34,913 nt of DNA from Lysobacteraceae bacterium (GTDB lineage Bacteria > Pseudomonadota > Gammaproteobacteria > Xanthomonadales > Rhodanobacteraceae): contig JAGWPB010000030.1 in the NCBI GenBank assembly GCA_028870665.1, positions 1-34,913 on the forward strand. The letters are read 5' to 3'. The notes beneath the pieces were generated by a model. It did no database searches. It had not been told where the DNA came from and saw only the letters and a program-made list of their open reading frames with translations. Shown here one piece after another: positions 1 to 34,913 of this stretch; the first letter of the stretch is position 1, and each line of letters opens with the position of its first letter. Both the position numbers and the translations under genes were made by a program.

Positions 1-375
1 GACATGGGTGATCCGGTACGCATCCGTGATCTTGCCGAACAGATGATCCGTCTGGCGGGCAAGCAGCCGGGTCGCGACGTCGCCATCGTCTACACCGGCC
101 TGCGACCCGGCGAGAAGCTGTTCGAGGAGCTGTTCCATCCGCAAGAGCAGTACGCGCCGACCGCGCACGCCAAATTGTTCCTGGCGCAACCGCGCGCGCT
201 GGAGCCGCAGCAAGTCGACGCCGCGCTGCGCGAAGCGCGCGCCGCGGTGGATGTCTTCGACGAGGAGGCCCTGCGGCGGATGCTGGGGCGCCTGCTGCCG
301 GCGTTCCAGCCCGGGCCTGCCGACGCGCCGCCCTCCCCGTTGCCAGCAACGATCCTGCAAGGAGATTCAGCATGA
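1..375 (+). CDS. Nucleotide-sugar epimerase/dehydratase (CapD/WbpM family), C-terminal end only
   Basis: The reading frame is open from the first base, so the gene begins before the window and only the last 124 residues are seen. The conserved DMGDPVRIRDLAEQMIRLAG stretch, followed by TGLRPGEKLFEEL, is the C-terminal signature of the membrane-bound polysaccharide-biosynthesis dehydratases (CapD, WbpM, FlaA1-like). These act on UDP-sugars for O-antigen or capsule. The NAD-binding Rossmann part is outside the window. The stop overlaps the galU start as ATGA, so the two are translationally coupled and belong to one surface-polysaccharide operon. The family call is secure; the exact sugar substrate cannot be told. 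Confidence 0.9.
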   Translation, partial: DMGDPVRIRDLAEQMIRLAGKQPGRDVAIVYTGLRPGEKLFEELFHPQEQYAPTAHAKLFLAQPRALEPQQVDAALREARAAVDVFDEEALRRMLGRLLPAFQPGPADAPPSPLPATILQGDSA

Positions 376-1244
376 GCCGCCCCCTGCGCAAGGTGGTGTT
401 CCCGGTCGCCGGACTCGGCACGCGCTTCCTGCCGGCGACCAAGGTGATCGCCAAGGAAATGCTGCCGGTACTCGACCGGCCGCTGATCCAGTATGCCGTC
501 GACGAGGCGGTGGAGGCCGGTGCCGATACCCTGGTGTTCGTCACCAACCGCTACAAGCACGCCATCGCCGATTATTTCGACAAGGCCTATGAGCTGGAAA
601 CCAAGCTGGCCGAAGCCGGCAAGGTCGATCTGCTCGAGATTGTGCGCAGCGTGTTGCCCGGGCACGTACGCTGCGTCTTCGTTACCCAGCCCGAGGCACT
701 GGGGCTTGGCCATGCCGTGCTCTGCGCGCGTGCCGTCGTCGGCGACGAGCCGTTCGGCGTGATCCTGCCCGATGACCTGATCCGCGCCCGCGGTGCCGGT
801 GTGATGCGGCAGATGGCGGAGATGGCGGCCACCCACGGCAGCGGCGTGGTCGCTGTCGAGGAGGTGCCCGCGGACCAGACGCATCGTTACGGCATTGTCG
901 CCGTCGATCCGGTCGGCGGGCGCGCCGGGCGCATTCGTCACCTGGTCGAGAAGCCGAAGCCCGCGGCCGCACCGTCCAGGCTTGCCATCGTCGGCCGCTA
1001 TCTGCTGCCGCCGCGCATCTTCGATCTGCTCGAAGCCACGCGACCGGGCCTGGGCGGCGAGATCCAGCTGACCGATGCGCTCGAGTCCCTGGCCCAGGAG
1101 CAGGAACTGCTCGCCTATCGCTTCGCCGGCGAGCGCTTCGATTGCGGCAACAAGCTGGGCCTGGTGCGCGCGACGCTGCATCTGGCGATGGATGATCCGC
1201 AGCTGGCGGCCGCAGTGCGCGAGTTCGTCGCGGCGCATGGCTGA
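372..1244 (+). CDS. galU: UTP--glucose-1-phosphate uridylyltransferase GalU
   Basis: This 290-residue protein has the usual length of bacterial GalU. It makes UDP-glucose from UTP and glucose-1-phosphate in the cytoplasm, feeding LPS, exopolysaccharide and trehalose or glucan synthesis. The nucleotide-binding loop GLGTRFLPATK lies near residues 14-24. It is followed by QPEALGLGHAV, the VEKPKP lysine motif, GGEIQLTDA and the FDCGNKLG end motif. The start ATG overlaps the stop of the upstream dehydratase gene, and GGAG at 361-364 serves as ribosome-binding site. The downstream oxidase gene starts inside the last codons of galU. Nothing is missing from the active site as far as I can read it. 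Confidence 0.96.
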   Translation: MSRPLRKVVFPVAGLGTRFLPATKVIAKEMLPVLDRPLIQYAVDEAVEAGADTLVFVTNRYKHAIADYFDKAYELETKLAEAGKVDLLEIVRSVLPGHVRCVFVTQPEALGLGHAVLCARAVVGDEPFGVILPDDLIRARGAGVMRQMAEMAATHGSGVVAVEEVPADQTHRYGIVAVDPVGGRAGRIRHLVEKPKPAAAPSRLAIVGRYLLPPRIFDLLEATRPGLGGEIQLTDALESLAQEQELLAYRFAGERFDCGNKLGLVRATLHLAMDDPQLAAAVREFVAAHG

Positions 1245-2535
1245 CCTGCGCCCCACCGCCGCTGACAGCATCTACGCCGCGCAAGCGCCGCTCAGCTATG
1301 GCTATCCCAGCCTCGGTGGCCACATCGAGGCCGAGGTGGCGATCGTCGGCGGCGGCTATGCCGGCCTGGCCACCGCGCTGGGCCTGGCTGAACGCGGGGT
1401 CAAGGGCGTGGTGCTGCTGGAAGCCGAGCGCGTCGGTTTTGGCGCCTCCGGCCGCAACGGCGGTTTCGTGTTCGGCGGCTATTCGCTGGGCGGCGAGGAG
1501 CTGGTGCGGCGTCTGGGCCGGGAACGTGCGCGGGCGCTGTATCTGGCCACCCAGCATGCGGTCCGGCTGATTCGTGCGCGGATCCAGCGCTATACGATCG
1601 CCTGCGCGGCCAACGACGCCGGTGTTCTGTGTGCCAACTGGTTCCGCGATCCCGAGGTGCTGCGTCGCCGTCAGCGCCAGCTGGCCGAGGATTTCGGTAT
1701 CGAGTGGGAGTGGGTCGAGCCCGATGCGTTGCGCGAGATCGTGCGCAGTGACCGCTACCACGGAGCGCTGTACGAGCGCGACGCGCTGCATCTGGACCCG
1801 CTGGCCTTTGCGCGCGGGCTGGCGCAGGCGGCGACCGCGCAGGGCGTGACGCTGCGCGAGGCCTCGCGGGTGCTGCGTCTGGAGCGCGGCGGCGGCGGTT
1901 TTCATCTGCACACCGGTGGTGGGCGCGTCGCTGCGCCCCAGGTGGTGCTGGCCACCGGCGGCTACCTGGCTGGTCTCGATCCGCAGGCCGATCGCGCGGT
2001 CTTGCCGATTGCCACCTACGTCATGGCGACCGAACCGCTGGGCGGGCGGCTGGCCGATTGCGTACGCAGTGCGGCGGCCGTTTACGACACCCGCTTCGCC
2101 TTCGATTACTGGCGCCCACTGGCCGACACGCGCCTGCTGTGGGGTGGTCGCATCTCGGTTCGCGACCGCCGGCCCGAGGACGTGCGGCGGCTGCTTTACC
2201 ACGACATGCTGAAGGTGTTTCCGCAGCTCGAGGGCAGTCGCGTCGAATACGGGTGGTCCGGCCTGATGAGTTACGCCCGCCACCAGATGCCGCAGATCGG
2301 CGGTGACGGTCGCGGGCTGTGGTGGGCGCAGGCCTTCGGCGGCCATGGCCTGGCACCGACCACGCTGGCCGGCGAACTGCTGGCCGCGGCGATCAGCCGC
2401 GACGACGACGCCTGGCGCCTGTTCGAGCCGTTCGGCCTGACCTCGGTGCAGCGACCGCTGGGCTATCTGGCCGCCCAGGCACGCTACGCGTGGCTGCAGC
2501 ATCTCGATGCGCGCAAGGAGCGCCGGGACGCCTGA
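1237..2535 (+). CDS. FAD-dependent oxidoreductase, DAO family (gamma-glutamylputrescine oxidase-like)
   Basis: The protein has 432 residues. After about 30 N-terminal residues comes the dinucleotide-binding motif VAIVGGGYAGLATALGLAERG (glycines near 38-43), with an acidic residue ending the second strand (LLEAE). GASGRNGGFV and the C-terminal FGGHGLAPT motif bind FAD in the DAO/glycine oxidase superfamily. The layout resembles PuuB-type gamma-glutamylputrescine oxidases and related amine or amino-acid oxidases; the substrate is not decided by sequence. The frame is open further upstream, but the ATG at 1237 overlaps the galU stop by 8 bases and gives the family's usual N-terminus, so I chose it. 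Coupling to galU is probably a matter of operon packing and not of shared pathway. Confidence 0.85.
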   Translation: MADLRPTAADSIYAAQAPLSYGYPSLGGHIEAEVAIVGGGYAGLATALGLAERGVKGVVLLEAERVGFGASGRNGGFVFGGYSLGGEELVRRLGRERARALYLATQHAVRLIRARIQRYTIACAANDAGVLCANWFRDPEVLRRRQRQLAEDFGIEWEWVEPDALREIVRSDRYHGALYERDALHLDPLAFARGLAQAATAQGVTLREASRVLRLERGGGGFHLHTGGGRVAAPQVVLATGGYLAGLDPQADRAVLPIATYVMATEPLGGRLADCVRSAAAVYDTRFAFDYWRPLADTRLLWGGRISVRDRRPEDVRRLLYHDMLKVFPQLEGSRVEYGWSGLMSYARHQMPQIGGDGRGLWWAQAFGGHGLAPTTLAGELLAAAISRDDDAWRLFEPFGLTSVQRPLGYLAAQARYAWLQHLDARKERRDA

Positions 2536-2539
2536 TCGC

Positions 2540-2570
2540 GGCTGCACAGTGGGGGCAGCCGAGGCGGCTG
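2540..2570. other. Alternative short hairpins in a 151-base gap
   Basis: The gap 2536-2686 follows the oxidase gene. It contains GGCTGC (2540-2545) pairing with GCAGCC (2555-2560), and an overlapping CAGCCG (2556-2561) pairing with CGGCTG (2565-2570). The two stems are mutually exclusive. There is no T-run, so a terminator cannot be claimed. I see no clear promoter or Shine-Dalgarno sequence in the rest of the gap. Confidence 0.25.
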
Positions 2571-2686
2571 TCGTTCGACGCGCGGCGGCGTGTGCATCGC
2601 GATCCAGGTTCCGAGCGAGTCGCTGCAAGCGCATGACATGCGGGTGCTCGCGTTCGTGCCGCGATGTGCGCCATCATCAACGCCCG

Positions 2687-3091
2687 ATGCCTTCGAATCT
2701 GCCCGCACAGACCGCACCCCTGGGCACCCTGCCGGGTGCTTCCGTACCCGCCGAGTGGGTGCGTGCGCTGACTGCGCCGCTGCATCGTCGCCGCTGGTGG
2801 TGCTGGGGCTTCGCCGTCCTGCTGCTGGGTTTCGGCGTGATCAAGCTCTGGCACGGCAGCTGGCTGAATGCGCTGGTCGCGCTCAGCGGGGCGCTGTCGG
2901 CGTGGTTCCTGTTTCGCGCAGCTTCGGTGCTCAGCGTGGCGCACGCCAGTCTGCGGCCCGAGGATGCCCGGGCCGGGTTTGCCGCGCTGGCGCGCTACTT
3001 CCTGCTGTCGGCGCTGACCAGCGCACTGGGACTGCTGCTGTTGATCGGCGCCATCGTCGAGGCCCTTGCGCAGGTGGCCCATGGCCTCTGA
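2687..3091 (+). CDS. Small membrane protein of unknown function
   Basis: This 134-residue protein is not recognised. After a 35-residue Pro/Ala-rich cytosolic or periplasmic tail it has three hydrophobic stretches (about 38-54, 60-80 and 104-126). HRRRWWCW precedes the first one, so an inside-positive N-terminus is likely. The frame is open upstream to 2507, but that part is Arg/Cys-rich nonsense, and the ATG at 2687 is the sensible start. No good ribosome-binding site precedes it. The last 11 bases overlap the start of the next gene, which also codes for a small membrane protein of nearly the same size, so the two probably work together or form one complex. Confidence 0.7.
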   Translation: MPSNLPAQTAPLGTLPGASVPAEWVRALTAPLHRRRWWCWGFAVLLLGFGVIKLWHGSWLNALVALSGALSAWFLFRAASVLSVAHASLRPEDARAGFAALARYFLLSALTSALGLLLLIGAIVEALAQVAHGL

Positions 3092-3494
3092 AGCCGCGCC
3101 GGCCGCGGCTGCAGCGCCCACGCCGCGGACTGCAGGCGAGGTCGCCCTGTTCGCTGCCACCATCGCACCGCTGGCGCGCGCCACCTTCTGGATACGCGCC
3201 TGCGGCGTGTTCAACGGTGTGCTGGCGGTCTTGCTGACGCTGACCGTCATCGGCCTGCCGTTCGGCGCCGCGCTGGCCTGGGTGGCCTTCCTCGAATTCC
3301 GCGCCGCATCGCGGCTCGACGCCGCACGCCTGCGGCCCGCGGCGCCCGACGGCATCGACCAGGCCGCCGCCGCGGTCAACGACATCGCCTTGCACTACAT
3401 CGCGCAGGCGATAATCACCACGCTGATGATCGTGGCCTTGCTGGCCGCCCTTGCCCTGCTCGCCCCGCTGCTTGGCAAGACGCTGCCGGTCTGA
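3081..3494 (+). CDS. Small membrane protein of unknown function, partner of the preceding gene
   Basis: The product has 137 residues. It has an Ala/Pro-rich N-terminal tail, a long hydrophobic region (about 36-75, probably two helices turning at a Gly-Leu-Pro-Phe-Gly), an amphipathic middle (76-104) and a C-terminal membrane segment (about 105-131). It resembles small bacterial DUF families of three- or four-helix membrane proteins, but I cannot name one. The ATG at 3081 overlaps the preceding gene by 11 bases, implying coupled translation. It ends facing the thiolase gene. Function is unknown. Confidence 0.7.
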   Translation: MASEAAPAAAAAPTPRTAGEVALFAATIAPLARATFWIRACGVFNGVLAVLLTLTVIGLPFGAALAWVAFLEFRAASRLDAARLRPAAPDGIDQAAAAVNDIALHYIAQAIITTLMIVALLAALALLAPLLGKTLPV

Positions 3495-3495
3495 T

Positions 3496-3529
3496 CGTGG
3501 CGCCAGCTCGGGATGCCGGGGCCGCCACG
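3496..3529. terminator. Possible shared terminator hairpin between convergent genes
   Basis: CGTGGCG (3496-3502) and CGCCACG (3523-3529) form a perfect 7-bp stem around a 20-base GC-rich loop. It starts two bases after the stop of the small membrane-protein gene and lies just after the thiolase gene on the other strand. There is no T-run on either side, so this is position plus symmetry only. Confidence 0.35.
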
Positions 3530-3561
3530 GTCATGATGAACGCGATGGCATGGTTGCCCGC

Positions 3562-4758
3562 TCACACCGCCTCGAGCACCATCGCGTAGCCCATGCCGGT
3601 GCCGATGCACATGGTCACCATGCCGTACTTCTGCCTGCGCCGGCGCAGGCCGTGCACGACCGTCGCGGTCAGCTTGGCGCCGGTCGCACCCAGCGGATGA
3701 CCCAGCGCGATCGCGCCGCCCAGCGGATTGACCCGCGCCGGATCGAGGCCGATATCGCGGATCACGGCCAGCGATTGCGCGGCGAAAGCCTCGTTGAGCT
3801 CGATCCAGTCCAGCTGGTCGCGACGGATGCTGGCGAGCTTGAGCGCGCGCGGGATCGCCTCCTTGGGGCCGATGCCCATGATCTCCGGCGGTACGCCGGC
3901 CACCGATGCGCCGACGAAGCGCGCCAGCGGCGTCAGGCCGTAGTCCTTGAGCGCCTGTGCGCTGGCCAGCAGCACCGCGCCGGCGCCGTCGGACATCTGC
4001 GAGCTGTTGCCGGCCGTCACGCTGCCACCGGCGCGGAACACCGTTTTCAGCTTCGACAGACCGTCGAGGCTGGTGTCCTTGCGCGGGCCCTCGTCGGTAT
4101 CGATGCGGCGCCGGTCGGCCTTGATCGCATGCGTGGCCAGATCGGGGTAGTGATCGTCCAGCGTGTACGGCGCGATCTCCTCGGCGAACTCGCCCGCAGC
4201 GATCGCCGCCAGCGCGCGCTGGTGGCTCTGCAGGGCGAAGGCGTCCTGGTCCTCGCGGCTGACCTTCCAGCGCTCGGCGACTTTCTCGGCGGTGATGCCC
4301 ATGCCGTAGGCGATGGCGATGTGCTCGTTGTCGAACACGGCCGGGTTGATCGCCGGGCGATGCCCCATCATCGGCACCATGCTCATGCTCTCGGTGCCGC
4401 AGGCCAGCATCAGGTCGGCCTCGCCGAGGCGGATGCGGTCGGCGGCCATCGCCACCGCCTGCGCGCCCGACGAGCAGAAGCGGTTGACGGTCACGCCCGG
4501 GACCGTGTCCGGCAGGCCGGCCAGCAGCAGGCCGATGCGGGCGACGTTCATGCCCTGCTCGGCCTCGGGCATGGCGCAACCGACGATCACGTCGCCGATA
4601 CGCTGCGGATCGACACTCGGCGCCTTGGCCAGCGCGGCGCGGATCACGTGCGCCAGCAGATCGTCAGGCCGGGTGTTGCGGAACACGCCGCGCGGCGCCT
4701 TGCCGATCGGCGTGCGGATAGCGGCGACGATGTAGGCGTCCTGGATTTGCTTGGTCAT
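3562..4758 (-). CDS. Acetyl-CoA C-acyltransferase (3-ketoacyl-CoA thiolase, FadA-type)
   Basis: The 398-residue thiolase carries the acyl-accepting cysteine in VNRFCSSGAQ (C95). NEAFA, GHPLGATGA (H354) and the second catalytic cysteine in CIGTGMGY (C384) are also present, so the enzyme should be active. It cleaves 3-ketoacyl-CoA with CoA in the last step of beta-oxidation. An in-frame ATG six codons upstream exists, but the start at 4758 has GGAGA seven bases before it and matches the family N-terminus. The upstream gene on the same strand supplies the two preceding beta-oxidation activities. The 301-base spacer between them holds repeats but no obvious promoter. Confidence 0.94.
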   Translation of the reverse strand: MTKQIQDAYIVAAIRTPIGKAPRGVFRNTRPDDLLAHVIRAALAKAPSVDPQRIGDVIVGCAMPEAEQGMNVARIGLLLAGLPDTVPGVTVNRFCSSGAQAVAMAADRIRLGEADLMLACGTESMSMVPMMGHRPAINPAVFDNEHIAIAYGMGITAEKVAERWKVSREDQDAFALQSHQRALAAIAAGEFAEEIAPYTLDDHYPDLATHAIKADRRRIDTDEGPRKDTSLDGLSKLKTVFRAGGSVTAGNSSQMSDGAGAVLLASAQALKDYGLTPLARFVGASVAGVPPEIMGIGPKEAIPRALKLASIRRDQLDWIELNEAFAAQSLAVIRDIGLDPARVNPLGGAIALGHPLGATGAKLTATVVHGLRRRRQKYGMVTMCIGTGMGYAMVLEAV

Positions 4759-5059
4759 GCTTGATCTCCAGAGCATTGAGTCCGCGAAGGACGCGAAGAC
4801 CGCGAAGGCTTTATCGATGATGGATCTTGTGCGGTCGCGCGCGTCGTGGAGCGGTGGGCTGAGATTTCGATGGCTGGGATGTGCGGGTTTGCGAAGGGCG
4901 CCAAGGTCGTGAAAAAAGCATCAAGTCCTGAAATTTCGCGCCCTCTGCGGTCTTCGCGGACAACCGCATTCATGGGTCCGCAAAGGACGCCAAGAACGCG
5001 AAGATGTCGGTCGGATGAAGATCCATCGCGCGCATTGCGGTCTTCGCGGACACTGGCTC
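4759..5059. repeat. Intergenic repeat cluster built on a 9-base unit (GCGAAGNNC-like)
   Basis: This gene-free 301-base spacer inside the fatty-acid operon holds five related units. Three read forward: 4780-4808 (start GTCCGCGAAGGACGCGAAG), 4886-4914 (degenerate) and 4976-5003 (start GTCCGCAAAGGACGCCAAG). Two read in the opposite direction as the identical 15-mer GCGGTCTTCGCGGAC at 4947-4961 and 5037-5051, exactly 90 bases apart. The inverted copies equal the forward unit minus one 9-base step. Forward and inverted units can pair in the transcript. Short open frames across the region translate the repeat and have no coding character. Such GCGAAG-periodic repeats recur between genes in many proteobacteria, as I recall. 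Confidence 0.7.
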
Positions 5060-7423
5060 TCAGTTCCTCAGCGGCTTGCCGGTGGTCAGGGTGTGCTGGA
5101 TGCGCGCCTGGGTCTTGGGCATCTGCGCCAATTCGACGAAGTGCTTGCGCTCGAGACGCAGCAGCCAGTCCTCGTCGACGGCCGCGCCACGTTCGATCGC
5201 ACCGCCGCAGAGGGTGTCGGCGATGCGCGCGGCGATCTCGTAATCGTGCTCGGAGATGAAGCGGCCCTCGAGCATGTTGACCAGCAGCATCTTCAGGCTG
5301 GCGGTGCCGACTTCACCGGCGACCGGAATCGCGCGTGCCGGCAGCGGCGGGCGCCAGCCGGACTCGGCCAGCGCGGCGGCGACGCTCTTTGCCACATACA
5401 GCTGCTCGAACGCGTTGAACACCACCACGTCGCTGTCGCGCAGCAGGCCCATCTGCTTGGCTTCCAGCGCGGAGCCCGAGACCTTGGCCATGGCCACGGT
5501 CTCGAAGATGCGTTTGACGCCTTCGAAGGGATCGCTCGCCAGCCCGCAGCGCGCGGCGATCTCCTTCAGGCCGCCGCCCGCCGGCAGCAGGCCCACACCG
5601 GCCTCGACCAGGCCGATGTAGCTCTCCAGCGCCGCGACCGTGCGTGCCGAGTGCATCTGGAATTCGCAACCGCCGCCCAGCGCCATGCCGCGCACCGCAG
5701 CCACCACCGGCACCAGCGCATACTTGATGCGCATGCTGGTGGCCTGGAAGTTGGCGATCATCGACTCGAAGTCGGCGATCCTGCCGGCCTGCAGCAGGCC
5801 CATCGCACCCTTGAGATCGGCGCCGGCCGAGAACGGCTCGCCGGATTGCCAGATCACCAGCGCCTTGAACTGGCGTTCGGACTCCTCGATCGCGCGCTGC
5901 AAGCCGTCGAGCACCGCATCGTTGACGGTATTCATCTTGGTCTTGAACGAGACGATGCCGATCTCGTCGCCCAGATGCCACAGGCGCACCCCGTCGTTCT
6001 CGAACGCGGTGGTACCGCGATCGAAGCGTTCGCCCAGCAGCGGGTCGGGGAACAGCTGGCGCTCGTAGACCGGATGCGCGGAGCGCGGCAGCGGCTTGCC
6101 CGCCTTCGGCGCAAACGAGCCGTCGGGACCATGCACTCCGCTGCGTCCGTCGGTCACCCACGCCGGCAGCGGCGCGGTGCTCATGGCCTTGCCGGCCCGG
6201 ATGTCCTCGCCGATCCAGCCGGCGACCTGCTGCCAGCCGGCGGCCTGCCAGGTCTCGAACGGACCCAGTTTCCAGCCGTAGCCCCAGCGGATGGCGAAAT
6301 CGACGTCGCGGCAGGTCTCGGCGATGTCGGCGACGTGATAGGCGGTGTAATGGAACAGGTCGCGGAAAGTCGCCCACAGGAACTGCGCCTGCGGTTCGGC
6401 GCTGGCGCGCAACTTTGCAAACTTCTCCGCAGGATCCTTGATGGCGAGCATCGCGGCAACGGTGTCGGCAATCTGTTGCGCGGAGGCGCGATAATCCTGC
6501 GCCTTGACGTCGAGCACCCCGATGTCCTTGCCGACCTTGCGATAGAAACCGGCGCCGGCCTTCTGGCCCAGCGCGCCCTTGGCGATCAGCGCGGATAGCC
6601 ATTCCGGCGCCCTGAAGTGACGGTGCCAGGGATCCTCCGGCAGGGTGTCGGCCATGGTCTTGATCACGTGCGCCATGGTGTCAAGGCCCACCACGTCGGC
6701 GGTGCGGTAGGTGGCACTCCTGGGGCGCCCGATCGCCGGGCCGGTCAGCGCATCGACGACGTCGAAGCCGAGACCGAACTGCTGGGTGTGGTGCATCGTC
6801 GCCAGCATCGAGAACACGCCGATGCGGTTGCCGATGAAATTGGGCGTGTCCTTGGCGCGCACCACGCCCTTGCCGAGCGTGGTGGTCAGGAAACCCTCGA
6901 GCGCGTCCAGGACTGCCGGATCGGTGGCGCGGTCGGGGATCATCTCGACCAGATGCATGTAGCGCGGGGGATTGAAGAAATGGATGCCGCAGAAGCGTGG
7001 GCGCAGTGCCGCAGGCAGCGCCTCGGCCATCGAGTTGATCGACAGTCCCGAGGTGTTGGACGCGACGATGACGCGCGGATTCAGATGTGGCGCGATCTTC
7101 GCGTAGAGGTCCAGTTTCCAGTCGAGGCGCTCGGCGATCGCCTCGATCACCAGGTCGCAGTCGGCGAGCAGCGCCAGATGCTCCTCGTAGTCGGCCGCCA
7201 CGATCGCCTGCGCGCGCGCCTTGTCGGCCAGTGGCGCCGGTGACAGCTTGGCGAGGTTCAGGATCGACTTCGCCGCGATGCCGTTCTTCGGAGCCTCTCT
7301 GGCGGCGAGATCGAACAGCAGCGTCTCGACGTCGGCGTTGACGAGATGGGCGGCGATCTGCGCGCCCATCACGCCGGCGCCGAGCACGGCGGCCTTGCGG
7401 ATGCGGAGAGGAGTGGGCTTCAT
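5060..7423 (-). CDS. 3-hydroxyacyl-CoA dehydrogenase / enoyl-CoA hydratase (FadN-like domain order)
   Basis: This 787-residue bifunctional beta-oxidation protein starts with the NAD-binding dehydrogenase domain (GAGVMG, 15-20) and the catalytic pair H148/E160 in HFFNPPRYMHLVE. The second 3HCDH region follows, and the enoyl-CoA hydratase fold is C-terminal. FSAGADLKG supplies the oxyanion hole, and E587 (GGGCE) and E607 (GLVEAG) are spaced 20 apart, as E144/E164 are in rat hydratase. The dehydrogenase-first order matches Bacillus FadN and not E. coli FadB, where the hydratase comes first. The frame is open 22 codons further upstream, but the ATG at 7423 begins the conserved domain. It lies 66 bases after the TetR gene and is probably co-transcribed with it. 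Confidence 0.93.
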   Translation of the reverse strand: MKPTPLRIRKAAVLGAGVMGAQIAAHLVNADVETLLFDLAAREAPKNGIAAKSILNLAKLSPAPLADKARAQAIVAADYEEHLALLADCDLVIEAIAERLDWKLDLYAKIAPHLNPRVIVASNTSGLSINSMAEALPAALRPRFCGIHFFNPPRYMHLVEMIPDRATDPAVLDALEGFLTTTLGKGVVRAKDTPNFIGNRIGVFSMLATMHHTQQFGLGFDVVDALTGPAIGRPRSATYRTADVVGLDTMAHVIKTMADTLPEDPWHRHFRAPEWLSALIAKGALGQKAGAGFYRKVGKDIGVLDVKAQDYRASAQQIADTVAAMLAIKDPAEKFAKLRASAEPQAQFLWATFRDLFHYTAYHVADIAETCRDVDFAIRWGYGWKLGPFETWQAAGWQQVAGWIGEDIRAGKAMSTAPLPAWVTDGRSGVHGPDGSFAPKAGKPLPRSAHPVYERQLFPDPLLGERFDRGTTAFENDGVRLWHLGDEIGIVSFKTKMNTVNDAVLDGLQRAIEESERQFKALVIWQSGEPFSAGADLKGAMGLLQAGRIADFESMIANFQATSMRIKYALVPVVAAVRGMALGGGCEFQMHSARTVAALESYIGLVEAGVGLLPAGGGLKEIAARCGLASDPFEGVKRIFETVAMAKVSGSALEAKQMGLLRDSDVVVFNAFEQLYVAKSVAAALAESGWRPPLPARAIPVAGEVGTASLKMLLVNMLEGRFISEHDYEIAARIADTLCGGAIERGAAVDEDWLLRLERKHFVELAQMPKTQARIQHTLTTGKPLRN

Positions 7424-7489
7424 GGAAACTCCGGGGTGGGGAAACGGGGGCGTGACTCCGGTCGCAACCGGGGCAGTGGCAATCGGCAA

Positions 7490-8110
7490 TCAGGGCGCGC
7501 GCAGGCCGGCGGCGGCGAAACGCACCAGGTGCTCGGCGGCGCGCTCGCGATGGCTCTGCTCGCTGATGCCGCTCTTGCGCTTGATGACACCGAAATCGGC
7601 CATCGCGTACGTCAGCGCGCCGGCGACGATGTCCAGCCGCCAGTACAGCTCTTCCTTGTCGAGGTGCGGCAGCATGTGGTGGAACACCACCACGAACTCG
7701 CGCAGCACGTGGCCGTAGTTGTCGGAAAGGAAACGGCGCAGACGGTCGTCATGTTCGGCGTAGGCGCGCGCCAGCACGCGCATGAAGGCGCCGCCGCCGC
7801 TGCGATCCAGCGACAGCTGCAGTGCCGGCCGGATGAAGGCGTCGAGCGCGTCCTCGAGCGTGGCGTCCGCACGCTTCTCGACCTTGGACAGTGCGGCCTG
7901 GCGGCGCGCGTTGAGGTCGTCAAGGCGGCGGCGGAACACTTCCTCGATCAGGTTTTCCTTGGATCCGAAATGGTAGTTGACGGCGGCCAGATTGACGTTG
8001 GCGGCGGCGGTCACCTGGCGCAGCGAGGCGCCGGCAAAACCGTAGCGGGCAAACAGCACTTCCGCGGCACCGAGTATGCGTTGCTTGGTGGAGAACTGGG
8101 AGGCGTTCAC
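7490..8110 (-). CDS. TetR-family regulator, PsrA-like, of fatty-acid oxidation
   Basis: The 206-residue protein has an N-terminal TetR DNA-binding domain (about residues 9-56; LRQVTAAANVNLAAVNYHFGS is the recognition part, split around the turn). Its helical ligand domain is close in pattern to Pseudomonas PsrA, a long-chain fatty-acid sensor. The start codon is GTG (8108-8110); no in-frame ATG near it fits. It heads the operon with the FadN-like and thiolase genes. A sigma70-type promoter with a palindrome CAAAC-N4-GTTTG sits directly upstream and fits the published PsrA target C/GAAAC-N2-4-GTTTG/C. Autorepression and relief by acyl ligands are therefore likely. The family is seen; the PsrA assignment is inference. 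Confidence 0.88.
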   Translation of the reverse strand: MNASQFSTKQRILGAAEVLFARYGFAGASLRQVTAAANVNLAAVNYHFGSKENLIEEVFRRRLDDLNARRQAALSKVEKRADATLEDALDAFIRPALQLSLDRSGGGAFMRVLARAYAEHDDRLRRFLSDNYGHVLREFVVVFHHMLPHLDKEELYWRLDIVAGALTYAMADFGVIKRKSGISEQSHRERAAEHLVRFAAAGLRAP

Positions 8111-8126
8111 GGCAGCCGGCGCTCGA

Positions 8127-8142
8127 TCAAACGACCGTTTGA
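8127..8142. promoter_or_regulatory. Palindromic operator for the TetR/PsrA-like regulator
   Basis: TCAAAC-GACC-GTTTGA is a perfect 16-base inverted repeat with a 4-base spacer. It abuts the -10 element of the tetR promoter, so a bound protein would cover the transcription start. The core CAAAC-N4-GTTTG equals the PsrA consensus known from pseudomonads. A second, tighter palindrome CAAAC-C-GTTTG at 8169-8179 overlaps the -35 element. Confidence 0.75.
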
Positions 8143-8171
8143 ATGATACGGGCGCTTTGCGGCGCGGTCAA
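8143..8171 (-). promoter_or_regulatory. Sigma70-type promoter of the tetR-fad operon
   Basis: On the minus strand, TTGACC (8171-8166) and TATCAT (8148-8143) are separated by exactly 17 bases. The predicted start falls inside the palindrome 8127-8142. The leader to the GTG start is about 25-30 bases. It is one of the best -35/-10 pairs I find in the window. Confidence 0.7.
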
Positions 8172-8319
8172 ACCGTTTGCCGGACAGGAAAAAGGGCTTG
8201 CCGCGAGCCTCGAAAACGTCAACAATCCGTGATCTAAGCCCGCAATTTGACGCAAGTTTGCCCCATCATCGCCGGCACCTGACCGATTTTCCCCTCACCC
8301 TTTCCCGGAGCACCGCCGC

Positions 8320-8748
8320 ATGGCGCTGGAGCGCACCCTTTCCATCATCAAGCCCGACGCCGTCGCCAAGAATGCGGTCGGTGCGATCCTTGCGCGTTTC
8401 GAACAGGCCGGCCTGCGCATCATCGCGGCCAAGATGCGGCATCTGTCGCGTCGCGAGGCCGAGGGCTTCTACGCCGTGCATCGGGAGCGGCCGTTCTTCA
8501 AGGCGCTGGTCGAGTTCATGATCTCCGGTCCGGTGATGATTCAGGTACTGGAAGGCGAGGGCGCCGTGGGCCGCAACCGTGACCTGATGGGCGCGACCGA
8601 TCCGAAGAAGGCGACGCCGGGCACCATCCGCGCCGACTTCGCCGACAGCATCGACGCCAACGCCGTGCATGGTTCCGACGCTGTCGACACCGCGGCGGCC
8701 GAGATCGCCTATTTCTTCGCCGCCACCGAGATCTGCCCGCGGGGCTGA
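8320..8748 (+). CDS. ndk: Nucleoside-diphosphate kinase
   Basis: The 142-residue enzyme moves the gamma-phosphate between nucleoside triphosphates and diphosphates. It begins [15 protein letters not shown], which holds the conserved lysine. It carries the active-site histidine H117 in NAVHGSDA, and GTIRADFAD before it is the nucleotide-binding loop. Length and motifs are complete. It opens a plus-strand run that continues with rlmN, pilF and rodZ, the common gammaproteobacterial order. The region before it shares 209 bases with the divergent tetR gene. I see no strong promoter facing ndk, and CGGAG at 8306-8310 is the likely ribosome-binding site. Confidence 0.97.
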
Positions 8749-8758
8749 GGACGATGAC

Positions 8759-9874
8759 GTGACCGCGGCGAGGAAGGTCAACCTGCTCGACTTCGACCGC
8801 GAGGGTCTGCGCATGCTGTTTGCGCAGATCGGCGAAAAGCCCTTCCGCGCCGACCAGGTGATGAAGTGGGTCTATCACCGCCACGTCGACGACTTCGAGC
8901 AGATGACCGATCTTGGCAAGGCGCTGCGCAACAAGCTCGCCGATGTTGCCGAGATCGCGCCAGCGCGCACCCTGCTCGACAGGCACTCGGCCGACGGCAC
9001 GCGCAAGTGGCTGCTGGGCATGGACGGCGGCAATGCGGTCGAGACCGTTTACATCCCCGAGCCGACGCGCGGCACGCTGTGCGTATCCTCACAGGTCGGA
9101 TGCGGCCTCAACTGCCGTTTCTGCTCCACCGCCACCCAGGGCTTCAACCGCAACCTTGCCGCCAGCGAGATCATCGGCCAGGTGTGGGTGGCGGCGAAGG
9201 CGCTGGGCAACCAGCCGCACCAGCTACGGCGCATCACCAACGTGGTGATGATGGGCATGGGCGAGCCGCTGCTGAACTTCGACAACGTCGTGCGTGCGAT
9301 GAGCGTGATGCGCGACGACCTCGGGTTCGGACTGGCCAACAAGCGCGTCACCCTGTCCACTGCCGGCCTGGTGCCGCTGATCGACCGCCTGTCCGAGGTC
9401 AGTGACGTGTCGCTGGCGGTGTCGCTGCATGCGCCCAATGACGAGTTGCGCACCGAACTGGTGCCGCTCAACAAGCGCTATCCGATCGCCGAGCTGCTGG
9501 CGGCGTGCGCACGCTATGCCGCGAAGCGTCCGCGCACGTCGATCACCTTCGAATACACGATGATGAAGGATGTCAACGATCGTCCCGAGCTGGCGCGGCA
9601 ACTGGTCAGGCTGATGCGGCGGCTGCCGGCCAAGGTGAACCTGATCCCGTTCAACCCGTTTCCAGGCGCCGGCTACCAGCGCTCCGAACCGGAGGTGATC
9701 GCCGCGTTCCAGAAGATCCTGCTCGAGGCCGGTGTGATGACCATGGTGCGGCGCACGCGCGGTGATGACATCGACGCCGCCTGCGGGCAGCTCAAGGGTC
9801 AGGTGCTCGACCGTACCCGGCGTCAGGCCGAATTCCGCAAGCGCATCGAGGAGGCCACGGCCCATGCGGCATAG
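8759..9874 (+). CDS. rlmN: Dual-specificity rRNA/tRNA methyltransferase RlmN (23S A2503, tRNA A37)
   Basis: This radical-SAM enzyme of 371 residues methylates C2 of adenine in 23S rRNA (A2503) and in some tRNAs. The cluster-binding motif CGLNCRFC gives C115, C119 and C122, and the methyl-carrying cysteine is C342 in [17 protein letters not shown] is the SAM-binding GGE-like motif. I chose the GTG at 8759: GAGG lies ten bases upstream, and it leaves 10 bases after ndk. An ATG five bases earlier is out of frame, and the longer in-frame ATG at 8669 would run inside ndk. The gene overlaps pilF by 11 bases. Confidence 0.95.
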
Positions 9875-10631
9875 CGCGATCATGCTGGTGATGATGTGCG
9901 GCCTCGCACTGGCCGGCTGCCAGTCGGTGGGCGGGCTGCATGGCGAGACCTCGCAGCAGAAGGCACGCCAGGCCGCCGAGGTCCATACCGAACTGGGCCA
10001 GCAGTACCTTCAGCGCGGTGACTTGCAGACCGCGCTGCAAAAGCTGCTGCTGGCGGAAAAGTACGACGACAATTACGCACCGGCGCATACCGTGCTGGGC
10101 GTGCTCTACGAGCGCATCAAGGAATACCCCAAGGCCGAACGGGAGTACAAGCGCGCTTATGCGTTGGAGCCGACCAAGGGCGACGCCAACAACAATCTCG
10201 GCGCATTCCTGTGCCGCATCGGCAAGGTCGACGAGGCGTTGCCGTATTTCAAGCGCGCGGTAGCCGATCCGTTCTATCACACACCGGATGTCGCCTACGC
10301 CAACGCGGGAACCTGCCTGCTCAAGGTGGACCGGATGCAGCCGGCGCTGGCCGACTTCAAGCAGGCACTGGCGCTCAATCCGAAGAATGCCGATGCCCTC
10401 TACCAGAGCGCCGTCATCCTGCACAAGCAGGGCGACGACTTCCATGCGAGCGCCTTCTTACAGCGTTTCGAAGCGCTCGGGCTGGCCAGCCCCGCCGTAC
10501 TCAAGCTCGGCTATGAGATCGAAACGAAACTGGGTGACCAGGAGGCCGCCCATACCTATGCCCGTCGGCTGCGCGACCAGTTCCCGGATTCGGAGCAGGC
10601 CCGCAGTCTTCCCTCCGGTTCACCGCCATGA
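9864..10631 (+). CDS. pilF: Type IV pilus biogenesis lipoprotein PilF (PilW), TPR protein
   Basis: This is a 255-residue outer-membrane lipoprotein. The signal peptide ends in the lipobox LAGC with C19 as the lipidated residue. Six or so tetratricopeptide repeats follow, with clear units around [19 protein letters not shown] and [21 protein letters not shown]. In pseudomonads and xanthomonads PilF is the pilotin that brings the secretin PilQ to the outer membrane and assembles it. The ATG at 9864 has GAGGAGG upstream and overlaps the rlmN stop by 11 bases; the earlier in-frame ATG is inside rlmN. The stop overlaps the next start as ATGA. Confidence 0.94.
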
Positions 10632-11572
10632 CTTCCGCTGACACCCCCGCGTCGTCCGCCCGCCATCACGACGGTGCTGCCGGATCGGTCGAGATGCGCC
10701 TCGCCGACACCGGAGCGTCACCGGATTCTGCGCTGGGGCAGCGGCTGATGGCCGCGCGTCAGGCGCGCGGCCTGAGCCTGGGGAACTGCGCGCAGAAATT
10801 GCGGCTGCCGACGGCGGTGCTGCAGCGGATCGAGCAGCATGGCATCGGCTCTGGCGATTCGCCGATCTATCTGCGCAGTCAACTGCATGGTTACGCGCGG
10901 TTGCTGGGCGTTGCGGCGGACGAGGTCGATGCCGCCCTGGCCCAGCTGGCAACATGTGAGCCGCCACTGGTGATGACCGGCAATGCCTCGCATCTGCGGC
11001 TGGCCATCGAGCGGTATGCGACGGCGGCCACCTACATCGTGCTGACGGCGGTGATTGCGGTGCCGGTGGTCTGGATCGGCCTGCGCGGCGGTCTGGATCG
11101 CGACCTGGTCCGGATCGAGCCGCTGGACGCGCCGGCGCTGGTGCAGACGCAGCCCGTGCCGACGCAGGCGGCGCGCGTCGCCATTCGGGCGCGGACGCGA
11201 CCCGCGACGGCGGCCAGCAGCGAGCAGCCGCTGCTGGCATCGATCGCGGCGTTTCCCGCGTTGGAGTCGGGAACGAAGGCTCCGTTGCCGGCGCCGGCGC
11301 CAGTCACGGGTGCCACGGACCACCTGCTGCAGATCAGCTTGTCGGCACCGAGCTGGGTCGAGGTTACCGGTGCCGATGGCAAGCATCTGGAGTACGCGCT
11401 GTTGCCGGCGGGCACCATCCGAACCTATCGCAGCGCGCAGGCGCTGCAGGTACGCATCGGCAACGCCGATGCCGCCAGCGTTGAACTCGACGGCAAGCCG
11501 TATCCGCTCGACGATCATCGTCACGCCAACGTCGCCAGCTTCAGCATCGACGCACCGCCGGGCCGCGCCTGA
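10628..11572 (+). CDS. rodZ: RodZ-like helix-turn-helix membrane protein
   Basis: The 314-residue protein has three parts. A cytosolic HTH_25 domain spans about residues 35-100 (LGQRLMAARQARGLSL and later YLRSQLHGYARLLGV). A single membrane helix lies at about 132-152. A Pro/Ala-rich periplasmic linker leads to a DUF4115 beta domain (about 228-310, with SAPSWVEVTGADGK). This is the RodZ/YfgA architecture, which links MreB to the wall-elongation complex. The unusually long N-terminal tail of 35 residues before the HTH is variable among homologues. Position after pilF and before yfgM is the classical one. It ends in an intrinsic terminator that overlaps its stop codon. Confidence 0.88.
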   Translation: MTSADTPASSARHHDGAAGSVEMRLADTGASPDSALGQRLMAARQARGLSLGNCAQKLRLPTAVLQRIEQHGIGSGDSPIYLRSQLHGYARLLGVAADEVDAALAQLATCEPPLVMTGNASHLRLAIERYATAATYIVLTAVIAVPVVWIGLRGGLDRDLVRIEPLDAPALVQTQPVPTQAARVAIRARTRPATAASSEQPLLASIAAFPALESGTKAPLPAPAPVTGATDHLLQISLSAPSWVEVTGADGKHLEYALLPAGTIRTYRSAQALQVRIGNADAASVELDGKPYPLDDHRHANVASFSIDAPPGRA

Positions 11573-11582
11573 GCGGCTTTTT
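11562..11582 (+). terminator. Intrinsic terminator at the end of rodZ
   Basis: GCCGC (11562-11566), a six-base loop and GCGGC (11573-11577) are followed by TTTTT (11578-11582). Two more G-U pairs can extend the stem. The rodZ stop TGA (11570-11572) lies in the loop and at the start of the right arm. It would separate ndk-rlmN-pilF-rodZ from yfgM-bamB-der. The gap 11583-11649 has TATCCT at 11587-11592 as a possible -10 for yfgM. Confidence 0.65.
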
Positions 11583-11649
11583 GCGCTATCCTCCGCGCTC
11601 CCCGCGCGGCGCTTGCGATGCGCGCGTCCCCCTGGTTTGCGGTGACTCG

Positions 11650-12300
11650 ATGGCCTTTGACGCATACGACGATTACGAGCAGGGCGAACAGGTTCGCCAG
11701 TGGCTGCGCGCCAACGCGGCCTCGATTCTGGTCGGCATCGTGCTCGGCCTGTTGCTGATTTTCGGCTGGCAGCAGTGGCGTGCGCATCAGCAGCGCCACC
11801 GGATGGCGGCGGCCGAGCAGTATCAGGTGCTGCAGCAGGCACTGCAGGACAAGAACGACGCCCTGGCGACGCTGGCGACCGAGCGCCTGATGAAGGACTA
11901 TCCGGACACGATCTTCGCGACGTTCGCGGCTGCTGGGCGGGCCGAACACGCCGCCACCGTCGGCCAGTATGCGCAGGCGGTCACCGCGCTGGACTGGGCC
12001 GAGCAGCATGCCGGCGATGCCGCACTCAAGCGCCTGTTCGAGCTGCGCCTGGCCCAGCTGGAGCTGGCGCAGGATCGGCCCGCCGCGGCACTGGCACGTC
12101 TCGACAAGCTGCCGGCCGGCAACTATGCCGGCCTGATCCAGGCCTTGCGCGGCGACGCGCTGCTGGCGTTGAAGCGCCCCGCCGAAGCGCGCACCGCCTA
12201 CGCCGCCGCACTGGCGGCCTTCAAGCCGGATGCACCCGAGCGTGCTCTGGTGCAGATGAAGTTCGATGATCTGGCCGCCGCCGGGAAGCACAATTCATGA
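11650..12300 (+). CDS. YfgM-family SecYEG ancillary protein
   Basis: The product has 216 residues. A short acidic N-terminus (DAYDDYEQGEQVRQWLR) precedes one membrane helix (about 23-41). The periplasmic part is a TPR-like helical domain (Tetratrico/YfgM family). In E. coli YfgM joins SecYEG with PpiD and helps hand over secreted proteins. The genetic setting next to bamB and der supports the call. The start at 11650 is the family start; the open frame upstream is not conserved-looking. The stop overlaps the bamB start as ATGA. Confidence 0.88.
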   Translation: MAFDAYDDYEQGEQVRQWLRANAASILVGIVLGLLLIFGWQQWRAHQQRHRMAAAEQYQVLQQALQDKNDALATLATERLMKDYPDTIFATFAAAGRAEHAATVGQYAQAVTALDWAEQHAGDAALKRLFELRLAQLELAQDRPAAALARLDKLPAGNYAGLIQALRGDALLALKRPAEARTAYAAALAAFKPDAPERALVQMKFDDLAAAGKHNS

Positions 12301-13469
12301 TGCGCAAATTCGCTGTGGTGATGCTCGGCGTGCTGGCTTTGTCCGGCTGCGGTCTGTTCAAGACCAAGGACAATATCCAGCCGCCGACGCCGCTGGCCAA
12401 ATTCACGCCGACCCTGACCGTCAAGCGGCTGTGGGAGGCCGGGGTCGGCAACGGCGCCGGCAATTCCGGTGTCCGCCTGGAGCCCGCGGTTGCCGACGGC
12501 GTGGTCTACGCGGTCAGTACCGGCGGCGACATCGAGGCGCTGGCGCTCGCCAGTGGCAAGCGGCTGTGGTCGGTCGGTACCCACTGGCGCGAGAAGCGGG
12601 ACACCCGCTACAGCAGCGGTCCGGCCGTGGCAGGCGATCTGCTGGTGGTGGGCACCCTCGACGGTCACGTCGACGCCTTCGATGCCAAGACCGGCAAGCC
12701 GCGCTGGCAGGTCACCGTTTCGTCCGAAGTGATCAGTCCGCCGGTCATCGTCGGTGATCGCGTGCTGGTGCGGTGCAACGACAGTCACATCTACGCACTG
12801 GCGGCCAGCGACGGCAAGCAGCTCTGGCTGTACGACCGCGGCAGCGTGCCGGCGCTGAGCCTGCGTGGCAACGGCACCTTGCTGGTCGCGGGTGGCGCGG
12901 TGTTCTTCGGCAGCGACGACGGCAAGCTGGCGGCTCTGAATCTCGCCGATGGCAGCTCATTGTGGGAGCAGCGCCTGGCGACCGGCGAGGGACGCACGGA
13001 AATCCAGCGCCTCGACGATTCCGACGGCAGCCTGGTGCTCGATGACGGCGTGCTGTACGCCAATGCCTATCACGGCAGCGTCGCCGCGGTGCAGGCCGAG
13101 GGCGGACGCATCCTGTGGTCGCGGCCGCTGTCGGGCTATACCGGCGTCGCCGTCAGCGGCGGCACCCTGATCGCGATCGACGATGCCTCCAATATCTGGG
13201 CGCTGGACAAGACCAGCGGTGCGGACGTGTGGAAGCAGAACGCCCTGGACTGGCGCTGGCTGTCCGCGCCGGCGATCCAGGGCAAGTACGTCGTGGTTGG
13301 TGATCTGCAGGGTTACGTGCACTGGCTGGATCTGGCCACTGGCCAGTTCGCGGCCCGCGAGCACCTTTCCGGCAAGGCGATCCGTGCGCGGCCGCTGATC
13401 GCAGGCGACATCGCCGTGGTCGCGGATGACGTCGGCCATATCGCCGCCTACCGTATCCAGGCGCGATGA
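12297..13469 (+). CDS. bamB: Outer-membrane protein assembly lipoprotein BamB
   Basis: This is a 390-residue lipoprotein. The signal peptide ends in the lipobox LSGC (C18, counting from the first ATG). A PQQ-like eight-bladed beta-propeller follows, made of repeats such as DGHVDAFDAKTGKPRW, DGKLAALNLADGSSLW and LQGYVHWLDLATGQF. BamB binds BamA in the BAM complex and helps insert outer-membrane proteins. The gene overlaps yfgM by four bases, and der follows after 16 bases. Two adjacent ATG codons (12297 and 12300) could serve as start. Confidence 0.95.
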   Translation: MMRKFAVVMLGVLALSGCGLFKTKDNIQPPTPLAKFTPTLTVKRLWEAGVGNGAGNSGVRLEPAVADGVVYAVSTGGDIEALALASGKRLWSVGTHWREKRDTRYSSGPAVAGDLLVVGTLDGHVDAFDAKTGKPRWQVTVSSEVISPPVIVGDRVLVRCNDSHIYALAASDGKQLWLYDRGSVPALSLRGNGTLLVAGGAVFFGSDDGKLAALNLADGSSLWEQRLATGEGRTEIQRLDDSDGSLVLDDGVLYANAYHGSVAAVQAEGGRILWSRPLSGYTGVAVSGGTLIAIDDASNIWALDKTSGADVWKQNALDWRWLSAPAIQGKYVVVGDLQGYVHWLDLATGQFAAREHLSGKAIRARPLIAGDIAVVADDVGHIAAYRIQAR

Positions 13470-13485
13470 CGCCCCGCCGCCGCCG

Positions 13486-14883
13486 ATGCTGCCTGTTGTC
13501 GCCCTGGTCGGACGTCCCAACGTCGGCAAATCCACCCTCTTCAATGCGCTGACCCGCAGCCGCGACGCGCTGGTCGCGGATCGGCCCGGCGTGACCCGTG
13601 ATCGCCACTACGGTGTCTGCCGACTCGGCAGCGTGCCGTTCGTGGTGGTGGATACCGGTGGCCTTTCGGGTCGTGACATGGACATCGACGTGCTGACCGC
13701 GCGCCAGGTGCGCCTGGCGATCGCCGAGGCGACGGTGCTGGTGCTGGTCACCGATGCCCGCGAAGGGCTGTTGCCGCAGGATCGCAGCGTGCTGGACGAG
13801 CTGCGTCGCAGCGGCAAGCCGTTGCTGATCGCGGTCAACAAGACCGACGGGCTCGATGAACAGGACGCCCTGGCCGAGTTCGCCGCGCTCGGCATTGCCG
13901 CCACCCTGCCGCTGGCGGCGGCACACGCGCGCGGACTGGACGGGTTGCTGGAGGCCCTCGCGGCACACCTGCCGCCCGCGGCCGAAACGGCAGCCGAGGC
14001 ACCCTCCGACCCAGGGGTGCGCGTCGCCATTCTCGGACGCCCCAACGTCGGCAAGTCCACGCTGGTCAACCGGCTGCTGGGCGAGGACCGGCTGGTGGTG
14101 TCGGCCGTCGCCGGGACCACCCGCGATCCGATCCGCGTGCCGCTCGAGCGTGACGGGCGTCGCTACCTGCTGATCGATACCGCCGGTGTGCGGCGCCGCG
14201 GACGGGTCGAGGACGCGCTGGAGAAATTCAGCGTGATCAAAACCTTGCAATCACTCGAGGCAGCCGAGGTGGCGGTGCTTCTGATCGATGCCAGCGAGGG
14301 CATCACGGACCAGGATCTGGCGCTGATCGGCCATGTGCTCGATGCCGGTCGCGCGTTGGTGATCGCCGCCAACAAGTGGGACGGACTCGATGCCTACCAG
14401 CGCCGGCAGTGCCGCAGTGGGCTCGAGCGGCGGCTCGATTTCGTGGCCTGGTCGAAGACGCTCTTCGTCTCTGCGCTGCACGGATCGGGCCTGCGCGAGT
14501 TGATGCGTGCCGTCGATCGCGCGCATGCCGCGTCCACCCGCGAGCTGACCGCCTCGGCGCTCACCCGTGCACTCGAGCAGGCCTACGCCGGTCATCAGCC
14601 GCCACTGGTGCGCGGTCACGCGCCCAAGCTGCGTTACGCGCATCCGGGCGGACGCACCCCGCCGACCATCGTGATCCACGGTTCGCGCACCGCGCACATC
14701 GCCGACAGCTATCGGCGCTATCTGGAGAATTTCTTCCGCAAGCGTTTCAAGCTGGAAGGCACGCCGGTGCGCATCGAATTTCATGATGGCGAAAATCCGT
14801 ACGCCGGCCGCCGCAATGTGCTGACCGAGCGACAGCAGCAGAAGCGTCGCCGTCTGTTGCAGCACGTACGCGGCAAGCACTGA
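13486..14883 (+). CDS. der: Ribosome biogenesis GTPase Der (EngA)
   Basis: This is a 465-residue double GTPase. Both G domains show GRPNVGKST (the first at residues 9-17), DTxG switch motifs (DTGG and DTAG), and NKTD or NKWD specificity motifs. A C-terminal KH-like domain starts around residue 355 and ends with the basic RQQQKRRRLLQHVRGKH tail. Der works in 50S subunit maturation. The ATG at 13486 follows bamB by 16 bases; earlier in-frame ATG codons lie inside bamB and add a non-conserved tail. The organisation yfgM-bamB-der is standard. Confidence 0.96.
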   Translation: MLPVVALVGRPNVGKSTLFNALTRSRDALVADRPGVTRDRHYGVCRLGSVPFVVVDTGGLSGRDMDIDVLTARQVRLAIAEATVLVLVTDAREGLLPQDRSVLDELRRSGKPLLIAVNKTDGLDEQDALAEFAALGIAATLPLAAAHARGLDGLLEALAAHLPPAAETAAEAPSDPGVRVAILGRPNVGKSTLVNRLLGEDRLVVSAVAGTTRDPIRVPLERDGRRYLLIDTAGVRRRGRVEDALEKFSVIKTLQSLEAAEVAVLLIDASEGITDQDLALIGHVLDAGRALVIAANKWDGLDAYQRRQCRSGLERRLDFVAWSKTLFVSALHGSGLRELMRAVDRAHAASTRELTASALTRALEQAYAGHQPPLVRGHAPKLRYAHPGGRTPPTIVIHGSRTAHIADSYRRYLENFFRKRFKLEGTPVRIEFHDGENPYAGRRNVLTERQQQKRRRLLQHVRGKH

Positions 14884-14919
14884 CGACGTCACCGCCGCGC
14901 CCGCGCTAGGCTTGTACCC

Positions 14920-16164
14920 ATGAGCGCAACGATCCCTGCCAGCGTGCCGCAGCACATCAACCTCGCCGAGGCGCGCGCGATCGTTCGGACGCTGGTGTCG
15001 TCGCGGGCTCGTCCGATCCGGCGCATCAGCGCCGAGTCCGCTGCCGGACGCATCCTGGCGCAGCCGCTGCGCGCACCGAGCGCGCTGCCGGCTTTCGCCA
15101 ATTCGGCCATGGACGGCTACGCGCTGCGCGCCGCCGATCTGCCGCCGGCTGGCGAGCGGTCGTTGCGGCTGATCGGCCGCCAACTGGCCGGTGCGACACC
15201 GGCCCCGGCAGTCGCGCCGGGCACCTGCGTGCGCATCACCACCGGTGCGCCGCTGCCTGCGGGTGCCGATACCGTGGTGATCCAGGAGCGCGCGCGTCTC
15301 GAAGGCGATACCGTGATCGTCGGCGCCGGGACCGCCGCCGGCGCCAACGTGCGCGCGATCGGCGAGGACTTTGCAGCGGATGCCGAGGTGCTGGCGGCCG
15401 GGCGTGTGCTCGACAGCGCCGCATTGGCCCTGCTGGCGAGTTTCGGCGTGCTCGAGGTCAGCGTCCATCGGCGCCCTCGGGTGGCGATCCTGACGACCGG
15501 TGACGAACTGGTGCCGGCGACGGCCGTGCCCGGATTCGGCCAGCTGCGCGACAGCAATGGCCCGATGCTGGCGGCCCTGGCGCACAGCAGCGGAGCCGAG
15601 GTGGTTGCCGTTCGCCATGTGGGTGACGATGCCCTGGCTACGCGGCAGGCGCTGCACGAACTTGCTGCCATGGCCGACGTGCTGCTGACCAGCGGTGGCG
15701 CCTCGGTCGGCGATGCGGATCTGCTGCCGCAGCTTGCGCTGCAGCATGGCCGGGTGCATTTCTGGAAGGTGCGCATCAAGCCGGGGATGCCGGTGCTGGC
15801 CGCCGAATTCGAGTCGGCGCTGTGGTTCGCGCTGCCCGGCAATCCGGTATCCACGGCGGCGACCTTTCTCGGTCTGGTGCGCCCGGCGCTGCAGCAGATG
15901 GGCGGACGCACGCCATCACCCGAGCTGCACGCGGTCCTGGGACAGGCCGTAAGCAAGTCCCACGACCGCGCCGAGTTCCTGCGTGGCAGTCTGCGTTGCG
16001 GCGCCGATGCCCGCCTCGTGTTCACGGCGCATGCGCGGCAGGGCTCCGCCCAGCTCTCGGGGCTGGCCGCCGCCGCCGCGCTCGGTCTGGTCCCCGAAGC
16101 GGTGCATGAGCTGGCGGCGGGCAGCGTGATCGAGGTGCTGCCGTTGCCGGAGCTGTGGCCATGA
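14920..16164 (+). CDS. moeA: Molybdopterin molybdenumtransferase MoeA
   Basis: The 414-residue protein inserts molybdate into adenylated molybdopterin. It shows the MoeA N-terminus (FANSAMDGYALRAAD), RITTGAPLPAGADTVV, the MPT-binding core (TTGDEL, DSNGPML, SGGASVGD), KPGMP and LPGNPVS, and a C-terminal beta-barrel domain. No Shine-Dalgarno sequence is seen before the ATG. Instead TAGGCT (14908-14913) stands seven bases upstream, so a leaderless transcript is possible. The stop overlaps the moeB start as ATGA, giving a two-gene MoCo operon. Confidence 0.95.
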   Translation: MSATIPASVPQHINLAEARAIVRTLVSSRARPIRRISAESAAGRILAQPLRAPSALPAFANSAMDGYALRAADLPPAGERSLRLIGRQLAGATPAPAVAPGTCVRITTGAPLPAGADTVVIQERARLEGDTVIVGAGTAAGANVRAIGEDFAADAEVLAAGRVLDSAALALLASFGVLEVSVHRRPRVAILTTGDELVPATAVPGFGQLRDSNGPMLAALAHSSGAEVVAVRHVGDDALATRQALHELAAMADVLLTSGGASVGDADLLPQLALQHGRVHFWKVRIKPGMPVLAAEFESALWFALPGNPVSTAATFLGLVRPALQQMGGRTPSPELHAVLGQAVSKSHDRAEFLRGSLRCGADARLVFTAHARQGSAQLSGLAAAAALGLVPEAVHELAAGSVIEVLPLPELWP

Positions 16165-17306
16165 GCGCGCCAGATGCGGCGGTCCTCCCCATTCCGCAGG
16201 TCGATGTGGTCGAGGCACGGCGCCGACAGCTGGCTGGTGCGCTGCTGATCGACGTGCGCACCGACGGGGAGCGCGCGGCCGGAAGTCCCGAGGGCGCCAT
16301 CGGCATGCCCAGCGCGCAGTTGCCGCTGGCGATCGCCGAGCTGGCCCCGCCCGGGCGCGAGATCCTGCTGATCTGCCTGAGCGGACCGCGTTCGTTGCGG
16401 GCGGCGCAGGACCTGCGTGCGCGGGGTTGCCAGCGGATTGCCTCGGTCGCGGGTGGCTACGTGGGCTGGCTGGCCGCCGGGCTGCCGGTGCAGGCCGGCG
16501 GGCTCGATGCCGACGCCCAGGATCGTTACGCGCGGCAGCTGTGCCTGCCCGAGATCGGTGGCGCGGGACAGGCGCGCCTCGCCGCGGCACGTGTGGCTCT
16601 GGTCGGCGCCGGCGGCCTGGGTGCGCCGGCGGCGCTGTACCTCGCCGCCGCCGGTGTCGGCACGCTGACGCTGATTGATGACGATCGCGTCGAGCGTTCC
16701 AATCTGCATCGGCAGGTGCTGCACACCGATGCCCGCGTGGGGCTATCCAAGGTCGAATCGGCGCGCATGACGCTGGCGGCCCTCAATCCCAGGGTCCAGG
16801 TCGTGACGCACGCGGCGCGCGTGCAGGCGGACAACGTCGAGGTGTTGCTGGGCGGACACGATGTGGTGATCGACGGCGCCGACAATTTTCCGACGCGCTA
16901 TCTGCTGGCGGCGGCCAGCCTGCGGCTGCGCTTGCCACTGGTGTATGGCGCGGTTGAGCGCTTCAGCGGCCAAGTCAGTGTATTCGACCCGCGGCGCGCC
17001 GGCTCGCCCTGCTATCGCTGCCTGTTTCCCGAGCCGCCCGCTGCAGCAGATGCACCCAATTGCGCCGAGGCCGGCGTGCTCGGCGTACTGCCCGGCGTGA
17101 TCGGCCTGCTGCAGGCGACCGAGGCACTCAAGTTGCTGCTGGGCATCGGCACGCCGCTGGTCGGGCGCCTGTTGCTGTTCGACGCGTTGGCCATGTGCTT
17201 TCGCGAGCTTCGGCTGCCGCGCGACGCCGCTTGTCCAGGCTGCGGCGCCACGGCGCATTTCAGCGGTTACGAGGACCTGGCCCGTCTCTGCGCCGCTGCC
17301 GGCTGA
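16161..17306 (+). CDS. moeB: Molybdopterin-synthase adenylyltransferase MoeB with N-terminal rhodanese domain
   Basis: This 381-residue fusion has a rhodanese domain at about residues 10-112, with the persulfide cysteine C72 in ICLSGPRS. The E1-like adenylating domain starts near 120 (DRYARQLCLPEIG). It has the ATP loop GAGGLG (149-154), the arginine finger region SNLHRQV, DGADNFPTRY, and two zinc pairs, CYRC and CPGC. It adenylates the MoaD tail. The rhodanese may pass sulfur to it, as in human MOCS3, where the domain order is reversed. An ATG two codons earlier (16155) is possible; I chose the ATGA overlap with moeA. Confidence 0.93.
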   Translation: MSAPDAAVLPIPQVDVVEARRRQLAGALLIDVRTDGERAAGSPEGAIGMPSAQLPLAIAELAPPGREILLICLSGPRSLRAAQDLRARGCQRIASVAGGYVGWLAAGLPVQAGGLDADAQDRYARQLCLPEIGGAGQARLAAARVALVGAGGLGAPAALYLAAAGVGTLTLIDDDRVERSNLHRQVLHTDARVGLSKVESARMTLAALNPRVQVVTHAARVQADNVEVLLGGHDVVIDGADNFPTRYLLAAASLRLRLPLVYGAVERFSGQVSVFDPRRAGSPCYRCLFPEPPAAADAPNCAEAGVLGVLPGVIGLLQATEALKLLLGIGTPLVGRLLLFDALAMCFRELRLPRDAACPGCGATAHFSGYEDLARLCAAAG

Positions 17307-17310
17307 GCGC

Positions 17311-17339
17311 GGACCCGCGCCGCCGGGCGGCGCGGGTCC
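17311..17339. terminator. Strong GC hairpin between convergent moeB and rne
   Basis: GGACCCGCGCCGCC (17311-17324), one base, then GGCGGCGCGGGTCC (17326-17339) form a perfect 14-base inverted repeat in the 40-base gap between the two stops. With a realistic loop of 5-7 bases, at least 11 GC-rich pairs remain. There is no T-run, but such hairpins often end both transcripts in GC-rich bacteria. It could also be an RNA-stabilising stem. Confidence 0.6.
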
Positions 17340-17346
17340 CGCGGGA

Positions 17347-20244
17347 TCACGGATGCGGCGTGCCGTCGCTGTCGCCGGTCGCGTGATCCGCGTCGGTCCC
17401 CGTCGCGGGGGCCGCGGGTGACGACGGCATCGAGCCTGCAGGTTGCACGGGCGCCGGCGGCCTGGGTGCAGCGGGCAGCAAACTCGGCTGCAGCGGCGGC
17501 AGGGCGGGTGGAGCGCCGGTCGGGGCAGCAGACGGTGGTGGCGCGGATGACTCGCGGTCCGGTGTCACGATCGGCAGCGGCCGGACGGCCGTCGGCGGCA
17601 TGGGTGCTGTTGACGCCGGCAGAGCAGGCATGGCGATCGCCGGGGTCACCGGCGTGGAAGCGGTCGCGGTGGACGGGGGCACAACCCGCGCGGGAGCTGC
17701 GGGCGGAGCCGTGACGTCGGGTGCTGGTGCTGCGGGTGGCAAGGTGGAACCGGCGGCCGCGGGGACGGCCTCACGAGGCGTTGGAATCGGGGTCGCCGCA
17801 GGCACGGTGTGCGCCGGGGCCATCGTGGCCGTGGCGGGCGACGGCAGGGCGCGCGGGGGCGCTGCGGCCGCAGCCGCGGGCGCCACTTCGGCTTCCGGCC
17901 GCGGCAGGTTGGCGGTGGCGGGGCGGGCAGCGGGTGCGGGACTGGCCGCAGCGCTTGCCGACGGCATCGCATCACCTTCCTCGTCGTCGAAGTCGTGCGT
18001 GCTCGCCGGAAGGGTGCCGCTCTCGGGTGCGGCCGCATTGCCTTCCTCATGGCGGCGGCGGCGACGGCCGCCGCGGCGGCCGCGGCGACGCGCGCGAGCG
18101 CTCTCACCGGCGGCATCGGGGCGCACGTCGCTGCCGGCGGGTACCGGGGTGGTGCCGGATTGGATCGCCGGCTCGGCCGCCGTCACCGGTTTCGATTCCG
18201 TGCCGGCGGCCGGTGCCCGTGCAGTTGGCTGCGCGGATCGTGCTGCTGGGGCCGGTCGCTCGCCACGGGGTTCGCGAGGCGGCGCCGGTTCCGCGCGTGG
18301 TCTGGCCTGCGGCAGCGGCGTGGCAGTGACGCCGCGTGTGCGTTCGCTGCCGCGCTCGCCGCCGGGTTTGCCGGCGCGCGCGGGTTGGGCCCTTGCGGAG
18401 CCCGCGGGCCGTCGCTCGTCGCGTGACGGGCGTGGTGCCGGACGCTCCTCGCGTGCCGGGCGCGGCGGGCGCGGCACCGCACGCGGTGCGGCCGGCGTCA
18501 CCGTCGCATTGCCACCGAACCAGCCGAACAGGCGCTTGAGCAGGCCGCCGGGCGCGGCGGATGACGCAGCTGCCGCCGGCACCGGCGCGGCGCGCGCGAC
18601 CGGTGCACGCGTGGCAACAGGCTCCGCGTCAGGGCGTGATGGCGCCGGAGTGGCAGGTATGACACCCGACACGGCCGGCTCTTCGCCCTGCACGTCGATC
18701 TGCCCGACCTTCGGCAGCGCCGTCGGCGCGGCGACGGTCATGCGCTCGTAACTGGGCTTGGCGTGCTCGCCCATCTCGCTTTCGCGGATGCGGCTGATCT
18801 CGAGGTGCGGGGTCTGCAGCTTGGGATCGGCGACGATCACCACGTGCACCTTGTGGCGCAGCTCCATCTCGACCACGCTGGCGCGCTTTTCGTTGAGCAG
18901 GAAGTTGGCGACATCCGGCGGTGCCAGCAGCAGGACCTGGCCGGTGTGCTCCTTCATGGCGTGCTCTTCGGCCAGGCGCAGCGCCGACAACGACAGCGAC
19001 TCGACGCCGCGGATACGGCCGTGACCGTCGCAGCGCGGGCAGACGATCTGGGTGGACTCGTCCAGTGAAGGACGCAGGCGCTGGCGCGACATCTCCAGCA
19101 GGCCGAAGCGCGAGATGCGGCCGACTTGCACGCGCGCACGGTCGAGCTTGAGTGCTTCCTTGAGTGTTTCCTCGACCTCGCGCTGGTGCTTGGGGCTGTC
19201 CATGTCGATGAAATCGATCACGATCAGGCCGCCGGCATCGCGGATGCGCAGCTGACGCGCGATCTCGACCGCTGCTTCGCAGTTGGTGTTGAACGCCGTT
19301 TCCTCGATGTCGCTGCCCTTGGTGGCGCGTGCCGAGTTGATGTCGATCGCGGTCAACGCCTCGGTCTGGTCGATCACGATCGCGCCGCCGGCCGGCAGGC
19401 GCACCGTGCGGGCGAAGGCGTTGTCGATCTGGGTCTCGATCTGGAAGCGCGAGAACAGCGGCGTGGTATCGCTGTAGAGCTTGAGCTTGCGCAGGTTGTT
19501 GGGCATCACCTGCTGCACGAATTCGCGCGCTTCCTGATACAGATCCTCATGGTCGATCAGGATCTCGCCGATGTCGTTGCGCAGGTAGTCGCGCAGGGCG
19601 CGGATGATCAGCCGCGATTCCTGGTAGATCAGGAACGGTGCCGGCTTGCCGACGGCCGCCTCGGCGATCGCCTTCCACAGCTGCAGCAGGTAATCGAGGT
19701 CCCATTGCAGTTCCTCGGCGTCGCGGCCGAGGCCGGCGGTGCGCACGATCAGGCCCATCTCCTCGGGCAGGCTGAGGTGCTCCATCGCCTCCTTCAGCGC
19801 CTGGCGATCCTCGCCCTCGATACGCCGCGACACCCCTCCCGCCTGAGGGTTGTTGGGCATCAGCACCATGTAGCGGCCGGCGAGGCTGATGAAAGTGGTC
19901 AGCGCCGCACCCTTGGTGCCGCGCTCCTCCTTCTCGACCTGGACGATCAGCTCCTGGCCTTCCTTGAGCAGGTCGCGGATGCCGGCCTTGTGCGGGTCGA
20001 CACCCGGCAGGAAGTACTCGCGGGTGATCTCCTTCAGCGGCAGGAAGCCGTGGCGCTCACCGCCGTACTCGACGAAGCAGGCTTCCAGGGAGGGCTCGAC
20101 GCGGGTGATGCGGCCCTTGTAGATGTTGGATTTCTTCTGTTCCTTGGAGGGGATCTCGATGTCGAGATCGAACAGGGTCTGGCCATCGACGATGGCCACA
20201 CGCAACTCTTCACGCTGAGTTGCGTTGATCAGCATGCGCTTCAT
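17347..20244 (-). CDS. rne: Ribonuclease E
   Basis: This is a 965-residue endoribonuclease and the degradosome scaffold. The S1 domain with [21 protein letters not shown] opens it. The catalytic Mg-binding aspartates are D301 (AIDINSA) and D344 (IDFIDMD), and the Zn-link cysteines are C402 and C405 (CPRCDGHG). After residue about 510 the sequence turns into a Pro/Ala/Arg-rich low-complexity tail. This tail has a basic stretch [12 protein letters not shown] and should bind RNA and partner enzymes. The ATG at 20244 is the family start. A longer open frame upstream runs through the leader and is non-coding. Autoregulation through the long leader is known in E. coli and possible here. Confidence 0.96.
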
Positions 20245-20583
20245 TGGGTTGTTCCTCGGCCGCCCGCGGCTGCGCTCCGCGACGGCGCCGCAAGGCGGCC
20301 GGCCGGGGATCGCGCCGCGAACGCGGCAATCATGCCGCAGCGATCCGCTGCTGCGGCGGTGTATGTCAGGGCCCTTGCGCCATCGCCGCCGCCTGCCGCC
20401 ATGACGGTGACAGGCCGGTATGCGACCCGGACCGGGTACGATGGGAGGGTGACGGCCGGCTCCGGTCAGGACGTCCGGCGCGTTCCTCGCCGGCGTGCCC
20501 GGCGGGGTGCAGTCCGCCGGGTCGAACCCGGCGTGCACTGCAAGACGCCCGCCAAGTTTATCCGCCAATGACCGGATTTATCA
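20245..20583. other. Long rne leader and shared rne/rluC promoter region
   Basis: This 339-base gap holds no gene on either strand. It is GC-rich with several potential stems, for example GCCGCCCGCGGCTGC near 20260 and CCGGCGTGCCCGGCGG near 20500. If transcription of rne starts near its upstream edge, its leader is about 300 bases, like the 361-base leader through which E. coli RNase E limits its own mRNA. I can see no start codon or coding pattern within it. Confidence 0.5.
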
Positions 20584-20584
20584 A
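20555..20584 (-). promoter_or_regulatory. Candidate rne promoter
   Basis: On the minus strand, TTGATA (20584-20579) and TAAACT (20560-20555) are spaced 18 bases. The predicted start lies near 20548, about 300 bases before the rne ATG. The -35 element touches the rluC start codon, so the divergent genes may interfere with each other. Confidence 0.45.
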
Positions 20585-21540
20585 TGCAGACGGCTACTTC
20601 GCGGGATGCCGGCCCCGGTGTGCGGCTGGTCACGGTCGGCCCCGAGCGCGACGGCCAGCGCATCGACAACTGTCTGGCGGTGCTGCTGAAAGGGGTGCCG
20701 CGCAGCCTGATCTACCGTTTGCTGCGCACCGGCCAGGTCCGCGTCAACGGCAAGCGCGCCAAACCCGATACGCGCCTGGCCGACGGCGATCAGCTGCGCA
20801 TCCCGCCCGTGCGCACCGCCGCCGAGACCGACGCCGGTCCACCGCCGGCGACGCTGGCGGCCAGCGTCGCGCAGGCAGTGATCCATGAGGATCGCGACTT
20901 CCTGGTGGTGGACAAGCCGGCCGGGGTCGCCAGCCACGGCGGCAGCGGCGTGCGCTTCGGCCTGATCGAGCTGCTGCGCGCGGCGCGTCCGCAAGAGCAC
21001 CTCGAGCTGGTGCACCGGCTGGATCGCGACACCTCGGGCGTGATCGTGCTGGCACGCACCCGCACCGGCCTGACCGGCCTGCAGCGGCTGATCCGCGAAG
21101 GCCGGGTGACCAAGCAGTACCTGTGCCTGCTGGGCGGCGAGCCGCGGCGGGCGAAGTTCGACGTCAACGTGCCGCTGCGCAAGTTCGAGCTGCAGGGCGG
21201 CGAGCGCATGGTGCGGGTGGCGGACGACGGCAAGCCGGCGCTGACCTTTTTCCGCGAAATCCAGCGCTACGCCGGCGCCAGCCTGGCCGAGGCCACGCTC
21301 GGCACCGGTCGCACCCACCAGATCCGCGTCCACGCCGCGCATGCCGGGCATGCGCTCGCCGGCGACGAGAAATACGGCGACCGCGAGGTCAACCGGCGTC
21401 TGCGCGATGCGGCCGGGCTGAAGCGCCTGTTCCTGCACGCGGCGCGCTTCGAGTTCGATCTCGACGGTCGCTGCCATGCGTTCTCGGCACCGCTGCCGAA
21501 GGATCTGGCCGCCGTGCTGGACCGGCTTCAGCGCAGATAG
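20584..21540 (+). CDS. rluC: 23S rRNA pseudouridine synthase RluC
   Basis: This is a 318-residue RluA-family enzyme. An S4 RNA-binding domain covers about residues 25-78 (RIDNCLAVLLKGVPRSLIYRLLRTG). The catalytic domain follows, with the aspartate D147 in HRLDRDTSG, GRTHQIRVH and the family's HALAGDEKYGD. RluC modifies 23S positions 955, 2504 and 2580 in E. coli, and it is typically found divergent from rne, as here. The start at 20584 has only a weak ribosome-binding site. Its stop overlaps the stop of the convergent membrane-protein gene by 13 bases. Confidence 0.94.
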   Translation: MQTATSRDAGPGVRLVTVGPERDGQRIDNCLAVLLKGVPRSLIYRLLRTGQVRVNGKRAKPDTRLADGDQLRIPPVRTAAETDAGPPPATLAASVAQAVIHEDRDFLVVDKPAGVASHGGSGVRFGLIELLRAARPQEHLELVHRLDRDTSGVIVLARTRTGLTGLQRLIREGRVTKQYLCLLGGEPRRAKFDVNVPLRKFELQGGERMVRVADDGKPALTFFREIQRYAGASLAEATLGTGRTHQIRVHAAHAGHALAGDEKYGDREVNRRLRDAAGLKRLFLHAARFEFDLDGRCHAFSAPLPKDLAAVLDRLQRR

Positions 21541-23024
21541 CGCGCGCCGACCTCCAGTGAGCGCAGCCAGGTGTCGGGCGCCACCAGGCCGCCGATCAGC
21601 AGCGCCGCGGCCGCGTGCGCCAGTGCCACCGGCAGCAGCGCGCGCCGGCGCAGGAACCACGCCGTCCACAGCAGCCCGCCGGCGAAGGTCAGCAGCATCA
21701 GCGGCGTGTTGGGCGCGTGCAGCAGGGCGAACAGCGTCGCCGTGGCCAGCGTGGCGGCTTCGCGGTTGCCGGCGACCTGCAGGCGCCGTGCGACGACGAC
21801 TTGCAGCATGAACTGCTGCAGCAGCGCCCAGCCGAGATAGCGCAGCGCGGACAGCGGCTCCGGCGTGACGCCGTGCAGGATGGTCCAGGCCAGCAGCGCC
21901 GCCAGCGCCGGCAGCATCGGCACCGCCCAAATCCGCACCGGGGCCAGCAGGGTCCAGTCGCGCGGGCGTGCGCGCCACTCCAGCGCCGCGGCGTAAATCA
22001 GACCCACCGCGATCAGCGCGGCGCTGACGTGACCGATCCGGCCGTCGTAGCGCATGCCGACGATCAGCCACGCGGCAGGCACCAGCGCCACGGCCGCCTC
22101 GATCAGCGCACGCCAGCGGGCCTGTTGCGGCGGCCGCATCAGGACGGCCAGGGCCAGCAGGGCCAGGCCGAGCGGCAGCAGCGGCGAGGTCGCGGCGGCG
22201 GGCGAGGGCGGTCCGGCAACGGCGGCCGCGAGGACGGCGCCGAGATCGCCGCGCGGTACGATCACCGCCGCCGGCGCACGGGCCTGGATGCGATCCCGCG
22301 CCGTCAGCATGGCGCTGGCATCGAGTGCCGGTGGCAGGATCACCACGGGCAGCGCGAGGGTCGGCTGCGGGGGCATGGCCATGAAACGGCCGTATGACTG
22401 CGCAGCCGCCAGCGCGGCGACTCCGCGCGGCAAGGCCGCCGGCGGCAGCAGTTCGATCCGCCGCAGCGTCAACGTCGCGCCGGGCGCGCCCTGCACGGTC
22501 AGCCGCAGCATCGCGAAGCGGGCCGGCGGCGGCACGCGCTGGTCGGCGATCACCCAGGGCAGCGTGTCGATCGCCAGGTCCAGCGTCGCAGCACCGGGCT
22601 TGAGCACCGTGACCGGCGCGTAATAGGCCGGACCGTCCAGGGTCTGACGCCCGGCCAGCGCGAGCGCGATCGGCGCGCCGGCGTCGAGCTCCAGCCGCAG
22701 CCGCGGCAGCCGCACGAAATCCATCGGCACGCTCAGCGGCAGGCCGATCTGCACCGGCTGCGGCGCGGTCAGCCGCAGCTGCAGGCCGGCGGTCGACGGG
22801 CGCAGCGTGCCGTCGCCGAACACGCGTTGCGCCACCACGTCGCGCGCGCGGCGCGGTTGCCAGCGCCAGGGCGAGTGGCCGCTGGCGTAGGCGGCTGCGG
22901 CGCGCTCCGCGTGTCGCTCCAGCGCCTGCGCCGTCAGGGCGTTGCCGATCCACGCCAGCACCGCCGCCAGCAGCAGCGCGGTCGCGGCGAACAGCAGCGG
23001 CGCGGCCCCCCTCGGTACGCGCAC
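21528..23024 (-). CDS. Membrane protein with C-terminal CPBP-like (CAAX protease-type) domain
   Basis: The protein has about 498 residues. An N-terminal membrane helix (near 8-30) leads into a periplasmic domain of about 250 residues, rich in beta strands. At least eight hydrophobic segments follow. The last 130 residues resemble the CPBP/Abi domain: FALLHAPN has H436, and a later AHAAAA has H470. The first motif, normally a Glu-Glu pair with a distal Arg, reads QQFMLQVVVARR (Q403, Q404), so the glutamates are replaced. Either it is an inactive homologue or a variant subfamily. The GTG start at 23024 lies 8 bases after phhB; a start at 23078 would overlap phhB. Confidence 0.75.
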   Translation of the reverse strand: MRVPRGAAPLLFAATALLLAAVLAWIGNALTAQALERHAERAAAAYASGHSPWRWQPRRARDVVAQRVFGDGTLRPSTAGLQLRLTAPQPVQIGLPLSVPMDFVRLPRLRLELDAGAPIALALAGRQTLDGPAYYAPVTVLKPGAATLDLAIDTLPWVIADQRVPPPARFAMLRLTVQGAPGATLTLRRIELLPPAALPRGVAALAAAQSYGRFMAMPPQPTLALPVVILPPALDASAMLTARDRIQARAPAAVIVPRGDLGAVLAAAVAGPPSPAAATSPLLPLGLALLALAVLMRPPQQARWRALIEAAVALVPAAWLIVGMRYDGRIGHVSAALIAVGLIYAAALEWRARPRDWTLLAPVRIWAVPMLPALAALLAWTILHGVTPEPLSALRYLGWALLQQFMLQVVVARRLQVAGNREAATLATATLFALLHAPNTPLMLLTFAGGLLWTAWFLRRRALLPVALAHAAAALLIGGLVAPDTWLRSLEVGARYLR

Positions 23025-23031
23025 GGTGGCG

Positions 23032-23373
23032 TCAGGGCGCCAGCAGGCGCTCGCAGCGCGCGGCGCAGACAAAGTCATTCATCGACAGGCCGCCGCAGTC
23101 GTGGGTGGACCAGCGCACCCGGCAGTGGCCGTAGCCGGCCTCGAGGTCGGGATGATGATCGGCCTGGTTGGCCATGAAGCCCACGGCGTTGATGAAGCCC
23201 AGCGTGCGGTGGAAGTCGGCGAAGCGGAAATCCTTGGCGATGGCCGCGCCCGCTTCGACCAGCGTCCATCCGGGCAGCGCGCGCAGCAGTTCGTCGGCGC
23301 GCGCGCGGTCGATACGGTGCTCGGCGCCGCGGCGCGGCTGGCAGGGCAGGGCGGCGAGTTCGTGCAGCGTCAT
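23032..23373 (-). CDS. phhB: Pterin-4-alpha-carbinolamine dehydratase PhhB
   Basis: The protein has 113 residues and the usual family length. The active-site set is seen as H73-H74-P75 in ADHHPDLEAGY and H91-D92 in STHDCGGLSMNDF. It dehydrates 4a-hydroxytetrahydrobiopterin made by phenylalanine hydroxylase, recycling the pterin. No phhA is in the window. The ATG at 23373 begins the family; the frame continues upstream through nfuA on the other strand and is a shadow there. TATACT at 23404-23399 is a good -10 for a short leader. Confidence 0.94.
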   Translation of the reverse strand: MTLHELAALPCQPRRGAEHRIDRARADELLRALPGWTLVEAGAAIAKDFRFADFHRTLGFINAVGFMANQADHHPDLEAGYGHCRVRWSTHDCGGLSMNDFVCAARCERLLAP

Positions 23374-23398
23374 GGCGGCGTCCTCGGCTCGATCGCGG

Positions 23399-23404
23399 AG
23401 TATA
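23399..23404 (-). promoter_or_regulatory. Candidate -10 element of phhB
   Basis: TATACT on the minus strand lies 26-31 bases before the phhB ATG, inside the 93-base gap shared with divergent nfuA. No matching -35 hexamer at standard spacing is convincing. Confidence 0.4.
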
Positions 23405-23426
23405 GCGACGCCACGGATCGGCAAAT

Positions 23427-23448
23427 CCGGACTAAAATGGTCCCGATT
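23427..23448 (+). promoter_or_regulatory. IscR-type operator overlapping a -10 element before nfuA
   Basis: The stretch CCGGACTAAAATGGTCCCGA contains GGAC (23429-23432), seven bases and GTCC (23440-23443) in inverted orientation. The core resembles the proteobacterial IscR type 1 pattern (GACTAAA..TAGTCGGG-like). TAAAAT (23433-23438) in its centre may be the nfuA -10. IscR control would fit an Fe-S carrier gene. The match is from memory of the motif, not from a scored search. Confidence 0.45.
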
Positions 23449-23466
23449 GAATCGAGGTGACCGATC

Positions 23467-24078
23467 ATGATCGAGATCAGCGCGCGCGCGCAGGCCCATT
23501 TCCGGCACTTGCTGGCCACCCAGGGCGGGCCGGGCTGGGGGGTGCGCATCCGTGCCCGCGACGGCGGTACGCCGCGAGGCGAATGCGAATTGGCGTTCTG
23601 CGAGCCCGGCGACATCGACGGCGGCGAGGTGGTGGTCGCGTGCGACGGCTTCAGCGTCTACGTGGATGGCTCCAGCGCGCGCTGGTTCGAGGGCGCCGCG
23701 ATCGATTACGACGAGACGGCCACCGGCGGCGAACTGGCCGTGCGTGCACCGCACCTGCGCAGCGCCCCGCCGCCTGCTGACGCCGGACTGGTCGAGCAGG
23801 TGCAGTACGTCCTCGAGACCGAGATCAACCCGGCGCTGGCTGCGCATCGCGGGCACGTCAGCCTGAGCCGGATCGAGGACGACGGCACCGTGGTCCTGCA
23901 GTTCGGTGGCGGCTGCCACGGCTGCGGGGCGGTGGACATCACGCTGCGCCAGGGTGTCGAGCGCACCCTGCGCGAGCGCGTCGCGGGCGTGACCGGAGTT
24001 CGCGACGCGACCGACCACAGTCGCGGCGAAGATCCCTATTACCGCGGTGACAAGGGCGCCTCGGCGCTGGGCGGCTGA
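23467..24078 (+). CDS. nfuA: Fe-S cluster carrier NfuA
   Basis: The product has 203 residues. The N-terminal part (1-95) is a degenerate A-type carrier domain (SARAQAHFRHLLATQ, with the usual cysteines not all kept). The C-terminal NifU domain carries the cluster-binding pair C150/C153 in GGGCHGCGAVDITL. NfuA passes [4Fe-4S] clusters to target enzymes, for example aconitase or lipoate synthase, mainly under oxidative stress or iron shortage. GAGGTGA before the ATG at 23467 is a good ribosome-binding site. Plausible clients in this window include UbiU, UbiV and RlmN. Confidence 0.94.
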   Translation: MIEISARAQAHFRHLLATQGGPGWGVRIRARDGGTPRGECELAFCEPGDIDGGEVVVACDGFSVYVDGSSARWFEGAAIDYDETATGGELAVRAPHLRSAPPPADAGLVEQVQYVLETEINPALAAHRGHVSLSRIEDDGTVVLQFGGGCHGCGAVDITLRQGVERTLRERVAGVTGVRDATDHSRGEDPYYRGDKGASALGG

Positions 24079-24102
24079 GCCGCATTCGCAGGGATACGGC
24101 GA

Positions 24103-24471
24103 TCAGAGTCCCTTGCCGCTGCCCTGGATGTCGCCCTTGAGGTTGTAGAGCACGGGCGGCAGCGAGTGAAAGTACGCGGCAATGTCTTCGCGGTCCTGTT
24201 CCGTCAGCTGCGAGGCGAAGCCTTGCATGATCGGATTCTTGCGCTGGCCATCCTGGTATTCCTTGAGCGCCTGCACGATGTAGCCGGGATACTGCCCGGC
24301 CAGGCGCGGGTACTGCGGATCGGTGGAATTGCCGTTGGAACCGTGGCAGGCGAAGCAGACCACGGCTTTTTTCTTGCCGGCCGCGGCGCTGCCTTCGGCA
24401 CGCGCGACCACGGGCAGCGCCAGTGCGGCGGCGAGAAGGAGAACGAACGGGAGTGCAACTCGAACGGTCAT
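24103..24471 (-). CDS. Small secreted c-type cytochrome (class I), second of a pair
   Basis: The protein has 122 residues. A signal peptide (MTVRVALPFVLLLAAALALPVVARA) precedes a mature class I cytochrome of about 95 residues. Haem attaches at C39 and C42 with H43 as axial ligand (CFACHG), and a methionine in NPIMQGF is the likely sixth ligand. The look is that of cytochrome c4/c553-type electron carriers, which serve terminal oxidases or reductases in the periplasm. The start at 24471 has AGGA nine bases upstream; a GTG at 24489 is possible but less good. It follows the other cytochrome gene by 22 bases. Confidence 0.9.
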   Translation of the reverse strand: MTVRVALPFVLLLAAALALPVVARAEGSAAAGKKKAVVCFACHGSNGNSTDPQYPRLAGQYPGYIVQALKEYQDGQRKNPIMQGFASQLTEQDREDIAAYFHSLPPVLYNLKGDIQGSGKGL

Positions 24472-24493
24472 CGGCAGGGATCCTTGCACGGCA

Positions 24494-24826
24494 TCACTTC
24501 TTGAGGCTGGACAGGTAGGCGGCGATATTCGCGATGTCCGCCTCGGAAAGACTCTCGGCCTGCGTGCGCATGGTCGGGTGGGCGCGATCGCCGCTGCGGT
24601 ATTCGTTCAGCGCCGTCACCAGGTACTGATAGTGCTGGCCGGCGATCTTCGGCACCGGGTAGTTGGGATAGGCATTGCGGTAGCCGGGAATGCCGTGGCA
24701 GCCATGGCAGGTGTAGACCATGATGCGGCCGACCGCGGGATCGCCCGGGTGGGTCGCCGCCGCGGCTGAGCCGGTAACTCCGGCCGCGAGGACCAGTGCA
24801 GCAAGCAGGACAAGCGATCGGATCAT
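24494..24826 (-). CDS. Small secreted c-type cytochrome (class I), first of a pair
   Basis: The protein has 110 residues with a signal peptide ending around residue 23 (GSAAAATHP). The haem motif is C40-H-G-C43-H44, and [12 protein letters not shown] carries a likely methionine ligand. It is clearly related to the gene downstream ([21 protein letters not shown] against PRLAGQYPGYIVQALKEYQDG), so the pair arose by duplication and may resemble a split di-haem cytochrome c4. The frame is open far upstream, but the signal peptide fixes the start at 24826. It probably starts a two-gene operon. Confidence 0.9.
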
Positions 24827-24878
24827 CGACTGGACTCCACGGCGCGGGAGAGGCCGGAGCGCGTCCGGCAAAGCGCGC

Positions 24879-24906
24879 ATTGTAGCTGCCGTGGCACGCC
24901 GGACAA
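24879..24906 (-). promoter_or_regulatory. Candidate promoter of the cytochrome pair
   Basis: On the minus strand TTGTCC (24906-24901) and TACAAT (24884-24879) are spaced 16 bases. The predicted start is near 24872, with a leader of about 46 bases. The rest of the gap to dapE (24907-25075) shows no feature I can support. Confidence 0.5.
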
Positions 24907-25075
24907 GCCCCGCGGACGTGACGAGCGTCGAGGCGGCCTCTGTTCCGGCGCGTTCCGGATCCGGAACCGTACCGGGATCATGACGGCGAATGGCAGGACA
25001 GGATGCACGCCGATTCGGGTTCCCGACCATCAACCGCGCATTCCTCCGCATGCCCAGGGCTGGCACACTGGCCCC

Positions 25076-26236
25076 ATGAGCGAGATCCTCGACCTCACCA
25101 TGGCGCTGATCCGCAGGCCGTCACTGACCCCTGACGACGCCGGTTGCCAGGCACTGCTGGCGGCGCGACTGGAGGCCAGCGGCTTCCGCTGCGAATCGCT
25201 GCGCTACGGCGACGTCGACAACCTGTGGGCGACGCACGGTCAGGGCAATCCGGTGCTGGTGCTGCTGGGCCACACCGACGTGGTGCCCAGCGGACCGCGC
25301 GAGGCCTGGGCCAGCGACCCGTTCGAGCCCGACGTGCGCGATGGACGCCTTTACGGTCGCGGCGCGGCGGACATGAAGTCCGGCGTCGCCGCGATGACGC
25401 TGGCGCTGCAGCGCCATGTCGCCGCCCACCCGGATCATCCCGGCACGCTGGCGCTGCTGCTGACCAGCGACGAGGAGGGACCCTCGCGCGACGGCGTCAA
25501 GCGCGTCGCCGAGCATTTCCGCGCCAGCGGCCAGCGCGTGGACTACTGCGTGGTCGGCGAACCGTCGTCGCATCGGCGCCTCGGCGACCTGATCCGAGTC
25601 GGCCGTCGCGGCTCGCTGTCGGGCGCGCTGAGCGTGCGCGGCGTGCAGGGCCACGTCGCTTATCCCGATCAGGCGCTGAATCCGATCCATGCCCTGGCGC
25701 CGGCGCTGGCGGAACTGGTGGCGACGCGCTGGGACGAAGGCGACGAGGCGTTTCCGCCGACCTCGCTGCAGGTATCGAACCTGCACGCCGGTACCGGCGC
25801 CGGCAACGTGATCCCTGGGGCGCTCGTCGCGCAGTTCAACTTCCGCTTCGGGAGCGCCAGTCCGGCGGCCGCGCTGATGGCACGGGTCGAGGCCATCCTG
25901 CGGCGGCACGGGCTCGATTTCGCGCTCGACTGGGATCTGTCCGGCGAGCCGTTCCTGACGCCGGCCGGTCGGCTGCGCGAAAGCGTTGCGGCGGTGTGTC
26001 GCGAGATCTGCGGCCGCGAGCCCGAATTGAGCACCGGCGGAGGCACCTCGGATGCGCGCTTCATCGCCCCGCTGGGCGCCGAGGTGGTCGAGATCGGCCC
26101 GGTCAACGCCAGCATCCACAAGGTCGACGAGCACGTCGCGCTGGATGAGCTCGAGTGCCTGCCGGGGCTGTATCAGGCGATCATCGCCAGGTTGCTTGAC
26201 GGTGTCGCGCACGCGGCGGCCAGTGGCTCGCGCTAA
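25076..26236 (+). CDS. dapE: Succinyl-diaminopimelate desuccinylase DapE
   Basis: The enzyme has 386 residues. It is a di-zinc M20 peptidase that removes succinate in lysine and diaminopimelate synthesis. Metal ligands and catalytic residues are seen as GHTDVV (H66, D68), RGAADMKSG (D99), the SDEEGPS Glu pair (133-134) and the late [11 protein letters not shown] histidine. [11 protein letters not shown] is the substrate loop typical of DapE. The frame is open from 24980, but the ATG at 25076 is the family start. There is no clear Shine-Dalgarno sequence. NadK follows after 40 bases. Confidence 0.94.
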
Positions 26237-26276
26237 GCTCGCGCCACCGCGCCGGGGCGCGCGAAGGAAGTTCGCG

Positions 26277-27041
26277 ATGGCGCAACGCATGGCTTTCATC
26301 GCCAATCCCACCCCCGAAGCGCAGGCCGCGCAGACCGCGCTCAGCCGCCGTTACCACGGCGTCAGCGTGGGCGAGGCGGATGTGATCGTGGCGCTGGGTG
26401 GCGACGGCTTCATGCTGCGCACGCTGCACGCCCACCTCGCGCGCGGTGTGCCGGTCTACGGCATGAAATTCGGTCGCGTGGGTTTTCTCATGAACCAGTA
26501 CGCCGACCGCGATCTGCCCGAACGCATCGCGGCGGCCCATCCCGCCGTGCTGCACCCGCTCTCCCTGCGCGCCCGTGACGCCGCCGGAAATCACTGCGAG
26601 GCCCTGGCCTTCAACGAGGTATCGCTGCTGCGGCAGACCAATCAGGCGGCCCATCTCGAACTGGCGCTCGATGGTGCAGTCAAGCTGCACGAGCTGGTCT
26701 GCGACGGCGTGCTGCTGGCCACGCCGGCCGGTTCCACCGCCTACAACCTCTCCGCGCACGGGCCGATCCTGCCGCTGGACGCCGACGTGTTGGCACTGAC
26801 CCCGATCAGCCCGTTCCGGCCGCGGCGCTGGCGCGGCGCGATCCTGCCGGCGGCGACCGACGTGCGCATCCGGGTGCGCGTGCCGCAGGAGCGCCCGGTC
26901 AGCGCGACCGCGGACTTCATCGAGGTGCGCGACGTGGTCGAGGTGACGATCGGCGTCGACCGCTCGCGACCGGTCACCCTGCTGTTCGATCCCGACCATC
27001 GGCTCGAACAGCGCATCCTCGACGAGCAGTTTGCGTTCTGA
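26277..27041 (+). CDS. nadK: NAD kinase
   Basis: The 254-residue enzyme phosphorylates NAD to NADP. It has the GGDG motif (residues 41-44) followed by FMLRTLH, the NEVSLLR motif, and the [18 protein letters not shown] loop that binds NAD. It is a short version lacking the N-terminal extension of some bacterial NAD kinases, as is usual in xanthomonads. GGAAG nine bases before the ATG at 26277 supports the start; the longer frame into dapE is a shadow. Confidence 0.95.
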
Positions 27042-27062
27042 GCCGGGGACGCGGGACAAAGC

Positions 27063-27090
27063 TTGCGTCTGGACCGCGCGGGTTTACGCT
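27063..27090 (+). promoter_or_regulatory. Candidate promoter before the heptamer repeat and 5'-nucleotidase
   Basis: TTGCGT (27063-27068) and TACGCT (27085-27090) are spaced 16 bases. A transcript from here would begin inside the TTCCCGG repeat and carry it in its leader of about 60 bases. Confidence 0.35.
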
Positions 27091-27091
27091 C

Positions 27092-27139
27092 TTCCCGGTT
27101 CCCGGTTCCCGGTTCCCGGTTCCCGGTTCCCGGTTCCCG
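27092..27139. repeat. Heptanucleotide tandem repeat (TTCCCGG), 6.9 copies
   Basis: Six perfect copies of TTCCCGG are followed by TTCCCG (27134-27139), a 48-base array with no error. It lies 20 bases before the 5'-nucleotidase ATG. Related heptamer arrays are common between genes in xanthomonads, and they yield typical spurious peptides when translated. Copy number probably varies between strains. Confidence 0.9.
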
Positions 27140-27158
27140 CCGCCTCGACACTTCCGCC

Positions 27159-28082
27159 ATGAGCACGCCCAACGTCCACGACCCGCACGCCGCTGCCGAT
27201 GATCGCCTGGTGGTGGCGATCTCCTCGCGCGCGCTGTTCGACCTGGGCGACAGCCATGCCCTGTTCGAGCGCGAGGGGCTGGATGCCTATCGCCGCTACC
27301 AGATCGCGCACGAGGAGCAGCCGCTGGCGCCGGGCGTCGCGTTTCCGCTGGTGCGCAAGCTGCTGCACCTGAATGCGCGCTCGCCGCAGGCGCCGCAGGT
27401 CGAGGTGATCCTGCTGTCGCGCAACTCCGGCGACACCGGACTGCGCATCTTCAACTCGATCCAGCACCACGGGCTCGACATCGCGCGCGCCGCCTTCACC
27501 AGCGGCGCGCCGACCTCGGATTATGTGCATCCGTTCGGCGCCGACCTGTTTCTCTCGGCCAACGCCGAGGACGTCAGCCGCGCGCTGGAAGCCGGCGTGG
27601 CGGCGGCGACCATCCTGCCGTCGACGGCAGCCGGCGGCCACCCCGAGCAGCTGCGCATCGCCTTCGACGGCGACGCCGTGCTGTTCGCCGACGAGTCCGA
27701 ACGGGTGTCGCAGGAGCAGGGCCTGGAGGCTTTTCACCGCAACGAGCTCGAACGCGCGGCCGAGCCGCTGGCGGGCGGTCCGTTCCGGGGGTTCCTCGCC
27801 GCGCTGCAGCGGCTGCAGGCGGCGTTTCCGGCGGAGACCTCGCCGATCCGCATCGCGCTCGTCACGGCGCGCTCGGCACCGGCCCACAAGCGCGTGATCC
27901 TGACCCTGCGCCAGTGGGGCGTGCGCATCGACGAGGCGCTGTTCCTCGGTGGGCGCGACAAGGGGCCGTTTCTCGAAGCCTTTGCCGCCGACATCTTCTT
28001 CGACGACTCGCGCGCCAACGTCGAATCGGCGCGCCGCCATGTCGCCACCGGACACGTTCCGCACGGTGTCGCCAATCGCTGA
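27159..28082 (+). CDS. 5'-nucleotidase (NT5C1-like, PF06189 family)
   Basis: The 307-residue protein belongs to the cytosolic 5'-nucleotidase family, which releases phosphate from nucleoside monophosphates. Typical stretches are VVAISSRALFDLGDSHALFE at the N-terminus, EVILLSRNSGDTGLRIFNSI, LVTARSAPAHKRV and DIFFDDSRANVESARRHV, which place HAD-like acidic residues. The ATG at 27159 is the likely start. The frame is also open upstream through the heptamer repeat (from 27063), where the repeat would read as Phe-Pro-Val-Pro-Gly-Ser-Arg units. No good ribosome-binding site is seen at either start. Confidence 0.88.
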   Translation: MSTPNVHDPHAAADDRLVVAISSRALFDLGDSHALFEREGLDAYRRYQIAHEEQPLAPGVAFPLVRKLLHLNARSPQAPQVEVILLSRNSGDTGLRIFNSIQHHGLDIARAAFTSGAPTSDYVHPFGADLFLSANAEDVSRALEAGVAAATILPSTAAGGHPEQLRIAFDGDAVLFADESERVSQEQGLEAFHRNELERAAEPLAGGPFRGFLAALQRLQAAFPAETSPIRIALVTARSAPAHKRVILTLRQWGVRIDEALFLGGRDKGPFLEAFAADIFFDDSRANVESARRHVATGHVPHGVANR

Positions 28083-28146
28083 GCCGGACGCGACGCGTGC
28101 AACCCGGCGCAGATCGAGCGCAGGCGACCGGGCATTCACGCCGCGC

Positions 28147-28155
28147 TGCTAGAAT
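28147..28155 (+). promoter_or_regulatory. Extended -10 promoter element before gcdH
   Basis: TGC-TAGAAT is an extended -10 element, 31 bases before the gcdH ATG. The start would fall near 28162, giving a leader of about 24 bases that contains CCGGAG as ribosome-binding site. No -35 hexamer is needed or seen. Confidence 0.5.
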
Positions 28156-28185
28156 CATCGAGTTTGCCGACCCGCCGGAGCCCGC

Positions 28186-29355
28186 ATGGCCGCCTCGCTC
28201 GATCCCCACGACCTCTATGACGTGCGCTCGCTGCTCAGCGACGAGGAGCGCATGGTGCAAGACAGCGTCGCCCGCTTCACCGACGAACGCGTGCTGCCGA
28301 TCATCGGCGACTGCTTCGACCGGGGCGTGTTCCCCGCGGACCTGATTCCCGAGATCGCCGGGCTGGGACTGCTGGGCTCGTCGCTGCCGACCGAGTACGG
28401 CGGTGGCGGCATGAACGCGGTCAGCTACGGCCTGATCTGCCAGGAGCTCGAGCGCGGCGACTCCGGCATCCGCAGCTTTGTCTCGGTACAGAGTTCGCTG
28501 TGCATGTACCCGATCTTCGCCTACGGCAGCGAGGAACAAAAACGCCGCTTCCTGCCCGACATGGCCGCCGGCAAGGTCATCGGTTGCTTCGGCCTGACCG
28601 AACCGCACGGCGGCTCCGATCCCGGCAACATGAAGACGCATGCCAGACGCGACGGCGGCGACTGGATCCTCAACGGCGCCAAGATGTGGATCACCAATGG
28701 CGGCCTGGCGCACATCGCGATCGTCTGGGCGATGACCGACGAGGGCATCCAGGGCTTCCTCGTCGAGCGCGGAATGAAAGGTTTCGAAACCCGCGACATC
28801 CACCGCAAGATGTCGCTGCGTGCTTCGGTCACCAGCGAGCTGTTCTTCGACCACGTGCGCGTGCCGGACGCCAATCGCCTGCCCGGGGTCAGGGGCCTCA
28901 AGGGTCCGCTGGGCTGCCTGACGCAGGCGCGCTACGGCATCACCTGGGGTCCGATCGGTGCGGCCATCGCCTGCTCCAGCCAGGCGATCGACTACGCCAG
29001 GGAGCGCATCATCTTCGGCAAGCCCATCGCCGCCACCCAGGCCGTGCAGCTCAAGCTCGCCGACATGGCCCGGCGCATCACGCTGGCGCAGCTGCTGTCA
29101 CTGCAGCTGGGGCGTCTGAAAGACGCCGGCAGGATGCAGCCGACCCAGGTCAGCCTGGCCAAGTGGAACAACGTGCGCATGGCCATCGACATCGCCCGCG
29201 AGGCGCGCGATATTCTCGGCGGCGCCGGCATCACCGTCGAGTACGTGCCGATCCGGCATGCACTCAACCTTGAATCGGTGATCACCTACGAGGGCACCGA
29301 GACCGTGCATCAGCTGGTCGTCGGCCGCGAAATCACCGGCATCAACGCATTCTGA
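28186..29355 (+). CDS. gcdH: Glutaryl-CoA dehydrogenase
   Basis: This is a 389-residue flavoprotein of the acyl-CoA dehydrogenase family. The catalytic base is E369 in TYEGTETVHQLVVGREITG. R96 in GDSGIRSFVSVQSSL matches the arginine that binds the glutaryl carboxylate, which sets this family apart from chain-length dehydrogenases. FGLTEPHGGSDPGNM and WITNGG bind FAD and substrate. It oxidises and decarboxylates glutaryl-CoA to crotonyl-CoA in lysine, tryptophan or aromatic breakdown. Crotonyl-CoA can then enter the FadN-like/thiolase route coded at 3562-7423. The pilin-like gene starts 9 bases after its stop. Confidence 0.95.
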   Translation: MAASLDPHDLYDVRSLLSDEERMVQDSVARFTDERVLPIIGDCFDRGVFPADLIPEIAGLGLLGSSLPTEYGGGGMNAVSYGLICQELERGDSGIRSFVSVQSSLCMYPIFAYGSEEQKRRFLPDMAAGKVIGCFGLTEPHGGSDPGNMKTHARRDGGDWILNGAKMWITNGGLAHIAIVWAMTDEGIQGFLVERGMKGFETRDIHRKMSLRASVTSELFFDHVRVPDANRLPGVRGLKGPLGCLTQARYGITWGPIGAAIACSSQAIDYARERIIFGKPIAATQAVQLKLADMARRITLAQLLSLQLGRLKDAGRMQPTQVSLAKWNNVRMAIDIAREARDILGGAGITVEYVPIRHALNLESVITYEGTETVHQLVVGREITGINAF

Positions 29356-29364
29356 GGATTCGCC

Positions 29365-29814
29365 ATGCAGCTTCGTCGCAGCGCCATCGCCGTTTCCCTG
29401 CTCGTTCTCTCGATCGCCGCGCAGGCACAGGCTCCGGCTGCGCCGGTCGGCCCGCCGATCAACCCCAATGCGCTGCACGTGGCGCTCAGCTCGCTGCTGC
29501 TGGCCTCGGTCAAGGCGTCGGTCGCCAACGCCATGATCGCCAACGGCAGGGCTCCGGCCAGCAACGCGGCCGCCAAGGTCGGTGCGCCCGACTACCTCAC
29601 CAGCAACGAGATCAGCCATATCGTGGTCGGCGCCGGCGGCGTGCTGAACGTCGGTTTCACCGGTGCCGTGAGCCCCGACGCGGTCGCTGTGACGCTGACA
29701 CCGAAGCTCGATGCCGGCCGCCGCTCGGTCAGCTGGAGCTGTGTCAGCAGCAGCATCCCCGAGATCGCCAAGGTCGAGTCCGAGTGCCGTTACGTGCCGG
29801 CGGCGGGCCACTGA
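29365..29814 (+). CDS. Secreted protein with type IV pilin-like C-terminal domain
   Basis: The protein has 149 residues. The N-terminus is a plain Sec signal peptide (MQLRRSAIAVSLLVLSIAAQAQA, cleavage after an AQA). It is not a prepilin leader: there is no Gly-Phe-Thr-Leu-Ile-Glu. From about residue 48 the sequence looks like the globular half of a type IVa pilin: VKASVANAMIANGRAP, DYLTSNEISHIVVGAGG, VTLTPKLDAGRRSVSWSC, then a C-terminal cysteine in SECR that should form the pilin disulfide loop. So a pilin head seems to have been placed on a secretory signal. GAGG lies 8 bases before the ATG, and gcdH is 9 bases upstream. Confidence 0.75.
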   Translation: MQLRRSAIAVSLLVLSIAAQAQAPAAPVGPPINPNALHVALSSLLLASVKASVANAMIANGRAPASNAAAKVGAPDYLTSNEISHIVVGAGGVLNVGFTGAVSPDAVAVTLTPKLDAGRRSVSWSCVSSSIPEIAKVESECRYVPAAGH

Positions 29815-29844
29815 GGGTTGCCTGCGGCCGTCTCCGCCGCGGCC

Positions 29845-29858
29845 TTGATCCAGGACAA
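29845..29858 (+). promoter_or_regulatory. FNR/Anr-like box before ubiT
   Basis: TTGAT-CCAG-GACAA keeps the first half of the FNR consensus (TTGAT-N4-ATCAA) perfectly and three of five bases of the second. Its centre (29851.5) lies 41.5 bases before the start predicted from TATCAA at 29881-29886 (+1 at 29893). This is exactly the class II activator position. The GGAGG at 29893-29897 serves ubiT. Confidence 0.6.
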
Positions 29859-29880
29859 GGCGGGCCTGACTTCGCCGCGG

Positions 29881-29886
29881 TATCAA
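29881..29886 (+). promoter_or_regulatory. -10 element of ubiT
   Basis: TATCAA is placed so that +1 is 29893, 13 bases before the ATG. There is no -35 hexamer; the FNR-like box occupies that region. It is also part of a longer inverted pair CCTTGAT (29843-29849) and ATCAAGG (29882-29888). Confidence 0.45.
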
Positions 29887-29905
29887 GGCGGCGGAGGTTC
29901 CGCCC

Positions 29906-30793
29906 ATGTCGCTTGTCTTGCCGTTGCCCCCCGCGGGCCATCGTTTCCTGATCGATCGGATCGATGACGCCCTGATCGACGGACTCGCGCTGCGTCAGCG
30001 CATCGTAGCGTCGCTGACCGCGCGCAAGCAGCGCGACGGCTTGCCGTTGCGCGACCCCGCCCGCGAGGAGCAGGTGCAGGAGCGCGCGCGCCGGCGCGCG
30101 GCGCGGCGGCATCTCGATCCTGCCGACGGCGAGCGGCTGATGCGCACGGCGATCGACTGCGCGCTGGCGCAGCAGCAGCGCACGGGCGCGGCGGCGGCAT
30201 CCGCCGCGGACCGGACGTCGGCGTTCGCGGACGCCTGGCGCCAGCGCCTGCTGGGCCTGCTGCCGCCACCGCAGCGTCTGGCACTGCCGCTGCGGGCCGT
30301 GCCCGACGTCTGGCAGCGGCGGCTTCTGGAGGCGGTCACCCAGAGCGTGCTGCAGGCGCCGCTGCGGGCCGGCAAGCTGGCGTTCCTGGTCGATCGCCGC
30401 ATCGCCATCGAGGTGACCGACCTTGATCTGCGCTGGGTGCTGACCGCGCAGGCCGATCGCCTGCGCACCTGCGAACGCAGCGCCCCGGCCGCAGCGGCCG
30501 TGCGCGGGCGCGCGCTGGAGTTCCTGCTGCTGGCCAGTCGCCTCGAGGACGCCGATACGCTGTTTTTCCAGCGTCGCCTGGCGCTGACCGGCGACACCGA
30601 ACTGGGTTTGACCGCGCGCAACCTGCTCGATCAGCTGCCCTGGGAGTCGATCCCGCTCGCGCTGCGCATCGCACTGCATCGCGCCGCACGTTTCGCCGCC
30701 GTCGCGCGCGATGCCCACGCCGCGCGCAGGGCGCCCGCTGCGGTCGCGCTCACGCGGGTGCCTGAACCGGTGTCGCGACTTCCGCTGCCCTAA
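29906..30793 (+). CDS. ubiT: Chorismate mutase (AroQ) - UbiT (SCP2) fusion protein
   Basis: The protein has 295 residues and two domains. Residues 12-92 align without gaps to the E. coli AroQ chorismate mutase domain as I remember it. R13, R30, K41, D50, R53, E54 and Q90 match catalytic R11, R28, K39, D48, R51, E52 and Q88; only S84 becomes A86. After a linker, residues about 120-275 form the UbiT SCP2 domain, with DTLFFQRRL (217-225) and GDTELGL (229-235) as in E. coli YhbT. UbiT binds ubiquinone precursors in the oxygen-independent pathway. ubiV and ubiU lie next to it, convergent. I am sure of both domains; the joint role is inference. Confidence 0.88.
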   Translation: MSLVLPLPPAGHRFLIDRIDDALIDGLALRQRIVASLTARKQRDGLPLRDPAREEQVQERARRRAARRHLDPADGERLMRTAIDCALAQQQRTGAAAASAADRTSAFADAWRQRLLGLLPPPQRLALPLRAVPDVWQRRLLEAVTQSVLQAPLRAGKLAFLVDRRIAIEVTDLDLRWVLTAQADRLRTCERSAPAAAAVRGRALEFLLLASRLEDADTLFFQRRLALTGDTELGLTARNLLDQLPWESIPLALRIALHRAARFAAVARDAHAARRAPAAVALTRVPEPVSRLPLP

Positions 30794-30851
30794 TTTGCGG
30801 GCGTGGGCGAACGCATGACTCACGAGCAGAGCGGTCGCTCGCCTGCAGCGG

Positions 30852-30888
30852 TGGCCTTGGGTCGCCCTCCCTTGGGGGACCGTGGCCA
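30852..30888. terminator. Possible terminator hairpin between convergent ubiT and ubiV
   Basis: TGGCC (30852-30856) pairs with GGCCA (30884-30888), and inside it GGTC (30860-30863) with GACC (30878-30881), then CCC (30865-30867) with GGG (30874-30876). The gap 30794-30981 has no gene that I can support; a short open frame there lacks coding character. No T-run follows. Confidence 0.35.
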
Positions 30889-30981
30889 GTCGAGCGCAAC
30901 CAGGCGGTGCACGGAGCTTGCCCGCGGCAGGCAAGGGGCGCTCGGTTGGCGGGAAGGCACGCCCCGCGGCAAGGGATCCGT

Positions 30982-31899
30982 TCAGCGCGCGGCGAGGGGT
31001 GCCCCCGGGCGCTGGCGCAGCGGGTCTTGATGGGGCGGTCCCGCTGAGCGCATGCCGGCCTCGCCGTGCCAGTAGCCGTTGCAATCGCCGCGGCGCTGCG
31101 TCGGCGGCTGCGCCAGCGCGGCGCGGAAATAGGCGACCGTGTCGGCCATGCCCTGCGGCTGCGGATACAGGCGCAGCAGGTTGACGCCGGCCGCGCGCAG
31201 CTGATCGATCTCGGGCGCCAGATCGCAGACGGCCTCGCTCTGCACCTGGATGCCGTTGATGCGCAGGAACGGCGCGCCTTCGCGCGTTGCCAGCGTCAGG
31301 CCCTCGGGATCGTCGAGGCAGCGGAAGGCGCAATCGTCCTTGGCGAGGTCGTGCGCGCGGGCGGTGAAGCAGCGCGCCGAGTAGGCCAGCGGCAGGCGGC
31401 CCCAGGCGATCAGCTCGATTTCCGGCAGCATGCCCGCATCCGCCGCCTGGCGGATCTCCGCGAGCTGCTCGCGGCCCTGCTCGACGCCGGGCACCCAGCG
31501 CGTCATGCCGGCCCGGCGCAGCAGCGCCAGCGCGCGCTGGTTGTAGAGGTTGACGCCGGGCCCGGCGACGAACGGCAGGCCGCGCTCGCGCAGCAGCTGC
31601 ACGGCGGACATGTCGTTGGCCTCGACCGCGAACTCGCCGTTGCCGACCAGGCGCTTCAGGCTGGCCAGCTCCGACTCGGCCTCGATCAGCGTCAGCGCCG
31701 ACAGCACCACTTCGCGTCCGGTCGCGGCCAGTTCGCGCGCCAGCGCCAGCCAGTCGCCGCCGCGCAGCTCGCGGCGCTTGCTGCACACGGTTTCACCGAG
31801 GTAGATCGCGTCCAGCGGCAGCTCCGCCATCGCGGCATAGAAATCGAGCACCTGCCGGCGCGGCCAGAAGTACTGCAAGGGTCCCAGGGTCAGGCGCAT
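30982..31899 (-). CDS. ubiV: Oxygen-independent ubiquinone hydroxylation factor UbiV (U32 peptidase family)
   Basis: The protein has 305 residues, starting MRLTLGPLQYFWPRRQV. The four [4Fe-4S] ligands are C39 and a later group with spacing 13 and 4 (SARC...DDCAFRC), as in E. coli UbiV (39, 180, 193, 197). It forms a heterodimer with UbiU and hydroxylates the ubiquinone ring without oxygen, with prephenate reported as oxygen donor in E. coli. The start at 31899 is eight bases after ubiU and agrees with the family; the longer frame upstream lies inside ubiU. The pair is one operon. Confidence 0.95.
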   Translation of the reverse strand: MRLTLGPLQYFWPRRQVLDFYAAMAELPLDAIYLGETVCSKRRELRGGDWLALARELAATGREVVLSALTLIEAESELASLKRLVGNGEFAVEANDMSAVQLLRERGLPFVAGPGVNLYNQRALALLRRAGMTRWVPGVEQGREQLAEIRQAADAGMLPEIELIAWGRLPLAYSARCFTARAHDLAKDDCAFRCLDDPEGLTLATREGAPFLRINGIQVQSEAVCDLAPEIDQLRAAGVNLLRLYPQPQGMADTVAYFRAALAQPPTQRRGDCNGYWHGEAGMRSAGPPHQDPLRQRPGAPLAAR

Positions 31900-31907
31900 G
31901 GGCGGAC

Positions 31908-32903
31908 TCAGTGCCAGGAACGGTGGTAGGGACCGAGGGTGGTCTGCGTGCCTTCGGCGACGCGCGCAAGCGCGGCCTGCCAGTCCGGCTCGACGCGGAA
32001 GCCGGCCGGATCGGACTGCACGCGGTCGATCGCGCGGCGCCAGACTGCGGCGACGGCGCCGACATAGGCCGGGCTGCGCTGGCGGCCCTCGATCTTGAGC
32101 GCGGCGATGCCGCAGGCGGCGAGGCGCGGCAACAGGTCCAGCGTGTTGAGGCTGGTCGGTTCTTCCAGCGCGTGGAAGGTTTCGCCGCGGACCAGGTAGC
32201 GGCCCTTGCACACGGTCGGATAGCCGGCCGCCTCACCATTGGCGAAGCGGTCGATCAGCACGTCGTTGAGACGCACGCTGCGGCCGTCCGCGGTTTCGTC
32301 CCAGCGCACGAATTTCGCCGGCGAGCAGACGCCGTGGCGGTTGGGCGAGGCGCCGGTGACGTAGCTCGACAGCTGGCAGCGACCCTCGACCATGATGCAC
32401 AGGCTGCCGAAGGCGAAGGTCTCCAGCGGCACCGGCGACTTCTCGGCCAGACGCTCGACCTGCTGCATCGCCAGCACCCGCGGCAGTACCGCGCGGCTGA
32501 TGCCGAACTCCTCGACGTAGAAGCGCAGCGCGGCGTGGGTGGTGGCCGAACTCTGTACCGACAGGTGCCGCGGCAGCGCGGGGTAGTGCCGTGCGGCATA
32601 GTCGAGGACCGCGAGCTCGGCGATGATCAGCGCGTCCACGGCCAGGTCCGCGGCGCGCTCCACCGCGGCTTCCCAGTGTCCGAGCTGCGCCGGGGTCGGG
32701 TAGGTATTGAGCGCGACGTAGATCTTGCGGCCGCGCGCGTGGGCATAGGCGATGCCGCTGCGCAGATCGGCCTCGTCGAAATTGAGGCCTGGGAACGCGC
32801 GCGCATTGGTGGCGTCACGGAAGCCCACGTACACCGCATCGGCGCCGTGATCCACGGCTGCCTGCAGCGAGGGCAGGCTCCCGGCGGGGCAGACGAGTTG
32901 CAT
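31908..32903 (-). CDS. ubiU: Oxygen-independent ubiquinone hydroxylation factor UbiU (U32 peptidase family)
   Basis: The protein has 331 residues, the length of E. coli UbiU. Its cysteines C169, C176, C193 and C232 sit at exactly the numbers given for the E. coli cluster ligands. MQLVCPAGSLPSLQAAVDHGADAVYVG opens the TIM-barrel U32 fold; the stretch SSYVTGASPNRHGVCSP and the following region hold the rest. It acts with UbiV in anaerobic hydroxylation of the quinone ring. AGGAGG stands 7 bases before the ATG at 32903. An FNR-like box lies in the end of ubiD, about 60 bases upstream. Confidence 0.96.
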   Translation of the reverse strand: MQLVCPAGSLPSLQAAVDHGADAVYVGFRDATNARAFPGLNFDEADLRSGIAYAHARGRKIYVALNTYPTPAQLGHWEAAVERAADLAVDALIIAELAVLDYAARHYPALPRHLSVQSSATTHAALRFYVEEFGISRAVLPRVLAMQQVERLAEKSPVPLETFAFGSLCIMVEGRCQLSSYVTGASPNRHGVCSPAKFVRWDETADGRSVRLNDVLIDRFANGEAAGYPTVCKGRYLVRGETFHALEEPTSLNTLDLLPRLAACGIAALKIEGRQRSPAYVGAVAAVWRRAIDRVQSDPAGFRVEPDWQAALARVAEGTQTTLGPYHRSWH

Positions 32904-32960
32904 GCATCCTCCTCGGGCGATGGGCGGCAGGCGCGAGCGTGAGCGCGCCGCCGCGCCGGT

Positions 32961-34448
32961 TCACTGATCTGGGTCAGACGCGGTGCCGAACGTCTGCGTC
33001 CACAACGCATCGACGCGGCGTTCGACGGCGGGATCGGACCGGATCGGCCGGCCCCAGGTGCGCGTGGTCTCGCCCGGCCACTTGCTGGTGGCGTCGATGC
33101 CGAGCTTGCCGCCGAGGTGGGGCTGCGGGCTGGCGAAGTCGAGGTAGTCCACCGGCGTGTTTTCGGTGATCAGGCAGTCGCGTGCCGGATCCACCCGCGT
33201 CGACAGCGCCCACAGCACGTCGTCCCAGTTGCGTACATCGATGTCGTCGTCGGTGATGATCACGAACTTGGTGTAGGTGAACTGGCGCAGGTACGACCAG
33301 ACCGCGAACATCATGCGCCGCGCGTGGCCCGGATAGCGCTTGCGGATGCTGACCACGGCGAGGCGATAGGAGCACGCCGCCGCGGGCAGGTAGAAATCGA
33401 CGACCTCGGGAAAGATCCGGCGCAGGATCGGCACGAACAGGTCGTTCAGCGCCATCGCCAGCATCGATGGCTCGTCGTGCGGCGAGCGCCCCATCCAGCT
33501 GCCCTGGTAGATCGCGTCCTCGCGCCGGCAGATGCGCTCGATGGTGAACACCGGAAAGCGGTCGACCGCGTTGTAGTAGCCGGTGTGATCGCCGAACGGC
33601 CCCTCCAGCGCGCTGTCACCGGGCTGGATGTGGCCCTCGAGCACGATCTCGGCGCCGGCCGGCAGGTCCAGCCCGGTCAGACGGCTGCGCAGCACGTGCC
33701 CGCGCGCGCCGCGCAGCAGGCCCGCGAACTCGAATTCCGAGAGGGTGTCCGGCAGCGGCGCCACCGCCGCCAGCGTGGTCGCCGGGTCGGCGCCGATCGC
33801 GACCGCCAGCGGGAATGGTTCGCGCGGATGCAGCTCGCACCACTCGGCGTAGTCCTGGGCACCGCCGCGATGCGCCAGCCAGCGCATGATCACGCGGTTG
33901 CGGCCGATTACCTGCATGCGGTAAATGCCGATGTTCTGGCGGTCCAGCCGCTGGCTGCGCGTGATCACCAGACCCAGCGTGACCAGCGGGCCGGCGTCCT
34001 CGGGCCAGCAGGTCTGGATCGGCAGCTCGCCGAGATCGACCTCCTCGCCCTGCCGGCAGTCGGCGAGGAACGCTGCCGTGGTGACCGTGCGCGGTGCCAC
34101 CAGCGCCAGCTGGCCGTAGGCGGGCAGGGCCGACACGGCTTCGCGCAGCGAGCCCGGCCAGCGCGGCTCCTTGAGCGCGGCGAGCAGTTCGCCCAGTTCG
34201 CGCATCGTGGCCACCGGACGGCGCCCCAGCGCCAGCTGGATGCGCTCGGCGCTGCCGAACACATTGCCGAGAAAGCGGTGCCTGCTCGCGCCGGCGCGTT
34301 CGAACAGCAGGGCGGGGCCGGCGCTGCGCTGCGCGCGCTGGCAAAACGTGGTGATTTCGAGATGCGGGTCCACCGTCGCGCCGACCCGGCGCAGCTCGCC
34401 GCGTGCTTCCAGCGCCTCGATGAACTCGCGCAGATCGTGATAACTCAT
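32961..34448 (-). CDS. ubiD: 4-hydroxy-3-polyprenylbenzoate decarboxylase UbiD
   Basis: The enzyme has 495 residues, close to the 497 of E. coli UbiD. It decarboxylates 4-hydroxy-3-polyprenylbenzoate with prenylated FMN made by UbiX (not in the window). Landmarks are [22 protein letters not shown] at the start and the prFMN-binding middle, with [16 protein letters not shown] and the [11 protein letters not shown] loop with its catalytic acidic residue. [17 protein letters not shown] and [15 protein letters not shown] follow at the end. The start at 34448 is the family start. It lies 57 bases upstream of ubiU on the same strand, so ubiD-ubiU-ubiV may be one transcript with an internal promoter. 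Confidence 0.96.
32964..32977 (-). promoter_or_regulatory. FNR-like box in the end of ubiD, before ubiU
   Basis: CTGAT-CTGG-GTCAG is a near-palindrome similar to the FNR consensus with the outer bases changed. Its centre is 67 bases before the ubiU ATG. A class II start would be near 32929, with CACGCT at 32941-32936 as a weak -10. As it lies in the ubiD codons, the resemblance could be partly chance. Confidence 0.35.
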
Positions 34449-34503
34449 GCCGGCAACCGCTGCGGATCTCGCGGCATGCTCGCCGGTGCCCGCGGCGGGC
34501 GCC

Positions 34504-34517
34504 CTGTCCCAGATCAA
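34504..34517 (-). promoter_or_regulatory. FNR/Anr-like box before ubiD
   Basis: On the minus strand TTGAT-CTGG-GACAG keeps the left FNR half-site and is nearly the same as the ubiT box. Its centre is 62 bases before the ubiD ATG, and a class II start would lie near 34469 with GAGCAT as a weak -10. The 139-base gap is shared with the divergent E1 gene, which could be affected too. Confidence 0.45.
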
Positions 34518-34587
34518 GCCGGAGCCTGTTGGCGACAACGGCCGGGCGCTATCCTTGCCGGCTCGTCCGCCGCCGCGCCTGCCGCCC

Positions 34588-34913
34588 ATGAACGCGATTG
34601 CCCAGCCGATCTCCGCCCGTCACAAGGGTTTCAACCGCGCCGAGATCGTCGACCGGAACTTCCTCGAGTTGGTGCGCGATTGGCGCGGCGAGCCGCGGCC
34701 TGCGCCACCCCCCGATGCGCCGCTGCGGCCCGGCAGCGCGCTCGATACGAAGGGCTTCCTGGAACTGTTCGAGTCGCAGCTGATCTCGCGGCATCTGGAC
34801 CTGATGGCGCGCGTGCTGCGCGTCAAGAACAAGGTGTTCTACACCATCGGCTCCAGCGGTCACGAGGGCAACGCCATGCTGGCGCGGCTGACGCGGCACA
34901 CCGATCCGGCGTT
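34588..34913 (+). CDS. Thiamine-dependent 2-oxo acid dehydrogenase E1 component, N-terminal part only
   Basis: The frame runs from the ATG at 34588 past the end of the window, so only 108 residues are seen. After about 50 variable residues comes [18 protein letters not shown] and the motif [14 protein letters not shown], which is typical of the alpha part of E1 (branched-chain 2-oxo acid or acetoin/pyruvate dehydrogenases), just before the thiamine-diphosphate-binding region. The 40-residue lead suggests the long, fused alpha-beta type of E1 (about 750 residues), but this cannot be seen here. It is divergent from ubiD. Confidence 0.75.

Follow-up and report, generated by a model that had tools for sequence, protein, structure and literature searches.

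An AroQ-type chorismate mutase (CM) domain joined to UbiT is encoded in the genome of a Lysobacteraceae bacterium (GCA_028870665.1), and we propose that the protein is probably a UbiT with a built-in CM, which would make the oxygen donor prephenate at the UbiTUV complex and channel it there. The gene lies in the window, i.e., the whole 34,913-nt stretch of DNA that was analyzed (contig JAGWPB010000030.1, positions 1 to 34,913). Prephenate is given as the source of the hydroxyl oxygen in anaerobic ubiquinone in the available part of a review (PMC11574389, citing Ferizhendi et al. PNAS 2024), as a first-pass annotation of the window had also stated, and the same text notes that U32 catalysis still lacks a direct demonstration. 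As an oxygen donor, prephenate is a recent and unusual claim, for which the fusion, together with the CM genes that we found beside ubiT, offers independent genomic support. The claim reportedly draws on genetic work in E. coli together with 18O labelling. Judged by titles and opening lines of abstracts, no paper found in the open-licence PMC literature is about an AroQ-UbiT fusion, in line with the first reading, which knew of none.

Architecture and conservation of the fusion

The fusion gene (29906..30793 on the + strand, stop codon included) is a single ATG-started ORF of 295 a.a. with two domain matches. The AroQ-type CM domain (residues 13–92; 29942..30181, +) was recognized by Pfam CM_2, by an ungapped alignment to the E. 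coli CM (1ecm), and by a fold match to 1ecm_B. The CM_2 match spans residues 15–91 (49.4 bits, E 5.3e-13; gathering threshold 27) and covers positions 4–80 of the 80 in the profile, which is the whole domain, as the AroQ assignment demands. A linker (residues 93–113; 30182..30244, +) leads to the UbiT part (residues 114–275; 30245..30730, +), identified by the NCBIfam UbiT equivalog NF047962 (residues 129–247, 126.7 bits against a cut-off of 46.9, E 6e-37), by Pfam SCP2 (residues 151–242, 48.5 bits, E 1.2e-12; gathering threshold 21.3), and by a UbiJ-SCP2 fold match, with the Pfam match to the SCP2 lipid-binding fold at 30356-30631 (+). No named NCBIfam CM subfamily was reached by the fusion (best 40.5 bits, cut-off 120), the NCBIfam isochorismate lyase (PchB) model scored 12.3 bits against a cut-off of 126, and PF04345 (UbiC) was absent among the Pfam matches of the protein.

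The phmmer alignment of fusion residues 13–91 to residues 11–89 of 1ecm is gap-free, this pair being by itself not significant (E 0.24) and the best single chain being 3rmi (E 9.6e-5). Counted along this alignment, R13, R30, K41, D50, R53, E54, and Q90 correspond to E. coli R11, R28, K39, D48, R51, E52, and Q88, and A86 stands at S84, so that seven of the eight residues that we take to be the catalytic set of the E. coli enzyme (R11, R28, K39, D48, R51, E52, S84, and Q88) are kept. The first-pass annotation had described just this, a complete AroQ domain ungapped against that of E. coli, with seven catalytic positions retained and the serine alone changed, followed by UbiT; each of these points was confirmed.

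The 82 fused ORFs collected, many of them redundant, were reduced to 57 distinct sequences and then to 39 below 80% identity. R13, R30, K41, R53, and E54 occur in all 39, while D50 and Q90 occur in 38, and the seven residues take ranks 1 and 4–9 by conservation among 84 CM positions, an outcome matched in none of 200,000 random draws. The remaining two of the nine top ranks belong to D17 and D20, which are likewise invariant. Ala occupies position 86 in 35 of the fusions, with Gly found there in three and Ser in one.

An AlphaFold2 model built from the 39 aligned fusions (pLDDT 88.5, pTM 0.68) predicts the three AroQ helices (residues 9–43, 51–67, and 72–97) and the SCP2 fold. The top Foldseek match of this model was UbiJ-SCP2 (E 9.3e-6), with the CM matches being weaker (3rmi, E 8.8e-3; 1ecm_B, E 1.4e-2), and superposition on 1ecm_B gave an rmsd of 1.1 Å over 86 columns at 28% identity (TM 0.85 by target length). 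Phylogenetically, the fused CMs group in a single clade that excludes PheA and TyrA (99/97) and takes in the CM of Arenimonas daejeonensis L057, which is split from its UbiT, in a tree that has few columns, omits the L315 sequence, and leaves undecided whether fused and separate CMs have a common origin.

Five same-genus pairs gave dN/dS values of 0.10–0.26 for CM and 0.12–0.19 for UbiT, with the linker at 0.94–1.62, i.e., about 1; the linker values rest on 17–21 codons, and the pair of the window with L009 is near saturation at silent sites. Judged by these ratios, the fusion is two constrained domains joined by a free linker, and across residues 93–129 of the window protein there is no in-frame ATG, GTG, or TTG. 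That two genes merely look fused here, through a frameshift or an assembly error, is barely conceivable. CM and UbiT do lie in two frames in A. daejeonensis L057, but the 57 distinct in-frame fusions and the neutral, start-less linker of the window rule out two genes read as one. The CM-UbiT ORF is one real gene and no artefact.

Several known systems resemble the fusion in part. With known UbiT (YhbT; available sections of PMC6747719 and PMC10470549), it shares the SCP2 domain, the UbiT equivalog match, and the adjacent ubiU and ubiV genes; the known protein, unlike the fusion, is about 174–200 a.a. long, mostly SCP2, and described there without a CM domain. With the AroQ CMs of the E. coli P-protein (1ecm) and Bartonella (3rmi), it shares the fold, the ungapped alignment, and the active-site residues noted above; whereas AroQ domains elsewhere are partnered with prephenate dehydratase, prephenate dehydrogenase, or DAHP synthase, the partner here is SCP2 and the CM forms its own clade. 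A parallel in design is the ubiT-ubiU fusion of Zymomonas mobilis, the only fusion reported in the accessible text of PMC6747719, in which UbiT is likewise joined to a further component of anaerobic ubiquinone synthesis, although its partner is a hydroxylase subunit rather than an enzyme for the oxygen donor. Prephenate is also the proposed oxygen source in prephenate-dependent U32 hydroxylation (PMC11574389; NCBIfam NF011996, TrhP), for which, in contrast to the fusion, a dedicated mutase is not mentioned in the available part of that review.

Genomic neighbourhood and spread

Downstream of the fusion lie ubiV (30982..31899, −; NCBIfam quinone_UbiV, 348.8 bits, cut-off 275) and ubiU (31908..32903, −; quinone_UbiU, 532.5 bits, cut-off 440), both of the U32 family and the anaerobic hydroxylase genes that the first reading had placed next door. 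A ubiD-type decarboxylase gene (32961..34448, −; Pfam UbiD, UbiD_C, and UbiD_N) precedes ubiU in the same orientation. The gene starts were read from the ORFs, with the profile scans having begun at 31869 for ubiV and 34547 for ubiD. As ubiUV run in the opposite direction and meet the fusion tail to tail, they are not in one operon with it. Among 33 fused named loci, ubiU or ubiV occurs inside the fetched flanks in 28; no ubiUV was seen in the fetched flank of the other five, four of which are shorter than 8.5 kb, with the fifth (L056) having both 6-kb flanks. In several Rhodanobacter loci, ubiV is about 5 kb away from the fusion.

Upstream of the fusion, a FNR/ANR-like box (TTGATCCAGGACAA, 29845..29858, +; 8 of 10) starts 61 nt before the ATG, with identical letters in the close relatives L007 and L011 and a variant in L008. 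This box is suggestive only: 15 sites of the same score in the whole window rule it out as firm evidence, and the mononucleotide shuffle, with a mean of 1.44 sites, is too lenient as a control. The fusion may be induced without oxygen. In many distant fusions, in-frame ATGs occur close to the linker, before the UbiT part, and in three of them (L014, L015, and L018) FNR-like boxes lie within the linker, so a second, shorter product of free UbiT is possible there, and the linker in these three may hold an internal promoter or start for it.

Two other genes of the window are worth recording. A small protein (29365-29814, +), which matches Pfam Pilin weakly over residues 45–146 (34.4 bits), is encoded in the interval that separates the fusion from an acyl-CoA dehydrogenase gene, and further upstream a NifU-like plus Fe-S_biosyn protein (23467-24078, +) adjoins two cytochrome c genes.

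The fusion was found in 59 of 398 genomes drawn from the order of the window, Lysobacterales (Xanthomonadales), and UbiT alone in at least 38 further genomes of this draw. The domain pair, for which the first-pass annotation had proposed a search, recurs across genomes, with ubiU or ubiV in the fetched flanks of most, though not all, fused named loci. By family, and among the matches listed, the fusion occurs in 59 of 63 UbiT-bearing genomes of families f1–f4 and in none of the 34 of families f8, f9, f10, and f12; one of the 59 fused matches (G236) has an in-frame TGA. The window's own family (f1), which includes Rhodanobacter, Dyella, and Frateuria, also has four genomes (G331, G019, G207, and G306) in which UbiT is present and no nearby CM was found, among them Rhodanobacter sp. 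Root480 (L063) and Tahibacter aquaticus (L089), indicating that a genome may lack the domain or have lost it. Across 61 genomes (that of the window and 60 relatives), 16 carry full-length fusions and one more carries a fusion cut by a contig end. Bearers among the best 80 loci include Dyella, Rhodanobacter, Frateuria, Arenimonas, Lysobacter, Thermomonas, Pseudoxanthomonas, Rehaibacterium, and Stenotrophomonas nitritireducens. In A. daejeonensis (L057:5592-6477), the two frames that hold CM and UbiT overlap, and the profile match is interrupted within helix 3 of the CM.

Outside Lysobacterales, no fusion was seen in 369 genomes of the class (E 1e-20) or 398 genomes of the phylum (E 1e-15), draws that would miss weaker or very divergent fusions. 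Of the 89 genomes matched in the class draw, 3 have the fusion, 85 have UbiT only, and 1 has CM only; of the 72 matched in the phylum draw, 4 have the fusion, 62 have UbiT only, and 6 have CM only. All of these fusions belong to Lysobacterales.

Separate chorismate mutase genes beside ubiT

Up to 6 kb was fetched on each side of the 85 unfused class loci (about 919 kb in total, with some loci cut by contig ends), and in five of them (L184, L185, L186, L315, and L322) a CM ORF abuts the ubiT frame; no other CM was found in these 919 kb. Together with L242, L243, and L255, these loci, in which an AroQ-type CM adjoins ubiT in other gammaproteobacterial orders, are mostly divergent in arrangement. 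The order that holds G448, G694, and G588 had a CM match in 12 of 19 genomes, all 12 abutting or overlapping the ubiT frame, with the search for UbiT covering these 12. G556 and G641 lie outside this order, that of G556 having two genomes. Six separate CMs scored 52.9–75.2 bits with Pfam CM_2, which independently confirmed the three that had been used to train the CM search profile before being found by it.

The equivalents of R11, R28, K39, R51, and E52 are present in all 13 rows of separate CMs, with D48 and Q88 not being conserved; most of these proteins lack the equivalents of Gln88 and Asp48 and so may bind rather than convert, which would make them prephenate binders. The separate CM of G777 clusters with CM domains of the TyrA type (99/99), and its recruitment was probably independent. 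Of the eight loci that were read, the six with divergent genes carry a FNR-like box (8–10 of 10) in or close to the gap between ubiT and CM, and the two same-strand loci (L184 and L255) carry none; as five of these loci hold 4–11 such sites (≥8) per 12 kb, only the 9s and 10s weigh somewhat.

Proposed role and alternative readings

The fusion is predicted to be catalytically active, dimeric, and able to deliver its product locally. The SCP2 part would hold prenylated ubiquinone intermediates, as has been proposed for UbiT: in the available sections of PMC10470549, UbiT and UbiJ are proposed to serve separate complexes and to bind lipid intermediates. The AroQ part, which probably forms the intertwined dimer typical of such domains, would convert chorismate to prephenate beside the UbiU-UbiV hydroxylases, which would in turn draw on it as oxygen donor for as many as three hydroxylations of the ring. 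The fusion would thereby tie donor supply to the anaerobic complex, separate from the prephenate of PheA and TyrA. Prephenate made on the spot for UbiUV, an idea already put forward in the first-pass annotation, gains support because the catalytic set is conserved with CM and UbiT each under purifying selection, and because ubiU or ubiV is near most fused loci and CM genes stand beside ubiT in other orders. A plain UbiT suffices for anaerobic ubiquinone synthesis in E. coli, so there is no general need for the CM domain, which counts against prephenate supply as its role, as do the missing Gln88 equivalent in most separate CMs and the four related UbiT genomes without CM. On balance, we lean towards the broader view that anaerobic ubiquinone synthesis has a dedicated supply of its oxygen donor, in which a UbiT-tied AroQ domain would make or hand over prephenate within UbiTUV, fused in Lysobacterales and adjacent or divergent in at least three other orders. 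The fusion offers a single protein for asking by what route prephenate gets to the hydroxylases and whether UbiT assembles with UbiU and UbiV into one complex.

The residues kept by the separate CMs bear on a different reading, in which the AroQ domain binds chorismate or prephenate with little turnover and acts as a sensor or hand-over site, gating UbiT-UbiUV by the supply of the shikimate pathway. The separate CMs, with their five invariant positions and variable D48 and Q88 equivalents, would fit such a binder; the fused domain, however, keeps Q90 and D50 in all but one of 39 sequences, which binding alone does not obviously demand, and we consider this reading unlikely for the fusion. AroQ domains are intertwined dimers, and the fold could mainly be a dimerisation module for UbiT, although the selection on the active-site residues speaks against this and the separate CM genes beside ubiT would be left unexplained, making it a quite improbable role.

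A lyase was also envisaged early on, turning chorismate into 4-hydroxybenzoate or acting like PchB on isochorismate. Bacteria make 4-hydroxybenzoate via UbiC or XanB2, according to the accessible text of PMC8854274, and UbiC (PF04345) was found neither in the window's genome (at E 0.001) nor in any of the 17 fusion genomes from the set of 61; moreover, neither UbiC nor a XanB2-type chorismatase (PF21168) was found in G008, a fused genome of the same genus that is 99% complete. Against this, a XanB2-type chorismatase occurs in 16 of the 17 fusion genomes, that of the window included, which weakens the 4-hydroxybenzoate proposal and rules it out as the main reading, and the isochorismate lyase model scored 12.3 bits as opposed to 40.5 for the best CM model. 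Lyase activity of either kind is thus very improbable, and local prephenate synthesis remains our preferred role.

Three CM_2 domains occur in the window's genome (2.6 Mb, 91.5% complete), namely in PheA (CM, prephenate dehydratase, and ACT), TyrA (CM and prephenate dehydrogenase), and the fusion, and the PheA and TyrA genes rule out the fusion as the sole chorismate mutase of the cell. The genome has two SCP2 domains, the second of which (L005) is on a contig without CM_2; no NCBIfam model matched its 96-a.a. stretch at E 1e-6. In three genomes of the same genus (G008, G010, and G011), a second CM gene lies about 1–6 kb from the fusion (e.g., L019:137-1510 and L046:11248-11715); that of G010 is a TyrA (CM-prephenate dehydrogenase), and that of G008 clusters with TyrA.
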